Assembly: GCA_027489355.1 (NCBI GenBank)
Contig: JAIXZY010000035.1
Coordinates: 1-64,000, forward strand
Source: Paracoccaceae bacterium
Lineage (GTDB): Bacteria > Pseudomonadota > Alphaproteobacteria > Rhodobacterales > Rhodobacteraceae
Length of the DNA: 64,000 nucleotides
Reading direction: 5' to 3'
Part shown: one piece after another, positions 1 to 64,000 of the stretch
How positions within the stretch are numbered: position 1 is the stretch's first letter
Layout: every line of letters begins with the position of its first letter
Program-made: the position numbers and the translations under genes
The notes under the pieces: model-generated
Databases searched by the model: none
What the model was told of the DNA's origin: nothing
Seen by the model: only the letters and a program-made list of their open reading frames with translations

Positions 1-593
1 ACGGGGACGGCAAGAAGAACCTGTGGAGCGACGACCCGGCGGATGCGCTGGCCTCGACGGCCAACTACCTGCGGTTCTGGGGGTGGAAGAAGGGGATGCC
101 TTGGGGGGTGGAGGTGCGCCTGCCGGAAGGGTTCGACTACGACCAGACGACCGAGCGGGTGGTGAAGCCGGTTTCGGAGTGGCAGGCGATGGGCGTGCGG
201 ACCGTTTTCGGCGCGGACTTGCCCGACCACGGGCCGGGGTCGATCCTGCTGCCGGGCGGCCATCGCGGGGCGGCTTTCCTGATCTGGCCGAACTTCCAGG
301 TCATCGAGAAATACAACACGGCGGACGCCTATGTGGTGGCGATCGGGTCGCTGTCGGACCGGCTGAGGGGCGGACCTGCGATCCAGTCGGGCTGGCCACG
401 CGATCTGCGGGCCTTGACGCTTGACGAGCGGCGGGAGCTGCAGGAGCGACTGACCGGCGCGGGGTTCGATGCGGGCGGGGTCGACGGGCGGATGGGGCCA
501 AAGACGGTGGCGGCGGTGAAGGCCTTCCAGAAGGCGCGCGGGATGGTGCCGGACGGCTATCCCTCGTTGGAGGTGCTGGCGGCACTGCGCTAG
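1..593 (+). CDS. Lytic murein transglycosylase, C-terminal part (5' truncated by window edge)
   Basis: The reading frame is open from base 3 to the TAG at 591-593; the ORF track starts too late, at an internal Met. The visible protein begins in the middle of a transglycosylase domain (LWSDDPADALASTANYL, YLRFWGWKKGMPW), as in MltB-type soluble lytic transglycosylases that cleave peptidoglycan to 1,6-anhydromuropeptides. The last 60 or so residues form a peptidoglycan-binding domain 1 (LQERLTGAGFDAGGVDGRMGPKT...AFQKARG). The SLT core and any signal peptide lie outside the window. A GTCCAC/GTGGACA palindrome begins directly after the stop codon. Confidence 0.88.
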   Translation, partial: GDGKKNLWSDDPADALASTANYLRFWGWKKGMPWGVEVRLPEGFDYDQTTERVVKPVSEWQAMGVRTVFGADLPDHGPGSILLPGGHRGAAFLIWPNFQVIEKYNTADAYVVAIGSLSDRLRGGPAIQSGWPRDLRALTLDERRELQERLTGAGFDAGGVDGRMGPKTVAAVKAFQKARGMVPDGYPSLEVLAALR

Positions 594-652
594 CTGTCCA
601 CGGTGGACAGCCTGTCCAACCGTCTGGAATCAAGGGCTTGGCTGCGGAGATC
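594..652 (+). repeat. Bipartite intergenic element, copy 1 (palindrome + CTTGGCTGCGG)
   Basis: A perfect 17-bp palindrome, CTGTCCAC-G-GTGGACAG (594-610), is followed after 27 nt by CTTGGCTGCGG (637-647). The same arrangement occurs three more times in the window with a spacing of 28 nt. It starts one base after the transglycosylase stop codon. Function is unknown. Confidence 0.55.
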
Positions 653-805
653 AAGGGTTTATTAAGCTTTGGCCGAGGCCGTCCGACCCCGGCGTCTCAC
701 CCCGCTGGGGCGGCTCCTGCATGGATCGCTGACGCGCACGGTTTTTGTCTCGTCGTCGGGCTTCGCCTCCTCCTCGGCTGATGGGGGTTTCACCCCCAAA
801 CCCCA

Positions 806-827
806 GGATATTTGGAGAAGGGAAAGG
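806..827 (-). repeat. GGATATTTGGAGAAG 3' element, copy A
   Basis: The plus strand reads GGATATTTGGAGAAGGGAAA and lies just downstream of the rsmB stop codon when read on the minus strand. A 21/22 match occurs at 25605-25626, also a short distance after a stop codon and in the same orientation relative to its upstream gene. A short GGGGGT/ACCCCC hairpin lies beyond copy A, so a role in 3'-end formation is plausible. Confidence 0.5.
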
Positions 828-834
828 GGCCGGG

Positions 835-2067
835 TCAGCCCTCTTTCCGAAGGCGGACGAGGAAGAAGCCGTCCATCCCTCCCCGGTCAGCCCATTGGTC
901 GGGGCGCAGGCGAAGGGCGCCGTCAGGGGTCCACCAGCTTGCGCAGATGCCAGGGAGGTCGGGGCGTTCGACGGTGAGCGTCGGGTGGCGGCTCAGGGCG
1001 GCGGCGAGTTGAGCCTCGCCTTCCTCGGGCAGGAGCGAGCAGGTGGAGAAGACGAGGCGGCCGCCCGGTCTGAGCCAGGTCAGGGCGCGGTCGATGAGTT
1101 GGGATTGGAGGGTGGTGAGCGAGGGAAGCTCCGATCCGTCCTTGACGAAGGGCAGGTCCGGGTGGCGGCGGATGGTGCCGGTGGCGGAACAGGGGGCGTC
1201 GAGGAGGATGGCGTCGAACTGTCCCTCGGGTTGCCAGTGCAGCGCGTCGGCGGTGACGACGGTCGCGGTCAGGCCGGTGCGGGCAAGGTTGGCCTGCAGG
1301 CGGGCCAGGCGGGGGGCGGAGATGTCGAGAGCGGTGACATCGGCTCCGGCGGCGGCGAGTTGCAGGGTCTTGCCGCCGGGGGCGGCGCAGAGGTCGAGGA
1401 TGCGCTCGCCGGGTCGGGGTTGCAGGAGCTTGGCCGGGAGGGCGGCGGCGGCGTCCTGGACCCACCAGCCGCCCTCGGCGTAGCCGGGAAGTGTGGAGAG
1501 CTGGCCGGGGGTGCGGAGGCGGAGGCTGCCGGTGGGGAGGAGGTCGCCCTCCGGGTGGGGGAAGCCCTCGCGCAGGGTGAGGTCGAGCGGGGGTTCCTGG
1601 GAGTGGACGGTCTCGATGGCGGTGGTGACCTCGCGGCCGTAGGTATGGACGAGGGGTTGGCGAAGCCAGCGGGGGAGTTTCTGGACCGGCAGCGTGACAG
1701 GGTCAGGCAGGGCGCGGAGGACGGCGTTGACGAGGCCGGTCAGGTGGGCGGTCCGCTTGCCGCCCTGCCGGGTGATCTCGACCGCAGCGTTGACGGTCCC
1801 GTGGGCGGGGGCGCCGAGGCTGCGCTCCACCACGGCGAGACGGAGGGTGTTGCGGACGGTGAGGGGCGGGGATTTGCGGAGGTGTTTCTCCAGCAGCTTG
1901 TCCGCCGGGTCGAGGTGGCGGAGGGTCGTTTCGGCCAGCCGCAGGGCGCGGGCGCGGTCGGCTGGGGGGAGGTGATCGCCGGAGAAGTCGGAGAGCATCC
2001 TCCCTTCGCCCAGGACGCCGTCCAGGATTGCGACTGCGGTGGCGCGTGCGGTGACCCCTTCGGCCAT
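835..2067 (-). CDS. rsmB: 16S rRNA (cytosine(967)-C5)-methyltransferase RsmB
   Basis: A 410-aa SAM-dependent RNA methyltransferase that makes m5C in small-subunit rRNA. Residues about 5-125 form a NusB-like RNA-binding domain (LLEKHLRKSPPLTVRNTLRLAVVE). The Rossmann methyltransferase domain follows, with the SAM loop LCAAPGGKTLQLA near residue 226, motif IV DAPCSATG near 290 and motif VI STCSLLPEE carrying the catalytic cysteine. Family assignment is secure; the exact target base is inferred from the family. It stands alone on the minus strand. The 606-aa ORF on the opposite strand is a GC-rich shadow. Confidence 0.93.
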   Translation of the reverse strand: MAEGVTARATAVAILDGVLGEGRMLSDFSGDHLPPADRARALRLAETTLRHLDPADKLLEKHLRKSPPLTVRNTLRLAVVERSLGAPAHGTVNAAVEITRQGGKRTAHLTGLVNAVLRALPDPVTLPVQKLPRWLRQPLVHTYGREVTTAIETVHSQEPPLDLTLREGFPHPEGDLLPTGSLRLRTPGQLSTLPGYAEGGWWVQDAAAALPAKLLQPRPGERILDLCAAPGGKTLQLAAAGADVTALDISAPRLARLQANLARTGLTATVVTADALHWQPEGQFDAILLDAPCSATGTIRRHPDLPFVKDGSELPSLTTLQSQLIDRALTWLRPGGRLVFSTCSLLPEEGEAQLAAALSRHPTLTVERPDLPGICASWWTPDGALRLRPDQWADRGGMDGFFLVRLRKEG

Positions 2068-2138
2068 GTCCGTCCTCTTGCTGGTGCTGGGCGCGGGGTT
2101 ATATCAGGAGGGAGGGCCACACAAGGAAAGGGTCGGAC

Positions 2139-2309
2139 ATGGAAGACGATCTGCCCCCGGCGGCGAAGCGGGCGCTGGCCGAGGCCGAGGCGCGGCGGAA
2201 GGCGGCGGCATCGAAGGAGCCCCTGCCGAAGGAACTGGGGGGCCGGGATGGGCCGGAGCCGGTGCGGTACGGCGACTGGGAGAAGAAGGGGCTGGCGGTC
2301 GATTTCTGA
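2139..2309 (+). CDS. DUF1674 / SDHAF4-family succinate dehydrogenase assembly factor
   Basis: This 56-aa gene is too short for the ORF track. It starts ATG GAA GAC GAT and ends ...GDWEKKGLAVDF-TGA. The C-terminal signature GGRDGPEPVRYGDWEKKG is the hallmark of the DUF1674/SDHAF4 family, which binds flavinylated SdhA before it docks with SdhB and limits reactive-oxygen formation. The N-terminal half is Ala/Glu/Lys-rich and probably helical. A purine-rich stretch (AAGGAAAGGGTCGG) precedes the start. It lies divergent from rsmB with a 71-bp gap. Confidence 0.9.
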   Translation: MEDDLPPAAKRALAEAEARRKAAASKEPLPKELGGRDGPEPVRYGDWEKKGLAVDF

Positions 2310-2625
2310 GGGGGCTTTTCGAGGCCGATCCTCGTTCGCCGTCGGCGTCACCTCGCCCGTGTCCACGGTGGACATTTCCGGATTTCCATTTAAGTGCAAC
2401 GGCTTGACTGCGGGCGTTAGGGAGCCGGAAAGGATGTTTCACGAGGCCCGCAGCACCCGAACGTGCGAACAAGGTGGACGTGGCGGCAAGTCCGTGACGG
2501 GGCGGGCCGTGCATCGACCGGACCCGAGGATGGCAGGACGCCCGCTTGCCTCGGCCGAAGTCTGATGACCCCACACGGCGCGCGCGCCCCGGCGAATGGA
2601 TCGCCGGGGAAAAGTGCCGCTTGGG
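2310..2625. other. Intergenic region without a confident gene
   Basis: This 316-bp gap between the SDHAF4 gene and a convergent lipoprotein gene contains bipartite element copy 2 (2360-2414). It also contains an unproven 43-codon ORF at 2434-2565 (ATG to TGA) that resembles nothing I recognise. No tRNA or known small RNA was recognised. Confidence 0.5.
2360..2414 (+). repeat. Bipartite intergenic element, copy 2
   Basis: TGTCCACGGTGGACA at 2360-2374 is followed after exactly 28 nt by CTTGACTGCGGG (2403-2414). It matches copies at 594, 27249 and 53361 in both blocks and in spacing. It lies about 50 bp after the SDHAF4 stop codon. Function is unknown. Confidence 0.6.
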
Positions 2626-2868
2626 CTAGAGGCACAGATAAAGGTGCTGGGACTGGTAGGTGTAGGAGTTGTAGGAGGAAGACGCATATTCGGCGCGCTG
2701 CTTGCCGCCGGCACGGCAGATGCGCGTGGCTTCGGCCTGGTTTTCCTCGGTCTTGCCGGAGGCATAGTCGACCAGCTTGACGCTTGCGCCATTGTAGTCG
2801 GAAACGACCGGCTCGGTCGGAACGCAGGCAGTGAGAGCAAGGACGGGAAGGACGAGAACGAAACGCAT
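2626..2868 (-). CDS. Small predicted lipoprotein of unknown function
   Basis: An 80-aa protein with a lipoprotein signal peptide: MRFVLVLPVLALTAC, with lipobox LTAC and the lipidated Cys at residue 15. The mature part is about 65 residues. It has two further cysteines (ATRICRAGGK and the penultimate residue) and a Ser/Tyr-rich segment (YASSSYNSYTY). It should sit in the outer or inner membrane facing the periplasm. I recognise no family. It stands alone, convergent with the SDHAF4 gene. Confidence 0.7.
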   Translation of the reverse strand: MRFVLVLPVLALTACVPTEPVVSDYNGASVKLVDYASGKTEENQAEATRICRAGGKQRAEYASSSYNSYTYQSQHLYLCL

Positions 2869-3001
2869 GAAACCTCCTGATCAGCGAATGACGTACGGAG
2901 GGGTGTCACGGCGAATAACGGCACCATCATGGAAAGATTTGGAGAAATCTGCCGACCATTGGGCGGCTTGATGAAGGGTGTGCCGGGCTTTCAGGCAATC
3001 T

Positions 3002-3418
3002 TCAGCCGGATTCCACGTCTGGATCAACCCCATAGTCGGCATCCGGGACCGGCTCCATCCAGTCGACGCTGCGGCCGTCCTTCACCTCGTGAATGACGAT
3101 GTGGGACATGCCGCGGTCGGGCGCGGCGCCGTGCCAGTGGCGTTCGCCGGGGGCGAAGGTGATCACGTCTCCGGGCCGGATGGTGCGGATCGGGCCGCCA
3201 TCGCTTTGGCAGCGGCCGAGGCCTGCGGTGACGATGAGCGTCTGTCCGAGGGGATGGGTGTGCCAGGCGGTGCGGGCGCCGGGGTCGAAGGTGACCAAGG
3301 CACCTTGCACGCGGTCCGGCGCCTCGGGGTTGAAGAGCGGGTCAAGTCGCACCCGTCCGGTGAACCAGTCCGGGGAGCCGGGGCGGGAGGGGGTATGGCC
3401 GGCGGGGTAGATCTTCAT
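3002..3418 (-). CDS. Single-domain cupin, manganese hydroxynitrile-lyase-like family
   Basis: A 138-aa single cupin. I chose the ATG at 3418 (MKIYPAG); the track's 276-aa ORF extends into an antisense shadow of the neighbour. Cupin motif 1 reads PGARTAWHTHPLGQTLIV and motif 2 reads PGDVITFAPGERHWHGA, giving the usual His/His/Gln/His metal site. The opening DWFTGRVRLDPLF and the closing VDWMEPV closely resemble the bacterial cupin hydroxynitrile lyases (Granulicella type). Most homologues have no proven substrate, so the physiological reaction is unknown. Probably cytoplasmic. Confidence 0.85.
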   Translation of the reverse strand: MKIYPAGHTPSRPGSPDWFTGRVRLDPLFNPEAPDRVQGALVTFDPGARTAWHTHPLGQTLIVTAGLGRCQSDGGPIRTIRPGDVITFAPGERHWHGAAPDRGMSHIVIHEVKDGRSVDWMEPVPDADYGVDPDVESG

Positions 3419-3563
3419 GCGTGGCTCCCTTAAGGGTCTGGCGGGAGCGTAACAGGGTTTTGGAAGCTTGTGGTGGCCCTTGTGCGACTTAGGCTTCTCG
3501 TCGCTGGGGCTGCGCGGCTGGCGGGAGACGCCAGCGAGGAACCTGGTAGGAGACGAGGAGCGA

Positions 3564-3923
3564 CTACCGCAGACGAAAGGTCGCAGAATCGCCTTTGCCC
3601 TGATCGACGGTGAAGCGAAGTTTCTCGGCCCCCTGCGCCTCGACCAGTTGGCAGTTGTAGTCGATCTCCATGCCGCTCCAGTCCATCTCGCGGCAGAAGT
3701 AGCCGTCCTTCCAGGCCCATTGGCCGGTGATCTTCCAGCCCATCGCCGAGCCGTCGATGCGGCCGTCCGGCAGGACGTTGAGCGAGAGATTGTAAAGGCC
3801 GATCCGCAGCTCGCGGTTCTGGACCAGGTCAAGGAAACGGTCCTTGTCCTTGACCGGCGTGAATCCGTCGGCGGCCGCGGGGAGCGGCAAGGTCAGGAGA
3901 CAGGCGAGAAGACAGGCACGCAT
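3564..3923 (-). CDS. Exported protein of unknown function
   Basis: A 119-aa protein with a clear Sec signal peptide (MRACLLACLLTLPLPAAADG, cleavage probably after AAA). The mature 100 residues are beta-rich and contain two cysteines (YFCREMDW, DYNCQLVE) that could form a disulfide. No known family was recognised. It lies 61 bp downstream of dapB on the same strand and may be cotranscribed, although an inverted repeat (CACCCCTG/CAGGGGTG, 3929-3975) sits between them. Periplasmic location is inferred. Confidence 0.75.
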   Translation of the reverse strand: MRACLLACLLTLPLPAAADGFTPVKDKDRFLDLVQNRELRIGLYNLSLNVLPDGRIDGSAMGWKITGQWAWKDGYFCREMDWSGMEIDYNCQLVEAQGAEKLRFTVDQGKGDSATFRLR

Positions 3924-3984
3924 TGCATCACCCCTGCACAGGAACCGGGAGTCATACGCCCGTGTTCCAGGGGTGGATCACCCG

Positions 3985-4791
3985 TCAGATGCCAAGCACG
4001 TCCATCATGTCGTACTGGCCGGGCTTCTTGCCCTGCCCCCAGACTGCGGCCTTCAGCGCGCCCCGGGCGAAGATCGCGCGGTCGGTGGCGAGGTGGCGAA
4101 GGACGATGCGTTCACCCTCGGTGGCGAAGATCACGTCGTGTTCGCCGACGATGTCGCCGCCGCGGATGGCGGAGAAGCCGATGGACCCCTTCTGGCGCGC
4201 ACCGGTGATGCCGTCGCGACCGGAGACCCTGGCGTCGTCGAGGGAGATGCCCCGGCCCTCGGCAGCGGCTGCGCCGAGCATGAGCGCAGTGCCGGAGGGG
4301 GCGTCGACCTTCATGCGGTGGTGGGCCTCGACGATCTCGATGTCCCAGTCGGCGTCAAGCGCGGCGGCGACCTTCTGGGTCAGGCGCACCAGCAGGTTGA
4401 CGCCAAGCGACATGTTGCCGGCGCGGATGATCGTGGCGTGGCGGGCGGCGGCCTCGATCTTCGTCAGGTGCTGGGCCTCAAGCCCAGTGGTGCCGATGAC
4501 GTGGACGGCGCGGGCCTGGGCGGCGAGCGCCGCGAATTCGACGGTGGCGGCAGGGGCGGTGAAGTCGACCACGGCCTGCGCCCTGGAGAAGGCTTCCAGC
4601 GCGTCGTCGGTGACGGTGACGCCGATGGGGGCGCCGCCCATCGCCTCACCCACGTCGCGGCCGATCCAGGGGTGGCCGGAGCGTTCGACGCAAGCAACGA
4701 GGCGGAGCTTGTCCGAGGCTTGTGCAAGCCGGATCAGCGTCTGCCCCATGCGGCCCGAGGCCCCAGTCACCACAAGTCCCGGCTGATCCAT
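3985..4791 (-). CDS. dapB: 4-hydroxy-tetrahydrodipicolinate reductase DapB
   Basis: A 268-aa NAD(P)H-dependent reductase in the diaminopimelate/lysine pathway, needed for peptidoglycan. The N-terminal Rossmann loop is [10 protein letters not shown] (residues about 8-17), followed by the GTTGL segment. The catalytic [13 protein letters not shown] motif lies near residue 160 (His-His pair, Lys and PSGTA). Length matches the family. The downstream secreted protein may be in the same transcript. Confidence 0.96.
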
Positions 4792-4887
4792 CGTCGTGCC
4801 CCCTGTTTGCGGCCCCCTCTAGCCGGTTCCCGCGGGCGTGAGAAGCCCGGCGTTGCGGGCGGGGTCGAAAGGGCATAAAGGGGCGGC

Positions 4888-5301
4888 ATGGGGAACAAGC
4901 GATTCAATACCGGGTCCGGCCCGTCGCAACGCCAGTTGAGGGTGGGGGAACTGATCCGCCGCACCTTGAGCGATGTGCTGAACCGGGCGGAAATCCACGA
5001 CCCCGAGCTGAACGCCATGTCGATCACGGTGGGCGAGGTGTCCTGCTCGCCCGACCTGAAGGTGGCGACGGTCTATGTGATGCCGCTGATGGGGTCGGTT
5101 CCGGTCGAGGATGCCATCGCGGCGCTGGCGCGGAACAAGGCAGAGTTGCGCCACCGGGTGGCGTCGGAGCTGACGCTGAAATACGCGCCCGACCTGCGGT
5201 TCCGCCCGGACGAGACCTTCGACCGGCTGGACGAGACGCGGCGGCTGTTCTCGGACCCGGCGGTCCAGCGCGACGTCAGCGCGGCGGACGACAAGGAATG
5301 A
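4888..5301 (+). CDS. rbfA: 30S ribosome-binding factor RbfA
   Basis: A 137-aa KH-domain protein that binds the free 30S subunit and assists 16S rRNA 5'-end processing. [14 protein letters not shown], the [27 protein letters not shown] strands and the [12 protein letters not shown] tail are typical. It heads a tight operon: its last codons overlap the next gene by 4 nt (ATGA), and truB follows. The rbfA-truB association for ribosome/tRNA maturation is widespread; here a glycosidase gene is placed between them. Confidence 0.95.
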
Positions 5302-6020
5302 GGCTTCTGGCTTTGGCCTTCCTGCTGGCGCCGGTGGCGGCAGAGGCGGCGGAGTGCCGGGACACCAGCTTCGAGGGCGCGTCCTACACGATCTGCGAAG
5401 TGCAGGCGGGCGAGGACCTGCGGCTGTTCCATTCGGGGCCGGACGGGGCCTATGGCAGTTTTCGCAATGTCGATGAAGCCCTAGCGGCCGAGGGCGGCGC
5501 CTTGGGCTTTGCGATGAATGCCGGGATGTATCACCGGGATCTCGCGCCGGTCGGGCTCTACGTCGAGAACGGGACCGAGGTCTCGAAACTGGTGACGCGG
5601 GACGGGCCGGGGAACTTTGGTCTTTTGCCGAACGGGGTGTTCTGCATCGGCGACCGCTTCCGGGTGGTGGAGAGCCGCGCCTTCCGGCAGGAGCGGCCGG
5701 AATGCCGCTTCGCCACGCAGTCGGGGCCGATGCTGGTGATCGGGGGCAAGCTGCACCCGAAGCTGCTGGCAGGTAGCGACAGCGTCTACGTCCGGAACGG
5801 CGTCGGGGTCAGCGAGGATGGGACGCGGGCGGTCTTTGCGATTTCCAACGATGCGGTGAACTTCCATGCCTTCGCGCGGTTCTTCCGGGACGGGCTGGGG
5901 CTGCCGGACGCGCTGTATTTCGACGGCAACATCTCGCGGCTTTATGCGCCTTCGCTTGGGCGGCACGACGGGGGGTTCCCGATGGGGCCGATCGTCGGCA
6001 CCGTGGTTCCGAAGGGGTAA
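5298..6020 (+). CDS. Phosphodiester glycosidase family protein (DUF2233/NAGPA-like), exported
   Basis: A 240-aa protein with a signal peptide ([19 protein letters not shown]). The mature domain matches the DUF2233/NAGPA fold: [36 protein letters not shown] and [15 protein letters not shown]. Characterised relatives hydrolyse GlcNAc-1-phosphodiester bonds, for example in wall polymers. Here the periplasmic substrate is unknown. It overlaps rbfA by 4 nt and ends 3 nt before truB, so it is translationally coupled within that operon. Confidence 0.87.
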
Positions 6021-6023
6021 GCC

Positions 6024-6926
6024 GTGGCGCGGGGGAAGAAGGGCCGGGCGGTCAGTGGCTGGCTGATCGTGGACAAGCCGGCGGGCGTGACGTCCACCGC
6101 GGTAGTCAACAAGGTGAAATGGGCGCTTTCGGCGCAGAAGGCGGGGCATGCGGGGACGCTGGACCCGGATGCGACGGGCGTGCTGGCCGTGGCGCTGGGG
6201 GAAGCGACGAAGACGATCCCCTACATCACCGATGCGCTGAAGTGCTACCGCTTCCGGGTCGTGTTGGGGGCGGCGACCGAGACCGACGATGCCTCGGGTG
6301 CGGTGATCGCGACCTGTGCTGAGCGCCCGACGGATGCGCAGATCGAGGCGGCGCTGGGGGCGTTCCGGGGGCAGATCGAACAGGTCCCGCCGCAGTATTC
6401 GGCGGTGAAGGTCGATGGCGAGCGGGCCTATGACCTTGCGCGCGAGGGCGAGGTGATGGACCTGGCGGCGCGGCCCCTTTGGGTGGAGCGGCTGGTTGTG
6501 CTGGGCCGCCCGGATGCGGACCACGTCGATCTGGAGATGGTCTGCGGCAAGGGCGGCTATGTGCGGTCGATCGCGCGGGACCTGGGGCAGGCGCTGGGGT
6601 GCCTGGGACATGTGCAGTGGCTGCGGCGGGAGTGGTCGGGGCCGTTCAACGCCGAAGATGGCGTAACGCTGGAGACGGTGGACGCGGAAGCCAGGACCGA
6701 GGCCCTGGACGCGCGGCTTTTGCCGTTGGAGCTGGGGTTGCAGGACCTGCCGGAGTTCCGGGCGACGCCCGAGGGGGCGGTGCGGCTGCGGAACGGCAAT
6801 CCGGGGCAGGTGATCGGGCATGCCGACTGGGGCACCGAGGGCTGGGCGTCTCTGGATGGCCTCGCGGTGGCCGTGGGGCACTACCGGGGGGGCGAGTTGC
6901 ACCCGAGCCGGGTGTTCAACCGCTGA
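6024..6926 (+). CDS. truB: tRNA pseudouridine(55) synthase TruB
   Basis: A 300-aa enzyme making pseudouridine 55 in the tRNA T-loop. It starts with GTG at 6024, three bases after the previous stop. The catalytic motif [14 protein letters not shown] carries the nucleophilic Asp. [36 protein letters not shown] and [15 protein letters not shown] are further family blocks. The C-terminus carries a PUA-like region (RLRNGNPGQ). The last 11 bases overlap the convergent hydrolase gene. Confidence 0.96.
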
Positions 6927-7893
6927 CCCTGCTTTCCACCCGTGCATGCCGGCCGGCATGTTCGGCCAGCGCGGCACAAGCCTTTGCCCAGCTGTCGTCG
7001 CCGTCATACAGGGCCGAGCGCAGGTAGGCCCAGGTCATCCGCTGGGTGACGGCCAGGCGTTCGGGGTCTTCGTCGTCGGTCTCTTTCGCGTCATGGCCTG
7101 CGATCCCGCCCAGTCCGTGCCTGCCGCCCTTCAGCACCAGCAGGGCATCGCTGCCCGGCCCGTGGCGGAACGGGTCCAGGTGCCAGTCGGCCCCCCGCAC
7201 GGTCAGGTGCGGATTGTCGTCCGCGTCCCCGGCGACGACAAGCGTCCGGGTGGTCATCGTGGTGAAATCCGGGTTCAGCGTGGTGTAGTTCGCCCGCGCG
7301 TGGGCGCTGAGGCTCTCGCCGCCGTTGCCCGGTGCCGCGAGCAGCACCCCCGCCTTGATCCGCGCGTCCGGCAGACGGACCCGCTGGACGGCAGGGTCTG
7401 CCGTGTCGGTCAAGCCCGCGCCGACGAGAATGCCCGCGGTCTGCCCGCCCAGCGAATGTCCCGCAACGGCCACGCGAGAGGCGTCCAGCCGACCGGTCAG
7501 GAACCGAGCCTGTGCTTCGACGTCAGGCAGGTTGTCGAGGATCAACCGCATGTCCTCGACCCGGGACCGCCAGAAGAACGGCGCGCCAGGGGCGTCGGCA
7601 CCCAGGCCCGCGGCCCTGGAATTGGCATGGGTTGGCTGGATCACGGCGAACCCGTGCTCGGCCCAGAAGGTGGACAGCGGCGCGTAGCCATCCTTCGAGG
7701 ACAGGTAAAGCGAAGGCCCGTGGCCGTGCGACAGAAGGATGATCGGCAGGGCTTCGCCCGCCAAGGGCGCCGTCACCCGCAGCTCCAGCGCCCGCCCCCG
7801 GCCCGGAGCGGGCAGCGTGACGCGGCTGATGGACAGAGCAGGAGAGGCGGCGGCCACGGGGATGTTCAGCGCATCGCGGACAAGGTCGTTCAT
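6916..7893 (-). CDS. Alpha/beta-hydrolase (chlorophyllase/acetylhydrolase-like esterase)
   Basis: A 325-aa alpha/beta-hydrolase without a signal peptide. The oxyanion region is [20 protein letters not shown], the nucleophile elbow [10 protein letters not shown], the acid GDADDN and the catalytic His GGRHGLGG. The architecture fits a carboxylester hydrolase of unknown substrate. It is divergent from a TetR gene, and two copies of an inverted-repeat operator lie in the shared 118-bp promoter region. Control by that regulator, relieved by a ligand related to the substrate, is the simplest inference. Confidence 0.85.
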
Positions 7894-7948
7894 CGGAAGT
7901 CTCCGTTATCTGCTGGCAAAGCGGGGTTGGCCCGCCTATATGATCGAA

Positions 7949-7998
7949 AGCGGATCGCAGTTCCGCTTGCATCCATCATATACGGAACGCTGTTCCGT
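7949..7998. promoter_or_regulatory. Two TetR-type operator copies
   Basis: Copy 1 (7982-7998) is a perfect inverted repeat, ACGGAAC-GCT-GTTCCGT. Copy 2 (7951-7965), CGGATCGCAGTTCCG, matches the copy 1 core at 13 of 15 positions. The centres are 32 bp apart, about three helical turns. They sit between the esterase start (7893) and the tetR start (8012), so one protein could control both promoters. Confidence 0.72.
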
Positions 7999-8011
7999 TT
8001 ATCAAGGGACC

Positions 8012-8602
8012 ATGTCCGAAGTGACCGACCAACCGGAGAAGGACGGAAGCGAGCGCGCAATCCGCGCCGATGCGCAGCGGAACGAGGACTTGCTGCTGGC
8101 CGTCGCAAGAGAGGTTTTTGCGACCAAGGGCGTCGATACGCCGGTCCGCGAGATTGCGGCGAAGGCGGGCGTCGGGGTCGGCACGCTGTACCGCCGCTTT
8201 CCCAGGCGATCAGACCTGGTGACGGCCGTGTTCCGCCACGAGGTCGATGCTTGTGCGGCGGCGGCAAGAACGCTGGCCGCCGAGTACCCTCCGACCGAGG
8301 CCCTGGCCCGCTGGCTGCGGCGCTATACCGAATTTCTTGCCGCCAAGAAGGGCCTGGCCGCCGCGCTGCATTCCGGCGATCCGGCCTATGCGGCCCTGCC
8401 CGACTATTTCCGCGCGAACTTCGAACCCGCGCTTGCCCGGTTGCTGCAGGCCTCGGCGGCCACTGGCGCAACCCGGACCGACATCGCCGCCTATGACCTT
8501 CTGCGCGCGATCGGGAACCTGTCGGTGAGTTCAGGTCCGGACGCGGCGGATCACACCGCCCGGATGGTCGAGCTTCTGATCGACGGCCTGCGGCAACGCT
8601 GA
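8012..8602 (+). CDS. TetR/AcrR family transcriptional regulator
   Basis: A 196-aa regulator. I chose the ATG at 8012 (MSEVTDQPEKD), immediately after the operator region; the longer track ORF runs through the neighbour's promoter. The N-terminal helix-turn-helix (LLAVAREVFATKGVDTPVREIAAKAGVGVGTLYRRFPRRSDLV) is canonical TetR. The C-terminal ligand domain resembles the SbtR-like type (AAALHSGDPAYAALPDYFRANFEPALARLL). It probably represses itself and the divergent esterase through the two palindromes. The ligand is unknown. Confidence 0.92.
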   Translation: MSEVTDQPEKDGSERAIRADAQRNEDLLLAVAREVFATKGVDTPVREIAAKAGVGVGTLYRRFPRRSDLVTAVFRHEVDACAAAARTLAAEYPPTEALARWLRRYTEFLAAKKGLAAALHSGDPAYAALPDYFRANFEPALARLLQASAATGATRTDIAAYDLLRAIGNLSVSSGPDAADHTARMVELLIDGLRQR

Positions 8603-8607
8603 AACGC

Positions 8608-8637
8608 AAAAGGCCCCGCGTCGCCGCAGGGCCTTTC
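8608..8637. terminator. Bidirectional intrinsic terminator between tetR and rplT
   Basis: A perfect 8-bp stem, AAAGGCCC/GGGCCTTT, with a 12-nt loop starts 6 nt after the tetR stop codon. Flanking A-rich and T-rich ends allow termination of both the convergent tetR and rplT transcripts. Confidence 0.75.
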
Positions 8638-8658
8638 CTGAAACCTTGGCCAGACCGA

Positions 8659-9021
8659 TCAGGCCAGAGCGGCCTTGGCCTGGCCGGCGATGGCGTTGAA
8701 CGCCTCGGGCTCGTGCACGGCGAGGTCGGCGAGGACCTTGCGGTCAACCTCGATCCCGGCCTTGGTCAGGCCGTTGATCAGGCGCGAATAGGTCATCTCG
8801 GCGTCGAACAGACGGACGGCGGCGTTGATCCGCTGGATCCACAGCGCGCGGAACTGGCGCTTGCGGACCTTGCGGTCGCGGGTCGCGTACTGGTTGGCCT
8901 TGTCGACGGCCTGGGTCGCGGTGCGGAAGTTGGTGGAGCGGGCGGCGTAGTAGCCCGAAGCCGCCTTGATCACCTTGCGGTGACGGGCGTGCGTGACCTT
9001 GCCGGATTTGACGCGGGACAT
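8659..9021 (-). CDS. rplT: 50S ribosomal protein L20
   Basis: A 120-aa basic protein that binds 23S rRNA early in large-subunit assembly. [36 protein letters not shown] and [16 protein letters not shown] are diagnostic. It follows rpmI by 12 bp in the usual rpmI-rplT order; infC is not in the window. Confidence 0.98.
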
Positions 9022-9033
9022 CTGATGCTCTCC

Positions 9034-9234
9034 TTACCGGTCGTAGGGCATGTATTTCTTGACGATCTTCGCGTCGCTGTCGCTGAGGATCATGGCCCCC
9101 GAGGCGTCGCGGACGAATTTCGGCGTGCGCTTGATCATGCCGTGGCGCTTGCCGGCGGGACCGGCCTTCACCCGACCGGAGGCCGTGAAGCTGAAGCGCT
9201 TCTTCGCCGCCGACTTGGTCTTCATCTTGGGCAT
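9034..9234 (-). CDS. rpmI: 50S ribosomal protein L35
   Basis: A 66-aa very basic protein. I start it at the ATG at 9234 ([14 protein letters not shown]), which fits the family; the track extends eight residues upstream. The motif [19 protein letters not shown] and the ending KKYMPYDR are typical. It forms an operon with rplT. Confidence 0.97.
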
Positions 9235-9341
9235 TTCCATCTCCGTGGTTGCAGGCACGACTCGGCATGCCTCTTCGGCCGGCCGTGCAGGTAAGAAGCC
9301 GTCCCTATAGGGGGGCGGCCGGAAAGGTGCAAGGGGGAACC

Positions 9342-9572
9342 TCAGCGGAAGAAGCGGGTGGCGACCTCGACCATGATGCCGGGGACCTGGTTGAAGGCAT
9401 AGCCCCCTGGCTTGATCACCAGCGCCGAGACGATGAGGCCCAGCGCCGCGATGGCCATGATCGCCCCGATCCGCGGGGCCCGGCTTTCCACCCAGGCCGC
9501 AAGCAGCGAGGGAACGGACAGGACCAGAAGCAAGATCCCGAGCGTGAGCATCAGATCGGTGTCGCTGTCCAT
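9342..9572 (-). CDS. Small inner-membrane protein of unknown function
   Basis: A 76-aa protein with two predicted transmembrane segments ([22 protein letters not shown] and [19 protein letters not shown]). I start it at the ATG at 9572 (MDSDTD), because the longer track version runs into the pyk 3' end. It lies 34 bp downstream of pyk on the same strand and is probably cotranscribed. No function can be assigned. Confidence 0.72.
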
Positions 9573-9606
9573 GACCCCTCGCGCACAGTGATCCGTGCGG
9601 TGGAGT

Positions 9607-11052
9607 TTACTCTGGGTCAACCCTCGAGATCAATCGTTCGTCGCAGGGCGCGACGCGCAGGATGTTCGTCGTGCCCTTCACGTTGAACGGAACGCCGGCG
9701 GTGACGACGATCTGGTCTTCCTCGGTCGCGAACCCGTCCGAGCGGGCCGCGCCCACGGCAGCCAGCACCGCGCCCTTGAAGCGTTCCTGCGGCGGCGTGA
9801 TCATGCAATGCGCCCCCCAGGTCAGCGCCATCCGGCGCGCGGTGGACATCAGCGGCGTCAGCGCGATGATCGGGACATGCGGACGTTCCCGCGCAACGAG
9901 CGCGGCGGTGTTGCCGGTCTGGCTGAAGCAGCAGATTGCCTTGACGTTCGTCGCCTCGGCGATCTCGCGTGCGGCGGCGACGATGCCGTCGGCCACCGAT
10001 TCGCGGCGGACGACGCGGCTCGCTTCGATCACCGAGCGGTAGGTCGGGTCCTTCTCGACGCTCATCGCCACGTTGTTCATCGTCAAGACCGCCTCGACCG
10101 GGTATTTTCCTGCCGCCGATTCCGCCGAGAGCATGACAGCATCCGCGCCTTCGTAGATCGCGGTGGCGACGTCCGAGACCTCGGCCCGGGTGGGCACGGG
10201 CGATTCGATCATCGATTCCAGCATCTGGGTGGCGACGATCACCGGCTTCGCCGCAGCGCGGGCGCCCCGGACGAGACGTTTCTGGATCGGGGGGACCGAG
10301 GTGACGGGCAGCTCTACGCCAAGGTCGCCGCGCGCGACCATGATCCCGTCCGAGACCTGGAGGATCGCGTCATAGGCCTTTACGGCGGCCGGTTTCTCGA
10401 TCTTCGACATGATCGCGGCGCGGCCCTTGGCAAGGGAGCGGGCCTCGATCACGTCCTCGGGCCGCTGCACGAAGGAGAGCGCCAGCCAGTCGACGCCGAG
10501 TTCGCAGGCGAATTCCAGGTCGCCGCGGTCCTTTTCCGACAGGGCGGCCACGGGCAGCACCACGTCGGGGACGTTCACGCCCTTGCGGTTGGAGATCGTG
10601 CCGCCCACCGTCACGGTACAGTCGGCAAAGTCCTTGCCGCAGGCGTTGACGTGCAGGCGGATCTTGCCGTCGTTCACCAGAAGCGAGGTTCCGGGTTCAA
10701 GCGCGGCGAAGATTTCGGGGTGCGGCAGGTTCACGCGGGTCACGTCGCCGGGAGTGGTCGACAGGTCCATGCGGAAGGCGGCGCCCTCGACAAGTTCTTC
10801 TGCGCCGTTGGCGAAGACGCCGACGCGGAGTTTCGGGCCCTGCAGGTCGGCCAGGATGCCGATCGGGCGGCCGAGGTCCTTTTCGACCCGGCGGATGATC
10901 GCGTGGCGCTTGGCGATGTCCTCGTGGACGCCGTGGCTCATGTTCAGGCGGAACACGTCGGCGCCGGCCTCGAACAGGGCGCGGATCATTTCGTAGGTCG
11001 ACGAAGCGGGGCCAAGCGTGGCCACAATCTTCACGTTGCGGTGGCGGCGCAT
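9607..11052 (-). CDS. pyk: Pyruvate kinase
   Basis: A 481-aa glycolytic enzyme converting phosphoenolpyruvate and ADP to pyruvate and ATP. AGADVFRLNMSHG near the N-terminus, the catalytic MSKIEKP and IMVARGDLGVELP are diagnostic. The start at 11052 is chosen because AGGAGG lies 6 nt upstream of it, whereas the same sequence abuts the alternative ATG at 11058 with no spacing. The 784-aa track ORF is an antisense extension across the next gene. The small membrane protein downstream is probably in the same transcript. Confidence 0.97.
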   Translation of the reverse strand: MRRHRNVKIVATLGPASSTYEMIRALFEAGADVFRLNMSHGVHEDIAKRHAIIRRVEKDLGRPIGILADLQGPKLRVGVFANGAEELVEGAAFRMDLSTTPGDVTRVNLPHPEIFAALEPGTSLLVNDGKIRLHVNACGKDFADCTVTVGGTISNRKGVNVPDVVLPVAALSEKDRGDLEFACELGVDWLALSFVQRPEDVIEARSLAKGRAAIMSKIEKPAAVKAYDAILQVSDGIMVARGDLGVELPVTSVPPIQKRLVRGARAAAKPVIVATQMLESMIESPVPTRAEVSDVATAIYEGADAVMLSAESAAGKYPVEAVLTMNNVAMSVEKDPTYRSVIEASRVVRRESVADGIVAAAREIAEATNVKAICCFSQTGNTAALVARERPHVPIIALTPLMSTARRMALTWGAHCMITPPQERFKGAVLAAVGAARSDGFATEEDQIVVTAGVPFNVKGTTNILRVAPCDERLISRVDPE

Positions 11053-11220
11053 CGCCATCCTCCTGCTGATAAATTCCGGTTCATGTGGGCCGAGGGCCTT
11101 ATGGCGCAATCCGCCGCCTCCCGCAACGGGCCGATTGGACTGTGGCGCGGGGACCGTGGCCGGGTGGCATCCCGGGAGAAAGGCTTTTAAGGATAGTGGC
11201 GTCTTGGGAAGGAGCGGCCG

Positions 11221-11949
11221 GTGGCGTTCAGGATCGAGGGAGAGGACCGCAAGGGCCGGTGGCTGGTGACCTGCGACCATGCGTCGAACCGGGTGCCGGA
11301 TTGGGTGAACGGGGGCGACCTGGGCATCCCGGCCGAGGACATGGCGCGGCACATCGCCTGGGACGTGGGCGCGGCGGGGGTGGCCTGCGAGCTTGGCCGC
11401 CTTCTCGACAGCCCGGTGATCCTGTCCGACTTCAGCCGCCTGGTGATCGACCCGAACCGGGGCGAGGACGACCCCACTCTGGTGATGAAGCTTTATGACG
11501 GGACAATCATCCCGGCAAACCGGCATATCGGGCCGGAGGGGGTGGAGGAGCGGCTGGACCGGCTGTATCGTCCCTATCATTCGGCTTACGCGCGACTGGC
11601 GGCGCTGCGGCCGGACCGGGTGATCGTGGCGATCCATTCCTTCACGCCCTGCCTGCGGGGGCGGGCTTTGCGACCGTGGCATGTGGGGGTGCTCTACAGC
11701 CATCTGGATGAGCGGTTCTCCATTCCGCTGATCGCGCGGCTTCACGCCGAGACGGACCTCTGCATCGGCGACAACGAGCCGTATTCGGGCCACCTGCCGG
11801 GCGATGCGATCGACCGGCATGCCTTGCGGCTGGGGCGGCACAACACACTTATAGAGGTACGGAACGACCTGATCGCCACGCCGGCCGAACAGGCGCATTG
11901 GGCGGGGCGGCTGGCGGTGATCCTGAGCGAAGTGCTGGAGGGCCTGTAA
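11221..11949 (+). CDS. N-formylglutamate amidohydrolase family protein
   Basis: A 242-aa zinc amidohydrolase-like protein (N-formylglutamate amidohydrolase/HutG2 family). It starts with GTG at 11221, preceded by GGAAGGAG. Typical blocks are WLVTCDHASNRVPDW, HIAWDVGAAGVA, RLVIDPNRGEDD, IHSFTPCL and GDNEPYSG. The classical role is the last step of histidine degradation, but no hut genes are near, so the substrate may differ. Its TAA overlaps the following ATG by one base (TAATG), implying coupled translation with the DUF1244 gene. Confidence 0.88.
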   Translation: MAFRIEGEDRKGRWLVTCDHASNRVPDWVNGGDLGIPAEDMARHIAWDVGAAGVACELGRLLDSPVILSDFSRLVIDPNRGEDDPTLVMKLYDGTIIPANRHIGPEGVEERLDRLYRPYHSAYARLAALRPDRVIVAIHSFTPCLRGRALRPWHVGVLYSHLDERFSIPLIARLHAETDLCIGDNEPYSGHLPGDAIDRHALRLGRHNTLIEVRNDLIATPAEQAHWAGRLAVILSEVLEGL

Positions 11950-12263
11950 TGGACGACGCAATGCGGACCGAACTGGAGGCGGCGGCCTTCCGTGCGCTGG
12001 TGCATCACCTGATGGTCAAGCGCCCGGATGTGCAGAACATCGACCTGATGAACCTGGGCGGCTTCTGCCGGAACTGCCTGAGCCGCTGGTATCAGGAAGC
12101 TGCCGCCGGGCGCGGGATCGAGATGACCAAGGACGAGGCGCGCGAGGTGGTCTACGGGATGCCCTATGCCGAGTGGGTCGCGCAGAACCAGACCGAGGCG
12201 GATGCCGCAAAGAAGGCGGCCTTCGACAAGGCCTTCGCGGAAAACGTCGGGCCGAAGGGCTGA
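11949..12263 (+). CDS. DUF1244 domain protein
   Basis: A 104-aa protein starting at the ATG at 11949, coupled by a one-base overlap to the previous gene. The segment LMNLGGFCRNCLSRWYQEAA, with a CxxC, and the downstream EAREVVYGMPYAEW are the DUF1244 signature, common in proteobacteria. The CxxC and the overall fold suggest metal binding or a structural role, but no biochemical function is known to me. A strong palindrome follows the stop codon. Confidence 0.85.
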   Translation: MDDAMRTELEAAAFRALVHHLMVKRPDVQNIDLMNLGGFCRNCLSRWYQEAAAGRGIEMTKDEAREVVYGMPYAEWVAQNQTEADAAKKAAFDKAFAENVGPKG

Positions 12264-12268
12264 CCCCC

Positions 12269-12295
12269 GTAGGGTGGGCGAATCGCCCACCCTAC
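12269..12295. repeat. GTAGGGTGGGCG inverted repeat, copy 1
   Basis: Perfect 12-bp arms GTAGGGTGGGCG/CGCCCACCCTAC around a 3-nt centre (AAT), starting 6 nt after the DUF1244 stop. The same element occurs at 21357 and 27332, each time downstream of a plus-strand gene. It would form a very stable hairpin and may act as a terminator or REP-like mobile palindrome. Confidence 0.7.
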
Positions 12296-12423
12296 CCACC
12301 CGGCGGAAAAGCCACAGGGCGGGTTCCAAGCCTCTCACCGTGCAGGGTTTTTTGTGGACCTCACGCGCGCGACTGGCTATCGTGCGGCAAAACGGGGCAA
12401 TCAGACCCCGACTTGAGGCAGCA

Positions 12424-13602
12424 ATGGCGTTTCCAGAGCGGTTTTCGAACCTGCCGGATTATGCGTTTCCGCGTCTGCGGAAACTTCTTGACGCGCACGC
12501 CCCCGGCGGCGCGCCCATTGCCATGACCATCGGCGAGCCGCGCCATGCGATGCCGGACTTCGTGGGGCCGATCCTGGCCGCCAATCTGTCGGGCTTTGGC
12601 GTCTACCCGCCGAACGACGGCACGCCCGAGCTGCTGGCGGCCATCTCCGCCTGGATCGCGCGGCGGTACGGCGTGACGGTGGGCGAGGACCGGCTGATGG
12701 TCCTGAACGGCACCCGCGAGGGGCTGTTCAACGCCTGCATCGCGCTGTGCCCCGAGACGAAGAACGGCCAGCGGCCCGTGGTGCTGATGCCGAACCCGTT
12801 CTACCAGGTCTATGCCGTGGCGGCGCTGACCGTGGGGGCGGAGCCCGTCTATGTCCCCGCCACCGCTGCGACCGGCTTCCTGCCCGACTTTGGCAGCCTG
12901 CCCAGGGACGTACTGGACCGGGTGGCGCTGGCCTATATCTGCTCGCCCTCGAACCCCCAGGGCGCGGTGGCCTCGAAGGAGTATCTGGCGGACCTGCTGG
13001 CCTTGGCCGATCGCCACGATTTCCGCGTGCTGGCCGACGAATGCTATTCGGAAATCTGGCGCGAGGCGCCTCCCCCCGGCCTGCTTCAGGTCGCGGCGCA
13101 GCAGGGCGCGGACCCGGAGCGGGTGGTGGTGTTCCATTCGCTGTCCAAGCGGTCCAACCTGCCGGGCTTGCGGTCCGGGTTTGTCGCCGCCGGGCCGCAG
13201 TGCATGGCGCGCATCCGGCAGTTGCGCGCCTTCGCCGGGGCGCCCCTGCCCCTGCCGCTGCAGCGCGTGGCCGAGGCGGCTTGGGCGGACGAGGCGCATG
13301 TCGACGCCTCGCGCGCGCTCTACCAGCAGAAGTTCCGGGATGCGGACGCGATCTTCGCGGGGCTGCAGGGCTATCAGGCACCGGGCGGCGGGTTCTTCCT
13401 TTGGCTGCCCGTCGAGGACGGCGAAGAGGCGGCATTGAGACTGTGGCGCGAGACGGGGGTGCGGGTTCTGCCCGGCGGCTACCTGTCGCGCGACGCCGGG
13501 GGCCAGAACCCCGGCAGGGGCTATATCCGCGTGGCGCTGGTCGCGCCGCGAGAAGAAACGCAGCGCGGGCTGACGATGCTCCGCGACTGCATCTATGGGT
13601 GA
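12424..13602 (+). CDS. Class I/II PLP-dependent aminotransferase (DapC-like)
   Basis: A 392-aa fold-type I aminotransferase starting at the ATG at 12424 ([18 protein letters not shown]). PLP-site features include [40 protein letters not shown] and the lysine motif [16 protein letters not shown]. The family includes succinyldiaminopimelate aminotransferase (DapC), which would fit lysine and wall synthesis, but the substrate cannot be proven from motifs. It overlaps or abuts ftsK (7 bp gap to the chosen start) and is probably cotranscribed with it. Confidence 0.85.
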
Positions 13603-13609
13603 GGGACGA

Positions 13610-16603
13610 ATGGCTTCCTATCAGGCACGGCAGCGCGATCCGCTTCTGGACCAGGGCACGCAGGCAATGCTGGAACGCCGGGGGCGCGAGCTTCTGGGGC
13701 TGGTTCTGGTACTGGTGGGCTTCGGGTTCACGCTGATGCTGTGGAGCTATTCTCCCGAGGATCCGGGCTGGATGGTCGCCACGGAAGAGCCGGCGCAGAA
13801 CATCTTCGGGCGGTTCGGGGCCGCCGTCGCCTCGACGCTGATCATCCTGATCGGCAAGGGGGCCTGGACGATCCCGATGATCTTCGCGGCCTGGGGCGTG
13901 CGCTTCATGGTGCATCGTGGCGGCGAGCGGGCCGTCGGGCGCGTGGTCTTCGCGGTGATCGCGGTGGCCTTCGCCGCCGTCCACTGCGCGACGCTGGTGC
14001 CGGGAAGCGACTGGACGCATACCTTCGGGCTGGGCGGGCTGTTCGGCGACACAGTCACCGGCTCGCTTCTGGGGGTGATCCCCGGCAGCGCGGGGTTCGG
14101 GCTGAAGTTCCTGTCGCTGCTGACCTTCGCGGGTCTGATCGCGATGATGCTGTTCGTGACCGGCTTTGATGTCGAAGAGCTGAAGGCGATCCAGCGATTC
14201 CTCCTCCTGGGGTCGATCCTGGGCTATTCGGCGCTGCGGCAGGCGGTCGGGACCGGCGCGCGCGGTGCGCTGACCGGGGCCGCGGCCCTGCAGGACCGGG
14301 CGCGGGCGCGGCAGGCGGCGAATGCCTCCCACGCCGGGCGCTATGAGGAACCCGCCGTGCTGGGTCGAGACGTCCCTGTCCTGCGCCGGGGGACGCCGCC
14401 GGTCACGGCCGGGATGGCGCCCGAGCCGCTGCGGGCACATCAGGGTCGGGTCATGCCGGCCTCGCTGCGGTCCGAACCGCGCTATGCGCCAGAGCCGGAA
14501 CCGGCGCCTGCCCCGGTGAAGGAGAAGCTGGGCCTGCTGGAGCGTCTTCGCCGCAAGCACCAGCCCGAGCCGGAGCCCGAGCTGATCGAGATGGAGCCGA
14601 GCTGGGACCCGTCGATGCCGACCGAGGACCGGATCAAGGCGCGGATTTCCGACGTGATCCGTACCCGCGTCATGCGGACGCCGGACTTCCCGGTGGCCCC
14701 GCCGCCGCTGCCGCCTGCCGCCCGCGTGGAACCTCCGGTGATGCGGCCGAAGGGGCCGACCCCGCTGGTCGCTGACACGCGCCCCCTGCCCCGCTCGGTC
14801 CCGCCGGTGACTGCCCCTCCGGTGACGGCACCGCAACGCAGCTGGGAGCCCGAGGTCGAGGCAGAGGAAGACGAGGATCAGGTCGCGTTCGCGGCGAATG
14901 CCGGGTGGGAGGATCAGGACGACCTTGCCGACTATCCGCTGGACGAGCTGGAGGACGAGCTGCCCCCAGCGCGGCCCATGGGCTATGCGCCGGACCGCAA
15001 GGCCGTGGTGCAGCATGCGGTGAAGAAGCCCGCGCCTTCGCGGCAGGCGATGGCGGAAAGCCAGCCCGGCCTGCGCTTCGACGATGCGGCCGAGGCCTAT
15101 GAGCTGCCGCCGCTGTCGCTGCTGTCGGCACCGGTCACCATCGCGCGGAACCAGTTGTCCGACGAGGCGCTGGAGGAAAACGCGCGGATGCTGGAGTCGG
15201 TGCTGGACGACTATGGCGTGAAGGGCGAGATCACCGCGGTCCGTCCCGGGCCGGTGGTCACGATGTATGAGCTTGAGCCCGCGCCGGGTCTGAAGGCCAG
15301 CCGTGTGATCGGTCTGGCGGACGACATCGCGCGCAGCATGTCGGCGCTGTCGGCGCGTGTCTCTACCGTGCCGGGCCGCAGCGTGATCGGCATCGAACTG
15401 CCGAACGCCCACCGCGAGAAGGTGGTGCTGCGCGAGATCCTGTCGGCGCGCGACTTTGGCGACAGCCAGATGCGGCTGCCCTTGGCGCTTGGCAAGGACA
15501 TCGGCGGCGAGCCGGTGGTGGCGAACCTGGCGAAGATGCCCCACCTGCTGATCGCGGGGACCACGGGGTCGGGCAAGTCGGTCGCGATCAACACGATGAT
15601 CCTGAGCCTCCTCTACAAGCTGACGCCCGACGAATGCCGGCTGATCATGATCGACCCGAAGATGCTGGAACTGTCGGTCTATGACGGCATCCCGCACCTT
15701 CTGTCCCCCGTCGTCACCGACCCGAAGAAGGCGGTCGTCGCCCTGAAATGGGTCGTGGGCGAGATGGAGGAGCGGTATCGCAAGATGTCCAAGATGGGCG
15801 TGCGCAACATCGAGGGCTACAACGGCCGCGTGCGCGAGGCGCTGTCCAAGGGCGAGATGTTCAAGCGCACGATTCAGACCGGCTTCGACGAGGAAACCGG
15901 CGATCCGGTCTTCGAGACGGAAGAATTCGCGCCGCAGCCCTTCCCCTATATCGTCGTCATCGTCGACGAGATGGCCGACCTGATGATGGTCGCCGGGAAA
16001 GAGATCGAAGCCTGCATCCAGCGGCTTGCCCAGATGGCGCGGGCCTCGGGCATCCACCTGATCATGGCGACGCAGCGGCCGTCGGTGGACGTGATCACCG
16101 GCACGATCAAGGCGAACTTCCCGACGCGGATTTCCTTCCAGGTCACGTCGAAGATCGACAGCCGAACGATCCTGGGCGAGCAGGGGGCCGAGCAGCTTCT
16201 GGGCGCGGGCGACATGCTTTACATGGGCAACGGTGCGAAGATCACCCGTATCCACGGGCCGTTCGTCAGCGACGAGGAAGTGGAAGAGATCGTCAACCAC
16301 CTGAAGTCCTTCGGGCCGCCGGTCTACATGTCGGGTGTCGTCGAAGGGCCGGAGGACGAAGTCGCCTCGGACATTGACATGGTGCTGGGCCTGGGTGGCG
16401 GCGAAGGTTCGGACGATGCGCTCTACGATCAGGCTGTGGCGATCGTGGCGCGGGACCGGAAGTGCTCGACCTCGTACATCCAGCGAAAGCTTGGCATCGG
16501 TTACAACAAAGCCGCCCGGCTGGTTGAACAGATGGAAGAGGAAGGCGTGGTCACCCGCGCCAACCATGTCGGCAAGCGCGAGATCCTGGTCGAGGAACGC
16601 TAG
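13610..16603 (+). CDS. ftsK: DNA translocase FtsK (4-TM, SpoIIIE family)
   Basis: A 997-aa septal DNA pump for chromosome dimer resolution and terminus segregation. I chose the ATG at 13610 ([10 protein letters not shown]), 7 nt after GAGG; the track start at 13595 lies inside the upstream gene. Residues about 25-190 contain four membrane segments. An acidic/proline linker (about 210-480) follows. The motor domain has Walker [14 protein letters not shown] near residue 648 and Walker [12 protein letters not shown] near 780. The C-terminal gamma winged helix ([24 protein letters not shown]) recognises KOPS-type sequences. Confidence 0.96.
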
Positions 16604-16629
16604 GCCGCGCCTGCGTTAACCATTGCATG

Positions 16630-16659
16630 AGGCCCCGTCGGAGAAAACCGGCGGGGCCT
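16630..16659 (+). terminator. Intrinsic terminator after ftsK
   Basis: A 12-bp stem with one G-U pair (AGGCCCCGTCGG/CCGGCGGGGCCT) and an AGAAAA loop lies 27 nt after the ftsK stop codon and ends in a short T run. Confidence 0.7.
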
Positions 16660-16714
16660 TAAGCATTTGGGCATTTCCGACACAATCGCGCCTCAATCCA
16701 GCCTGAATCGTGCC

Positions 16715-16729
16715 ACAACCTAAGGTTGT
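16715..16729. promoter_or_regulatory. Perfect palindrome upstream of kinase gene
   Basis: ACAACCT-A-AGGTTGT is a perfect 15-bp inverted repeat about 90 bp upstream of the kinase start. Its size fits an operator for a dimeric regulator. No regulator is encoded next to it, so the binding protein is unknown. Confidence 0.35.
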
Positions 16730-16816
16730 AACTCGTGTCCGGTTTTCGCCACAGAATCGACATGCTGCTGTTGTGGGGGCCGGCGCTTGCTTCTGGGCTA
16801 GGGGGGCTTCTGGATC

Positions 16817-18211
16817 ATGGCATTCGACACGTCCGACACGCTGACCCGGCCTGAATGCTGTGACGAACTTCTGCCCGGCACCACGCTGTTTCACGGCCAG
16901 TACCGGATCACCCGATACATCAACTCGGGCGGGTTCGGGATCACCTATCTGGCCAAGGACAGCCTGGACCGCGACGTGGTGATCAAGGAGTGCTTTTCCA
17001 GCAGCTTCTGCCGACGGACGGAAACGCGGGTCCGCGCGCGGTCGCAAAGCACGCGCGACCACATGGCAAGGATCGTGAAGAGCTTCCTGAACGAAGCCCG
17101 CAGCCTGGCCGGGTTGCGGCATCCCAACATCGTCGGCGTGCATCAGGTGTTCGAGGACAACGACACCGCCTACATGGCGCTGGACTACATCCGCGGCTAC
17201 GACCTGCAGGAGATCGTGGACGAGAAGAAGGCGACCCTGACCGCCGAGCAGATCGTCGTGATGGCGGGCAAACTGGTGGCGGCGATCGGCTATATCCACG
17301 ACCGCGGGCTGCTGCATTGCGACATCTCGCCGGACAACATCTTTCTGAACGACGTGGGCGAGCCGATCCTGATCGACTTCGGCGCGGCGCGGCGCAGCGC
17401 GGCGGGCGAGGCGCAGAAGCATTCGGGGCTGAGCGTGGTGAAGGACGGTTACTCGCCGCATGAGCTGTACACGCCGGGCGGGAACTCGGGCCCCTGGAGC
17501 GACATCTACTCGCTGGCTGCGTCGCTGTATCATGCGATCACGGGGCGCGCGCCCGAGAATTGCCAGAACCGGCTGGCCGCGCTTGCGGAAAAGCGGCCGG
17601 ACCCCTGCCAGCCGCTGGCCGGGCGCATGCCGGGTTATCCGGCTGGATTTCTGGAGAGCATCGACAGGGCGATGGCGGTGGTGCCCGCGCGGCGGTTCCA
17701 GTCGGCTGCGGACTGGCAGAAGGCGCTGCCCCAGGCCGAGGCAAAGGACCGGAAGGTGGTGCTCCTCCGCCGTCTGGTCCCGGGGGGCGTGTCGGTGGAC
17801 CCGGTGGTCCGCCCGGCCACCCCCCAGCCCATTCGTCCGCGGCGCCCCTTCGGGCGCGGGAACGAGATCGACATCTCGGGTCTGCGCCGGGTCGGGGGGT
17901 TCCTCGGCGGCTGGCTGGTCGATGGCAGCACCGGCAGCGTGCTGGCGGCGGAAGGGGATGCCGGCGACCCGGCACATGCGGCGGCGATGGCGGCCTCGGT
18001 CGGGCTGGGGCGCGCGAACCTGCGCGTGCTGGAGGGGGTCGAGGACAAGGTGGACGACATCGTGGTCACGCTGGGCCAGCGGGTGCACCTGATCCGGCCC
18101 CTGGCCCAGGCGCCCGGCACTTTCCTGTGCGTCGCGATGGCGGCCGACACGGCAAACCCCGGCCTGGCGCGGGTGCAGCTGCGCCGGGTCGAGCAGTCGA
18201 TCCGGCTGTGA
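16817..18211 (+). CDS. Serine/threonine protein kinase with C-terminal roadblock/LC7-like domain
   Basis: A 464-aa protein. Residues about 28-300 form a eukaryotic-like kinase: glycine loop INSGGFGITYLA, ATP-binding lysine VVIKE, catalytic loop HCDISPDNIFLN (HCD in place of HRD; catalytic Asp kept), Mg loop DFGAA and the APE-equivalent region GYSPHELY. A Pro/Arg-rich linker follows. Residues about 365-462 (GGWLVDGSTGSVLAAEGD, NLRVLEGVEDKVDDIVVTLGQRVHLIRPL) have the strand-helix pattern of roadblock/LC7 domains, which dimerise and modulate small GTPases. No transmembrane segment is seen. Domain identification at the C-terminus is by pattern and less certain. Confidence 0.85.
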   Translation: MAFDTSDTLTRPECCDELLPGTTLFHGQYRITRYINSGGFGITYLAKDSLDRDVVIKECFSSSFCRRTETRVRARSQSTRDHMARIVKSFLNEARSLAGLRHPNIVGVHQVFEDNDTAYMALDYIRGYDLQEIVDEKKATLTAEQIVVMAGKLVAAIGYIHDRGLLHCDISPDNIFLNDVGEPILIDFGAARRSAAGEAQKHSGLSVVKDGYSPHELYTPGGNSGPWSDIYSLAASLYHAITGRAPENCQNRLAALAEKRPDPCQPLAGRMPGYPAGFLESIDRAMAVVPARRFQSAADWQKALPQAEAKDRKVVLLRRLVPGGVSVDPVVRPATPQPIRPRRPFGRGNEIDISGLRRVGGFLGGWLVDGSTGSVLAAEGDAGDPAHAAAMAASVGLGRANLRVLEGVEDKVDDIVVTLGQRVHLIRPLAQAPGTFLCVAMAADTANPGLARVQLRRVEQSIRL

Positions 18212-18214
18212 GGG

Positions 18215-19120
18215 TCAGGACAGTTCCGGCACCTGTCGTCGCGAGCCGCGCTGCGAGAGGTCCAGGATCTGCGCCAGGATCACGCTGCCGGCCAGCGAGA
18301 AGAGCCCAAGTTCGACCCAGGTGATACGCAACGACTGCCCCACGATGATCACCAAGGGATGCGCCAGGTAGATCCAGACCGACAAGCGGGCGCACCAGTG
18401 CGATACCGACGTCGCGGGAAGGTGGATCGACAGGCACAGCAGCGCGAGCCCGGTTCCGTACAGGATGGTGCTGTTGTCGGGCGAGGGTCGGCCGAAAGAC
18501 AGGATCGTCCAGCTTGCCACAAGCGCGATCACCGCCAGCCGCCAGCCCCAGGAAAAGAAGGCGATGCCGACCAGGACCGGGATGACGCCAAAGCTCCACT
18601 GCCCGAATGGAACCGTCTCGGGGCTGCCTTCAAGTACCAGAAGCGTTGCCACCAGGATCGCCGCCCCGAAAGAAGCAAGCGGATGCTGGAACCAGGGCGC
18701 GAGAACAGAAGCCAGGAAGGCGAACGGCAGAATCCAGAGGTGAATCCAGGTTCCGGTCAGCAGCATGTGCCATTCCCACCATGAGAAGGGCGGTGCACTC
18801 ACCTTCAGCGCGAGGGCGATCTGGACCACGGCGAAGACCAGGGACCAGACCACGAAGGGCTGCAAAAGCCGCCTTGCGCGCTGGCTTGTCCGAGTGGCCG
18901 TTGGCATCGACAGGAGCACAAGGAAGAACGGCAGCGCGACATAGGCAATGCGATTACCGGGCGCCTGGCTGTCGAACCAGACGATTCCAAGCGCCGCAGC
19001 GAAGCGCGCGTAGTCGATCAATCCGTTCCGCGCTGTCGCCACGTCCGCCGCCCCAGATCTGCCGTAGCCTGCATCCTTAGTCTGCGCCCGAATTGCGTGC
19101 AAATCCAGCAATTTGCGCAT
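18215..19120 (-). CDS. Acyltransferase-3 family membrane protein, atypical
   Basis: A 301-aa protein with about eight or nine predicted transmembrane helices, resembling membrane O-acyltransferases (acyltransferase 3) that acetylate surface polysaccharides. The N-terminal helix LIDYARFAAALGIVWFDS matches the usual RxxAALxIVxxHS pattern, except that the conserved active-site His is Asp. The family's helix pattern, including SVWIYLAHPLVIIVG near the C-terminus, is retained. The missing His makes acyltransferase activity doubtful. It is convergent with the kinase gene, with a 3-bp gap. Confidence 0.7.
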   Translation of the reverse strand: MRKLLDLHAIRAQTKDAGYGRSGAADVATARNGLIDYARFAAALGIVWFDSQAPGNRIAYVALPFFLVLLSMPTATRTSQRARRLLQPFVVWSLVFAVVQIALALKVSAPPFSWWEWHMLLTGTWIHLWILPFAFLASVLAPWFQHPLASFGAAILVATLLVLEGSPETVPFGQWSFGVIPVLVGIAFFSWGWRLAVIALVASWTILSFGRPSPDNSTILYGTGLALLCLSIHLPATSVSHWCARLSVWIYLAHPLVIIVGQSLRITWVELGLFSLAGSVILAQILDLSQRGSRRQVPELS

Positions 19121-19187
19121 TTCGCCGACTTCGCGCGAAGGTGAGCCGGACCTCGCAACTTGGGGTTACGTCGTCCGGGTGCAACGG

Positions 19188-20492
19188 TCAGGCGGGGACC
19201 GCCATCCCGCTCTGCGCCTTCTGGCCCTTGCGCCCATCCCGCAGATAGCGCGCATAGCCAAGGTCCCCGGCCTCGATCTCGGTGCGCTTGCCCGAGACGA
19301 TGTCGGCCAGCACCCGGCCCGAACCCGCCGCCATCGTCCAGCCCAGTGTGCCGTGGCCGGTGTTCAGGAACAGGTTCTGGATCGGCGAGCGGCCGACGAT
19401 GGGCGTGCCGTCGGGGGTCATCGGGCGGAGGCCGCACCAGAACTTTGCCTGGCTCTGGTCCCCTGCCCCGCAGAACAGGTCCTCGACCGAATGGGTCAGG
19501 GTGGCCTGGCGCTTGGGCTTCAGGCTCAGGTCGAAGCCGGCGATCTCGGCCATGCCGCCGACGCGAATGCGGTCGCCCAGGCGGGTGATGGCGATCTTGT
19601 GCGTCTCGTCCATCACGGTCGAGACCGGGGCGCGGCCCTCGTCCACGATCGGGACGGTGATCGAGTAGCCCTTGACCGGATAGACCGGCAGCTTGATCCC
19701 GAACTCTTTCACCAGCATCGGCGAATAGGACCCAAGCGCCACCACGAAGGCATCCGCCGTGACGCGGCCTTCCGAAGTGTGGACCGAGGTGATGCGGCCC
19801 ATCGAGGCCTCCAGCCGGTCGATGGAGACGCCGTGGCGGAAGGTGACGCCCAGGGCGCGGGCCATGTTGGCCAGCGACTGGGTGAACTTGAAGCAATCGC
19901 CCGTCTCATCCCCCGGCAGGCGCAACCCGCCGGCGATCTTGCCGCGGGCCGCCGCCAGCCCCGGCTCGGCCGCGACGCAGGCGTCAGCATCCAGCACCTC
20001 GAACGGGACCCCATCGGCCTTCAGCACCGCGATGTCCTGCTCGGCCGCCGCGACCTGCTTTTCGGTACGGAACAGCTGCAGCGTGCCTTGCGTGCGTTCG
20101 TCATAGCGGATCCCGGTCTCGGCCCGCAGCTCCATCAGGCAGTCGCGGGAATATTCCGCCAGGCGGACCATCCGCGACTTGTTCACGGCATAGGCCTCGG
20201 CCGTGCAGTTCATCAGCATCCGCGCCATCCAGGACAGCTTGGTCCAATCGGGCTTGGGCTGGATGATCAGCGGCGCATGTTCCATGAACATCCACTTCAG
20301 CGCCTTGGTCGGGATGCCGGGTGCCGCCCAGGGAGAGGAATAGCCGGGGCTGATCTCGCCCGCGTTGGCGAAGGAGGTCTCAAGCGCCGCCTCGGGCTGG
20401 CGGTCGATCACAGTGACCTCATGCCCGGCCTTGGCAAGGTACCACGCCGAAGTCACCCCGATCACGCCTGCGCCAAGAACCACGACCTTCAT
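19188..20492 (-). CDS. dadA: D-amino-acid dehydrogenase (DadA family)
   Basis: A 434-aa FAD-dependent membrane-associated dehydrogenase that oxidises D-amino acids to 2-oxo acids and feeds electrons to quinone. The N-terminal dinucleotide fold is [20 protein letters not shown], followed by [21 protein letters not shown]. The C-terminal FAD block is [14 protein letters not shown]...[17 protein letters not shown] prefer the ATG at 20492, which matches the family and has GGGA 8 nt upstream; the track start is three codons earlier. It is divergent from lolA with about 260 bp between. No racemase or Lrp gene is adjacent. Confidence 0.92.
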
Positions 20493-20751
20493 CTGCTGCA
20501 TCCCGATTGAGTATTTCCTTTCCGCGGAAGATATGGCGGATGGCGCAGGATTTCTTGGTGATTATCGCGGCCCCTGAGGCAAGGAAGCGCAGCTTTCTCC
20601 CCAAATTGCCGATTGATACGCAGATTATTGCGCAACATGCGCGGCAATCCGAAGGCTATCCCGTCACGACAGCTCACGCCCTCGGCACGTCCCTGCAACA
20701 GAGCGGGGGGCGGGGGTGCATCCTGCGAGGGGCATCGCTATATTTGCAGCC

Positions 20752-21351
20752 ATGAACCGTCGTCTTGCCCTTCTGGCCCCGCTCGCCTTCCTGCTGCCGT
20801 TTCCCGCGGCGGCCGAGAAGATCTCGCTTGCCACCCTGTCCGACTACCTGAACAGCCTGACCACGGTCGAGGCTGACTTCACCCAGGTGAATTCGGACGG
20901 AACGATCTCGACCGGCAAGATCTACATCAACCGGCCCGGACGGGTGCGCTTTGAATACGCGCCGCCCGACCGCAGCCTGGTGATCGCCGGGGGCCAGCAG
21001 GTCGCGATCTTCGACGCCAAGTCGAACCAGCCGCCAGAGCAGTATCCGCTGAAGCGGACGCCGCTGAACCTGATCCTGGCCAAGGACATCGACCTGGGCC
21101 GGGCGAAGATGGTGGTTGGTCATACGGACGACGGCACCTCGACGCGCGTCACCGCGCAGGACCCCGAGAACCCGGAATACGGCACGATCGAGCTGGTCTT
21201 CACCGACAACCCCGTCGAACTGCGTCAGTGGGTCATCACCGACGACCTGGGCGCCCAGACCACCGTCGTCCTGGGCGAGATGAAGAAGGGCGGCAAGATG
21301 GGCGCCGGCCTGTTCGACATCAGTGCCGAAACCGCCAGGCGCGGAAACTGA
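20752..21351 (+). CDS. lolA: Outer-membrane lipoprotein carrier protein LolA
   Basis: A 199-aa periplasmic chaperone that carries lipoproteins from LolCDE to the outer membrane. I chose the ATG at 20752, which gives a clean signal peptide (MNRRLALLAPLAFLLPFPAAAE). The mature protein has the LolA half-barrel pattern: LTTVEADFTQVNSDGTISTGKIYINRPGRVRFEY, then IFDAKSNQPPEQYPLKRTPLNLIL. No LolB-type gene is present, as usual in alphaproteobacteria. It is followed by the GTAGGGTGGGCG hairpin, which separates it from the convergent SLT gene. Confidence 0.93.
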   Translation: MNRRLALLAPLAFLLPFPAAAEKISLATLSDYLNSLTTVEADFTQVNSDGTISTGKIYINRPGRVRFEYAPPDRSLVIAGGQQVAIFDAKSNQPPEQYPLKRTPLNLILAKDIDLGRAKMVVGHTDDGTSTRVTAQDPENPEYGTIELVFTDNPVELRQWVITDDLGAQTTVVLGEMKKGGKMGAGLFDISAETARRGN

Positions 21352-21356
21352 CCCTG

Positions 21357-21387
21357 GCGTAGGGTGGGCGATCCGCCCACCTTACGC
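21357..21387. repeat. GTAGGGTGGGCG inverted repeat, copy 2
   Basis: Arms GCGTAGGGTGGGCG/CGCCCACCTTACGC, 14 bp with one G-U wobble, around a 3-nt centre. It fills the gap between the convergent lolA (stop 21351) and SLT lipoprotein (stop 21388) genes, so it is well placed to terminate both. Confidence 0.7.
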
Positions 21388-21969
21388 TCAGCGGCAATAG
21401 GCCAGCTGGCCGCGATACATCTCGGACCTGGCACCGACCGCGGCCGCAACCTCGACCAGCCAGGGCTTGCCCAGATGCGACTGCGCCGCATAGCCCGAGC
21501 GGCCCTCATGGTAGGCAAGGTACTGCGCCTCGGCATCGTCCTTGGAGATGCCCAGCGAGCGTGAGGATTCGTCCATGTACCAGCCCATGAAATCGGTCGC
21601 GTCGCCGATGTCGTCGCGCTTGGCCCGCCGCCCGCCCGCGCTGTCCTGGTATTCCTCCCAGGTCGCGTTCAGGGCCTGGCTGTAGCCATAGGCCGTGCTC
21701 TGCCGACCCATCGGGATCACGCCCAGCGCGAAGGTATGGGGCGTCCGCGCGTTGCCGATGAACTTCGATTCCTGGTAGATCGTCGCCATCTGGACATGCA
21801 CCGGAATGCCCCAGCGCCGCTCGGTCCGCTCCATCGCCCGCAGGTACTGCGGCCGCTCGCGGATGATCGCGCATGCATCGTCCAACTGCCTCGGCGCCGA
21901 GTAGTTGCCGCCGCCCCCGCAGGATGCAAGGCATAGGACCACCAGCGACGCACGGAGAAACCTGCTCAT
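21388..21969 (-). CDS. Lytic transglycosylase-like SLT-domain lipoprotein
   Basis: A 193-aa protein started at the ATG at 21969, giving a lipoprotein signal (MSRFLRASLVVLCLASC, lipidated Cys about residue 17). The mature domain has an SLT-type fold: AMERTERRWGIPVHVQMATIYQESKF, in which the Glu of YQESKF is the candidate catalytic residue, then GYSQALNATWEEYQ and ATDFMGWYMDESSRSLG. It should trim peptidoglycan from the membrane face. Activity is inferred. Confidence 0.82.
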   Translation of the reverse strand: MSRFLRASLVVLCLASCGGGGNYSAPRQLDDACAIIRERPQYLRAMERTERRWGIPVHVQMATIYQESKFIGNARTPHTFALGVIPMGRQSTAYGYSQALNATWEEYQDSAGGRRAKRDDIGDATDFMGWYMDESSRSLGISKDDAEAQYLAYHEGRSGYAAQSHLGKPWLVEVAAAVGARSEMYRGQLAYCR

Positions 21970-22171
21970 CTGCCCCTCGTGCACTTTTCTTTTGTGTGAA
22001 GTTTAGCTTATTCGCAGCGGGGATGAAATGGGGATCGCCCCACCCGCCCATCAGAAACCCGCGAGGAGCCGCACTGTAGGGCCTTGGCCCACAGACTGTT
22101 TCCCTGAGGGCGGCGCGGCGAAGTGGACAGATTCCGCGCGAAGGCGTAAATAAATCGTGGGGGATTGTGCC

Positions 22172-22498
22172 ATGCAGACGACGCACGCCAAGTACCATAT
22201 CGGACAGGTGCTCCGTCATCGGAAGCACCCGTTCCGTGGTGTCGTGTTCGACGTCGACGCGATGTTTTCCAACACCGAGGAATGGTACGACAATATCCCC
22301 GAGGACAGCCGCCCCTCCAAGGACCAGCCGTTCTATCACCTGCTGGCCGAAAACGGGCAAAGCTACTACGTGGCCTATGTCTCGGAACAGAACCTCGTGC
22401 CGGACGAAACCGGAGAGCCGGTCGATCACCCCGACCTGGGCGACCTTTTCGGCGATTTCGAGGATGGGCGCTATCCGGTGACCTTCCAGCTCAACTGA
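22172..22498 (+). CDS. hspQ: Heat-shock protein HspQ (YccV family)
   Basis: A 108-aa protein of the HspQ/hemimethylated-DNA-binding fold: AKYHIGQVLRHRKHPFRGVVFDVDAMFSNTEEWY...PFYHLLAENGQSYYVAYVSEQNLVPD. In enterobacteria it acts as a specificity factor for Lon and promotes degradation of damaged proteins. The ATG at 22172 is preferred over the GTG at 22157 listed in the track, since the family starts close to this point and GGGGGA lies upstream. Confidence 0.92.
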   Translation: MQTTHAKYHIGQVLRHRKHPFRGVVFDVDAMFSNTEEWYDNIPEDSRPSKDQPFYHLLAENGQSYYVAYVSEQNLVPDETGEPVDHPDLGDLFGDFEDGRYPVTFQLN

Positions 22499-22559
22499 CG
22501 CTTACCAGTTGTTCACGCTTTGCCCCTAGCCTGCGGGAAACGCAGCGAAAGGGTGCAAC

Positions 22560-22901
22560 ATGCAACTGCAGACTCAGACCAGGCCCAAGGTGATCTCCGT
22601 GACGGTGATCGACGACCGCATCGACGCGGCCACCGCGATCCAGTTCAAGGAAAAGATGCGCGAGGCGACGAAGAACGGCCCGGCGCGCGTGGTGCTGGAC
22701 CTGGCGCGGGTCCAGTTCCTCGATTCCTCGGGCCTGGGGGCAATCGTGGCGGTGAAGAAGCTGCTCGGCCCCGACCAGGCGCTGGAACTGTCGGGCCTGA
22801 CCCCCACGGTGGAAAAGGTCTTCCGCCTGACCCGGATGGACAGCATCTTCACGATCCATCCCTCGGTTGAGGTCGCCGTTTCGCATGCCGCCAGCGCCTG
22901 A
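22560..22901 (+). CDS. STAS-domain anti-sigma factor antagonist (RsbV/SpoIIAA-like)
   Basis: A 113-aa single STAS domain. The phosphoacceptor motif is FLDSSGLGAIVAVKKLLG, with the Ser of DSSG as the usual target. It would bind its partner kinase when unphosphorylated and release that kinase's target. It overlaps the next gene, an RsbW-like kinase, by 17 nt, forming a classic partner-switch pair. No sigma factor or PP2C phosphatase is adjacent, so the output is unknown. Confidence 0.92.
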   Translation: MQLQTQTRPKVISVTVIDDRIDAATAIQFKEKMREATKNGPARVVLDLARVQFLDSSGLGAIVAVKKLLGPDQALELSGLTPTVEKVFRLTRMDSIFTIHPSVEVAVSHAASA

Positions 22902-23331
22902 CCAGGACAGCCCGCCGGACGACCTGCACCTGACCTTCCTGGCCACGCCGGTCGCCGTTCGGGACAGCCTTGCGCAGATGATGGCGCTTCCGCCGCTTTG
23001 CCGCCTGTCGGCCGAGAGTCGGGGCACGGCCGAACTGGTCCTCGCCGAAGTGCTGAACAATGTGGCAGAGCACGCCTATGCCGACCAGTCGGGTCCCGTC
23101 TCGGTGACCATCCGGTCGACGGGACATGGCCTGCGCTGCCGGGTGGTGGACCAGGGCAGGGCCATGCCCGACGGCACCCTGCCGCCGGGCCGGTTGCTGG
23201 AAAGCCTGGAGGTGCCGGTGACGGACCTGCCCGAGGGCGGGTTCGGCTGGCACCTGATCCGCAGCCTTACGTCCGAGCTGTCCTATGCCCGGGTCGGCGA
23301 CCGGAACCTGCTGCAGTTCACCCTGCCCTGA
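22885..23331 (+). CDS. RsbW-like serine kinase / anti-sigma factor (HATPase_c)
   Basis: A 148-aa GHKL ATPase. The N-box is LVLAEVLNNVAEHAYAD, the G1 region VVDQGRAMPDG and the G2 region GGFGWHLIRSL. The ATG at 22885 is preferred over the TTG given in the track. It is translationally coupled to the STAS gene and should phosphorylate it. Known members regulate sigma factors or type-specific phosphatases; the target here is not encoded nearby. Confidence 0.9.
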   Translation: MPPAPDQDSPPDDLHLTFLATPVAVRDSLAQMMALPPLCRLSAESRGTAELVLAEVLNNVAEHAYADQSGPVSVTIRSTGHGLRCRVVDQGRAMPDGTLPPGRLLESLEVPVTDLPEGGFGWHLIRSLTSELSYARVGDRNLLQFTLP

Positions 23332-23440
23332 TGCCGGGGCGCTTTGCGCAAGTTGTCGGGAAAGGTCGCAAGCCTGCCACATCTGTGATCCGCTGCTGCC
23401 GCCCGACCGGGGTGTCATCGGGATGCGGCGAAGACGCTGC

Positions 23441-23488
23441 CCCCTGGCGTCGGGATCCTCAGTCCCACCCTCTCTCCGGCGCCAGGGG
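23441..23488 (+). terminator. Hairpin downstream of the STAS/RsbW pair
   Basis: Arms CCCCTGGCG and CGCCAGGGG match perfectly, with a roughly 30-nt loop that can itself pair partly. The right arm is followed by TCCTTTCCCCC. It lies about 110 nt after the RsbW stop and is a possible terminator. Confidence 0.4.
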
Positions 23489-23556
23489 TCCTTTCCCCCT
23501 TGGCATCGCCGGGACTGCGCCCTAGCTTCGACGGGTCAGCCTGCCCTGGGGGAAAA

Positions 23557-25120
<1,564 letters not shown>

Positions 25121-25131
<11 letters not shown>

Positions 25132-25585
25132 ACCCGACCGCGCCGCCATTTCGCAGGCGATCCGCGCCCTGACCCACGGCGAGACGGACCCCGTCGCGCT
25201 GATGGCCACCGTCGCCTGCGAGATACACCATGCGCATCCCCTCTGCGACTGGACCGGCTTCTACCGCGTCGTCGCGCCCGAGCTGCTGAAGATCGGCCCA
25301 TACCAGGGCGGCCACGGCTGCCTGGTGATACCGTTCAGCCGCGGCGTCTGCGGCGCCGCCGCCCGCACCGGGCAGATCCAGAACGTCCCGGACGTCGAGG
25401 CCTTCCCCGGCCACATCGCCTGTTCCTCTTCCACGAAATCCGAACTTGTCCTGCCGGTCCGGAACGGCCGCGGCACGCTTCTCGGTGTCCTGGACCTCGA
25501 CAGCGACAGCCCGGCCGCCTTCACGAAGGAAGACGAAGACTGGCTTGTCCCCCTCCTCGCCGAGGTCTTCCGCGACGCGACCTGA
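25121..25585 (+). CDS. msrC: Free methionine-(R)-sulfoxide reductase (GAF-domain fRMsr)
   Basis: A 154-aa single GAF domain starting at TTG 25121, overlapping the gamma-glutamyltransferase stop. It reduces free Met-R-sulfoxide. All three catalytic/resolving cysteines of the family are present: GGHGCLVIPF, RGVCGAAA and FPGHIACSSS. The WTGFY and SELVLPVRNG blocks also match. The rare start codon and overlap suggest translation depends on the upstream gene. Confidence 0.92.
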
Positions 25586-25604
25586 CGAATTCGGTTCAAA
25601 TTTT

Positions 25605-25626
25605 CCTTTCTCTTCTCCAAATATCC
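25605..25626 (+). repeat. GGATATTTGGAGAAG 3' element, copy B
   Basis: The plus strand reads CCTTTCTCTTCTCCAAATAT, 20 nt after the msrC stop. Its complement matches copy A (806-827) at 21 of 22 positions. In both cases the element has the same orientation relative to the preceding gene. Confidence 0.5.
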
Positions 25627-25691
25627 CACGGGAGGTCAGGAGGGTGTGAAACGCTCCGGGGCCGGCCAAGGGCGCAACGACAGGACAGGCC

Positions 25692-26582
25692 ATGACCGAA
25701 ATCACCCTTCTCGACGGCGGCATGGGTCAGGAGCTGATCGCCCGTGCCGGCGCGGACCCGGGCCCGCTCTGGGCCACGCGGGTCATGCTCGACCACCCCG
25801 GCCTGGTGCGCCAGATTCATGAAGACTACTTCTCGTCCGGTGCAAGCCTTGCCACCACGAACACCTATAACATCCTGCACGACCGCCTGATCCCGCACGG
25901 GCTGGACAGCCTGTACCACGCGCTGCACCTGCGCGCGCTGGCCGAGGCGCATGAGGCCCGCGCCGCCGCTGGCCGGGGCCTGATCGCCGGATCGATGGGG
26001 CCCCTGGGCGAAAGCTACCGCCCCGACCTGACACCGCCGGTCGAGGTCTCAGCCGCGCTCTATGCCGAGAAGGCGAAGATCATGGCGGCACATGTCGACC
26101 TGATCCTGATCGAGACGATTTCCTCGCTCGACCTCGCGCGCGGCGCGCTGAAAGGGGCGCGCACTACCGATCGGCCCGTCTGGCTGTCCGTCTCGGTCCA
26201 GGACCGTGATGGCACAAGGCTGCGGTCCGGTGAGCCGGTCGCCGCGCTGGCCGAGGTGCTGGCCGAGACGCCCGCCGATGCGGTCCTGGCGAACTGCTCG
26301 ATGCCCGAGGCGATGTCGGCTGCCCTGGACGCGCTGAGGCCGCTGGGCCTGCCATTCGGCGCCTATGCAAATGGTTTCTCCGAGATCACGCCGCACACCC
26401 ACGGCACCAGTGCGCCCGAGTATTGCGCCCGGCACGACCTGACGCCGGAACGCTATGGCGACTTCGCGCTTGGCTGGGTCGAACAAGGGGCGACGCTGAT
26501 CGGCGGCTGCTGCGAGGTGGGTCCGGCGCATATCCGGCACCTCTACAGCCGGTTGCGTGCGGAAGGCCATACGATTGCATAA
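25692..26582 (+). CDS. Homocysteine S-methyltransferase family protein
   Basis: A 296-aa TIM-barrel methyltransferase. The start MTEITLLDGGMGQELIARAG is typical. Zinc-binding cysteines are seen in VLANCSMPEA and in IGGCCEVGPAHI. Members transfer a methyl group from S-methylmethionine or betaine to homocysteine; the donor here is not determinable. Its position after msrC suggests a methionine-salvage context. The following pseudouridine-synthase gene overlaps its 3' end. Confidence 0.88.
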   Translation: MTEITLLDGGMGQELIARAGADPGPLWATRVMLDHPGLVRQIHEDYFSSGASLATTNTYNILHDRLIPHGLDSLYHALHLRALAEAHEARAAAGRGLIAGSMGPLGESYRPDLTPPVEVSAALYAEKAKIMAAHVDLILIETISSLDLARGALKGARTTDRPVWLSVSVQDRDGTRLRSGEPVAALAEVLAETPADAVLANCSMPEAMSAALDALRPLGLPFGAYANGFSEITPHTHGTSAPEYCARHDLTPERYGDFALGWVEQGATLIGGCCEVGPAHIRHLYSRLRAEGHTIA

Positions 26583-27243
26583 GCCGTCGCTCATCCCCGA
26601 CTTTGCCTACGACCCGCCGGACACGCCGCTGTCCATCCTTTACGAGGACCCGGCGATCATCGTCATCGACAAACCCGCGGGCCTGCTGACGGTACCGGGA
26701 AAGCTGGAGAACCGGCAGGATTGCCTGATCACCCGGCTGCAAGCGGTGCGCTGGGATGCGCTGACCGTGCACCGGCTGGATTGCGACACCTCGGGTGTCA
26801 TTATCTTCGCCCGCACCAAGCAGGCGCAGGGATACCTGGGGCAGGAGTTCGAGCAGCGGCGCGCGCAGAAGACCTATGTCGCCCGCCTGAAAGGCGTGCT
26901 GAGGCCGGACAGCGGCACCGTGGACCTGCCGCTTGGCAGCGACTGGGACTACCGGCCGCGGCAGAAGGTCGATCACGACCACGGCCGTCCGGCGGTGACC
27001 GACTGGCAGGTGATCGACCGGACCGAGAGCGAGACCCGCGTCCGCCTGACCCCGCACACCGGCCGGAGCCACCAACTTCGCGTGCATATGCTGGCACTTG
27101 GGCATCCGATCCTGGGCGACCAGATCTATGCGCCCGAAACCCGGGCGAGCCATGAGCGGCTGATGCTGCACGCCGAGAGCCTGGCGCTGCACCATCCCAC
27201 CAGCGGGGACTGGGTCAGCTTTACCGCCCCGGCACCGTTCTGA
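26557..27243 (+). CDS. RluA-family pseudouridine synthase
   Basis: Up to 228 aa. The track start is GTG 26557, inside the preceding gene; TTG 26575 is an in-frame alternative. The catalytic motif is HRLDCDTSGVIIFARTKQAQ. ILYEDPAIIVIDKPAGLLTVPG and TPHTGRSHQLRVHMLALGHPILGDQIY are family blocks. Length without an S4 domain fits RluA, which modifies 23S rRNA U746 and tRNA U32, but the target is inferred only. Confidence 0.9.
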   Translation: MRKAIRLHKPSLIPDFAYDPPDTPLSILYEDPAIIVIDKPAGLLTVPGKLENRQDCLITRLQAVRWDALTVHRLDCDTSGVIIFARTKQAQGYLGQEFEQRRAQKTYVARLKGVLRPDSGTVDLPLGSDWDYRPRQKVDHDHGRPAVTDWQVIDRTESETRVRLTPHTGRSHQLRVHMLALGHPILGDQIYAPETRASHERLMLHAESLALHHPTSGDWVSFTAPAPF

Positions 27244-27248
27244 CCACC

Positions 27249-27295
27249 GTGGACAAATGGGTATTATTACGTAATATCAATAGCTTGATCGCGGG
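27249..27295 (+). repeat. Bipartite intergenic element, copy 3
   Basis: A half-palindrome CCACCGTGGACA (ending 27255) is followed after 28 nt by CTTGATCGCGGG (27284-27295). It starts inside the rluA-type gene's stop region. The 28-nt spacer is AT-rich (GTATTATTACGTAATATC), unlike the other copies. Confidence 0.55.
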
Positions 27296-27331
27296 CGTTT
27301 ACGATCTGTCAAGCTTGGGACAGGCGCAGGC

Positions 27332-27358
27332 GTAGGGTGGGCGTATCGCCCACCCTAC
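27332..27358. repeat. GTAGGGTGGGCG inverted repeat, copy 3
   Basis: Perfect 12-bp arms GTAGGGTGGGCG/CGCCCACCCTAC with TAT at the centre. It sits between two convergent genes, 22 nt from the stop of the ABC substrate-binding protein, and probably terminates both transcripts. Confidence 0.7.
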
Positions 27359-27379
27359 CCCAGGTCCCTTGCGCGGCGA

Positions 27380-28312
27380 TCAGTCGTAGAGAACCGCAGC
27401 GATGTTCGCGTCGGTCATGTTGGTCTTGTCATACCAGTAGAAGCCGGTGTCGATGACCTTGGGCAGCTCTTCGCCCTTGATCGCCTTCGCGAGGCTGTCC
27501 ACCACGCACTGACCGATGCCGACCGGGTTCTGGGTGATCGAGCCGATCAGGGTGCCCTCCATGATGGCATCCTTCTGGCTTTTGCCGCTGTCGAAGCCCA
27601 CACCCACGATCTGCGCGCCGGTTTCCTTGATCGCCACCGCCAGGCCGATGGCCGCACCTTCGTTCGAGGCGAAGATGCCCTTGATCTCGGGGTTCGCCTG
27701 CAGGATCGCCTTGACGTTGTCGGCGGCCTTCAGCGCGTCGTTGGCGTACTGGACGTCCACGACCTCGATCTTGGGATAGGCTTCCTTGATGCGGTTCAGG
27801 AAGCCGTCCCGGCGCCCGATCCCGGTGGCGGAGGTCTGGTCATGGATCACCGCGGCGATCTTGCCCTCTTCCCCGATGGCCTTGGCCAGCCCGTCCGCCG
27901 CAGCCGCCGCGGCCGCCATGTTGTCGGTGGTGCAGGTGGTCAGCGGCAGGTCGCTTTCGACCCCCGAGTCGAAGGCGACGATCGGGATGCCGGCGTCGGC
28001 GGCCTTCTGCAGCGCGGGGACCTGGGCCTGGCTGTCCAGCGCGGCAAAGCCCAGACCCTGCGGGTTCTTGGCAATGGCGGCGTTCAGGATGTCGGTCTGC
28101 TTGTCGATCTCGGCCTCGGTGTTCGGGCCTTCGAAGGTGATCGTGACGCCATTGCGCGCCGCCGCCTCTTCCGCTCCCGCCTTCACGGCCTGCCAGAACT
28201 GGTGGCTGAAGCCCTTGGCGATGATCGGGAAGTAGGTCTCTTGCGCGAAGGAGGGTGCCGCGCCGAAGGCAAGGCCAAGCGCCAGCGCCGAAGTCAGTAG
28301 GGTCTTCTTCAT
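27380..28312 (-). CDS. RbsB-like sugar/polyol ABC transporter substrate-binding protein
   Basis: A 310-aa periplasmic type-I binding protein with a signal peptide (MKKTLLTSALALGLAFGAAPSFAQ). The fold blocks FSHQFWQAVKAGAEEAAARNGVTITFEGP, IPIVAFDSGV and IFASNEGAAIGLAVAI belong to the ribose/inositol binding-protein family. It is the last gene of the minus-strand run hydroxylase-Rieske-ATPase-permease-binding protein. The ligand is unknown; ribose, inositol or an inositol derivative are the family's common ligands. Confidence 0.92.
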   Translation of the reverse strand: MKKTLLTSALALGLAFGAAPSFAQETYFPIIAKGFSHQFWQAVKAGAEEAAARNGVTITFEGPNTEAEIDKQTDILNAAIAKNPQGLGFAALDSQAQVPALQKAADAGIPIVAFDSGVESDLPLTTCTTDNMAAAAAAADGLAKAIGEEGKIAAVIHDQTSATGIGRRDGFLNRIKEAYPKIEVVDVQYANDALKAADNVKAILQANPEIKGIFASNEGAAIGLAVAIKETGAQIVGVGFDSGKSQKDAIMEGTLIGSITQNPVGIGQCVVDSLAKAIKGEELPKVIDTGFYWYDKTNMTDANIAAVLYD

Positions 28313-28383
28313 GTCTCACTCCCTTTGGGTTTACCGGTGCGGCTTCATCCGCATCCGGGTCGTGTGTTGCTGTTGTTCTCTGC

Positions 28384-29388
28384 TCAGGCCTTCTTGCGAA
28401 GCACGATGTCGATGAAGACGGCGACGATGATGATCACGCCGGTGACGACGATCTTCCATTCCTCGAGCACGCCCATCACCCTGAGCCCGTTGGTCAGGAC
28501 CGACATGATGAAGGCCCCGATGATGGTGCCGATCACCGTGCCGCGACCCCCGGCGAGAGAGGTCCCGCCGATGACGGCGGCGGCGATGGCGTCAAGCTCG
28601 TACCCCAGCCCCAGCGCGGGCTGGGCGGAGTTCAGGCGCGAGGACACGATCAGCCCGGCGATGCCGCAGATGCCGCCGCAGATGGCGTAGGTCAGGATCT
28701 TCCAGCGGTCGACGTTGATGCCGGACAGCCGCGCGGCCTCTTCGTTGGAGCCCAGCGCAAAGATCATCCGGCCGATGATGGTGCGGTTGAGGACGATGGA
28801 GGCGATGATGGCGACGATGAACATGATCATCACGCCGTTGGGGATTTCGATGCCGGGAATGAGCCTGGTGATCGAGCTTTCCGGCGAGAGCAGCCCGTAG
28901 TTCGGCGTGTCGTTGAAGTAGATCGGCTTGGCCCCGGAAAAGACCAGCGCCAGGCCCCGGGCGATCTGCATCATCCCCAGCGTGGCGATGAAGGGCGGGA
29001 TCTTCAGCTTGGCGATGGTGGTCCCCGAGATGGCCCCCATCAGGGCGCCCGAAGCGATGGCGCCCAGGATGCCCAGCGGCAAGGGCATCCCGAGGTTCGT
29101 CAGGATGATCCCGGCCATGACGGCGGTCAGCGTCATCATCGTTCCGACCGACAGATCGATCCCGCCCGAGATGATCACGAAGGTCACGGCCACGCCCAGC
29201 ACACCATTGACGGCAGTGGCCTGCATGATCCCCACCATGTTCGACCCGGTGGCGAAGTTCGGCGCGAAGAGGCTGAAGAACGCAAGAAGCGCGATCAGCA
29301 CCACGAAGGCCACGGCCTTCTGCAGGGTCGAGGTGGTGAAGAAGCCTGGCTTTCCGGCGGCGGCGGTCTGGACGGCGGTGTCGGTCAT
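28384..29388 (-). CDS. RbsC-like sugar ABC transporter permease
   Basis: A 334-aa inner-membrane permease with about ten hydrophobic segments. ISGGIDLSVGTMMTLTAV and IGGTSLAGGRGTVIGTIIGAFIMSVLTNGL are the RbsC/BPD_transp_2 signatures. It begins 12 bp after the ATPase gene and pairs with it and the binding protein. Confidence 0.93.
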   Translation of the reverse strand: MTDTAVQTAAAGKPGFFTTSTLQKAVAFVVLIALLAFFSLFAPNFATGSNMVGIMQATAVNGVLGVAVTFVIISGGIDLSVGTMMTLTAVMAGIILTNLGMPLPLGILGAIASGALMGAISGTTIAKLKIPPFIATLGMMQIARGLALVFSGAKPIYFNDTPNYGLLSPESSITRLIPGIEIPNGVMIMFIVAIIASIVLNRTIIGRMIFALGSNEEAARLSGINVDRWKILTYAICGGICGIAGLIVSSRLNSAQPALGLGYELDAIAAAVIGGTSLAGGRGTVIGTIIGAFIMSVLTNGLRVMGVLEEWKIVVTGVIIIVAVFIDIVLRKKA

Positions 29389-29400
29389 GGGATCCCCTGT

Positions 29401-30924
29401 TCAGGCTGCCGCGCTGGCACGCCGGGTGGCCAGCGTCATGATGTCTTCCTGGGTGGCCGTGCGGCCGTCGAGCTCGCCGGTGATCCTGCCTTCGCACATC
29501 ACGGCGATGCGGTGCGACAGGCGCAGCACCTCGGGCAGTTCCGAGGAGATCACGATGATCGCCTTTCCCTGCTCCGCGAGGTCTTCGAGCAGGCGGTAGA
29601 TTTCGGCCTTGGCGCCCACGTCGATGCCGCGGGTGGGTTCGTCGAAGATCAGAATGTCGCAGTCGCGCAGGAGCCACTTGGCGATGACGACCTTCTGCTG
29701 GTTGCCACCGGACAGAAGCCGCGTCTCCTGGTGGATGTGCGGGGTCTTGACCTTGAGCTTGCGGACATAGTCCTGCGCCACCTGCCCCAGTGCGTCGTCC
29801 CGCATGAAAAGCGCGCGCGAGACGAAGCGCCGCCAGGACGCCATTGTGACGTTGTCGCGGACCGACATGCCGGTGACGAGGCCGAAGTGCTTGCGATCCT
29901 CGGACAGATAGGCGATCCCGGCCGCCACCGCGTCTGCGGGGGTCGCGATCTTCCGTTCGGTGCCGTGGATGTGGATCGCTCCGCTGTCCAGGGGATCGGC
30001 GCCGAAGATGGCGCGGGCGACTTCGGTCCGGCCGGCGCCCATCAGGCCGGCGAAGCCCAGGATCTCGCCCTTGTTCAGCCGGAAGCTCACGTTGCGGATC
30101 GTCGGGCCGCGGTTCAGGCCTTCGACGCGCAGCACCTCATGGGCGGTGCCCTGCCCCGTCGCGCGATGCTGGTCGGCCAGTTCGCGTCCGACCATCAGCT
30201 GGATGATCGTGGACATCGGCGTTTCCGCGGCAGGAAGCGTGTCGATGTACTGCCCGTCGCGCATGACGGTGACGCGGTCGGCGATGCGCTTCACCTCGTC
30301 CATCCTGTGGGTGATGTAGACGATCCCGACGCCGTTGCGCTTGAGGTCGTCGATGACGCCGAACAGATGCTCGACCTCGGTCTCGTTCAGCGCGCTGGTC
30401 GGTTCGTCCATCACCAGGACCCGGGCGTTGTAGGACAGGGCCTTGGCGATCTCGACCAGCTGCTGCCGGGCGACCATCATCTGGCCGACCTCGGCCGCGG
30501 GGTCGATGTCGACGCGCATCCGCCGGAAGATGGCGGCGGCGTCGCGCTTCAGCCTTGCCTCGTCGACGAAGATTCCCAGGCCCTTGCGCGGCTCGCGGCC
30601 GATGAAGATGTTCTGCGCGGCCGAAAGGTGGTTCATCAGGAACAGTTCCTGATGGATGATGCTGATGCCCAGCGATTGCGCGGCCTGGGGGCTGGGCAGG
30701 CTGACCGGCTGGCCGTCCACGCGGATTTCGCCGCCGTCGGGCTGGTAGACCCCGGTCAGGATCTTCATCAGCGTGGACTTGCCTGCGCCGTTTTCCCCCA
30801 TCAGGGCATGGACCTCGCCCGGGCGGAGGTCGAAGCGCACCCCCTGCAGGGCGCGGACGCCGGGAAATGACTTCTCCACCCCCCGCATCTCGATCACGAA
30901 AGGATCGGATGACTGATCCGTCAC
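29401..30924 (-). CDS. RbsA-like sugar ABC transporter ATPase (two nucleotide-binding domains)
   Basis: A 507-aa double ATPase. The first domain has Walker [13 protein letters not shown] and Walker [12 protein letters not shown]. The second has the degenerate loop [14 protein letters not shown] typical of RbsA/MglA/XylG proteins, then [15 protein letters not shown] and [16 protein letters not shown]. It energises import of the compound bound by the downstream binding protein. It starts about 80 bp after the Rieske gene on the same strand. Confidence 0.94.
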
Positions 30925-31004
30925 GTCAGTTCCCCCCTTGTCGCCCGCCGGCCTTTCCGGCCGTTCCTCCCGGGCTGTTAGCGCTGACCTTGCGTCAGTC
31001 GCGG

Positions 31005-31316
31005 TCAGATTTCAATCAGGATGCGTCCGCCCTCGACCCGAGCGGGATAGGTGCGCAGGTTCACGCAGGCGGGAAGCCGCTTGGCTTCGCCGGTGCGGAT
31101 GTCGAAGACGCCAGAGTGTTTCGGGCATTCGATTTCGTAGTCCATCACCATCCCGTCGCTGAGATGGACGGCTTCGTGGCTGCACAGCCCGTCCGAGCAG
31201 AAAACCTCGTCCCCGGTCATCCGGTAAAGCGCGAAGGTCCGGCCCTGGTGGTCGAAGCGGCGCACGCCTTCATCCTCGATCTCGTCCAGCCCGCAGGCGT
31301 CGATCCAGTTGGTCAT
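31005..31316 (-). CDS. Rieske [2Fe-2S] ferredoxin
   Basis: A 103-aa soluble Rieske protein started at the ATG at 31316 ([17 protein letters not shown]). The cluster ligands are C-S-H in [14 protein letters not shown] and [13 protein letters not shown] (CxH...CxxH). It lacks an oxygenase domain, so it is an electron carrier. It lies 22 bp downstream of a di-iron hydroxylase gene and should deliver electrons to it. A similar oxygenase/Rieske pairing (MocD/MocE) is known in rhizobial rhizopine catabolism. No ferredoxin reductase is encoded nearby. Confidence 0.9.
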
Positions 31317-31338
31317 GTTCGATCCGTTTGCAGAAGTT

Positions 31339-32349
31339 TCAGGCGTTTGCCTTGGCGTTGGCCCTGGCCTTGCGGCGCTGGTAGCGGGCATTCATCTGCG
31401 CCTCGCCCGCCTTGCTGCCGTCGTGGAAGGTGCCGAACCACTTGTCCAGCGGGATGAGGCCGTCGCCGTAGTTCACCTCGAAATACTTGTGGTGGAGGTA
31501 GTGGATGTAGGCGTGGCTATCGATGCCCCTGTCCTCGGTCACTTCCACCTTGTCGAAGCCGATATGGCCCACCACCGCGCCGAAGCCCGCGAAGTTCAGC
31601 TGGTAGATCGCCAGGAGCGGGTGCGACGGGATCAGGAAATGGTAGGCGGCCGTCGCGAAGTACAGAAGGTGCTCGACCGGGTGCATCGACAGCGAGGACC
31701 ACGGCGAAGGGTTGACCGAGTTGTGGTGCACCGAGTGGACGTATTTGTAGAGGAACGGCGTGTGGATCAGGCGATGGATCACGAAGAAGTGGAACTCGTG
31801 CAGGACCGGCAGGAACAGCCAGACCGCGAACAGGTACCAACCGTTGTCCATCAGGCCGACCCAGGGGCCGATGTCGTTGGCCCAGGCCCAAAGCACCAGA
31901 ACCTCCCACGCTGTCCAGATCGGGACACCGCTTCCGAAGGCGCGGATCAGGCTGTCGATGGTCTGGCTCTGGAACAGGAAGGCCGTGGACTTGTGCTCGG
32001 ACGGCCATTTCGCGTTGTACTTGAAGCGCGTGCCCTGCGCGCGGCGGATGTAGAGGTGCAGTTCTAGCGCGCCGTAAAACAGGAAGACCGCCACCGCGTT
32101 GACGGCGAACAGCCACAGGACCCAGCCCCAGTGCAGGGTCTGCATCGTCTCTCTCTCGGGGACGACCCAGGCCCACCAGGCAAAGGCGCTGGCAGTCCAC
32201 AGAAGGTTCCACGGCAGGAAATATCCCGGCAGCCATTTCAGGATCGCCAAGGGGCGCGGCGGAAAGGCCCAGATCGGGGCGACCTGAGCGGGCTGGTTCG
32301 GGGTGAAGTCGCCCCGCTTGTTGTGCGTGCCGAATTTGGTGTCGTCCAT
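31339..32349 (-). CDS. Sterol desaturase/fatty acid hydroxylase superfamily di-iron protein
   Basis: A 336-aa integral membrane non-haem di-iron oxygenase. The three histidine clusters are present: HEFHFFVIHRLIH, HSVHH and HYLHH, among several membrane helices. Such enzymes hydroxylate or desaturate lipids, carotenoids or small molecules. The gene leads a co-directional run with a Rieske ferredoxin and a complete sugar ABC transporter, which suggests the oxidised substrate may be the imported compound rather than a lipid. A GTGAGG-type repeat lies 122-138 bp upstream of its start. Confidence 0.9.
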   Translation of the reverse strand: MDDTKFGTHNKRGDFTPNQPAQVAPIWAFPPRPLAILKWLPGYFLPWNLLWTASAFAWWAWVVPERETMQTLHWGWVLWLFAVNAVAVFLFYGALELHLYIRRAQGTRFKYNAKWPSEHKSTAFLFQSQTIDSLIRAFGSGVPIWTAWEVLVLWAWANDIGPWVGLMDNGWYLFAVWLFLPVLHEFHFFVIHRLIHTPFLYKYVHSVHHNSVNPSPWSSLSMHPVEHLLYFATAAYHFLIPSHPLLAIYQLNFAGFGAVVGHIGFDKVEVTEDRGIDSHAYIHYLHHKYFEVNYGDGLIPLDKWFGTFHDGSKAGEAQMNARYQRRKARANAKANA

Positions 32350-32470
32350 CCTGCGGGCCTTTCCAGAGCGGGCGATCCTGTGCAGAAACCGGACGGATCG
32401 GCCGTGCGGGAGACCGTGCCGGAGTGCGCGCTGTTAGCGCAAGCTATTTCCGCATTTCGCGTCACCAACC

Positions 32471-32487
32471 GCCTCACTTTACCTCAC
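32471..32487 (-). promoter_or_regulatory. Candidate LacI-regulon operator upstream of the hydroxylase operon
   Basis: On the minus strand it reads GTGAGGTAAAGTGAGGC, two direct GTGAGG half-sites 10 bp apart. It matches 15 of 17 bases of the site at 34512-34528 upstream of the panB-like gene and shares its half-site with the 33588-33606 palindrome. Confidence 0.55.
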
Positions 32488-32572
32488 TTTCATGGGCTGG
32501 TGGCGGCCGTGCCAGCGCGCGAGACTGTCCGTGACGCAAACTGAACCAGACCTCCTTGCGCGGCGATTCGTC

Positions 32573-33571
32573 TCAGGTCGCGCTGAATCCGGGCAGGTTG
32601 AAGCGGGTGTAGACGCCGAAGGACAACAGCCGCTCGGCCCCCTGACGCGCCGGTTCGGGGTCGGCGGCCAGGGCCAGGGCGGTGGACAGAAGTTCGCGCG
32701 GGTCCCCGGCCAGCGCGAAGTCCATCGCCCCGGCCCGCAGCAGCGGGACGGTGACCGGGTTCACCTCATGCCCAACGACCAGCATGTCCGAGGCCCGGCC
32801 AGCGGCGCGCAGTGCCTCGATCAGGCCCACATTGCCTCCGCCCACGTTGTAGATCGCCCCCAGCGCCGGATGGTCGCGCAGAAGTCGGGCGACGGCGGCG
32901 CGGGTGAGTTCGGCGCTGTCCTCGCCCTGTGCCTCTCCCGAGATGACGACCTTGGGGAAATTGGCCCTCAGTCCCGAGCGGAAGCCGATTTCCCGGTCTT
33001 CATGGCAGCGGAAGGCCGGGCTTCCCAGCACCACGCCAACGGTCGTGGGCCGGTCGCCCAGCATCCGACCGATCAGGAAGGCCGCCGTCTGGCCCACCGC
33101 CCGATCGTCCAGCCCGACAAAGGAATCGCGGGCCGCGGGAACAAGGTCCGAGATCACCGCGATGATCCGCTTGCCCCGCGCCCGGGCGGCTGCGAGCAAG
33201 CCGGTCATCCGGTCCGAGTTCTTGACCGTCAGGATCAATGGGTGCGAGACGTCCTTGCAGGCCGCCTCGACAGCGCGCAGGACGGTGCTGTCATCGGCCA
33301 GATGCAGATCGTGGAAGCTGCCTTTCGCGCCGCTGGCCGTCCAGGCCGCGCGCATCTGCCCCATCATGCCGCGCCCCACCCGCAGGACGATGTCGGCGGT
33401 AGCGGGACGCGCAACGGGGTCGCTGCCGGGGGACATCAGGCGGCGCAGCGTTTCCTCGACCACCATCCGCGTGCGGTCGTGGACCCGCCCCCGCCCGTTC
33501 AGCGCGCGGTCCACCGTCGCCCGGGACAGACCAGTTTCCCGCATGATGTCAGCGACCGAGACGCGGCGCAT
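32573..33571 (-). CDS. LacI-family transcriptional regulator
   Basis: A 332-aa regulator. The N-terminal HTH is VSVADIMRETGLSRATVDRALNGRGRVHDRT, and the hinge and a periplasmic-binding-protein-like sensor domain follow (IAVISDLVPAARDSFVGLDDRAVGQTAAFLIGR). It has no signal peptide. It lies between the hydroxylase/ABC operon and the panB-like gene, all on the minus strand. A perfect 19-bp palindrome lies 17 bp upstream of its start, suggesting autoregulation. The ligand is presumably the transported compound. Confidence 0.92.
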   Translation of the reverse strand: MRRVSVADIMRETGLSRATVDRALNGRGRVHDRTRMVVEETLRRLMSPGSDPVARPATADIVLRVGRGMMGQMRAAWTASGAKGSFHDLHLADDSTVLRAVEAACKDVSHPLILTVKNSDRMTGLLAAARARGKRIIAVISDLVPAARDSFVGLDDRAVGQTAAFLIGRMLGDRPTTVGVVLGSPAFRCHEDREIGFRSGLRANFPKVVISGEAQGEDSAELTRAAVARLLRDHPALGAIYNVGGGNVGLIEALRAAGRASDMLVVGHEVNPVTVPLLRAGAMDFALAGDPRELLSTALALAADPEPARQGAERLLSFGVYTRFNLPGFSAT

Positions 33572-33587
33572 GAGGCAATCCTTGACT

Positions 33588-33606
33588 GTGAGGCATCATG
33601 CCTCAC
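33588..33606. promoter_or_regulatory. Perfect palindromic operator upstream of lacI-type gene
   Basis: GTGAGGCATCATGCCTCAC is a perfect 19-bp palindrome centred on C at 33597, between the lacI-type start (33571) and the panB-like stop (33637). Odd-centred palindromes of this size are typical of LacI-family operators. Confidence 0.7.
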
Positions 33607-33636
33607 TCTGCCCCTGCGCCTTCCGTCCCGCAAGTG

Positions 33637-34425
33637 TCAGAGCGCCGCAGCCGCCCTGGCGAAGGCCTCGGCCTCGGCCTCGTCCATCCAGACTTCGTGC
33701 CGGCGTTCCGGATATCCGGCGCGGGTCACATCGTCGGCGAAGGCGCGGAACGCGGCGATGCGCTTCTGCTGCAATTCTGCCTCGAGCGCGGCAAGGTCGG
33801 CATAGCGTTTGGAATGGCGCGGGTAGTGGCCGGTGTTGGTTCCCAGTACATCGCAGGAGAAGAGATACTGCGTGTCGCAGACCGACCCGCAGCCCATGCC
33901 CATCGTGATCATCGGCGTCGCACGCGTGATGTGGTCGGCGAGTTGCACGGGCACGACCTCGACCTCCAGGAATGCCGCACCGGCGTTCTCGATGTCCTTG
34001 GCCTTGCGCAGGACTGACAACGCCTCGGGGGCGAGGCGGCCGATGGCACGAAATCCGGTCCATGCGGCGAGATTCGGGACCAGTCCGACATGGCCGGTGA
34101 CGGGGATTCCCTCGCGCGCCATCGCCTCGATGAAGCGCGGGGAATGCGAGCAGTAGATCGCGTCTGCGCCACGGCGAAGGGCATCGAACGCGGCGCGGAC
34201 GGCCTCATCCGGGGTGGCCGAGGACCCGTGCGGCATCCCCGCCGAGATCAGCGCCGAAGGCGCCGCGGCGCGGATCGCGGGCAGCGTGTGGTCCGCTTCG
34301 CAAGAGAGGACGGTGATTCCCGCAGTCTCGGCGGCAGCGGCTTCGGCGGCAGTGTCGACATGGACCTGCACCCATTTGCGCTGGCCCTTCTGCTGCAGCA
34401 ACGTCGCGACGGTGGTTTTCGGCAT
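33637..34425 (-). CDS. PanB-like protein (ketopantoate hydroxymethyltransferase superfamily) with altered metal site
   Basis: A 262-aa protein started at the ATG at 34425 (MPKTTVATLLQQKGQRKWV). The C-terminal half aligns with PanB (IPVTGHVGLVPN, AKDIENAGAAFLEVEVVPVQLADHIT, GMGCGSVCDTQYLFSCDVLG). The catalytic Glu of the VE-VVP block is kept. The two Mg-binding Asp positions of true PanB (LVGDSLG, LLADLPF) are replaced by ITVLSCEAD and ALISAGMPHG. It is therefore unlikely to be the pantothenate enzyme. It may be co-regulated with the hydroxylase/ABC operon through the shared operator. Confidence 0.8.
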   Translation of the reverse strand: MPKTTVATLLQQKGQRKWVQVHVDTAAEAAAAETAGITVLSCEADHTLPAIRAAAPSALISAGMPHGSSATPDEAVRAAFDALRRGADAIYCSHSPRFIEAMAREGIPVTGHVGLVPNLAAWTGFRAIGRLAPEALSVLRKAKDIENAGAAFLEVEVVPVQLADHITRATPMITMGMGCGSVCDTQYLFSCDVLGTNTGHYPRHSKRYADLAALEAELQQKRIAAFRAFADDVTRAGYPERRHEVWMDEAEAEAFARAAAAL

Positions 34426-34511
34426 GGAATGCGCCCCCTGGAACTGGTCCCCTGCGCTAGGGGACTGGGCATCGCGAAGGCAATGGAAAAGAAGGCGCAT
34501 CCGGGTCGGAC

Positions 34512-34528
34512 GCATCACTTTGCCTCAC
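34512..34528 (-). promoter_or_regulatory. Candidate LacI-regulon operator upstream of panB-like gene
   Basis: On the minus strand it reads GTGAGGCAAAGTGATGC, matching 15 of 17 bases of the 32471-32487 site. It lies 87-103 bp upstream of the panB-like start. An additional half-site AAAGTGAGGC is present near 34580-34589. Confidence 0.55.
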
Positions 34529-34614
34529 CTGGTTGTTCATGGGGGCTTGGTCGCCCGCAGCCGAGCCACGACTGGCCCCAAAGTGAGGCTGGAGCCCGAG
34601 GCCGATTCGAAGCG

Positions 34615-35352
34615 TCAGACCAGCATTCCGCCGTCGCTGTCGTCGCCCGCCTCTTCCAGCAGGCGGTCGAGATCGGGGATCGAGACGTGGCGGTTGCCCT
34701 CGAGGCTGATGACACCGTCCTTCTTCAGCGCACTGATCTGGCGGCTGACAGTTTCCAGCGTGAGGCCCAGGTAATCCGCCATCTCTTCGCGGGTCAGGGG
34801 CAGGTCCACCGAGAGCTTGCCGGACGCGCGGCGCAGGTGCAGCGCGGCGTCGCGCCGGGCAATGATCGAGATCAGCGAGGCGATCTTCTCGCGCGCGGTC
34901 TTGCGGCCCAGAAGCAGCATCCATTCCCGCGCGGCGTCCAGTTCGTCCAGCGTCATTTCCAGCAGACGCTGCGCGATGTGCGGGGTGGTGGACATCAGCT
35001 CTTCGAAGGGCTTCTTGCGGAAGCAGCACATCACCAGATCGGTGGTCGCAGTGACGTCGAAGGCCGCCGTCGACCGGCCCGGGCGGCCGACGAAATCCGA
35101 CGGCAGCAGCAGGCCGACCATCTGGCGGCGGCCATCCTCCATCGTCTGGGTCAGGGTCGCGATGCCGCTGACGACGGAGCCCACGAACTCCATCCGGTCG
35201 CCGGACCAGATGATCGTCTGGCCCGCCTGGAAGCTGCGGTAGTACTTGACCTGCTCCAGCCGGGCGAGTTCGTCCGTTTCACAGCGCGCGCAGACGGCCC
35301 GATGGCGGATCGGACAGTCACCGCACTGGACGTGAACGGAGTGATCGTGCAT
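34615..35352 (-). CDS. fnrL: FNR-type oxygen-sensing regulator FnrL
   Basis: A 245-aa Crp/Fnr regulator started at the ATG at 35352. The N-terminal cysteine cluster CGDCPIRHRAVCARC, plus Cys in LVMCCFRKKPF, supplies the [4Fe-4S] ligands. The C-terminal HTH is MADYLGLTLETVSRQISALKK, with the E-xxSR contact residues for TTGAT sites. It is divergent from hemN with a 62-bp gap containing one FNR box, the arrangement known from Rhodobacter. It activates low-oxygen genes including haem and bacteriochlorophyll synthesis in relatives. Confidence 0.93.
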   Translation of the reverse strand: MHDHSVHVQCGDCPIRHRAVCARCETDELARLEQVKYYRSFQAGQTIIWSGDRMEFVGSVVSGIATLTQTMEDGRRQMVGLLLPSDFVGRPGRSTAAFDVTATTDLVMCCFRKKPFEELMSTTPHIAQRLLEMTLDELDAAREWMLLLGRKTAREKIASLISIIARRDAALHLRRASGKLSVDLPLTREEMADYLGLTLETVSRQISALKKDGVISLEGNRHVSIPDLDRLLEEAGDDSDGGMLV

Positions 35353-35367
35353 TCGCCTTCCCGTCTC

Positions 35368-35381
35368 TTGATCTGGGTCAA
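35368..35381. promoter_or_regulatory. FNR box between fnrL and hemN
   Basis: TTGATCTGGGTCAA matches the FNR consensus TTGAT-N4-ATCAA at 9 of 10 positions. It is 16 bp from the fnrL start and 34 bp from the hemN start, so one site could repress fnrL and act on hemN. Confidence 0.8.
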
Positions 35382-35414
35382 GGATGACCCCTGACGCGGC
35401 TGTATGGTAGCCGC

Positions 35415-36770
35415 ATGGCACACGACCCGCAACTCGCCCGCTTCGGGCTATTCGACGCACGCGTTCCCCGCTACACGTCTTACCCGACGGCCCCACACTT
35501 CGGGTCGGACATTGGACCGTCGGATTTCACCACCTGGATCGCGGCGATACCCGAGAATAGCGCAGTCTCGCTGTACATACACGTCCCTTTCTGCCGTCGG
35601 TTGTGCTGGTTCTGCGCCTGCCGGACCCAGGGGACGACCTCGGACGAGCCGGTCATCGCCTATGTCGAAACGCTGAAGGCCGAGCTGGAGCTGTTGCGCG
35701 CCCATCTGCCGCGCGGCGTGCGACTGTCGCGGCTGCATTGGGGCGGCGGGACCCCGACGCTGCTGTCGGCCAACCTGATGCGCGACCTGGCCGACCGGAT
35801 CTTTGACGTGGTGCCGTTGGCCGCAGACGGCGAATTTTCGGTCGAGATCGACCCGAACGAGATCGACGATGCCCGGCTTGACGCGCTGGCGGCGGCGGGG
35901 ATGAATCGCGCCTCGATCGGGGTGCAGGACTTCGACCCGCTGATCCAGAAGGCCATCGGGCGCGAGCAGAGCTATCAGCTGACCCGCGACGTGGCCGAAC
36001 GCATCCGCGATCGGGGCGTGGCCAGCCTGAACGCCGACATCCTTTATGGGCTGCCGTTCCAGACCGGCCCGCGGATTTCCGATTCGGTGCAGAAATTGCT
36101 GACCCTGTCGCCCGACCGGGTGGCGCTGTACGGCTACGCCCATGTGCCGTGGATGAGCCGGCGGCAGCAGATGATCCCCTCGGACGAGATGCCGACGCCG
36201 GAAGAACGTCTGTCGCTGTTCGAGACCGCGCGGCAGCTGTTCCTCTGGGACGGCTATGTCGAGGTCGGGATCGACCACTTCGCCAAGCCCGAGGACGGGA
36301 TGGCCAAGGCGCTGAAGGGCGGGACCTTGCGGCGGAATTTCCAGGGCTACACCGACGACACCGCACCGGCGCTGATCGGGTTGGGGGCTTCGTCGATCAG
36401 CCGCTTCCCGCAGGGCTTCGCGCAGAACGCCTCGGCCACGGCGGCGCATACCAAGGCGATCCGCGACGGGCGTTTCTCGACCCACAAGGGCCACCGCTTC
36501 ACCGGCGAGGATACGCTGCGCGCCCGGATCATCGAGGCGCTGATGTGCGACTTCCGCGTGTCGCGGGCCGAGCTGGTGCGCGACTTCGACGTCACCCCGG
36601 CCCGGGTGGAAGAGCTGTTCCAGCGCGCCGCAGGAGAATTCGGCGAGATGGTGCGGGTGACCGACGAGGGGTTCTTCATCCCCGACCGCGCGAAGCCCCT
36701 GACCCGCATGATCGCGCGCGCCTTCGACGCCTACGACAGCGCCAAGGCCAAGCATTCCTCGGCCATCTGA
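35415..36770 (+). CDS. hemN: Oxygen-independent coproporphyrinogen III oxidase
   Basis: A 451-aa radical-SAM enzyme that converts coproporphyrinogen III to protoporphyrinogen IX without oxygen. The cluster motif CRRLCWFCAC is near residue 62, after VSLYIHVPF. HWGGGTPTLL, EIDPNEIDD and GVQDFDPLIQKAIGR are family blocks. The C-terminal HemN domain (ALMCDFRVSRAELVRDF) is complete. The FNR box in front implies induction at low oxygen by FnrL. Confidence 0.96.
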   Translation: MAHDPQLARFGLFDARVPRYTSYPTAPHFGSDIGPSDFTTWIAAIPENSAVSLYIHVPFCRRLCWFCACRTQGTTSDEPVIAYVETLKAELELLRAHLPRGVRLSRLHWGGGTPTLLSANLMRDLADRIFDVVPLAADGEFSVEIDPNEIDDARLDALAAAGMNRASIGVQDFDPLIQKAIGREQSYQLTRDVAERIRDRGVASLNADILYGLPFQTGPRISDSVQKLLTLSPDRVALYGYAHVPWMSRRQQMIPSDEMPTPEERLSLFETARQLFLWDGYVEVGIDHFAKPEDGMAKALKGGTLRRNFQGYTDDTAPALIGLGASSISRFPQGFAQNASATAAHTKAIRDGRFSTHKGHRFTGEDTLRARIIEALMCDFRVSRAELVRDFDVTPARVEELFQRAAGEFGEMVRVTDEGFFIPDRAKPLTRMIARAFDAYDSAKAKHSSAI

Positions 36771-36779
36771 GCGTCGGGG

Positions 36780-38003
36780 TCAGCTGCGCGACAGGCGGGT
36801 CAGAAGATCGACCTGCTTCGGCAGACAGACCGAGCGGAGATCGTAGCGCTCGCGCACCATCCGGCGGGCGGCATCGCGCATCGGCTGATAGGCCTCGGGC
36901 CGGGCCAACGCGTCACAAAGGGCCGCCGACCAGCCCTTCACATCGAAGAAATCCACCAGCCGCCCGGTCACGCCATCGGTGATGACTTCGGCCACCGGGG
37001 CGGTGTTCGATCCGACCACCAGTGTCCCGGCGGCCATCGTCTCGACCATCGACCAGGACAGGACGAAGGGATAGGTCAGATAGGCATGGACGCGGGCGAC
37101 GTGGATCAGGTCCACAAGCCGGTCATAGGGCAGCTTGCCGACGAAATGCACGCGGCCGAGGTCAAGACGGTCCTTCACCTCGTCCAGAATAACGTCCTTC
37201 CAGCTGCCCCCGCCGGGCGGGGCGCTGCCGTAGCTGACGCCTTCCTCCCCCACGATCACCACCTGGGCATTCGGGCGGGCGGCCAGCACCTCGGGCAAGG
37301 CGCGCAGGAAGATGTGGTAGCCGCGGTAGGGTTCGAGGTTGCGGTTGACGAAGGTCAGGACCTCGTCCCCCGGCACAAGGGTGCGGCCATTCGGTAGCGT
37401 GAAGCGGGCCTGCGGATTGGGGGTCAGGCGGTCGCAGTCGACACCGTCGAAGATCTCCTCCAGCCGCTGCCGCAGAAGGGCGGGATGCGTGCTGGCCTGC
37501 CATTCGGTCGGCGACACGCCCGCGTCGGCGTGGATCAGGGCCTGCGCGAGATAGGCCGCCCGGGACTGGGCGATCATCACCTGGTCGAAGCCTTGCGCCT
37601 GAAACTCAGCGTCGAAGGCCACGTCCTGGCCGATGCCGCGATAGTAGAACTCGGCAAAGACCAGAAGCTTTGCCTCGGGCCAGACCTCTTTCAGGAACAG
37701 CGTCTCGCCCCAGCCGGAATGGCCGTAGATCACGTCCGGGACGTAGCCCTGCGCCCGCATCCGTTGCGCAAAGCGCGCGACCGAGACGGCGCGGTCGCCC
37801 ATCTGGGTGAAGGTGCGGCCCAGGCGCGTGGCCTTGGGGTCAACGGGCGGGGAGGTGTGCGGATAGCGCAGAACCGGCACTTCGGCGGTCTTGCCGTTGG
37901 CGGCATCGGTCAGCGCGCGCACGTCATGGCCCCGGCGCTGCATTTCCGGCGCCAGATGCAGGAACTGCCCCGGAAAGTTCTGGTGGACGAAGAGCAGCTT
38001 CAC
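36780..38003 (-). CDS. GT4-like glycosyltransferase
   Basis: A 407-aa GT-B glycosyltransferase. The N-terminal domain starts MKLLFVHQNFPGQFLHLAPEMQRRGHDV. The C-terminal nucleotide-sugar domain contains VNRNLEPYRGYHIFLRALPEVLAARPNAQVVIVGEE, then VHAYLTYPFVLSWSMVETMAAGTLVVGSNTAPVAEVI, the usual EX7E region. It lacks membrane segments and probably acts at the cytoplasmic face on a surface glycan. It follows yejF with a 1-bp gap and may belong to the same transcript, an unusual partner for a peptide transporter. Confidence 0.88.
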   Translation of the reverse strand: MKLLFVHQNFPGQFLHLAPEMQRRGHDVRALTDAANGKTAEVPVLRYPHTSPPVDPKATRLGRTFTQMGDRAVSVARFAQRMRAQGYVPDVIYGHSGWGETLFLKEVWPEAKLLVFAEFYYRGIGQDVAFDAEFQAQGFDQVMIAQSRAAYLAQALIHADAGVSPTEWQASTHPALLRQRLEEIFDGVDCDRLTPNPQARFTLPNGRTLVPGDEVLTFVNRNLEPYRGYHIFLRALPEVLAARPNAQVVIVGEEGVSYGSAPPGGGSWKDVILDEVKDRLDLGRVHFVGKLPYDRLVDLIHVARVHAYLTYPFVLSWSMVETMAAGTLVVGSNTAPVAEVITDGVTGRLVDFFDVKGWSAALCDALARPEAYQPMRDAARRMVRERYDLRSVCLPKQVDLLTRLSRS

Positions 38004-38004
38004 G

Positions 38005-39693
38005 TCAGGCTCCGAAGGCGGCGGCCATCAGAGCTTTGGTATAAGGGGATTGCGGATCGGTAAACACGGCCTCGCAGTCGCCGGATTCGACCACATCGCC
38101 GGCCTGCATCACCATGACCTTGTGCGCCATGGCCCGGATCACCCGCAGGTCGTGGCTGATGAAGATGAAGGCCAAGCCCCATTTCCGCTGCAAGGCGCGC
38201 AGAAGTTCGACGATCTGGACCTGCACCGTCATGTCCAGCGCAGAGGTCGGTTCGTCCAGCACCACCAGAAGCGGCCGCAGGATCATCGCGCGGGCGATGG
38301 CGATGCGCTGACGCTGGCCGCCGGAAAATTCGTGCGGATAGCGGCCCATCATCGCCGGGTCCAGCCCGACTTCGCGCATGATCTCGGCCACCATCTCGGT
38401 CCGGTTGCGGCCCGGCTCCAGCCCGTGGACGCCCAGCCCCTCGGCGATGATCTGCTCGACGGTCAAGCGCGGCGACAGGCTGCCGTAGGGGTCCTGGAAC
38501 ACGACCTGCATGTTGCGGCGGATCACCCGCATCGCCTTGCGGCCCTTGGCCCGGGCAAAGGCCGCGCGCGCGCTGTCGATCAGCTCGTCCCAGCCCTCGG
38601 GTCCGGTGTCGGCGCTGCGACGGGCCTGCGCCTCGTCCCAGGTTTCGTCCAGCCGGCTGATGTCGCGCCCAAGGAAGACGACCTTCCCCTGCGAGCCGAT
38701 GAGCCGCAGGATCGCCAGCGCCAGGGTGGTCTTGCCCGAGCCGCTTTCGCCCACGATCCCAAGGGTTTCCCCGGCGCGGACCGAAAGGCTGGCGTCGTTC
38801 ACCGCCTTCACGTGGCCCACCGTCCGGCGCAGGAGGCCCTTGTGGATCGGAAACCAGACGCGCAGGTGTTCGGTCCGCACGATCTCTTGCGCGCCGGCTG
38901 GTACCGGGTCCGGCCCGCCCTTCTGTTCGGCGGCCAGCAGCTTCTGCGTGTAGGGGTGCTGCGGGTTGGCGAAGATCTCGGCCGTGGGTCCCTGTTCGAC
39001 GATTTCTCCGCCCTGCATGACGCAGACCCGGTCGGCGATGCGGCGGACGATGGTCAGGTCGTGGGTGATGAACAGCAGGCTCAGCCCCTCGGCCTTTTTC
39101 AGGTCGGCCAGAAGGTCCAGGATCTGCGCCTGGATCGTCACGTCCAGCGCGGTGGTGGGTTCGTCCGCGACCAGAAGTTCCGGCCCATTGGCCAGCGCCA
39201 TCGCGATCATCACCCGCTGGCGCTGCCCGCCCGACAGCTGGTGCGGATAGGCGCCCAAGCGGCTTTCCGCGTCGCGGATGCCGACCTTGCCCAGAAGCTC
39301 GACGATGCGGGCGCGCGCCTTGTCGCCGGTCAGGCCCTGGTGCAGGGCCAGGCTTTCGGCAAGCTGCTTTTCGATCGTGTGGAGGGGATTGAGGCTGGTC
39401 ATCGGCTCCTGGAAGATGAAGCTGATGTCGTTGCCCCGGATGCGGCGCAGCTCGCGTTCCGATGCGCCGATCATTTGCGCGCCGCTATAGGTGACAGAGC
39501 CCGCGATCTCGGCATTGTCGGACAGGAGCCCAACCGTCGACAGGGCCGTCACCGACTTGCCAGAGCCGCTTTCGCCGACAAGAGCCACCGTCTCGCCCTT
39601 GCCCACGGTAAAGGACACGCCCTTGACCGCCTGGATCACCCGCCCGTCCTGGCGGAAGCTGACGCGCAGGTCCTTGACCTCAAGTACGCTCAT
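38005..39693 (-). CDS. yejF: Peptide ABC transporter ATPase YejF (two ATPase domains)
   Basis: A 562-aa double ATPase started at the ATG at 39693 (MSVLEVKDLRVSF). Domain 1 has Walker A GESGSGKSVTALS and signature LSGGQRQRVMIAMAL. Domain 2 has GESGSGKTTLALA, FSGGQRQRIAIARAM and LDEPTSALD. It powers the YejABEF importer, known for microcin C and peptide uptake in enterobacteria. Confidence 0.93.
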   Translation of the reverse strand: MSVLEVKDLRVSFRQDGRVIQAVKGVSFTVGKGETVALVGESGSGKSVTALSTVGLLSDNAEIAGSVTYSGAQMIGASERELRRIRGNDISFIFQEPMTSLNPLHTIEKQLAESLALHQGLTGDKARARIVELLGKVGIRDAESRLGAYPHQLSGGQRQRVMIAMALANGPELLVADEPTTALDVTIQAQILDLLADLKKAEGLSLLFITHDLTIVRRIADRVCVMQGGEIVEQGPTAEIFANPQHPYTQKLLAAEQKGGPDPVPAGAQEIVRTEHLRVWFPIHKGLLRRTVGHVKAVNDASLSVRAGETLGIVGESGSGKTTLALAILRLIGSQGKVVFLGRDISRLDETWDEAQARRSADTGPEGWDELIDSARAAFARAKGRKAMRVIRRNMQVVFQDPYGSLSPRLTVEQIIAEGLGVHGLEPGRNRTEMVAEIMREVGLDPAMMGRYPHEFSGGQRQRIAIARAMILRPLLVVLDEPTSALDMTVQVQIVELLRALQRKWGLAFIFISHDLRVIRAMAHKVMVMQAGDVVESGDCEAVFTDPQSPYTKALMAAAFGA

Positions 39694-39703
39694 CTGCCCG
39701 CCC

Positions 39704-40813
39704 TCATCTGAACGTCTTTCGCGGGTCGAAGGCATCGCGGACGCCTTCGAAGATGAAGACCAGAAGCGACAGCATGATGGCAAAGGTGAAGAAGGCGGTG
39801 AAGGCCAGGAACGGGGCCTGCAGGTTCTGCTGCGCCTGACGGGTCAGCTGGCCCAGCGAGGGCAGGTCCGAGGGCAGGCCGAAACCCAGGTAATCCAGCG
39901 TCGCCAGCCCGGCGATCGTGCCGGTGATGGCGAAGGGCAGCATGGTAAGCGTGGCGACCATCGCGTTCGGCAGGACGTGGCGGAACATGATCTGCAGGTC
40001 CGACACGCCCAGGGCCTTGGCGGCGCGGACATATTCGAAGTTCCGGGCGCGCAGGAACTCGGCCCGGACGACGCCGACAAGGCCGGTCCAGCCGAAGATG
40101 ACCATCAGCGCGACGAGGAGCCAGAAGCTTTTCGCCCAGATCGCGGTGATGATGATGATGACATACAGCGTCGGGATCGAGGACCAGAGTTCGATGAACC
40201 GCTGGAACAGCAGGTCGGTAAGCCCGCCGAAATAGCCCTGCACCGCCCCCGCCGCGATGCCGATGATCGAGGTCAGCGCCACGACGATCAGCGAGAAGGT
40301 GACCGAAAGCCGGAAACCGTAGATCACCCGCGCAAGCACGTCGCGGCTGGTATCGTCCGTGCCAAGCCAGTTCATCTTTGACGGCGCGCTTGGGGCCACG
40401 CCGCCGGTATCGACGATGGTGTTGTAGCTGTAGGGGATCACCGGCCAGACCATCCAGCCCTTCTGCACCGGCTGGCCCAGGGCGGTCCCCTTCGCCTCGA
40501 CTTCGGCCTTGATGCCTTGGGGGTCGTCCCAGCAGTCCAGCGACCCGCCCGAGACGATCAGGCATTGCACTTCTGGCGTGGAGTAGTTGGCTTCCGTCCG
40601 CAGGTCGCCACCGAAGGCCACCTCGGGGTAGAACTTGAAGACCGGTGTGTAATAGCCCCCCTGGTACTGGACCAGGATCGGGCGGTCGTTGGCGATCAGC
40701 TCGGCAAAGAGCGACAGGCCGTAGAGCACAAGGAAGATCCACAGCGACCAGTAGGCGCGGCGGTTGGCCTTGAAGTTGCGCCAGCGGCGTTGGTTCAGCG
40801 GCGACAGCGCCAT
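39704..40813 (-). CDS. yejE: Peptide ABC transporter permease YejE
   Basis: A 369-aa permease started at the ATG at 40813 (MALSPLNQRRWRNFKANRRAYWSLW). A long periplasmic loop follows the first helix. The EAA loop is EYVRAAKALGVSDLQIMFRHVLPNAM. Its start codon lies one base after the final stop of full-length yejB, the usual coupled arrangement, which the TAG in yejB would disturb. Confidence 0.93.
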   Translation of the reverse strand: MALSPLNQRRWRNFKANRRAYWSLWIFLVLYGLSLFAELIANDRPILVQYQGGYYTPVFKFYPEVAFGGDLRTEANYSTPEVQCLIVSGGSLDCWDDPQGIKAEVEAKGTALGQPVQKGWMVWPVIPYSYNTIVDTGGVAPSAPSKMNWLGTDDTSRDVLARVIYGFRLSVTFSLIVVALTSIIGIAAGAVQGYFGGLTDLLFQRFIELWSSIPTLYVIIIITAIWAKSFWLLVALMVIFGWTGLVGVVRAEFLRARNFEYVRAAKALGVSDLQIMFRHVLPNAMVATLTMLPFAITGTIAGLATLDYLGFGLPSDLPSLGQLTRQAQQNLQAPFLAFTAFFTFAIMLSLLVFIFEGVRDAFDPRKTFR

Positions 40814-40814
40814 G

Positions 40815-41957
40815 TCAGTCGCGCCTTTCGAAGTCGATGCGCGGATCGACCAGCACATACATCAGGTCCGACAGGATGCCGACGACAAGACCGATCAGGC
40901 CAAAGGCAAAGAGCGTGCCGAAGATCACCGGATAGTCGCGTTCCACGGCGGACTTGAAGCCAAGCTGGCCCAGACCGTCCAGCTATAAGATCACCTCGAT
41001 GATGAGGCTCGACCCGAAGAAGACGCCCAGAAAGACGCTGGGGAAGCCAGCGATCACGATCAGCATCGCGTTGCGGAAGACATGGCCGTACAGGACGCGG
41101 GCCTCGGACAGGCCCTTGGCGCGGGCGGTAAGGACGTACTGCTTCTTGATCTCGTCCAGGAAGCTGTTCTTCGTCAGCAGCGTCAGCACCGCAAAGGACG
41201 AAATGAGCTGCGCCGTCACCGGCAGGGTGATGTGCCAGAGATAGTCGACGATCTTGCCCCAGAGGCTCAGGTCCTTAAAGTTGTCGGAGGTCAGCCCGCG
41301 CAGGGGGAACCACTGGAAGTAGCTGCCGCCGGCAAAGACGACCATCAGGAGGATCGCGAACAGGAACCCCGGGATTGCATAGGCCGCGATGATGATGCCG
41401 GATGTCCATGTGTCGAAGCGCGATCCGTCGCGGACGGCCTTGCGGATGCCCAGCGGGATCGAGACGAGATAGGCGATCAGCGTGGACCACAGGCCCAGCG
41501 TGATCGACACGGGCATCTTTTCCAGGATCAGGTCCACGACTGAGATCGACCGGAAGTAGCTTTGCCCGAAGTCGAAGGTCAGGTAGTTCCCCATCATGAT
41601 GAAGAACCGCTCCATCGCGGGAATCTGCTCTTTCCGGCATTCCGGGTGGGTCAGCGAGGGTTCGCCGGTGAAGCCGTCGTCGCAGACGATGCGGGCGAAG
41701 CCGAACTGCACCTCAAGCCGGGCCAGGAATTCCGGCGGCAGGCCGCGGGCGCCCTGATAGCCGGTGTCTTCCTCCTGCACCCCGCCGCCTTCGGTGCCAG
41801 AGATGTTCTGGATCGAATCCCCCTCGCCCTCGAGCCGGGCGAGCACCTGTTCGATCGGGCCGCCAGGGACGAATTGCGTCAGGGCAAAGTTGATCAACAT
41901 GACCCCGAACAGCGTCGGGATCACCAGCAGAAGCCGTCGAAGGATATAGGCGCCCAA
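40815..41957 (-). pseudogene. yejB: Peptide ABC transporter permease YejB interrupted by an in-frame TAG
   Basis: The start [34 protein letters not shown] and the EAA loop [26 protein letters not shown] are normal. After residue 324 (SSLIIEVIL) a TAG occurs at 40983-40985. The same frame continues without interruption to a TGA at 40815: [20 protein letters not shown], then [32 protein letters not shown]. Homologues read IFSLDGLGQ here, so TTC TCG appears as TTA TAG (two C-to-A changes). The truncated product lacks the last membrane helix. A true nonsense mutation, readthrough or a base-call error are all possible. Confidence 0.88.
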
Positions 41958-41976
41958 AGCCCCGACCGTTCCCTGA

Positions 41977-43893
41977 TTACTTCAACGCGCCCTTGGCCTT
42001 CAGCGCGTCGGCCTTTTCGGCGTTGTACCACCAGATCGACAGTTCGCCCAGACCATATGGGGGCAACGTCTCGGGGTGTTCATACATGTTGTAGTATGCC
42101 ACCCAGTTGTCCTTCTTGTAGTAGCGCGGAACGATCACGTATTCCGACCGCAGCACCCGGTCCAGTGCCCGGACGACAGTGGTCAGCTCTTGCCGCGACT
42201 TGGCGTCTTCGACCTGGTCCAAGAGCTTGTCGACCGCGGGGCTGGCATAGCCCATCCGGTTGCGGCTGGAGTTGTCCTTGGCCACCGAGGCCCAGGCCTG
42301 TTTCAGGACCCCGCCCGGTTCCAGACCGCCGTTGACCACCGTGGTCGGCAAGGCGTCGAAGTCGAAGACCGGGGGGCTGGCGCGCTGCTGCAATTGCGGG
42401 TCGTCGATGATGTCGAAGCTGGCATCCACGCCCAGCCCGCGCAGGTTCTCGACATAGGCGTTCATCACCGGCAGCAGGTCGGTGCGGACATGCACCATCT
42501 CCATCCGCAAGGTCTCGCCCTTGTCGTTGCGGCGCATCCCGTCGTCGCCGACCTTCCAGCCCGCCTCGTCCAGCAGGGCCGAGGCCTTGCGCAGGTTCTT
42601 CCGGTCCAGGTTGTTCGCGTCCGAGGACACGGGGGCCATCACCACTTCGTCCGTCAGGATGTTGGCCGGAAGCAGCCCCTCGTCCACCAGGGGCTTCAGG
42701 ATCGCCACTTCCTCGGGCGTCGGCACCCCGGTCGCGGCCATCTCGGAGTTCTCCCAGATCGAATTGATCCGGCTGAGAAGCCCGTAGAACAGCGCCTTGT
42801 TCGACCATTCGAAGTTGAAGACCAGCCCCAGCGCCTCACGCACGCGGGGGTCCTGGAACTGGGCGCGGCGGAGGTTGAAGATGATCGACTGCCCGCCCGC
42901 GATGTCTCCCGAGGGGATCACCGCCTTGACGATGTCGCCGGACTGGATCGCCGGGAAGTCGTAGCCCGTGGCCCAGCGCTTGGAATCGCCCTCGGTGCGG
43001 AAGGTGTAGACGCCGGCCTTGAACCCCTCCATCGCGGCGTTGTCGTCGCCGAAATATTCGATGCGGATGCGGTCGAAATTGTTCTGGCCGATGTTCAGCG
43101 GGTGCTTCTCGCCCCAGTAGTCCGGGTTGCGCTTGTAGATGATCTGCTGGCCGGGCTTGAAGCTTTCCAGGACATAGGGGCCAGTCCCTAGGAACGGCTC
43201 CAGGCTGGATTTCTCGAGGTCGCGGTTGTTCTCGATGTAGTCCTTCTTGGAAAAGATCGGCGAGCTGCCGGCCTGGGCAGGCATGTCGCGGAAGGACGTG
43301 CCGGGCGCGAAGGTGAACTTGATGCGGTAGGGGTCCAGCACCTCGACCGATTGATACTTGCCGTTCGAGACGCTGCGGAATTCGGGAATGCCCTTGTCGC
43401 GGAACAGTTCATAGCTGAACAGCACGTCCTCGGCCGTCAGGGGCGAGCCGTCGGAGAAGGTCACGTCCTTGCGCAGGTTGAAGATCACCCAGGACCGGTC
43501 CTCGGGGTACTCCATCGTCTCGCACAGAAGGCAGTAGGCGGCGCTCACGTCGTCGAGCGTGCCGGTCAGGATGGATTCGTAGAAGATCGAGGCCAGCGCG
43601 CCGGAGTTTCCGGCAATGGTGTAGGGGTTGAAGCTGTCGAAGCTGCCCGGAGCCCATTCGCTGATCTCGCCGCCCTTCGGGGCATCGGGGTTGACGTAGG
43701 GCAGATGCGTGAAGTCGGCAGGAAGCTTCAGGTCGCCGAAGGTGGAAATCCCGTGCGACTTGATCACGGTTTCCGCCCGGACCGGCAGGGCGAGCGCGCT
43801 CAGTGCCGCGATCAGCGCCCCGGTGGCGATCACCGGGCCAAGGTTGATCCGCGCTGCCTTCGCCCGTGCCGCCACCCGCTTCGATGTCCGCAT
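41977..43893 (-). CDS. yejA: Peptide ABC transporter substrate-binding protein YejA
   Basis: A 638-aa type-II binding protein. I chose the ATG at 43893 ([19 protein letters not shown]), with GGGAGG 8 nt upstream; the track ORF extends into the next gene's shadow. It has an export signal ending ALALPVRAE. The mature part shows the SBP_bac_5 pattern ([64 protein letters not shown]). It is the first gene of the yejABEF operon. A purified-ligand function is inferred from the family. Confidence 0.92.
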
Positions 43894-43997
43894 CCGCCAG
43901 CCTCCCTGCTTGCTGTCAGACCATTCATTTATGCTATTTCGCGCTTTGTCGAGGCAACATGCCGCGATTGCGCGCGCGATTGCGTGAGCCGCAAAGG

Positions 43998-44023
43998 AAA
44001 AGCCGCCCCGTGGGGCGGCTTTG
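43998..44023 (-). terminator. Intrinsic terminator after the membrane cytochrome c gene
   Basis: Perfect arms AAAGCCGCCCC/GGGGCGGCTTT with a tight loop lie about 20 nt after the cytochrome stop codon on the minus strand, with an A/T-rich edge forming a short U tract. Confidence 0.72.
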
Positions 44024-44044
44024 CAAGATCGCGCTGGGCGAAGA

Positions 44045-44581
44045 TCAGGGATTCGCCGCCAGGTAGGCGATGACGTTGGCGCGGTCTTCCGGCTTCGGCA
44101 GACCGGCGAAGGCCATCTTGGTGCCCGGGATCGCCTGCTTGGGGTTTTCCAGGAAGGCGAAGATTGCTTCGGGGGTCCAGGGCTCGGCCGACTTGGCAGC
44201 CATCGCTTCGGAATAGGCGAAGCCGGCAACCGAGGCATGGTTCCGCCCGACGACCCCGTTCAGGTGCGGACCCACGCCATCGGACCCGTCCAGCTTGTGG
44301 CAGGACCCGCATTTCTTGAACACGGCCTCGCCGGCCGCCGCATCGCCCGCCGCCAGCAGGGCCGCGACGTCGATCGTCTCGCCCTCGCCCTCGGCCGGAG
44401 CAGCCTCTTCCCCGGTGTCGATGGTGTAGGCCTGCGTCAGCTCGCCCTCGGCATGTTCGCCGCCGTGACTCGCCGCGCCCACGGTGTAAAGCCCGTCACC
44501 CGCCCAGTTCACCAGCATAAGGACCAGAAGCGAGCCGCAAACCGCGCCCACCGTCTTGGTCATCGTCATCGTGTCGAACAT
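44045..44581 (-). CDS. cycM: Membrane-anchored c-type cytochrome (cytochrome c552/cy type)
   Basis: A 178-aa protein with an uncleaved N-terminal membrane anchor ([25 protein letters not shown]). An acidic/alanine-rich linker (residues about 37-75) and a class I cytochrome c domain follow. Haem attachment is CGSCH; the axial Met is in [11 protein letters not shown]. Architecture matches Paracoccus c552 (CycM) and Rhodobacter cytochrome cy, which shuttle electrons from the bc1 complex to terminal oxidases or the reaction centre. Orthology is inferred from architecture. Confidence 0.9.
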
Positions 44582-44702
44582 GGTTCACCTATCTGGGGTC
44601 TCGTGTCGCGCGGTATCTATCCGCTTCCACCGCCCGGGATCAAGGTGTAGACGCGCGACGAAACGCCCCGCGGGGCCAGTTTTCGACAAGGGATCACGCA
44701 GC

Positions 44703-45536
44703 ATGGCCGGTCGCATCGCCTTTCAGGGGGAACTTGGCGCCTATTCGCACCAGGCCTGCCAGCAGTCGCGCCCCGATTTCGAACCCGTTCCCAGCACCAC
44801 CTTCGAAGAGGTCGTGGACAAGGTTGCCCGGGGCGAGGTCGATCTTGGCATGCTTGCGGTCGAAAATTCGACCTATGGCCGGGTGGCCGACGTTCACTCG
44901 CTTCTGCCCCGCGCCGGGCTGCACATCGTGGACGAAGCCTTCGTCCGCGTGCATGTGAATCTGCTGGGCGTGCCCGGTGCCAGGGTGGAAGACGTGAAGG
45001 AAGCCCACGGCCATGTGGTGATCCTGCCGCAATGCGCGGGCTTCCTGAAGGCGCATGGCATCCAGGGCAAGGTCTCCAGCGACAACGCGCGTGCCGCGCG
45101 CGAGGTGGCCGAGCGCGGGGACACGTCGAAGGCCGCGCTGGCCAGCGAGCTTGCGGCCGAAATCTACGGGCTCACGGTGCTGGCCCGCCACATCGAGGAC
45201 CAGTCGAACAACACCACCCGCTTCCTGGTCATGTCGCGCGAGCCGGACTATCGCCGCCGCGGGCAGGGGAAGATGATCACCACCTTTACCTTCCGCGTCC
45301 GCAACATCCCCGCCGCGCTGTACAAGGCGCTGGGGGGATTCGCCACGAATGGCGTCAACATGACCAAGCTGGAAAGCTACATGGTCGGCGGCAGCTTCAT
45401 GGCGACCGAGTTCTATGCCGACATCGAGGGCCACCCCGAGGACCCGAATGTCGCGCTTGCCCTGGAAGAACTACGCTACTTCACTTCGGAAATGCGGATG
45501 CTGGGCGTCTACCCCGCCGACCGCGAGCGCGGCTAG
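44703..45536 (+). CDS. pheA: Prephenate dehydratase (with ACT domain)
   Basis: A 277-aa monofunctional prephenate dehydratase for phenylalanine synthesis, started at the ATG at 44703. The catalytic domain shows RIAFQGELGAYSHQAC, MLAVENSTYGRVADV and the DQSNNTTRFLVM motif. The C-terminal ACT domain (TTFTFRVRNIPAALYKALGGFATNGVNMTKLESYM) should bind Phe for feedback inhibition. Its stop overlaps the convergent SRPBCC gene by 4 bp. Confidence 0.95.
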   Translation: MAGRIAFQGELGAYSHQACQQSRPDFEPVPSTTFEEVVDKVARGEVDLGMLAVENSTYGRVADVHSLLPRAGLHIVDEAFVRVHVNLLGVPGARVEDVKEAHGHVVILPQCAGFLKAHGIQGKVSSDNARAAREVAERGDTSKAALASELAAEIYGLTVLARHIEDQSNNTTRFLVMSREPDYRRRGQGKMITTFTFRVRNIPAALYKALGGFATNGVNMTKLESYMVGGSFMATEFYADIEGHPEDPNVALALEELRYFTSEMRMLGVYPADRERG

Positions 45537-46009
45537 GCCTGCACCTGGCTGCGTTCGTAGCGGTCCTTGATCCGAGCGCCCATCTGGCCCAGGCGCTTTT
45601 CGAACCTGGCCTGCACCCGGCCCTTCGCCAGCCGCAACGTGTTGATGAACAGCCGCGCCGCCAGGGTCTTGGGCTTGATCTCGACATCGACCCGAAGCCG
45701 GCTGCGCCGCGGCGAGAGCAGCATCACCTCAATCTGTGATGAGCCCTCGATCGTGGGACTGTCGATCGACAGCGCCATCCGCTGATCGGGCGTCAGCTCC
45801 TCGATCCGCACCAGCACCTTGCGCGCCTTGCCCTTGAAATGCCCCCGGATGCGCCAGGAAGCCCCCGGACCGGTCAGCGGGCTCCCCTCTGGACGTTCCA
45901 CCTCGGCCCCGTTGCGGACGGCCTCGCGCTCCCACGACTGGTGGTCGGCCAGGGCCGCGAAGACGAAGGCTGCTGGAACCTCGAGGTCGGTCTTCGCCGT
46001 CAGTTTCAT
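45533..46009 (-). CDS. SRPBCC (START/Bet v1-like) family protein
   Basis: A 158-aa single-domain protein without signal peptide. LTAKTDLEVPAAFVFAALADHQSWE and ITVDVEIKPKTLAAR-like strands match the SRPBCC/CoxG fold, which binds hydrophobic ligands. Specific function unknown. It lies 49 bp downstream of nudC on the same strand. Confidence 0.8.
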   Translation of the reverse strand: MKLTAKTDLEVPAAFVFAALADHQSWEREAVRNGAEVERPEGSPLTGPGASWRIRGHFKGKARKVLVRIEELTPDQRMALSIDSPTIEGSSQIEVMLLSPRRSRLRVDVEIKPKTLAARLFINTLRLAKGRVQARFEKRLGQMGARIKDRYERSQVQA

Positions 46010-46058
46010 CCGGGCTCCGCAGGCAGGGGATCAGGTCGGGGATAGCAGGAAGATCGGG

Positions 46059-47009
46059 TCATGCAAGCCGGTCTGCAAGCCAGTTCCGCAGAATGAAATG
46101 TGCAATCGACCCATTGCGAGCCGGACGGACGAGCGGGTGCAGCCCGGCAAAGGCCTGGACCAGCTCTTCCCGGGTCAGCCAAAGCGCCTGCTCCAGCTCG
46201 TCCGGATCGATGCGAATCTCGCGGCTGACCGCCTCGGTCCGCGCCCCGACCATGAGAGAGGCAGGAAAGGGCCAAGGCTGGCTGGCCAGGTACGAGACCG
46301 CCCCGCAGTGCACGCCGGTTTCTTCCAGCACCTCGCGGCGGACGGCGGCCTCAATCGTCTCGCCGGGTTCGACAAACCCCGCCAGCAGCGAGAACATCCC
46401 CTCGGGCCAGCCGGGGCTGCGGCCGAGAAGCACGGAATTTCCCCGTGTCACCAGCATGATGACCACCGGATCGGTGCGGGGAAAATGCTGCGCCCCGCAG
46501 GAAGGGCAGGACCGCTGCCAACCGGCCGACGCACTCTCGGATCGCGCGCCGCAGGCCGAGCAGAAGCCGTGGCTGCGGTGCCATTGCAGCAATGCCTTTG
46601 CGGTGGCGACCAGTTCCGCCTCGCGCGGGGTAAGGGCGACCATGACGCCGCGCAGTTCGACAAAGCCTTCGCCGTCGGTCAGGGCCGGGTGATGTTGCAC
46701 CGTCGCGTCGAAGAAACCCGCGTCGGGCGCGTCGCCCCCGGCCTCGGGCGACCAGTCGGACAGGTCGGCCGCAAAGCGCGGCATTCCGTCGTCCAGCCCC
46801 AGGAACACCGGCGGACCCGCAAGCGCCAGCACCGGATGCCCCGCTGGAACCCAGACCGGACGCTGCCCCGCCATCAGCGGCTTGCCGCGCCAGAGCGGCA
46901 GAACCGTGCCCTGCGCCAGCATCCCGGCCAAGGCCTGCGCATTCCGCCGCAGTCCCGCCTGCCGGTCGAGTCCCGATCCGCCGAATGTGACCGTTTCCGC
47001 AATCTTCAT
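46059..47009 (-). CDS. nudC: NAD+ diphosphatase / NADH pyrophosphatase NudC
   Basis: A 316-aa Nudix hydrolase that cleaves NAD(H) and can decap NAD-RNA. The central zinc ribbon is CSACGAR...CPSCGAQHFPRTDPVVI. The Nudix box is GFVEPGETIEAAVRREVLEETGV, and the NudC-specific SQPWPFPASLM lies downstream. The N-terminal domain is of the usual type. Cytoplasmic. Confidence 0.95.
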   Translation of the reverse strand: MKIAETVTFGGSGLDRQAGLRRNAQALAGMLAQGTVLPLWRGKPLMAGQRPVWVPAGHPVLALAGPPVFLGLDDGMPRFAADLSDWSPEAGGDAPDAGFFDATVQHHPALTDGEGFVELRGVMVALTPREAELVATAKALLQWHRSHGFCSACGARSESASAGWQRSCPSCGAQHFPRTDPVVIMLVTRGNSVLLGRSPGWPEGMFSLLAGFVEPGETIEAAVRREVLEETGVHCGAVSYLASQPWPFPASLMVGARTEAVSREIRIDPDELEQALWLTREELVQAFAGLHPLVRPARNGSIAHFILRNWLADRLA

Positions 47010-47081
47010 CAGCGCCGGACCTTCATTGCCTGGGTGTCTGCCGACAAAGACTCCACGGCCTTTCGGAAAAGATCAATCGGC

Positions 47082-47097
47082 AATGGCGGCCGCCATT
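47082..47097. promoter_or_regulatory. Perfect 16-bp palindrome in the nudC/phosphoesterase promoter gap
   Basis: AATGGCGGCCGCCATT is a perfect palindrome in the divergent region between nudC (start 47009) and the CpdB-like gene. It could be an operator, but no second copy was noticed. Confidence 0.3.
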
Positions 47098-47271
47098 AAC
47101 AACCTGCGCGCGAATAACGACAATTTGCCATAACATTGACACAACCCAAGCGGTATACCGGCCGCCATCAAGGTGCGTTTCGGCGCGCGAACGGTGCCGG
47201 TCTTTCGCGTTCGGGGTTCAGGACAAGTCGCTGGAAAGTTTATGTATCACGTTCCCGTTGTGCCAGGCGCC

Positions 47272-49185
47272 ATGTCCCCCCAGCCACAGGAGTCGGAAGC
47301 CGACCCCGGTCGACAAGGAGAAATCGGCGTCTCTCGCCGACCAGTCGCCAAACTTCGCCTGATTGCAACCAGCGATCTGCATGCCAGCATCATGCCGTAT
47401 GACTATTGCGCCAACCGGCCTGATGCCAATCTGGGGCTGGGGGGGATTGCGCAGCAGATTGCCGAGGCCCGGGGCGAGGCTCGCAATTGCCTTCTGTTCG
47501 ACAATGGCGATTTCCTGCAGGGCAATCCTCTGGCCGATTACGCCGCCACGACGCGCCGCCGCCGGGCGCATCCGGTGATCACGGCGTTCAACACGCTGGG
47601 GTACGATGCGGCGACACTGGGCAACCACGAGTTCGATTATGGGCTGGATTTCCTGTCCGAGGTGATCCGAGAGGCCCGCTTTCCCGTGGTCTCGGCGAAC
47701 ATCGCCACGCGGCTTGGCACCAGCCCCGCCCGCGACGAGACCCTGGTGCCCCCCTTCACCATCCTGCGCCGGCAGATCTTCGACACCGAGGGCCGCGGTC
47801 ACGTCCTGCGGATCGGCGTGATCGGCTTCGCGCCTCCGCAGATCACCGAATGGGACCGCGAGACGCTGGGCGGCCGCGTCCAGACCCGCGACATCCTTGC
47901 CGCGGCCCGGGCCTGGCTGCCCCGGCTGCGCGCGCAGGGTGCCGACATCATCGTGGCGCTGGCCCACACGGGGATTGGCCCGCTTGACCCCGGGCATGGC
48001 AGCGAGAACGCGGCCACTGCGCTGGCGGCCCTGCCCGAGATCGACGCCGTGGTCGCGGGCCACAGCCACCAGGTTTTCCCCGGCCCGAATGTGCCGACCG
48101 CACCCGGCGTCGATCCGGTCGAGGGGCGGCTTGCGGGCAAGCCCGCGGTCATGCCCGGCCATTCTGGCAACCAGATCGGCATCATCGATCTGGACCTGCG
48201 CCGCTGCATCAGTGGCTCGCGCCGATGGGAGGTCGCGGGCGCCACGGCCCGGATCGGCCACCGCAGCGCCGATGCGGCCGGGACCGAGGCGCTGGCCCAG
48301 GCGCTTGCGCCCGACCACCGCGCCGCGCTGGCCTGGTCGCGCCGCCAGCTGGGCGAGGCCGCAGTGCCCCTGCACACCCACTTCGCCACCTCTGCCCCTT
48401 CGGCCGCCCTGGCGCTGGTGGCCGAGGCCAAGGCCGATCACGTCCGCCGCGCGCTGGCCGGAAGCGGCTGGGCAGATCTGCCGCTTCTCTCCTCGGCCGC
48501 GCCCTTCCGCGCCGGGGGACGCGGCGGTCCCGCGCATTTCACCGAAATCCCCGCCGGCCCGCTGCGGATGCGCAACCTTTCGGATCTCTACCCCTTCCCC
48601 AACACCGTGGTCACGCTGCTGCTGACCGGGGCCGAAGTCGCGGACTGGCTTGAACGCGCCGCCACCGTCTTTCGGCAGATCGCCCCGGGGTCTGTCGACG
48701 CCCCCCTGCACGACCCGGCGATCCCCTCCTTCGTCTTCGAGGCGATTCCGCAGCTTTCCTATGCGATCGACCTGTCGCAGCCCGCCCGCTTCGACCCTCA
48801 GGGCCGCCTCCTGCGCCCCGAAGCACGGCGAATTGCGGGGCTGCGCTACCGCGATCGTCCGGTGGACCCGCATGAGGAGTTCCTGCTGGTCACCAACAGC
48901 CACCGAGCCGGGCGGGCGCGGCTGCAGGACCCCTTGGCCGATCCGCAGGTCGTCTTTACCGACGGCGCGCGAGTGCAGTCGATCATCGCCGCCCATGTCC
49001 AGTCGCGCCGCATCGCGGGGGCCGCCCCCAGCCGTCACTGGCACTTCCTGCCGATGCCCGGCACCAGCGTGACCATCGCCGCCGGGGACGGAGCCGCCGC
49101 CCACCTGTCGGACCTGGCCCCGCTCCGGCCCCAGCCGCTGCGCCGCGATGCCGAGGGCTTTACCCACTACCGGCTGCATCTCTGA
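47272..49185 (+). CDS. CpdB-like 2',3'-cyclic-nucleotide phosphodiesterase/3'-nucleotidase, no obvious signal peptide
   Basis: A 637-aa metallophosphoesterase plus 5'-nucleotidase C-terminal domain. Metal-site motifs are ATSDLHASIMPYDY, FDNGDFLQGNPLADY, LGNHEFDYGLDF, ALAHTGIG and VAGHSHQVFPG. The substrate domain contains LYPFPNTVVTLLLTGAEVADWLE. Candidate starts are GTG 47173, ATG 47242 (GGAAAG upstream) and ATG 47272 (used here). None gives a classical signal peptide, although the family is normally periplasmic. Location is therefore uncertain. Confidence 0.87.
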   Translation: MSPQPQESEADPGRQGEIGVSRRPVAKLRLIATSDLHASIMPYDYCANRPDANLGLGGIAQQIAEARGEARNCLLFDNGDFLQGNPLADYAATTRRRRAHPVITAFNTLGYDAATLGNHEFDYGLDFLSEVIREARFPVVSANIATRLGTSPARDETLVPPFTILRRQIFDTEGRGHVLRIGVIGFAPPQITEWDRETLGGRVQTRDILAAARAWLPRLRAQGADIIVALAHTGIGPLDPGHGSENAATALAALPEIDAVVAGHSHQVFPGPNVPTAPGVDPVEGRLAGKPAVMPGHSGNQIGIIDLDLRRCISGSRRWEVAGATARIGHRSADAAGTEALAQALAPDHRAALAWSRRQLGEAAVPLHTHFATSAPSAALALVAEAKADHVRRALAGSGWADLPLLSSAAPFRAGGRGGPAHFTEIPAGPLRMRNLSDLYPFPNTVVTLLLTGAEVADWLERAATVFRQIAPGSVDAPLHDPAIPSFVFEAIPQLSYAIDLSQPARFDPQGRLLRPEARRIAGLRYRDRPVDPHEEFLLVTNSHRAGRARLQDPLADPQVVFTDGARVQSIIAAHVQSRRIAGAAPSRHWHFLPMPGTSVTIAAGDGAAAHLSDLAPLRPQPLRRDAEGFTHYRLHL

Positions 49186-49213
49186 TCGGCTATGCCTCTG
49201 CCCGGAGGCCCAG

Positions 49214-49852
49214 ATGTACGACGCCATTCTCTTCGACCTTGACGGCACGCTGATCGACACCGAAAGCATCGCCCTTGTCACCGGCATGGCGGCCTTTGCC
49301 GCGCATGGGCACGAAGTGGACGAAGCCTTCATGCATGGCCTTGTCGGCAAGGACGAACCCACCGCCGCCCAGATCATCCGCGCGGCCTTGCCGGGGGTCG
49401 ACCTCGATGCGGTCAACCTTCACTGGCGCCGGGGCTTCAACGACGGGGTGGACAACGGCCTGGCCCTGAAACCCGGCGCGCTGGACCTGCTGCCCGCGCT
49501 GTCCGCGCCGCTGGCCATCGTCACCTCGACCGGACGTCAGGGCGCGCACCGCAAGCTGGGCATCGCTGGCATCGCCGATGCTTTCACCCATGTCGTCACC
49601 CTGGACGACGTGCGCGCCCCGAAACCGGACCCCGAGCCCTACCTCCTGGCCGCCTCGCTGTTCGGCGTCAGCCCCTCGCGCTGCCTGGTGTTTGAGGACA
49701 GCGAGACCGGTGCCGAGGCTGCGCACCGCGCCGGCTGCGTCGTCGTGCAGGTCCCCGACGTCGTCCCCAGCCAGGGCCGCTGGGCGCATCACCTCGCGCC
49801 TGACCTCCTGACCGGCGCGCGGATGGCTGGGTTGCTCCAGCCATCCGGCTAG
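49214..49852 (+). CDS. HAD-IA family phosphatase
   Basis: A 212-aa haloacid-dehalogenase hydrolase started at the ATG at 49214 after GGAGGCC. Motif I is [12 protein letters not shown], motif II IVTSTGR, motif III lysine [10 protein letters not shown] and motif [14 protein letters not shown]. It has an alpha-helical cap like beta-phosphoglucomutase or phosphoglycolate phosphatase; the substrate cannot be named. Its stop overlaps the convergent phhB stop. Confidence 0.9.
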
Positions 49853-50214
49853 GCCTTTCGCGACCGCAGCTCGCACAGGCAGCTGACCGGCTCGCCGTGG
49901 TTGCGCTCGATCTCGGCCTCGGGGGCGAGCTTGTCCATCCGACGGGCCAGGTCGATGTCCAGCTGGCTGAGCCCGTGGCAGTCATGCGTGGTCAGGGTGA
50001 CGTCCACCACGTTGTAGACGTTCTTCCATTCCGGGTGGTGGTTCAGCTTCTCGGCAGCCAGCGCCGCGCGGGACATGAAGCCCCAGGCCTCGGAAAAACT
50101 GCGGAACTTCCAGACCTTGCGGATCGCGTCCTGTCCCGGCACGGCGGCCCAGCCGGTCTCGGCCAGAGGCGGGAGCAGGGTCTTGCGGTCGGCCTCGGGC
50201 AGAAGGGGGGTCAT
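49849..50214 (-). CDS. phhB: Pterin-4a-carbinolamine dehydratase
   Basis: A 121-aa protein of the PCD/DCoH family that recycles 4a-hydroxytetrahydropterin. The active-site region is [40 protein letters not shown]-terminal tail of about 20 residues carrying two cysteines ([10 protein letters not shown]) is longer than usual. No aromatic hydroxylase gene is adjacent, so it may also serve molybdopterin or other pterin metabolism. It overlaps the upstream GST gene by 4 nt. Confidence 0.93.
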
Positions 50215-50822
50215 GGCCTGGCCTCCGCGATCAGGGCGTTGTCCTTGGCATTGGCGGCGGCCAGCTCCGGGCGGTCCTTGAGCCGCGCCCAGTAGGCATG
50301 GAACACGTCATGGCCGGGGATCGTGCCGAACTGCATCCCCCAGCCAAGAGCCGAGCCAATGAACACGTCCGCCGCGGTGAAACGCCCGTCGGCGATGTAG
50401 TCGTTCGACTGAAGATGCCCGACCAGTGTCCGTAGCACATCGTCCAGATCTCCATAGCCCGCCCGCCGCTTTTCATGCTGGTCCTTCGGCGCCCAGCCGA
50501 ACGAGCTGTTGACCACAGCCTGCTCCAGGGGGCCTGCGGCGAAGAACATCCAACGGAAGAAGGCGGCCTTGTCCTCGGCCATCAGGCCCGCCTCGGGGAA
50601 GGTCATCGCCAGATAGGTGCAGATCGCCGCATTCTCGGTCACGACCTTGCCTTCATGGACCACCGTGGGGACCTTCCCCATCGGGTTGACCGCCAGATAT
50701 TCCGGCGCCTTCATGCTGGTGTAATACTCCAGCACCCGCGTCTCGTAAGGCTGCCCCAGCTCTTCCAGCATCCAGCGCGCGATGCGGCCGCGCGATTGCG
50801 GGTTGGTGTAGAAGGTGATCAT
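50211..50822 (-). CDS. Glutathione S-transferase family protein
   Basis: A 203-aa GST. The N-terminal thioredoxin-fold domain is [27 protein letters not shown], with [27 protein letters not shown] as the glutathione-binding cis-Pro and SNAIL-like motifs. The all-helical C-terminal domain ([16 protein letters not shown]) is complete. It is translationally coupled to phhB. The substrate is unknown. Confidence 0.92.
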
Positions 50823-50848
50823 CGGCTCCTCCCTTCGGTGGCGTCAGG

Positions 50849-52006
50849 CTACTCCCGGTCCTCGACCTTGCGGAAGGGGCCGTATGAGGTCAGCACCTCG
50901 ATCTCTTCGCCCACGGCGCGGCGTTCGGCCTGCAGGTAGCGGTCAACCGCCGTGCGGAAGGCGGGTTCCGCGATCCAGTGGATCGAGTGGGTCTCGACCG
51001 GCAGGTACCCCCGCGCCAGCTTGTGTTCGCCCTGCGCCCCCGCCTCGACCCGGCTCAGCCCGTGGGCGATGGCCCAGTCGATCGCCTGATAATAGCACAG
51101 TTCGAAATGCAGGCAGGGATGGTCCTCGGTACAACCCCAGTAGCGGCCGTAAAGCGTGTCGCGCCCGATGAAGTTCAGCGCCCCCGCCACCGGCCGGTCG
51201 CCGTTGAAGGCGAGGACCAGGAGCATGTCCCGCCGCATCGTGTCATGGAACCGGGTGAAGGCCTCGCGGGTCAGGTAGGGCCGGCCCCATTTCCGGCTTC
51301 CCGTATCCTGGTAAAAGGCCCAGAAGGCATCCCAATGCCGCGCCTCGATCTCGTCCCCGGTCAGGGAGCGGATGGTCAGCCCCCGGCCCTGCGCCGTCTC
51401 GCGTTCCTTGCGGATCATCTTGCGCTTGCGGCTGGACAGGTCGCCCAGGAACTCCGCAAAGCTTCCATAACCCCGGTTTTCCCAGTGGAACTGCTGCGTG
51501 ATCCGGTGCAGCGTCCCCTCGACCCCCGCCAGCGCCTCGGCTTCCTCGGCCGTGCAGAAGGTGGCGTGCAGCGAGGAAAGCCGGTTCTGCTCGGTCACGC
51601 CGATCGCGGCCCGCCACAGGGTTTCGCGATGCTCCGCCGCGCCAAGGAAGCGCCGCCCGGTCGCCGGAGTGAAGGGCACGGCGATCTGCAGCTTGGGATA
51701 GTAGCGCCCCCCTGCCCGTTCCAGAGCATCGGCCCAGCCGTGGTCGAAGATGTATTCCCCCTGGCTGTGGGTCTTCACGTAAAGCGGCGTGACCGCCAGC
51801 AGCTTCCCCCCGTCCCGCAGCGCCAGCGGACGGGCCTGCCACCCAGACCGCCCGCCGGTCGAGCCCGAGCCCTCCAGCGCCAAGAGGAAACGGTGCGTCG
51901 TGAACGGATCGACGGGCCGCCCCGCCGCCTGCTCGGGCGCGGCCACCGCGTCCCATTCGGCGGCGTAGATGTCGGCGATGCTGTCGTGCAGGGTCAGGTC
52001 GGCCAT
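50849..52006 (-). CDS. FemAB-like/DUF482 GNAT-fold protein (peptidogalycan-type)
   Basis: A 385-aa protein of PF04339 type, with two GNAT-related halves. Characteristic stretches are SSRKRKMIRKERETAQ, FYQDTGSRKWGRPYLTREAF, LNFIGRDTLYGRYWGCTEDHPCLHFELCYYQAIDWAI and EAGAQGEHKLARGYLPVETHSIHW. Homologues are widespread in proteobacteria but lack a firmly assigned reaction; aminoacyl transfer to a wall or lipid acceptor is speculative. It follows the GDPD and RidA genes on the same strand. Confidence 0.85.
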   Translation of the reverse strand: MADLTLHDSIADIYAAEWDAVAAPEQAAGRPVDPFTTHRFLLALEGSGSTGGRSGWQARPLALRDGGKLLAVTPLYVKTHSQGEYIFDHGWADALERAGGRYYPKLQIAVPFTPATGRRFLGAAEHRETLWRAAIGVTEQNRLSSLHATFCTAEEAEALAGVEGTLHRITQQFHWENRGYGSFAEFLGDLSSRKRKMIRKERETAQGRGLTIRSLTGDEIEARHWDAFWAFYQDTGSRKWGRPYLTREAFTRFHDTMRRDMLLVLAFNGDRPVAGALNFIGRDTLYGRYWGCTEDHPCLHFELCYYQAIDWAIAHGLSRVEAGAQGEHKLARGYLPVETHSIHWIAEPAFRTAVDRYLQAERRAVGEEIEVLTSYGPFRKVEDRE

Positions 52007-52052
52007 TCACACCCTCTGGGTCGGGGGAAAGGTGGCGGGCCGGGCGGGAAGG

Positions 52053-52826
52053 TCAAGCCGGAAGGGCCGCGAGATAGCCCTCGAAGGTCACATTGTCGGC
52101 AACCCGCCGCGCCAGCGCCTCGTCCGCAGCCGAACGGATCGTCCAGCACAGAACCGTCGCACCGGCCGCCTTCAACTCGGCCACCCGGTCGCGGCCAAGG
52201 TCGCGCCCCTCGTGGCTGATGAAGCTGGAGCCCGTCGCTTCATAGTCCGGGATTCCGCGCAGCCGGTCGCAGACCGGGACCGGCAGCGGCGCCCAGTCGT
52301 CGGGATCGTAGGCCGAGGTGGTGATGCCCCGTGGCAGCCCCGGCGCAAGCCGAGCCATGTGGGCCACCGAATGCGGATTGAACGACATCAGCGCAACATC
52401 GCCCCGGTAGCCGTCCAGCGCCCCGGCCGTCGCGGCCTCAAGCCGGCCATCCGTCGGCCCCATCTCCAGCGTCTGATCCTTGATCTCGATCAGCAGCGGA
52501 ACCTTCCCGTCGATCATCGCCAGAACCTCGGCAAGCGTCGGGATCGTGTCGGTCGACCCCTTCAGCGTGATCCGCCCCAGGTCGGCGGCCGTCCGCGCAT
52601 TGACCGGGCCGGTCTCGTCGGTCAGGCGGTCCAGCTCCTCGTCGTGGAAAACCACCGGCACGCCGTCCTGCGATAGCTGCAGGTCGATCTCGATGCCGTA
52701 GCCCGCCGCCACGGCCGCCTTGATGGCCTGGGGCGAATTCTCGATCCGGCCCGCCGCGCGGTCGTGCAGCGCACGATGCGCGATGGGCAGGCGCAGGAAG
52801 CTTTCGGGCAGCGGGACGAGGGTCAT
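52053..52826 (-). CDS. Glycerophosphodiester phosphodiesterase family protein
   Basis: A 257-aa GDPD TIM barrel without a signal peptide. Catalytic and metal residues are in IAHRALHDRAAGRIENSPQA, YGIEIDLQLSQDGVPVVFHDEELDRLT and PLLIEIKDQ. It hydrolyses glycerophosphodiesters to glycerol-3-phosphate and an alcohol. It starts 7 bp after ridA and appears cotranscribed. Confidence 0.92.
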   Translation of the reverse strand: MTLVPLPESFLRLPIAHRALHDRAAGRIENSPQAIKAAVAAGYGIEIDLQLSQDGVPVVFHDEELDRLTDETGPVNARTAADLGRITLKGSTDTIPTLAEVLAMIDGKVPLLIEIKDQTLEMGPTDGRLEAATAGALDGYRGDVALMSFNPHSVAHMARLAPGLPRGITTSAYDPDDWAPLPVPVCDRLRGIPDYEATGSSFISHEGRDLGRDRVAELKAAGATVLCWTIRSAADEALARRVADNVTFEGYLAALPA

Positions 52827-52833
52827 GGCAGGG

Positions 52834-53295
52834 TCACTTCAGGGCGAAGATCGCCTCGACCTCCACCGCGACGCCAAGGGGCAGCGACGCGGCCGAGACG
52901 GCCGACCGCGCGTGGCGGCCGGCATCGCCGAGAACCGCCACCAGGAAGTCCGAGGCACCGTTGATCACCTTGGGCTGGTCGGTGAAATCGGGGGTCGAGT
53001 TCACGAAGCCCACCAGCTTCACCGCCCGGTCCAGCCGGCTCCAGTCGCCGCCAACCGCTTTCTTCAGCTGCGCGAGCAGCGAGATGGCGCAGCGTTTCGC
53101 GGCCTCGGCACCCTGCTCGAAGCTCAGGTCCTCGCCCAGCTTGCCCTTCATCAGGCCCTGCTCGTTCTGGCTGATCTGGCCAGAGATGTGGATCAGGTTG
53201 CCCACCTGGACGAAGGGGACATAGTTCGCTGCTGGAGCGGGCGCGTCGGGCAAGGTGACGCCAAGCTCGGCGAGGCGCTGTTCGATCGGGTGCAT
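52834..53295 (-). CDS. RidA/YjgF family protein
   Basis: A 153-aa chorismate-mutase-like trimeric protein. The core is IHISGQISQNEQGLMKGKLGEDLSFEQGAEAAKRC, and the substrate Arg is kept in GRHARSAVSAASLPLGVAVEVEAIF. Classical RidA hydrolyses reactive enamines and imines; this longer version belongs to a subfamily with less certain activity. It leads the ridA-GDPD-FemAB-like run. Confidence 0.88.
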   Translation of the reverse strand: MHPIEQRLAELGVTLPDAPAPAANYVPFVQVGNLIHISGQISQNEQGLMKGKLGEDLSFEQGAEAAKRCAISLLAQLKKAVGGDWSRLDRAVKLVGFVNSTPDFTDQPKVINGASDFLVAVLGDAGRHARSAVSAASLPLGVAVEVEAIFALK

Positions 53296-53360
53296 GGGGG
53301 TCTCCGTCTGGTTTGGCGGAGCCTACCGCGCGGCGGCAGGAGCGGCAAGTCTTGCCGCCG

Positions 53361-53413
53361 TCCACACTGGACAGGCGAAGAAGAATGAATGACTCCAAAT
53401 GCTTGGCCGTGGG
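53361..53413 (+). repeat. Bipartite intergenic element, copy 4
   Basis: TCCACACTGGACA (53361-53373), with one base less symmetry than other copies, is followed after 28 nt by CTTGGCCGTGGG (53402-53413). It lies between cycA (downstream end) and the ridA start on the minus strand, so it is not tied to a plus-strand gene end. Confidence 0.5.
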
Positions 53414-53450
53414 TGGCAATGATCGCTTAACCAAGCCGACATCGCAAAGC

Positions 53451-53475
53451 GCCCCCGCCGGACTGCGGCGGGGGC
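53451..53475 (-). terminator. Intrinsic terminator after cycA
   Basis: Perfect 9-bp arms GCCCCCGCC/GGCGGGGGC with a 7-nt loop lie 24 nt after the cycA stop on the minus strand, followed by a short T run (GCTTTGCG). Confidence 0.6.
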
Positions 53476-53498
53476 CGGTGGCGCGGTTGCGCGAAAGC

Positions 53499-53915
53499 CT
53501 ACTTCAGCGTTGCCAGGTAGGCGGCCATGTCCTCGGCGTCTTCCGCCTTGGTCAGCTTGAACGTCATCTTCGACTTTTGGCTGTCATCGCCCGAAGCAGC
53601 CTTCACCCAGGCGTTGGGGTCCTGCAGGTAGGTCGTGATCTGCGCTTCGTCCCAGACGGCGCCCTTTTCCTTCGCGGCCAGTATACCCTCGCCATACTTG
53701 AAGTCGGGGTTCGACGCGACGGGATTGCCGACGATGCCCCAGAGATTCGGCCCGGTCTTGCCGCCCTTCTGCACCTCGGTCCCGTCGGCTGCGGTGATCG
53801 AATGGCAGGACTTGCACTTCTTGAAGTTTTCCTCGCCCTCGGCAGCGTCGGGATCGGCGAAGGCGGGGGCCGCAAGGACCGCAAGGGCCAGAACGGGGAG
53901 AAGTCTTTTCAGCAT
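53499..53915 (-). CDS. cycA: Soluble periplasmic cytochrome c (c550/c2 type)
   Basis: A 138-aa class I cytochrome with a signal peptide (MLKRLLPVLALAVLAAPAFAD). Haem attachment is CKSCH (KKCKSCHSITAADGTEVQ). KGGKTGPNLWGIVGNPVAS, FKYGEGIL and the Met ligand in KSKMTFKL closely follow Paracoccus cytochrome c550/Rhodobacter c2. It carries electrons from bc1 to oxidases, nitrite reductase or the photosynthetic centre. An FNR/Dnr-like dyad (TTGACTTTTGTCAG) is 57-70 bp upstream. Confidence 0.93.
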   Translation of the reverse strand: MLKRLLPVLALAVLAAPAFADPDAAEGEENFKKCKSCHSITAADGTEVQKGGKTGPNLWGIVGNPVASNPDFKYGEGILAAKEKGAVWDEAQITTYLQDPNAWVKAASGDDSQKSKMTFKLTKAEDAEDMAAYLATLK

Positions 53916-53971
53916 GGGTCTTCCTTTCCGGGTTGGTCGAAAAGCTATGGCGTGGCGACGGGTGGTTGGCC

Positions 53972-53985
53972 TTGACTTTTGTCAG
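53972..53985. promoter_or_regulatory. FNR/Dnr-like dyad upstream of cycA
   Basis: TTGACTTTTGTCAG has the TTGAC-N4-GTCA symmetry used by Crp/Fnr-family proteins. It matches TTGAT-N4-ATCAA at 7 of 10 positions. It is 57-70 bp upstream of the cycA start. Confidence 0.35.
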
Positions 53986-54310
53986 GGTGGTGCGGCCCTG
54001 AAAGAAGGACCGGCCATCCGGCTGGCAGAAGTCCAGGTGGCGGGCGGGCCTGCGGTGGCGATCTCCACAGTGCCGCCACCGGGGACAGCGCGGGCAGCCC
54101 GACGCCAATCCCGATCAGCCCGAACAGAAGCCGCCAGGAGGGGCCAGTGGCCGGTGCCGTCCTTGAGGGTGATCTTGTTCCAGACATTGCATTTCCCTGA
54201 CGGCTTAACCATTGGCTGTCATTTCAGTTCCGTGAGAGTCGCAGCACGCAGACGATGACCGTCCCGTCGATTTCCCGCACGGATCTACCGGCAGCTTGTG
54301 AACGGATGGA

Positions 54311-54358
54311 CGACTTTTCTGCGAAAAGTCCCGCGTCCGACTTTTCGCAGAAAAGTCG
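54311..54358. repeat. Nested double palindrome GACTTTTC-N3-GAAAAGTC
   Basis: Two 19-bp palindromes, GACTTTTC-TGC-GAAAAGTC and GACTTTTC-GCA-GAAAAGTC, lie 8 bp apart and are inverted copies of each other, giving a perfect 20-bp inverted repeat overall. It could form one large or two small hairpins, or be a double operator. No coding gene surrounds it. Confidence 0.65.
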
Positions 54359-54481
54359 TTCCGCGGACCCGCTGCCCGGCGAGGTGCCCATGTGGTCCTG
54401 TCGCAACTCGCGCTGCGGGCGCTGGCGCGTCTTGTTCGAAGGCGGAGGCGATCTTGCGGGAACGTCAGGGCCATCCCGATT

Positions 54482-54496
54482 TGTCCACTGTGGACA
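54482..54496. repeat. TGTCCACTGTGGACA palindrome (fifth palindrome copy)
   Basis: This imperfectly centred palindrome lies immediately after the DUF4202 stop codon (minus strand). It matches the palindromic part of the bipartite element but lacks the CTTG block at 28 nt on either strand. Confidence 0.45.
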
Positions 54497-54499
54497 GGC

Positions 54500-55051
54500 T
54501 CAGTCCGTGCGGAAGGCCCCGGCCAGCGGCTCCGGCAGATCGAACTCCCGCAGCACCCGGGCGCGGCCCTCTTCGGACATCTTCCGCGCCGTCTTCCGCA
54601 CGATGTCCAGGGTCTGCTCTGCCCCGCGGTCTGCCGCGAAGGGCGAAAAGTACCACGTGAGGAAAACGAAGCAGATCACATCCTCCAGCGCCTGCACCTC
54701 GGCGTCGCGCTTGATCCCCTCCTTGCGCAGCAGGACCCCCACGCGGGCGCAGTCCGCTTCGGGAAAGCCCGCGGCCTCCATGATCCCCGCGACCCGTTCG
54801 GCATGCCGCCGGCCCTGCTCGCGCCGCCAGGCATGATAGCCCTCCTTGCCTTCGGGATAGTCCGACCGCGGGAGAAGCCAGCGTTCCACATGCTGCCCCC
54901 GCGCGGCGACCTGAAGCACCTCGGACGCGCCCGGAAACAGTCGGGCCAGTTCCTCACTCATCCGCTGGCCGTAGATCAGCGCCTCGCCCTTGGGGTCGGC
55001 CGAGTTCGCTTCGTCGATCCTGGCCAGCGCGCGGTGCAGGCGGTCGCTCAT
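54500..55051 (-). CDS. DUF4202 family protein
   Basis: A 183-aa protein matching the DUF4202 pattern: RGQHVERWLLPRSDYPEGKEGYHAWRREQGRRHAERV, then VGVLLRKEGIKRDAEVQALEDVICFVFL and IVRKTARKMSEEG. The conserved His/Glu/Asp residues recall HD-domain hydrolases, so metal-dependent hydrolysis is possible but unproven. It overlaps the Crp/Fnr gene by 4 nt and is surely cotranscribed, which hints at a role in the nitrogen-oxide or low-oxygen response. Confidence 0.85.
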   Translation of the reverse strand: MSDRLHRALARIDEANSADPKGEALIYGQRMSEELARLFPGASEVLQVAARGQHVERWLLPRSDYPEGKEGYHAWRREQGRRHAERVAGIMEAAGFPEADCARVGVLLRKEGIKRDAEVQALEDVICFVFLTWYFSPFAADRGAEQTLDIVRKTARKMSEEGRARVLREFDLPEPLAGAFRTD

Positions 55052-55755
55052 TGTCCCCCCTTGGACCAGGTCATTGCCGGATCCTCCTCGACATAGTCCC
55101 GCAGCGCATCCACGTCGTCGATCTGCGCCACGTTCTGTCGGATTGTCACGCCTTGCTCCTTCAACCGCGCAAAGGCCCGGCTCAGGCTTTCCGGCTTCAT
55201 GCCCAGACGACCGGCGATAAGCACCTTGTCATAGGGCAGCGTCACCTCGCAGGCGCCTTGTGGACAGGGCGCAAGTTCCAGCAGGAATTCGGCCACCCGC
55301 TGAGCGCCGGTCTGCGCCTTCAGCGCCTCGACCTGGGCCACCAGGCCATGCAGGTGCACGAAGGTCGCGGACAGGATTGCGATGGCCACTTCCGGGTTGT
55401 CGCGGATCTGGCGGAGGATGGCATCCGCCTCGATCCGGATCAGCGTGCAGTCGGTGACCGCCTCGGCCGCGACCGGGTAGGTATCGTGCCGGAAGGCCAC
55501 CGCTTCGCCGAAGCTGGAACCCTTGGTGTAGACGCCCACCACCGCCTCGGCGCCCGACGGCGCGATGCGGTAAAGCTTCACCCAGCCCTCGGCCACGATG
55601 TAGATCGCGCTGGCCCATTCGCCCTGCAGGAAGATCGTCTCGGCGCGCGAGAAGGTGCGGACGCGGGCGCTGTCCAGCACTGACCTGGCCACATGCTCGG
55701 GGGCCGAAGCAAGCAGCAGCGAGCGGCGGGCCAGGGCGAGGAATTCGGGCTTCAT
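55048..55755 (-). CDS. Crp/Fnr regulator of the Dnr/NnrR type
   Basis: A 235-aa regulator with a cNMP-binding-fold domain (ETIFLQGEWASAIYIVAEGWVKLYRIAPSGAEAVVGVYTKGSSFGE) and a C-terminal winged helix (IAGRLGMKPESLSRAFARLKEQGV). The E-SLSR recognition helix predicts TTGAT-like sites. It lacks the N-terminal cysteine cluster of FNR, as in NO-responsive Dnr/NnrR proteins. Location beside nsrR and cytochrome c supports, but does not prove, an NO-sensing role. Confidence 0.87.
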   Translation of the reverse strand: MKPEFLALARRSLLLASAPEHVARSVLDSARVRTFSRAETIFLQGEWASAIYIVAEGWVKLYRIAPSGAEAVVGVYTKGSSFGEAVAFRHDTYPVAAEAVTDCTLIRIEADAILRQIRDNPEVAIAILSATFVHLHGLVAQVEALKAQTGAQRVAEFLLELAPCPQGACEVTLPYDKVLIAGRLGMKPESLSRAFARLKEQGVTIRQNVAQIDDVDALRDYVEEDPAMTWSKGGQ

Positions 55756-55830
55756 CGGGGATCCTGCGCAGTCCGTCGGGCCAACATGGTTAGCGCAGAC
55801 GGTGCGATTTGGCCAGCACTTGCCCGCCGC

Positions 55831-56238
55831 TCACGCTGGAACGAGCGCGACGTCTGCCAGGGTGGAACGGTCGAGATCGGCCAGGAATGCCGCCTCGGCG
55901 CTGCGCAGGCGGGCCTTCAGCCGGCATCGCCCGTGTATTCGGCAGCTTCCGCCGTCGCCTGCGAAGCAGTCGACCAGCGGCTGGCCGTTCTCAAGCAGGC
56001 GGACCACGGCGCCAAGGCGGATGTCCTCGGGCGATCTGGCAAGCATCGCTCCTCCACCCGCGCCGCGCCGGGTAGTCAGGTAGCCGCCACGGGTCAGGGT
56101 CTGCACGATCTTGGCCAGGTGATGCCGGGACAGCCCGAAGGCGTCGGCCAGTTCCGCAGTGGAGACCCCCCGCTCGGGCTGCGCGGCCATCCGCATCAGG
56201 ATCCGCAGGCCGTAATCGGTGAACGACGTCAGACGCAT
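55831..56238 (-). CDS. nsrR: Rrf2-family NO-responsive regulator NsrR
   Basis: A 135-aa Rrf2 regulator started at the ATG at 56238 (MRLTSFTDYGLRILMRMAAQ). The winged helix is STAELADAFGLSRHHLAKIVQTLTRGGYL. Three cysteines in CFAGDGGSCRIHGRC would hold an NO-sensitive Fe-S cluster. The spacing C-x7-C-x5-C is slightly longer than in E. coli NsrR. A candidate NsrR operator lies just upstream. Confidence 0.9.
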   Translation of the reverse strand: MRLTSFTDYGLRILMRMAAQPERGVSTAELADAFGLSRHHLAKIVQTLTRGGYLTTRRGAGGGAMLARSPEDIRLGAVVRLLENGQPLVDCFAGDGGSCRIHGRCRLKARLRSAEAAFLADLDRSTLADVALVPA

Positions 56239-56250
56239 GGCGACCCATGA

Positions 56251-56271
56251 ATGCGCATTTACAATGCGGAT
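56251..56271. promoter_or_regulatory. Candidate NsrR operator
   Basis: ATGCGCATT-TAC-AATGCGGAT is an inverted repeat with 8 of 9 paired positions, resembling the ATGCATTT-type half-sites of NsrR. It lies 13 bp upstream of nsrR and 66 bp upstream of the divergent nitronate monooxygenase gene. Confidence 0.6.
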
Positions 56272-56336
56272 TATCAGGCCCAGACTGGATTGCAAGCGGA
56301 ACCGGCTCGCGTTCCATCGGCATGGGAGAACCCAGC

Positions 56337-57332
56337 ATGCTTCGGACCCCGCTCTGTGATCTTCTTGGCTGCGAGGTGCCGGTCCTGCTGGCCGGGATGG
56401 GCGGCGTGGCGCGGTCCGAACTGGCCGTGGCGGTCGCCCAGGCCGGGGGCTTCGCGATGCTTGGCATGGTGCGGGAACCGCCCGCGCTGATCGAGGCCGA
56501 GGTGAAGGCCTTTCGCGCAGCCAGCAACCGGCCGTTTGCGGTGAACGTGATCCCCTCGGCCACCGATCCGGGGCTTCTGGACCGGCAGATCGGCCTGTGC
56601 CTTGACCTGGGCGTACGGGCCTTCACCTTCTTCTGGGACCCGATGCCCGAAGTCATCGAGCGCGTCAAACGCGCGGGCTGCCTGGTGCTGCACCAGGTCG
56701 GCACCGTCGCGGCGGCCGAGCAGGCCGAGGGTGCCGGCGCCGATGTCATCATCACCCAGGGGATCGAGGCCGGGGGGCATGTCCACGGCCGGATCGGGGC
56801 ATTCGCGCTGGCCGAGGCCGTGCTGGACCGGGCGAAGGTCCCGGTGGTGGTGTCGGGCGGCATCGGTTCGGGCCGGGGCTTGGCGGCGGCGTTGGCGATG
56901 GGGGCGCAGGGGGTGCAATGCGGGACGGCGTTCCTTGCCACGCATGAGGCCTGGGCGCATGACTACCACAAGCAGCGGGTGGTTCAGGCCGCCGGGGGCG
57001 ACACGGTGCTGACCGATGTCTTTGTGCTGAACTGGCCCAAGGGCGCCGCGGTGCGGGTGATCGGCAACAGCATCACCGAGCGGCTGGGCGACGACCTGAT
57101 GGGCCACGACCCCGACGCCCTGCCCCGCGAGCCGATTGCCGAGGATTCGGGTCAGCCGCTGCTGCGCTATTCCACCGACTCGCCCATGCGGCACACCACC
57201 GGCTCGCTGGAGGAGATGGCGCTTTACGCGGGTCAGGGCGCGGGAGTGATCCGCGACGTGGTCCCCGCGGCCGAGCGGTTGCGCCGGATCGTGGCGGAAG
57301 CCCAGGCTTGTCTGGCAAGGCTGCCGCGATGA
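56337..57332 (+). CDS. Nitronate monooxygenase family (2-nitropropane dioxygenase-like)
   Basis: A 331-aa FMN-binding TIM barrel started at the ATG at 56337, with GGGAGAA 9 nt upstream. LCDLLGCEVPVLLAGMGGVARSELAVAVAQAGGFAMLG, DVIITQGIEAGGHVHG and VVSGGIGSGRGLAAALAMGAQGVQCGTAFLAT are family signatures. These enzymes oxidise nitronates such as propionate-3-nitronate. Its place behind an NsrR-type operator suggests induction by NO or nitro stress. It overlaps the next gene by 4 nt (ATGA). Confidence 0.9.
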   Translation: MLRTPLCDLLGCEVPVLLAGMGGVARSELAVAVAQAGGFAMLGMVREPPALIEAEVKAFRAASNRPFAVNVIPSATDPGLLDRQIGLCLDLGVRAFTFFWDPMPEVIERVKRAGCLVLHQVGTVAAAEQAEGAGADVIITQGIEAGGHVHGRIGAFALAEAVLDRAKVPVVVSGGIGSGRGLAAALAMGAQGVQCGTAFLATHEAWAHDYHKQRVVQAAGGDTVLTDVFVLNWPKGAAVRVIGNSITERLGDDLMGHDPDALPREPIAEDSGQPLLRYSTDSPMRHTTGSLEEMALYAGQGAGVIRDVVPAAERLRRIVAEAQACLARLPR

Positions 57333-57982
57333 ACGGGCGCTGCACCTCGCCTCCCTGCCTGGCCGAAGGGTTCGACCCGTCGGACACCGATCAGGACCAG
57401 GCCCGGGACGTGGCGCGCTGGCGCAAGGCGGAACGCCAGCGCCTGCGGGCCGAACGCGACGTGTTGACCGTGGCGGAACGGCAGGCGGCCGGGGCGGCAA
57501 TCGGCGAGACGCTGGTGGCGTTCCTGCGCGACAGGTTCGGCGATCTGCGCGGCCGGGTGTTCTCGGGCTACTGGCCAATCAAGGGGGAACCCGATCTGCG
57601 CCCGGTCCTTGCCGACCTGCACGCGGCGGGCGCACGGGTGGCGCTGCCGCTGGTCGAGGTGAAGCAGGCCCCCCTCGTCTTCCGCCGCTGGACGCCCGAG
57701 ACGCGGATGGTCCGGGGTGACTGGAACATCCCGGTTCCCCCGCCCGAGGCGGAGGTGGTTGTGCCGGAGATCGCCCTCGCCCCCGTCGTCGGCTGGACGG
57801 ATGACGCCTACCGGCTGGGATATGGGGGCGGTTACTTCGACCGGACGCTGGCGGCGCTGTCTCCCCGCCCCTTCACCATCGGCATCGGCTTCCTGTCGGC
57901 GCGGCTGGCGACGATCTTCCCGCAGCCGCACGACATCCGGCTCGACGCGATCCTGACCGAGGCCGGGCTCGCCTCAGCCTGA
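57329..57982 (+). CDS. 5-formyltetrahydrofolate cyclo-ligase family protein
   Basis: A 217-aa protein started at the ATG at 57329, overlapping the upstream stop by 4 nt. The core is KAERQRLRAERDVL, FSGYWPIKGEPDLRP, and the ATP-binding GYGGGYFDRTLAAL. It lacks part of the usual N-terminus and has a roughly 35-residue N-terminal extension (CTSPPCLAEGFDPSD). It would convert 5-formyl-THF to 5,10-methenyl-THF. Its end overlaps the convergent LysR gene. Confidence 0.88.
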   Translation: MNGRCTSPPCLAEGFDPSDTDQDQARDVARWRKAERQRLRAERDVLTVAERQAAGAAIGETLVAFLRDRFGDLRGRVFSGYWPIKGEPDLRPVLADLHAAGARVALPLVEVKQAPLVFRRWTPETRMVRGDWNIPVPPPEAEVVVPEIALAPVVGWTDDAYRLGYGGGYFDRTLAALSPRPFTIGIGFLSARLATIFPQPHDIRLDAILTEAGLASA

Positions 57983-58879
57983 CGCCTCGGCCAGCGAGGC
58001 CACGAGGTTCTGCGCCAGATAGTCCAGCAGCGCCCGCGTCCGTCGCGCCATCCGGCGCTGCGCCAGGTGGACGGCGTGAATGTCCAGTTGCGGTCCCCGG
58101 ACCTGCGGCAGGACATGCTCCAGCAGGCCCGCGGACAGGCCCTGTTGCACGACATAGTCGGGGCAAAAGGCGATCCCTTCGCCCAGCACCGCGAGATCGC
58201 GCGCGGCCCGGGCGCTGTTGACCAGGAAATGCCCTGTGACCGGCACGCGGTGCAGGGTGCCATCCTCGACCAGCGGCCACGCCCCGTCGCCCCGCAGGTT
58301 GGTGTCGCGGATGCAGGCATGGTCGGAAAGGTGGGCCAGCGTCTGCGGCCGGCCGGCGCGGTCCAGGTAGGCGGGCGCGGCGACCAGCATCAGCCCGATC
58401 TGCCCCAGCTTCCGCGCCACCAGCGCCGAATCCTCCAGCCGCCCGATACGGATCGCCACGTCGATGCCTTCCGCCGCAAGGTCGACGTAGCGATCCGACA
58501 GGCGCAGGTCGATGGTCAGGTCGGGATGCGCCGCCCGGAACCGCCGCAGAAGCGGGACCAGGAACAGCTCGCCATGCGTGACCGAGGCCGACAGGCGGAT
58601 CGTGCCGGACAGGCCCCGCCGCTCTTCACGCAGGGACGCGGTCATCTCGTCCAGCTGCTCCAGCCAGCCGGGCAGCGTCTGCATCAGCTGCTCGCCCGCC
58701 GCGGTCAGGCCCAGCCGACGGGTGGTGCGGTGCAGAAGCCGGGTGCCGAGGCGGGCTTCGAGTTCGGCCATGTATTTCGAGGCAAGCTTCGGCGACAGGC
58801 CCAACCGCTCTCCCGCGCCAGAGAAAGAGCCGGTTTCCACCGCCGCCACCAATACGCGCAGGCCATCCAGCATGTCCAT
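57974..58879 (-). CDS. LysR-family transcriptional regulator
   Basis: A 301-aa regulator started at the ATG at 58879 (MDMLDGLRVLVAAVETGSFSGAGERLGLSPKLASKYMAELE); the 810-aa track ORF is a false extension. The DNA-binding helix is followed by a periplasmic-binding-like effector domain (GTIRLSASVTHGELFLVPLLRRF). It belongs to the subgroup near quinone/electrophile regulators. It is divergent from doxX and the glutathionyl-hydroquinone reductase gene, which it probably controls. Confidence 0.9.
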   Translation of the reverse strand: MDMLDGLRVLVAAVETGSFSGAGERLGLSPKLASKYMAELEARLGTRLLHRTTRRLGLTAAGEQLMQTLPGWLEQLDEMTASLREERRGLSGTIRLSASVTHGELFLVPLLRRFRAAHPDLTIDLRLSDRYVDLAAEGIDVAIRIGRLEDSALVARKLGQIGLMLVAAPAYLDRAGRPQTLAHLSDHACIRDTNLRGDGAWPLVEDGTLHRVPVTGHFLVNSARAARDLAVLGEGIAFCPDYVVQQGLSAGLLEHVLPQVRGPQLDIHAVHLAQRRMARRTRALLDYLAQNLVASLAEASG

Positions 58880-58993
58880 GTCGGCACCATTCGGAACAAT
58901 ATGGCGAAAGACATACCACATCATCGCCGTTTTCGCCAGGACCAGAAGGGAGCATATCGGGGGCACCAAACGTTCCCCCGAAGGAGACCCGAC

Positions 58994-59419
58994 ATGATCG
59001 ACCTGAAAACTGCCCCCTACGCCGTGACCGCCCTGCGCGTGACCACGGGCGCTCTGTTCCTGTACCACGGCCTGGTGAAGTACTTCGTCTTCACCCCCGC
59101 CGGGACCGCCGGCTATTTCGAAAGCATCGGCCTGCCCGGCGCGCTGGGTTACCTGACCATGCTGGTCGAGATCCTGGGCGGCCTCGCACTGATCCTGGGC
59201 GTGAAGACCCGCCTCGTCTCGGCCGCGCTGGTGCCGGTGCTGCTGGGCGCTGCCTACTTCGGCCACGGCTCGGCAGGCTTCGGCTGGTCGAACGCGGGTG
59301 GCGGCTATGAATACCCGCTGATGTGGGCCGTGGTGATGGCGGCTCTGGCCGGGCTGGGCGACGGCGCGCTGGCGCTGGTTCCCGGTTCGAAAGACGCCCG
59401 CCTGGGCCAGCCCGCCTGA
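58994..59419 (+). CDS. DoxX family membrane protein
   Basis: A 141-aa four-helix inner-membrane protein started at the ATG at 58994, with AAGGAG upstream. LRVTTGALFLYHGLVKYF, LTMLVEILGGLALILGVKTRLVSAALVPVLLGAAYFGH are typical of DoxX/YphA-like proteins linked to thiol or quinone stress. It precedes the quinone reductase gene by 51 bp. Confidence 0.9.
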   Translation: MIDLKTAPYAVTALRVTTGALFLYHGLVKYFVFTPAGTAGYFESIGLPGALGYLTMLVEILGGLALILGVKTRLVSAALVPVLLGAAYFGHGSAGFGWSNAGGGYEYPLMWAVVMAALAGLGDGALALVPGSKDARLGQPA

Positions 59420-59470
59420 CGACACCTGCGCCGCCCCGGTCCGGGGCGGCGCCCTTGCAGGAGAAGAACG

Positions 59471-60436
59471 ATGCTCGTGAACGGCAAGTGGACGGCAAAC
59501 TGGCAGCCGGTGCAGGCCAAGGACGACCAGGGCCGCTTCGTGCGGCAGATCTCGTCCTTCCGCAACTGGGTCACCGCCGACGGCGCACCCGGCCCCACGG
59601 GCGCGGGCGGCTTCAAGGCCGAGGCGGGGCGCTATCGTCTGTATGTGGCGCTGATCTGCCCCTGGGCTTCGCGCACGCTGATCGCCCGCAGGCTGAAAGG
59701 GCTGGAGGCGCTGATTCCGGTCACCGTGGTCAACCCGGTCCTGACGGACGAGGGCTGGGCCTTCGGCGGCTATCCCGGAGCCGATGCCGACCCGCTGCAT
59801 GGCGCGACGCACATGCACCAGCTTTACACCCACGCCGACGCCAGCTTCACCGGCCGCGCCACGGTGCCGGTCCTGTGGGATACGGTGACGGACACGATCG
59901 TCAGCAACGAAAGCGCCGACATCGTGCGGATGTTCGACACTGCTTTCGCCGACCTCGTGCCGGGGAAGCCCGTGCTTTACCCCGCCGACCTTGCCGACCA
60001 GATCGACGCGCTGAATGCCGAGGTCTACGACAGCCTGAACAATGGCGTCTACAAGGCGGGGTTCGCCTCGACCCAGGGCCCCTATGACGAGGCGGTTGCG
60101 GGCGTGTTCAAGATGCTCGACGCGCTGGAAGACCGACTGACGGGTGATTTCCTGTTTGGCGACCGCTTCACCGAAGCCGACATCCGGCTTTTCGTGACGC
60201 TGATCCGTTTCGACGCAGCCTACCACGGCTTGTTCAAGACCAACCTGCGCCGCATCGCCGACTATCCCCGGCTGCAAGCCTATATGGAGCGGGTGCTGCG
60301 CCTGCCGGGCGTGGCCGGGACGGTGGACATCGACCACATCAAGGCCGGGTATTACTCGATCAAGGCGCTGAACCCGACGGGAATCGTCCCGGTCGGCCCC
60401 GCGCATGTGACCGAGCTTCTGGCGGCCGTGAAATGA
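59471..60436 (+). CDS. Glutathionyl-hydroquinone reductase (Xi-class GST, YqjG/PcpF family)
   Basis: A 321-aa enzyme reducing glutathionyl-hydroquinones. The catalytic Cys is in LICPWASRTLIARRLKGLE; VNPVLTDEGWAF, TVPVLWDTVTDTIVSNESADIVRMF and FLFGDRFTEADIRLFVTLIRFDAAYHGLFKTNLRRI are diagnostic. It overlaps the next gene by 4 nt. Together with doxX and the LysR gene it forms a quinone-stress module. Confidence 0.94.
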   Translation: MLVNGKWTANWQPVQAKDDQGRFVRQISSFRNWVTADGAPGPTGAGGFKAEAGRYRLYVALICPWASRTLIARRLKGLEALIPVTVVNPVLTDEGWAFGGYPGADADPLHGATHMHQLYTHADASFTGRATVPVLWDTVTDTIVSNESADIVRMFDTAFADLVPGKPVLYPADLADQIDALNAEVYDSLNNGVYKAGFASTQGPYDEAVAGVFKMLDALEDRLTGDFLFGDRFTEADIRLFVTLIRFDAAYHGLFKTNLRRIADYPRLQAYMERVLRLPGVAGTVDIDHIKAGYYSIKALNPTGIVPVGPAHVTELLAAVK

Positions 60437-60981
60437 GCCGCGTGGTCTTGCTGCACGGCGTCGGCAGCTCCGGCGCCGGGATGCGCCCGCTGGCCGATGC
60501 CCTTGGCCTGCACGACGCGCATTGCCCCGACGGTCCGGACCCCTTCGACATGGGACCGGGGCGTCAGTGGTTCTCGGTCAAGGGCGTGACCGAGGCGAAC
60601 CGGCCCGCCCGGATCGCTGCCGCCCTTCCGGGAGTGCGACAGATGATCGAAGGCCTGGGCGACCCGCGAGAGACCTTTCTTGTGGGCTTCTCGCAAGGGG
60701 CGATCCTGGCGCTGCACCTTGCGGCCGAGGGGTTGCCCGTGGCCGGCGTCGCGGCGATTGCCGGACGGCTGGCCGGGCCGATCCCGGCCCGGACGGACTG
60801 GCCGCCGGTCTGGCAGCTGCATGGCGACCGCGATGGCGTGATGCCGCTGTCCGTGGCGCAGTCGACCGAAGCCTGGCTGCGCGAAGCCGGGGCCAAGCCC
60901 AGTCTGACGGTGTTCCCCGGCCTTGGCCACACGGTCGACGCGCGCGTGCTGGAAGAGCTTCGCAAAATCCTGGCCGGGTAA
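60433..60981 (+). CDS. Alpha/beta-hydrolase (carboxylesterase/phospholipase family)
   Basis: A 182-aa hydrolase of the acyl-protein-thioesterase-like family. VVLLHGVGSSGAGM is the oxyanion region, LVGFSQGAILALH the nucleophile elbow, GDRDGVMPL the acid region and GLGHTVDAR the His. It is coupled to the quinone reductase by a 4-nt overlap, suggesting it may hydrolyse an ester from the same substrate family. Confidence 0.88.
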   Translation: MSRVVLLHGVGSSGAGMRPLADALGLHDAHCPDGPDPFDMGPGRQWFSVKGVTEANRPARIAAALPGVRQMIEGLGDPRETFLVGFSQGAILALHLAAEGLPVAGVAAIAGRLAGPIPARTDWPPVWQLHGDRDGVMPLSVAQSTEAWLREAGAKPSLTVFPGLGHTVDARVLEELRKILAG

Positions 60982-61079
60982 CGGCTAGGGCGCGTTCTCA
61001 GCAGCCTGCCAACCAAGGAAAGCGCGAGTGTCGTCCGTTCGGCCGCCGGCCGGGGACTGTTCCGTGGGGACAGCCAGGC

Positions 61080-61475
61080 TCATGCCTTGAACCGGTCATC
61101 CACCGGGACCGACAGCGCCGTCGCCAGCGCGTTGGTCTGGCTGGCGAGCGCGATGACCGCCAGAAGCTCGCCATGCATCTCGGGCGTCATCCCCTTGGCC
61201 TTCGCCCCCGCGGTGTGCGAGTGGACGCAGTAGTCGCAGCCGTTGGCCGTGGAGACGGCGACGTAGATCAGCTCCTTGACCAGCGGGTCCAGCGCGCCGG
61301 GGGCCATCACGGCCTGCACCCTGTCCCAGGTCGCCTTCAGCGTTGCCGGGTCATGCGCCAGGGCGCGCCAGAAGTTGTTCACGTAATCCGTCTGCCGCTT
61401 CGCCCGGATGTCGTCGAAGACGGCGAGGGCCTCGGCCCCCGCCTCCTCGTCCCGCAGAAGGGGGACGACTGCCAT
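61080..61475 (-). CDS. Carboxymuconolactone decarboxylase/AhpD-like protein
   Basis: A 131-aa helical protein with the AhpD motif STANGCDYCVHSHTAGAKAKGM (CxxCxxxH), indicating a redox-active pair for peroxide or thiol chemistry. It belongs to the peroxidase-related subgroup. Its start overlaps the cyclase stop by 1 nt, so it is cotranscribed with the Tat-exported cyclase. Confidence 0.9.
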   Translation of the reverse strand: MAVVPLLRDEEAGAEALAVFDDIRAKRQTDYVNNFWRALAHDPATLKATWDRVQAVMAPGALDPLVKELIYVAVSTANGCDYCVHSHTAGAKAKGMTPEMHGELLAVIALASQTNALATALSVPVDDRFKA

Positions 61476-62290
61476 TACAGCACCGCCATCACGCGGGCCG
61501 GGCCACCGGTGCCGGTCTTGTGCTTCGGCGCGCCGATGAAGACCGTGGCCCCGGTCGCTGGAAGCTGGTCAAGGTTCGCCAGGTTCTCGATCCCGAAGCG
61601 ACCACCGGGCAGCCAGCTGAAATGCACCCCGAAATCGGCCGAGTTGCCGGGGTCGAGCGACAGCGTGTCCACCCCGATGCAGGCCACGTCCATCCCGGCC
61701 AACATGTCCGTCGCCGCCTTCGAGAAGCCGGGGAAGGCCAGCTTTCCGTCCGGCGTGTTGCGGAACTCGGGCGTGCCGACCTTGGGCCCCCAGCCCGAGT
61801 TCATCGCGACGCAGGCCCCCGCCGGAATCGCGCCGTTGGCGGAAACCCAGGCTTCGATGTCGGCCGGTTCGACCATCGCGTTGGCGTCGTCCTTCGCCTT
61901 GGCCGTCACATCGACGATGCAGAGCGGGCAGACCAGCTTTTCCGGCGGAAGGTCAGCGACCGAAGTCCCGTCCTGCGTGAAGTGCAGCGGCGCGTCGATA
62001 TGGGTGCCGGTGTGTTCGTAGATCGTCAGCTTCCACAGCTGATAGCCCGAATCCGCGAATTTCACCGCGGGTTCGTACAGGATGCCCGGATTGCCGTCGA
62101 AGGTCGGAAACTCGCCGTCGTAGGCGTGGGTCAGGTCCACGACCTTCCCGGAGGCCTGCGCCAGCGCCGGCTTTGCCGTGGTCAGTCCCGAGGCCACCAC
62201 GGCCGCGGTCGTCGCGGCGGCACCCGTAAACAGCGCGCGGCGCGAGAGCATGGAGGACTTGATGCTTTCGATCAGACAGGCGTCACACAT
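61475..62290 (-). CDS. Tat-exported cyclase/kynurenine-formamidase-like metal hydrolase
   Basis: A 271-aa protein started at the ATG at 62290. A twin-arginine signal (LSRRALFTGAAATTAAVVASGL, residues about 15-36) follows a short leader with a CxxC (MCDACLIES). The metal-site motif HTGTHIDAPLHF and LVCPLCIVDVTAKA match the PF04199 cyclase family. It should act in the periplasm. The substrate is unknown. Confidence 0.88.
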   Translation of the reverse strand: MCDACLIESIKSSMLSRRALFTGAAATTAAVVASGLTTAKPALAQASGKVVDLTHAYDGEFPTFDGNPGILYEPAVKFADSGYQLWKLTIYEHTGTHIDAPLHFTQDGTSVADLPPEKLVCPLCIVDVTAKAKDDANAMVEPADIEAWVSANGAIPAGACVAMNSGWGPKVGTPEFRNTPDGKLAFPGFSKAATDMLAGMDVACIGVDTLSLDPGNSADFGVHFSWLPGGRFGIENLANLDQLPATGATVFIGAPKHKTGTGGPARVMAVL

Positions 62291-62616
62291 GGGTCGTTCT
62301 CCTGTTTCAGTTGCGTGGGACAGCGTTTCCTTGCCGCCGCTTTCCGTCAAGCGGCTTTGGAGGACGTCGTGCGGTTGCGGGGCGTCGCTGCCATGTCCAC
62401 CGGGTCCCACGCCCCGTGCCAACTGCCGGCTTGACAGGCACCCTGTGCAATTTTTCATCATCCACGATCTGGCGCGACTGCATGTTACCGGCACCTTGCG
62501 TCGTCTCAACCGAAGGTTGCTGTCCGGCGCCATCCCGAACGGCACAGGTTTAGCCTTGTGCCGTTGCGGATTTCGGGCAAACTGCCCGTCGGGCCATCGG
62601 AATGGGGAGGTGTCTG
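62291..62616. other. Divergent promoter region without a gene
   Basis: This 326-bp region separates the cyclase operon from the histidine kinase gene. A TTGACA (62431-62436) could be a -35 element for the plus strand, but no convincing -10 follows. No repeat or RNA gene was recognised. Confidence 0.5.
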
Positions 62617-64000
62617 GTGCGACTGAAGTCGCTTGCATCGCGCCTGTTCGTTCTTACCGGCGTAGCCATCGCGCCCGCGCTTGTGATTGCCGTTTCCACC
62701 GTTGTCTCGATCCAGAAGGAACGCACCGAGGACCTGCATGCCGATGCCAGGCGCAGTGCCGAACTGGTGATGATGGAGGTCGAACAGACTTTCGCCGGCA
62801 TCGAAGGCGTGATGCGGACTCTGGTCGCGGCGCCGGTGGTGCGGGGCGCCGATACCAGCGCCTGCTCGACCATGCTTGCCGAAACGGTCCGGGCAGTGGA
62901 GTTCATCTCTGCCCTCTACATCCTGGAGGAGGACGGCACGCTTCGCTGCGAGTCCGCCGCGTCCCCCGCGGCGGACTTCCGCGGCCAGAGCTTCTTTACC
63001 GAGGCGCTGGCCACCGGAAAAAGGATCACCGGCACCATGATTGACCAGGGGGATGGGGTGCCTCTGCTTCCTGTCGCCCTGCGGATCTCCGGCCATTCCC
63101 GCGACAGCGCAGCAGTGGTCGTTGCCTTTTTCGACCTGACATGGATGGAAACCAGCCTGCAGCGTCGCAGCCTGCCGACCGGCGGGGCGCTGACCATCGT
63201 CGACCGCTCTGGCACCGTGCTTGCAAGGGTTCCCCAGCCCGAAGAGTTCATCGGCACCAAGGTCCGCCCGGAAAACATGTATCTCTTGAATGAAAAGGAG
63301 CCCGGATCGGTCGAACTGGTCAGCAGCGACGGTACCAACCGGATCGTCGGCTACTTCCCGCCCGCGGCATCGCCCTCGGGCGTCTATGTCAGCGCCGGCT
63401 TCTCGACGGTGGAGGGCTACGCCGTGATGCGCGAGATCGCGCTGCAGTCGCTGGGCCTTGCGCTGCTGGGCACGGCACTGGCCTCGGTCCTGGCCTATTA
63501 CACGGCGAGCCACTTCATTGCCAGGCCAGTGGGCGTTCTGCTTGACACCATCGCCGACTGGCGCAGGGGCGACACGACCTCCCGGACCGGGATGAGCGCC
63601 GAGGACGGCGAAATGGGTGAGGCCGGCGCGGCGCTGGATGCCTTCATGTCCGAAGTGCTGGCCAACCGCGAAGCCCGGCAGAAGGCCGACGAGGCGCGCG
63701 ATCTGATGCGGGACGAGCTGGAGCATCGCGAGAAGAACCTGCTGGCCACGGTTCAGGCCATCGCACGCCAGACCTTCTCCCAGACCGGGACCGAGGACCG
63801 ACTGCGGGTCTTCTCGGACCGGCTGAACGCGATCAGCGAAGCGAACCGGCTTCTGAAACAGTCCGGCTGGCAAAGCACGCCTCTGCAGGACCTTATCCTG
63901 GGCGGCGTGTCGACCTTCGTGGGCGAGACTGTAGATCGGGTGGTCGTGCGGGGGCCGGACCTGGTCGTCAAGGGCAATGTCGCCACGGCCCTGGGCATGT
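62617..64000 (+). CDS. Membrane HWE-family sensor histidine kinase (3' end beyond the window)
   Basis: This gene is absent from the ORF track because it has no stop within the window. It starts at GTG 62617, 6 nt after GGGAGG. A first membrane helix (LFVLTGVAIAPALVIAVSTVV) is followed by a periplasmic sensor domain of about 240 residues resembling dCACHE/PAS folds (FISALYILEEDGTLRC, LTIVDRSGTVLARV). A second helix (SLGLALLGTALASVLAYYTA) and a HAMP-like linker come next. The HWE dimerisation motif ELEHREKNLLATVQAIARQTF lies near residue 367. The ATPase domain begins but is cut off. Confidence 0.9.
   Translation, partial: MRLKSLASRLFVLTGVAIAPALVIAVSTVVSIQKERTEDLHADARRSAELVMMEVEQTFAGIEGVMRTLVAAPVVRGADTSACSTMLAETVRAVEFISALYILEEDGTLRCESAASPAADFRGQSFFTEALATGKRITGTMIDQGDGVPLLPVALRISGHSRDSAAVVVAFFDLTWMETSLQRRSLPTGGALTIVDRSGTVLARVPQPEEFIGTKVRPENMYLLNEKEPGSVELVSSDGTNRIVGYFPPAASPSGVYVSAGFSTVEGYAVMREIALQSLGLALLGTALASVLAYYTASHFIARPVGVLLDTIADWRRGDTTSRTGMSAEDGEMGEAGAALDAFMSEVLANREARQKADEARDLMRDELEHREKNLLATVQAIARQTFSQTGTEDRLRVFSDRLNAISEANRLLKQSGWQSTPLQDLILGGVSTFVGETVDRVVVRGPDLVVKGNVATALGM

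Follow-up and report, generated by a model that had tools for sequence, protein, structure and literature searches.

The window, i.e., the whole stretch of 64,000 nt that was analyzed, carries four copies of a three-part element of about 75 bp, which consists of a palindrome (box A), a match to the IHF consensus (box B) and a TTAA-type pair (box C), as well as one box A standing on its own (Table 1), the latter indicating that box A is able to exist or to persist by itself. In one of the copies the element and the preceding gene overlap, as the TGA stop codon of the pseudouridine synthase gene at 26557-27243 makes up the first three bases of the box A at 27241. An earlier note on this DNA had described four copies of a palindrome followed by a second block, the two being 27 nt apart at 594-652 and 28 nt apart at 2360-2414, 27249-27295 and 53361-53413, and these spacings were reproduced; the palindrome or its right half, which the note had seen in all four, is indeed present, with the reservation that the right arm at 53361-53413 is degenerate (CTGGACA). 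The extent given there has to be revised: the palindrome and the second block are both real, but the element runs about 20 bp further to the right, up to CGTTARGGATTTGKYAAC, and its second block corresponds to the 3' end of an IHF-consensus site. Four matches to GTGGACA-N24..32-CTTG are found in the window against 0.16 expected in shuffled sequences; three of these are the previously described copies, and the remaining one, at 44814 with a spacing of 32, was judged to be a chance match. Trained on 40 copies from the genome, a profile of sequence alone (R1) recovers all four window copies with E from 1e-17 to 2e-6, three of them being in or close to the training set and the 53359 copy lying outside it, plus the solo palindrome on the minus strand, which had correctly been noted to come without a second block.

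Table 1. Element copies in the window and the features belonging to them.
Feature	Positions	Strand	Remarks
Gene upstream of the 595..609 copy	96-593		lytic-transglycosylase/PG-binding
Box A TGTCCACGGTGGACA	595..609	+	1 nt past TAG stop 591-593; profile match 594-671, 42.1 bits
Box B, IHF-consensus match AATCAAGGGCTTG	628..640	+	
Box C, diverged (GATCAAGGGTTTATTAAG)	649..666	+	
Box A TGTCCACGGTGGACA	2360..2374	+	profile match 2359-2436, 59.8 bits, E 1.1e-17
Box B, degenerate IHF-like TGCAA-N4-TTG	2394..2406	+	
Box C CGTTAGGGAGCCGGAAAG	2415..2432	+	
Box A TGACCACCGTGGACA	27241..27255	+	profile match 27240-27318, 55 bits
Box B, exact IHF consensus TATCAA-N4-TTG	27275..27287	+	
Box C CGTTTACGATCTGTCAAG	27296..27313	+	
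Box A, degenerate CGTCCACACTGGACA	53359..53373	+	profile match 53359-53433, 24 bits, E 1.7e-6
Box B, degenerate TCCAA-N4-TTG	53393..53405	+	
Box C TGGCAATGATCGCTTAAC	53414..53431	+	
Solo box A	54482..54496	-	a few nt past the stop of the DUF4202 gene 54500-55051 (-); without boxes B and C

The window's Tabrizicola genome (4.2 Mb in 81 contigs, about 4,000 genes, the assembly being about 98% complete) yielded at least about 115 copies to the profile at E below about 0.001, a few partial ones included, and these are dispersed widely over the contigs; all of the element counts per genome are to be read as minimum values. The genome-wide count of the pattern itself is far above chance, with GTGGACA-N27..29-CTTG matching 55 times and its reversed form 3 times, and, as the more permissive GTGGACA-N15..44-CTTG gives 136 matches against 35 for its reversed control, the excess is concentrated at spacings of 27-29. 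The distribution is accordingly narrow, with a sharp peak at N28 (a spacing of exactly 28 in 43 of the 52 distinct genome matches retrieved). That the spacers are unrelated to each other and nevertheless fixed in length, as had been proposed from the window, also holds for the genomic copies, whose A-B spacer is nearly random in sequence.

Box A is the palindrome TGTCCACGGTGGACA almost everywhere in this genome, and box B follows WATCAA-N4-TTR (column consensus RAAATCAAnGRCTTG), with an AT-rich 5' side, as at IHF sites. With WATCAANNNNTTR as the IHF consensus, 24 of 96 copies of box B are exact and 39 more have one mismatch, always at the same position, although the R1 training copies were picked by the GTGGACA...CTTG pattern, which biases the box frequencies at those bases upward here. 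A gene for IHF-alpha is present in the genome (TIGR00987, above the cut-off). Box C, a TTAR-N7-YYAA pair within the block CGTTARGGATTTGKYAAC, is composed of two TTAA-like halves 11 bp apart, and its spacing is that of the full site of CtrA, TTAA-N7-TTAA (PMC6180460). Unlike that site, it is degenerate (TTAG, TCAA and GAAA are common; 2 of 96 copies are exact, 37 have one mismatch and 39 have two), is found where genes end, not at promoters, and is combined with a site of the IHF type. Dyad symmetry of box C was considered and rejected, its pairing being no better than the column composition predicts. Across the 96 copies, columns 51-70 of the element, in the box C region, seem to fall into partly correlated sub-types, GCGGR...ATTTG and TTTTTC...GTGGYG.

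The association with gene ends that the earlier note had remarked upon holds across the genome: box A lies no more than 12 nt from the stop codon of a co-oriented gene in 58 of the 96 copies, most often at 2-3 nt, and about a quarter of the copies have no co-oriented gene ending at box A. According to a simple home-made gene caller, the neighboring genes are convergent in 42 copies, tandem in 45 and divergent in 7, with 2 copies at contig ends. Placement of a promoter type, with a CtrA-like site near -35, does not agree with copies that sit at gene ends and are so seldom between divergent genes, and the polymerase (promoter) site that had been offered as one possibility is unlikely given 7 divergent against 42 convergent copies. 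The upstream genes checked (20, RecQ, EF-P, GAPDH and proline racemase among them) are functionally unrelated, which speaks against a classical functional regulon, while a general terminator is ruled against by the copy number, which would serve only a small share of the gene ends of such a genome.

Fifty foreign copies have a flank that matches an element-bearing stretch of the window's genome, and 38 of them share its place, 36 in the same orientation. In these 36 orthologous pairs, box B is 74% identical, box C 72% and box A 59%, whereas the A-B spacer and the downstream flank are only 37% and 36% identical, respectively (the identities are ungapped, so indels lower the spacer value slightly). 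Conserved boxes B and C within saturated spacers point to purifying selection on spaced binding sites, and not to repeats that are spreading or decaying. For 40 foreign elements, the matched flank is the side of the gene ending at box A alone in 17, the other side alone in 2 and both sides in 21; across species, it is the gene ending at box A that the element appears to accompany, even if this asymmetry could partly be explained by coding sequence being closer on that side. The site after the lytic-transglycosylase gene is without the element in three other genomes (G001, G020 and G022), where the intergenic stretch is shorter, and is occupied by a decaying copy at locus L279.

The element was found in all 31 of the other congeneric (Tabrizicola) genomes searched, and the full profile gave no matches among 29 genomes of other genera. 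A second profile, made from the right half of the element alone (R2), finds it in at least 11 other Rhodobacteraceae genera (11 were inspected by eye) and has no matches in about 237 alphaproteobacterial genomes outside this family, so the matches within the family are unlikely to be noise. Viral contigs contained no matches to two box A types, and matches on Paracoccus plasmids were dismissed, as they share only part of box C and not the element. Box A is uniform within a genome and different between genomes: it is GCGCCGCGCGCGGCGC or TGCCCACGCGTGGACA in G001 and G020, TGTCCCGGGCAGGGACA in G007 and TGTCCACAGTGGACA in G012, and, in other genera, TGTCCCACCGTGGGACA (G342), GCGTCCCACCGTGGGACGC (G231) or GCGTCCGAGCTCGGACGC (G089). 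In G191, which also belongs to another genus, it is nearly non-palindromic (CTTCCCCCTGTGTTACAG), and the near-non-palindromic TTCCCCCTGTGTTACA is conserved in all of the copies seen there (L336, L359, L362, L366, L370, L373, L377 and L381). The distance from the left edge of box A to the ATCAA of box B is nevertheless constant at about 35 nt in the genomes examined, though the length of the palindrome ranges from 15 to 18. Box A seems to change as if it were tracking a co-evolving DNA-binding protein. A broader reading, which is plausible but which we would sooner doubt than accept, is that this is a gene-end site system of the whole family Rhodobacteraceae, in which the specificity of a sequence-specific protein would have been switched repeatedly and about 100 box A sites would have been rewritten in step, with boxes B and C and the positions being kept.

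The closest known kind is the RIB/BIME-1 of E. coli, i.e., REP plus IHF at 3' ends, the relation of which to IHF was reportedly dealt with by Boccard and Prentki in 1993, but its paired-REP feature is missing here. RIB/RIP elements are likewise dispersed, extragenic, of similar length and located where transcription units have their 3' ends; they have a palindrome and an IHF site at a set spacing, to which box A and the putative IHF site in box B would correspond. The IHF site of BIME-1, however, lies between two opposed REPs, whereas the present element has a single palindrome on one side and box C, for which RIB/RIP has no counterpart, on the other; its box A also has no relation to REP and has been rewritten from one species to the next, boxes B and C being retained. 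Species-specific extragenic palindromes near stop codons are shared with the REP/RAYT systems, from which the element differs in having no GTAG-type head, a fixed three-part geometry and conserved orthologous positions. The 155-bp Correia/NEMIS elements of Neisseria (PMC2229807) are intergenic repeats that contain an IHF site, as the present element would, but their copies resemble each other from end to end and are bounded by terminal inverted repeats, unlike an element with unrelated spacers and no terminal repeats. No exact named match was found, in line with the earlier note, nor was any description of the element in the literature on Rhodobacteraceae that the search covered (many subscription papers being outside of it).

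The element is probably a protein landmark that marks gene ends. The bipartite protein site that the earlier note had suggested is supported insofar as the constrained geometry looks like that of a protein-binding site, but there are three parts and one of them is an IHF consensus. The account that we tentatively prefer, while granting it slightly less than an even prospect of being right, is that of an IHF-bent nucleoprotein address on the chromosome, situated at gene 3' ends and acting as a barrier or insulator to read-through polymerase. IHF would bind box B and bend the DNA, and the bend would bring box A, presumably occupied by a lineage-specific and probably dimeric DNA-binding protein, face to face with box C, a putative direct repeat of the OmpR/CtrA type. 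Where the transcription unit ends, the resulting complex would most likely serve as a barrier or insulator and might stop or slow RNA polymerase that has run beyond the stop codon, above all if the neighboring genes are convergent. This role is suggested by the position of the copies, their co-orientation with the upstream gene, the enrichment between convergent genes and the precedent of BIME-1, RIB and REP: IHF interacts with the part of BIME-1 between the REPs and RIBs are located at transcription-unit 3' ends (PMC2817692), while REPs facilitate Rho-dependent termination (PMC2817692; PMC12306157).

The same IHF-bent complex could instead be a site of chromosome architecture or topology that recruits gyrase, SMC or another organizer at gene ends and has no direct role in termination, as proposed for BIMEs; this has a modest chance of being correct, and the IHF and gyrase binding known for RIB/BIME, the functionally unrelated host genes and the wide dispersal over contigs would all agree with it. 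It would, however, leave the tight co-orientation with the upstream gene unexplained, and gyrase cleavage in E. coli is slightly under-represented at IHF sites (PMC6379681). Should box A act in the transcript, it would be a hairpin after the stop codon (an intrinsic terminator, an mRNA 3' stabilizer or a ribosome-staller), with boxes B and C as a loosely coupled DNA feature, which is improbable and still a live rival: short T runs often come after box A in G001, G020, G009 and G029, where it comes closer to intrinsic terminators, its outer arms covary in G004, and ribosomes of E. coli stall at REP hairpins that lie within 15 nt of a stop codon (PMC12306157). In the window's genome, on the other hand, the hairpin is a weak one of about -5.5 kcal/mol, and an intrinsic terminator with a GC-rich hairpin and a T run was rejected there, only 1 of 96 box A copies being terminator-like. 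The outer arms do not covary in G031, the inner R/Y pair is independent, the box A of G191 is hardly a palindrome at all, and the distance from box A to box B is fixed. Among the copies of the window's genome, no RNA structure was found outside box A, the strongest column couplings being between adjacent or near positions, and Rfam covariance models gave no match to the element. A palindrome for a DNA-binding protein is favored over an RNA hairpin by these comparisons.

Two further readings would have the DNA itself recombine or move. The attL site of phage lambda consists of a core, an IHF bend and direct-repeat arm sites, and a palindromic core (5-7 bp between the arms) followed by an IHF site and then by direct repeats with an 11-bp period could, by analogy, be an attachment-like site used by a tyrosine recombinase. 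We regard this as very improbable, since a chromosome with about 100 active sites nearly identical to each other would be scrambled, and only one of the 40 foreign elements with a matched flank, L298 in G001, clearly joins the flanks of two elements of the window's genome (L085 and L082). One rearrangement breakpoint thus appears to coincide with elements, but recombination between copies would be rare, and the idea that it causes rearrangements was abandoned, as hardly any of the non-matching flanks could be placed at a different element locus. The other reading, a degenerate mobile repeat of the REP/MITE kind that inserts after stop codons, had been raised in the earlier note in the form of a mobile element with constrained geometry and is now disfavored as very unlikely. 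The copies are dispersed, extragenic and next to stop codons, and their palindromes are lineage-specific, as in REPs; a mobile repeat or MITE, however, would be expected to show similarity over its whole length and variable positions, and what is seen is selectively conserved boxes at orthologous gene ends, no terminal repeats and saturated spacers that are not copy-like. A Y1/RAYT transposase (PF01797) was also not matched in the window's genome, the E. coli control being positive.

If the barrier or insulator reading is right, the gene ends of a large bacterial family would bear a protein landmark of their own, in three parts, which annotation passes over, and IHF-type bending would be tied in a testable way to where transcription units end, a question of long standing for the RIB/BIME of E. 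coli. A natural experiment would also be at hand, with the same sites, about 100 of them, in the same places and a recognition palindrome that differs per lineage, which gives a way to seek the cognate protein and to ask how specificity and all of the sites change together; were the switching of specificity true, this would be a genome-wide system of protein-DNA co-evolution.

Other repeats are found close to the element. A GTAGGGTGGGC...GCCCACCCTAC hairpin at 27330-27360 of the window, which resembles the RAYT-type REPs of PMC2817692, yet in a genome in which no Y1 transposase was found, also adjoins other copies of the element (L045). Positions 707-835 contain another repeat, dispersed over intergenic regions and about 110 bp long, with a GGGGGTTTCACCCCC hairpin and AGGATATTTGG; it has many copies in the window's genome and in relatives of the genus.

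Follow-up and report, generated by a model that had tools for sequence, protein, structure and literature searches.

A LacI-type regulator without a hinge helix may read direct and inverted pairs of one half-site at a membrane hydroxylase locus

How can one locus carry a palindrome ahead of its lacI gene and direct repeats of the same half-site ahead of the neighbouring genes, and does it take one regulator or two to read them? The question arose in the window (the whole 64,000-nt stretch of DNA analysed), in which the gene order was fnrL (identified by NF045989), panB-like, lacI, hydroxylase, MocE-family ferredoxin and ribose-type sugar ABC transporter. fnrL, the panB-like gene, lacI and the hydroxylase operon were all on the minus strand. 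The target operon began with a membrane hydroxylase gene of the FA_hydroxylase family (PF04116; 31339..32349, minus strand), followed by a MocE-family Rieske ferredoxin gene (31005..31316, minus strand; TIGR02377 above cut-off) and by the ATPase, permease and substrate-binding protein of a ribose-type sugar ABC transporter (27380..30924, minus strand; profile matches). The lacI-type gene (32573..33571, minus strand) encoded a LacI helix-turn-helix, without a hinge helix, and a ribose/allose-binding-like sensor domain. The panB-like gene (33637..34425, minus strand) belonged to the ketopantoate hydroxymethyltransferase family (PF02548, 131 bits), and its product scored 105.7 bits with TIGR00222 against a cut-off of 207.6, well under the level of a true PanB. 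In several genera, the panB-like gene is kept next to mocD-type hydroxylases.

A first-pass annotation had named three candidate operators built from the half-site GTGAGGC, and all three were read directly from the sequence at their coordinates. The paired sites were real; the unit itself is better written as TGANGCA with a 3-bp gap. Upstream of the hydroxylase operon, candidate operator O1 (about 32470-32487, minus strand; GTGAGGTAAAGTGAGGC) contained the direct repeat TGAGGTAAAGTGAGGCG, which was conserved in orthologous loci. A second direct repeat with conserved spacing, O2 (32532-32548, plus strand; TGACGCAAACTGAACCA), was absent from the first-pass annotation and lay on the other strand, 62 bp upstream from the hydroxylase O1. 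A weaker third site (32448..32464, minus strand; TGACGCGAAATGCGGAA), 22 bp downstream of the O1 start, aligned with TGATGCGAAATGC in orthologous locus L035. The panB-like gene was preceded by its own O1 (about 34511-34528, minus strand; GTGAGGCAAAGTGATGC; direct repeat TGAGGCAAAGTGATGCG) and, ~63 bp upstream and on the opposite strand, by a weak candidate O2 (34574..34590, plus strand; GGCCCCAAAGTGAGGCT). The window copy of this O2 had a good second half-site only and scored below the listed level, and it was better preserved at the matching place in L033, L035, L037, and L038. The palindromic candidate operator of lacI (33588-33606, strand not applicable) was GTGAGGCATCATGCCTCAC; its inverted form was also found in L034 and L035.

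From the sites, their conservation and spacing, and the linker of the regulator, we infer that one LacI-family protein would govern all three promoters via TGANGCA half-sites one helical turn apart. With a linker that lacks the hinge helix, its two DNA-binding domains could dock on half-sites that run the same way or face each other; docking on direct repeats would be possible because of this linker, a behaviour established for CytR. From the direct repeat centred near -72, LacI would most likely activate the hydroxylase operon and the panB-like gene, and the second repeat six turns upstream would probably be bound together with O1. At the lacI promoter, LacI on the palindrome over the start point would cause autorepression. 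The effector would probably be a sugar or inositol derivative, brought in by the operon's transporter. We assign a probability of about 0.68 to the reading that a single hingeless LacI uses direct and inverted TGANGCA pairs at the three promoters, activating its targets and repressing itself. Cooperative binding, which the first-pass annotation had raised, is possible given the opposite-strand repeat 61-64 bp upstream.

The sense of regulation was judged from promoter geometry. The presumed -35 boxes of the hydroxylase operon (TTGCGC; 32437..32442, minus strand) and the panB-like gene (TTGCCT; 34478..34483, minus strand) both lay 44 nt after the O1 start. A TTG started at exactly this distance in 16 of 23 hydroxylase and panB promoters and at 52-54 nt, about one turn more, in six further ones; it was also at 44 in the R. 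etli locus, which was outside the derivation set. Taking TTGCNN as the -35 box would place the O1 centre near -72 or -82, where activators sit, and therefore suggests activation at the targets. The opposite-strand O2 was 61-64 bp (six turns) upstream of O1 in 12 of the 14 promoters with a scoring O2, and 71-73 bp upstream in the other two. The presumed -35 box of lacI (TTGCGG; 33628..33633, minus strand) was 28 nt before the operator; TTGC kept this distance in L033, L034, and L035 and a similar one in two loci whose palindrome is wider. Because the presumed -35 precedes the operator by 28 nt, the lacI operator should cover the start point. The geometry suggests, but does not prove, activation at the hydroxylase and panB-like targets and repression at lacI, a point absent from the first-pass annotation.

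The same LacI on the same direct repeats might instead repress all three promoters by means of a DNA loop between O1 and O2, since six turns between the two sites would suit looping, most LacI proteins repress, and an operon with its own importer is typical for substrate induction. However, O1 stood 44 or ~54 nt ahead of the presumed -35, clear of the promoter, and its alternative spacing by one turn resembled that of class I activators. An operator overlapped the presumed promoter at lacI only, and we consider repression at all three promoters rather unlikely.

The preferred reading, with activation at the targets, depends on a protein that can bind direct repeats. The hinge helix of a canonical LacI protein (YxPNxxARxL) sits in the minor groove at the centre of the palindrome, where it packs against the partner helix. 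The window LacI matched PF00356 at residues 7-43 with 23.5 bits (E 4.7e-5), slightly below the 27-bit cut-off; in the genome search, the match reached 26.8 bits (27.3 when neighbours were included). Its sensor domain matched PF13407 with 100 bits and, in Foldseek, ribose/allose-binding proteins. It thus combined a LacI-type helix-turn-helix with a periplasmic-sugar-binding-protein-like sensor domain, which makes it a LacI-family member in the broad sense. In the linker alignment, the hinge helix after the helix-turn-helix was absent from all 20 orthologues, and a shorter Pro/Gly/Ala-rich stretch replaced it in each of them. The AF2 model of the window LacI had the linker as coil, with pLDDT<50 at residues 49-53; this low confidence says little by itself because the free hinge of an ordinary LacI is likewise flexible. 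Sequence and model agree, and they suggest that the linker is flexible or unstructured. The even palindromic operator with central CG, a canonical trait, was not found at the three promoters, which carried direct repeats at the targets and an odd palindrome at lacI.

A scan of the genome collection yielded 19 loci that encode a LacI orthologue (48-85% identity), ranging from Tabrizicola and Gemmobacter to Shinella and Geminicoccaceae, and a class-wide search for further orthologues gained just one more. The hydroxylase adjoined lacI in most loci, and the panB-like gene, ferredoxin, and transporter did so in many. The motif in the 19 loci was TGANGCA-N3-TGANGCA, a 10-bp direct repeat that mostly preceded the hydroxylase and panB-like genes, for example TGATGCAAAATGATGCA ahead of panB in L033 and TGATGCAAAATGATACA ahead of the L039 hydroxylase. 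When one mismatch per half-site was tolerated, the 45 upstream regions of 20 loci contained 34 such direct pairs vs. 0.61 expected from shuffles, and five inverted pairs at the matching offset vs. 0.24 expected, four of the five at lacI promoters; these counts are not independent, as the orthologous loci are related, and the consensus was picked after the sequences were viewed. At the sequence level, the half-sites occurred in both direct and inverted arrangement. The variable half-site spacing typical of CytR was not seen at the target promoters, where 10 bp dominated. Wider inverted pairs were confined to the lacI promoters of L036 and L039 (L036:4930-5000, TGAGGCATTCTTTCTGCAGAATGCCTCA; L039:4930-5000), and their half-sites look as if shifted one helical turn apart. 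The lacI operator was inverted in some species only, and direct-like in L040, L044, and L050.

The post hoc choice of the consensus was the reason for three further checks, namely later loci, loci with other LacI proteins, and a consensus-free count. Direct repeats of 10 bp were also present in three plasmid loci gathered afterwards, with regulators ~50% identical. Regions that go with the orthologous LacI had the motif, and those of hydroxylase/panB homologues next to other LacI proteins lacked it (16 vs. 33 regions, p=5e-9). On these sequences, the motif tracks the LacI orthologue rather than the target gene.

For the consensus-free count, the 12 LacI genes of the genome itself were too few as a control, and the control was therefore made across the bacterial family. 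In the 250 bp upstream of each LacI-type regulator, we counted every 8-mer that recurred with no more than one mismatch; the spacing obtained without a consensus was the one seen with it. The hingeless regulators (n=71) had 10-bp direct repeats in 28 cases vs. 7.9 expected and 11-bp ones in 19 vs. 6.3 expected. Canonical hinge regulators (n=45) showed no excess of 10-bp direct repeats (3 vs. 4.5 expected), and their even inverted repeats exceeded expectation (17, 15, and 16 vs. ~6.3); the VDR subgroup (n=20), whose YVRDxAAANLAR linker is hinge-like, had 3 vs. 2.3 expected and likewise an inverted excess. Hingeless and hinge-bearing regulators thus differed in the 10-bp direct repeat (28/71 vs. 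6/65, p=3.5e-5), with five of the 71 being YVRD linker variants that belong with the hinge group and have no 10-bp repeat; no such difference was found at 8-9, 12-13, or 14-15 bp. When linkers were relabelled automatically, four regulators whose linkers are non-canonical fell into the hinge class, and the contrast was weaker (25/65 vs. 9/73, p=3.5e-4). Many regulators of the family are related and the canonical set is dominated by one orthologous group, and after collapsing to 60% clusters the figures were 12/29 vs. 2/14 (p=0.07). The shared core of the hingeless sites was near TGAKGY; a TGAKRH pair occurred with period 10 in 17/65 hingeless and 1/73 hinge regulators, and with period 11 in 8/65 and 0/73. 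Many LacI relatives in the bacterial family seem, from their upstream regions, to read tandem direct repeats as well.

A rule that the lack of a hinge means a direct repeat was rejected, as it fails for LGLRRxLP and VERVLN linkers. Where the LacI was of the VERVLNGRGG type (L059, L060, L061, L063, L065, L231-L235), the region upstream of panB or hydroxylase had a different conserved element, about TCTGATCTGATCAA, that begins at the lacI stop codon. With the LGLRRxLP linker (L067-L070 and L076), an inverted element, about TTGATNNAAATCAATCAA, lay upstream of the hydroxylase, without the 10-bp direct repeat. KEI-type lacI genes (L163, L172, L176, L182, L192, L204, L206, L218, L015) had 11-bp, not 10-bp, direct repeats such as CACCTCAAAAACACCTCAG 20-30 bp before lacI, near the start codon. 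Outside the window in the same genome (G000:C38:9513-11814), a second hydroxylase (62% identical) adjoined a LacI with a GFYGLGSIQ linker, and upstream of this LacI another half-site formed a 9-bp repeat (TCGTCTCATTCGTATCA).

The first-pass annotation had called direct repeats odd for LacI proteins, which is right for canonical members (PMC4052901), and had allowed for a second regulator. Some second protein could indeed occupy the direct repeats and leave LacI on its own palindrome only, as canonical LacI proteins bind palindromes (PMC4052901) and direct repeats of 10-11 bp are known for the DeoR-type RhaR (PMC3870299). However, both arrangements used one half-site, lacI operators were direct-like in some orthologues, and hingeless relatives generally had 10-bp direct repeats ahead of their own genes. 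One regulator is preferred because the hinge helix is missing, the half-site is shared, and the motif follows the LacI orthologue; a second regulator is unneeded and appears quite improbable.

In the window, GTGAGGC alone was not enriched (9 observed, 9.1 expected), and half-site abundance was rejected as evidence; the pair GTGAGG-N4-GTGANG had two matches vs. 0.02 expected. A genome search for the paired motif, called for in the first-pass annotation and run with GTGAGGNAAAGTGANGC at ≤1 mismatch, returned two matches in the 4.2-Mb genome, both of them these sites, and the reversed-pattern control returned none. The broader TGANGYAWANTGANNCR gave three, all at this locus, the third being 32532-32548 on the plus strand (reversed control, 0). 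The regulon first suggested, comprising the five-gene hydroxylase operon, lacI, and the panB-like gene, was supported by a motif that recurs at orthologous promoters and, genome-wide, occurs at this locus only. The perfect 19-bp palindrome was rejected as evidence by itself, as the window held five such; the one at lacI is credible because its position and conservation back it. Chance repeats with no regulatory role would agree with the expected frequency of GTGAGGC alone, but are hardly credible for pairs that are far over chance, unique in the genome, and kept at the same positions and spacings in different genera.

In R. etli and S. numidicum, regulators ~50% identical had iolG and epimerase genes as neighbours; in Jiella, the neighbours were genes for a hydroxylase, MocE, and an FAD-oxidoreductase. 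The hydroxylase-MocE pair of the window resembles MocD-MocE, which serve the use of rhizopine (O-methyl inosamine) in rhizobia (PMC10107442, PMC3538637). A methylated inositol or sugar is a plausible effector.

Palindromes are the accepted form of LacI operators, and the main survey of LacI-family regulons looked for palindromic motifs only (PMC4052901); therefore the operators of a whole LacI subfamily may have been overlooked. Hingeless reading of direct repeats is possibly the norm in such a subfamily. We tentatively propose, at somewhat less than even odds, that a large alphaproteobacterial subfamily of hingeless LacI proteins normally uses tandem direct repeats (TGAKGY, 10-11 bp), and that in this branch the orientation of the second half-site sets activation (direct, upstream of -35) or autorepression (inverted, over the start). 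Confirmation would make it possible to predict the sites of many alphaproteobacterial sugar regulators that are so far uncharacterised, and the family would offer a natural test of the role of the hinge helix, with palindromes where it is present and direct repeats possible where it is missing.

Among known systems, regulators of the canonical LacI/PurR type bind palindromes, of which 96% have an even length and most have CG at the centre (PMC4052901). The window LacI shares with them the helix-turn-helix, the sugar-binding-protein-like sensor, a local transporter/enzyme regulon and, probably, autoregulation, but differs in its direct repeats, its odd palindrome without central CG, and the missing hinge helix. 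At sugar-use operons, RhaR also has a pair of imperfect direct repeats, with a period of 10-11 bp, but it belongs to the unrelated DeoR family (PMC3870299). The moc-boxes of MocR are likewise direct repeats ahead of mocD-type hydroxylase genes, in rhizopine operons; they were rejected as the same element, being 11-bp AAAGYGGYTCT repeats with a 13-bp spacer for a GntR/MocR-type regulator (PMC10107442). The LacI proteins beside rhizobial mocDE were rejected as orthologues, having 27-31% identity to the window LacI and another motif. FixV of Mesorhizobium loti, a LacI/GalR-type protein, was genetically shown to activate nifA2, and its homologues also adjoin mocD-type hydroxylase genes (PMC3538637); activation at our locus is suggested by the position of O1. 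The closest precedent is CytR of E. coli, a LacI-family member whose flexible linker relaxes spacing, so that inverted or direct half-sites are bound, with direct repeats reported at cytR and cdd (PMC3454398); the linker of the window LacI was read from sequence and model. CytR acts with CRP on weak, variable, mostly inverted motifs, and its direct form has a 1-bp spacer between octamers (PMC3454398). Unlike in CytR, the half-site of the window LacI is strong, the spacing is fixed, 10-bp direct repeats predominate at the predicted targets, and no CRP partner is evident among the sites described; these features are what is new with respect to the CytR precedent.
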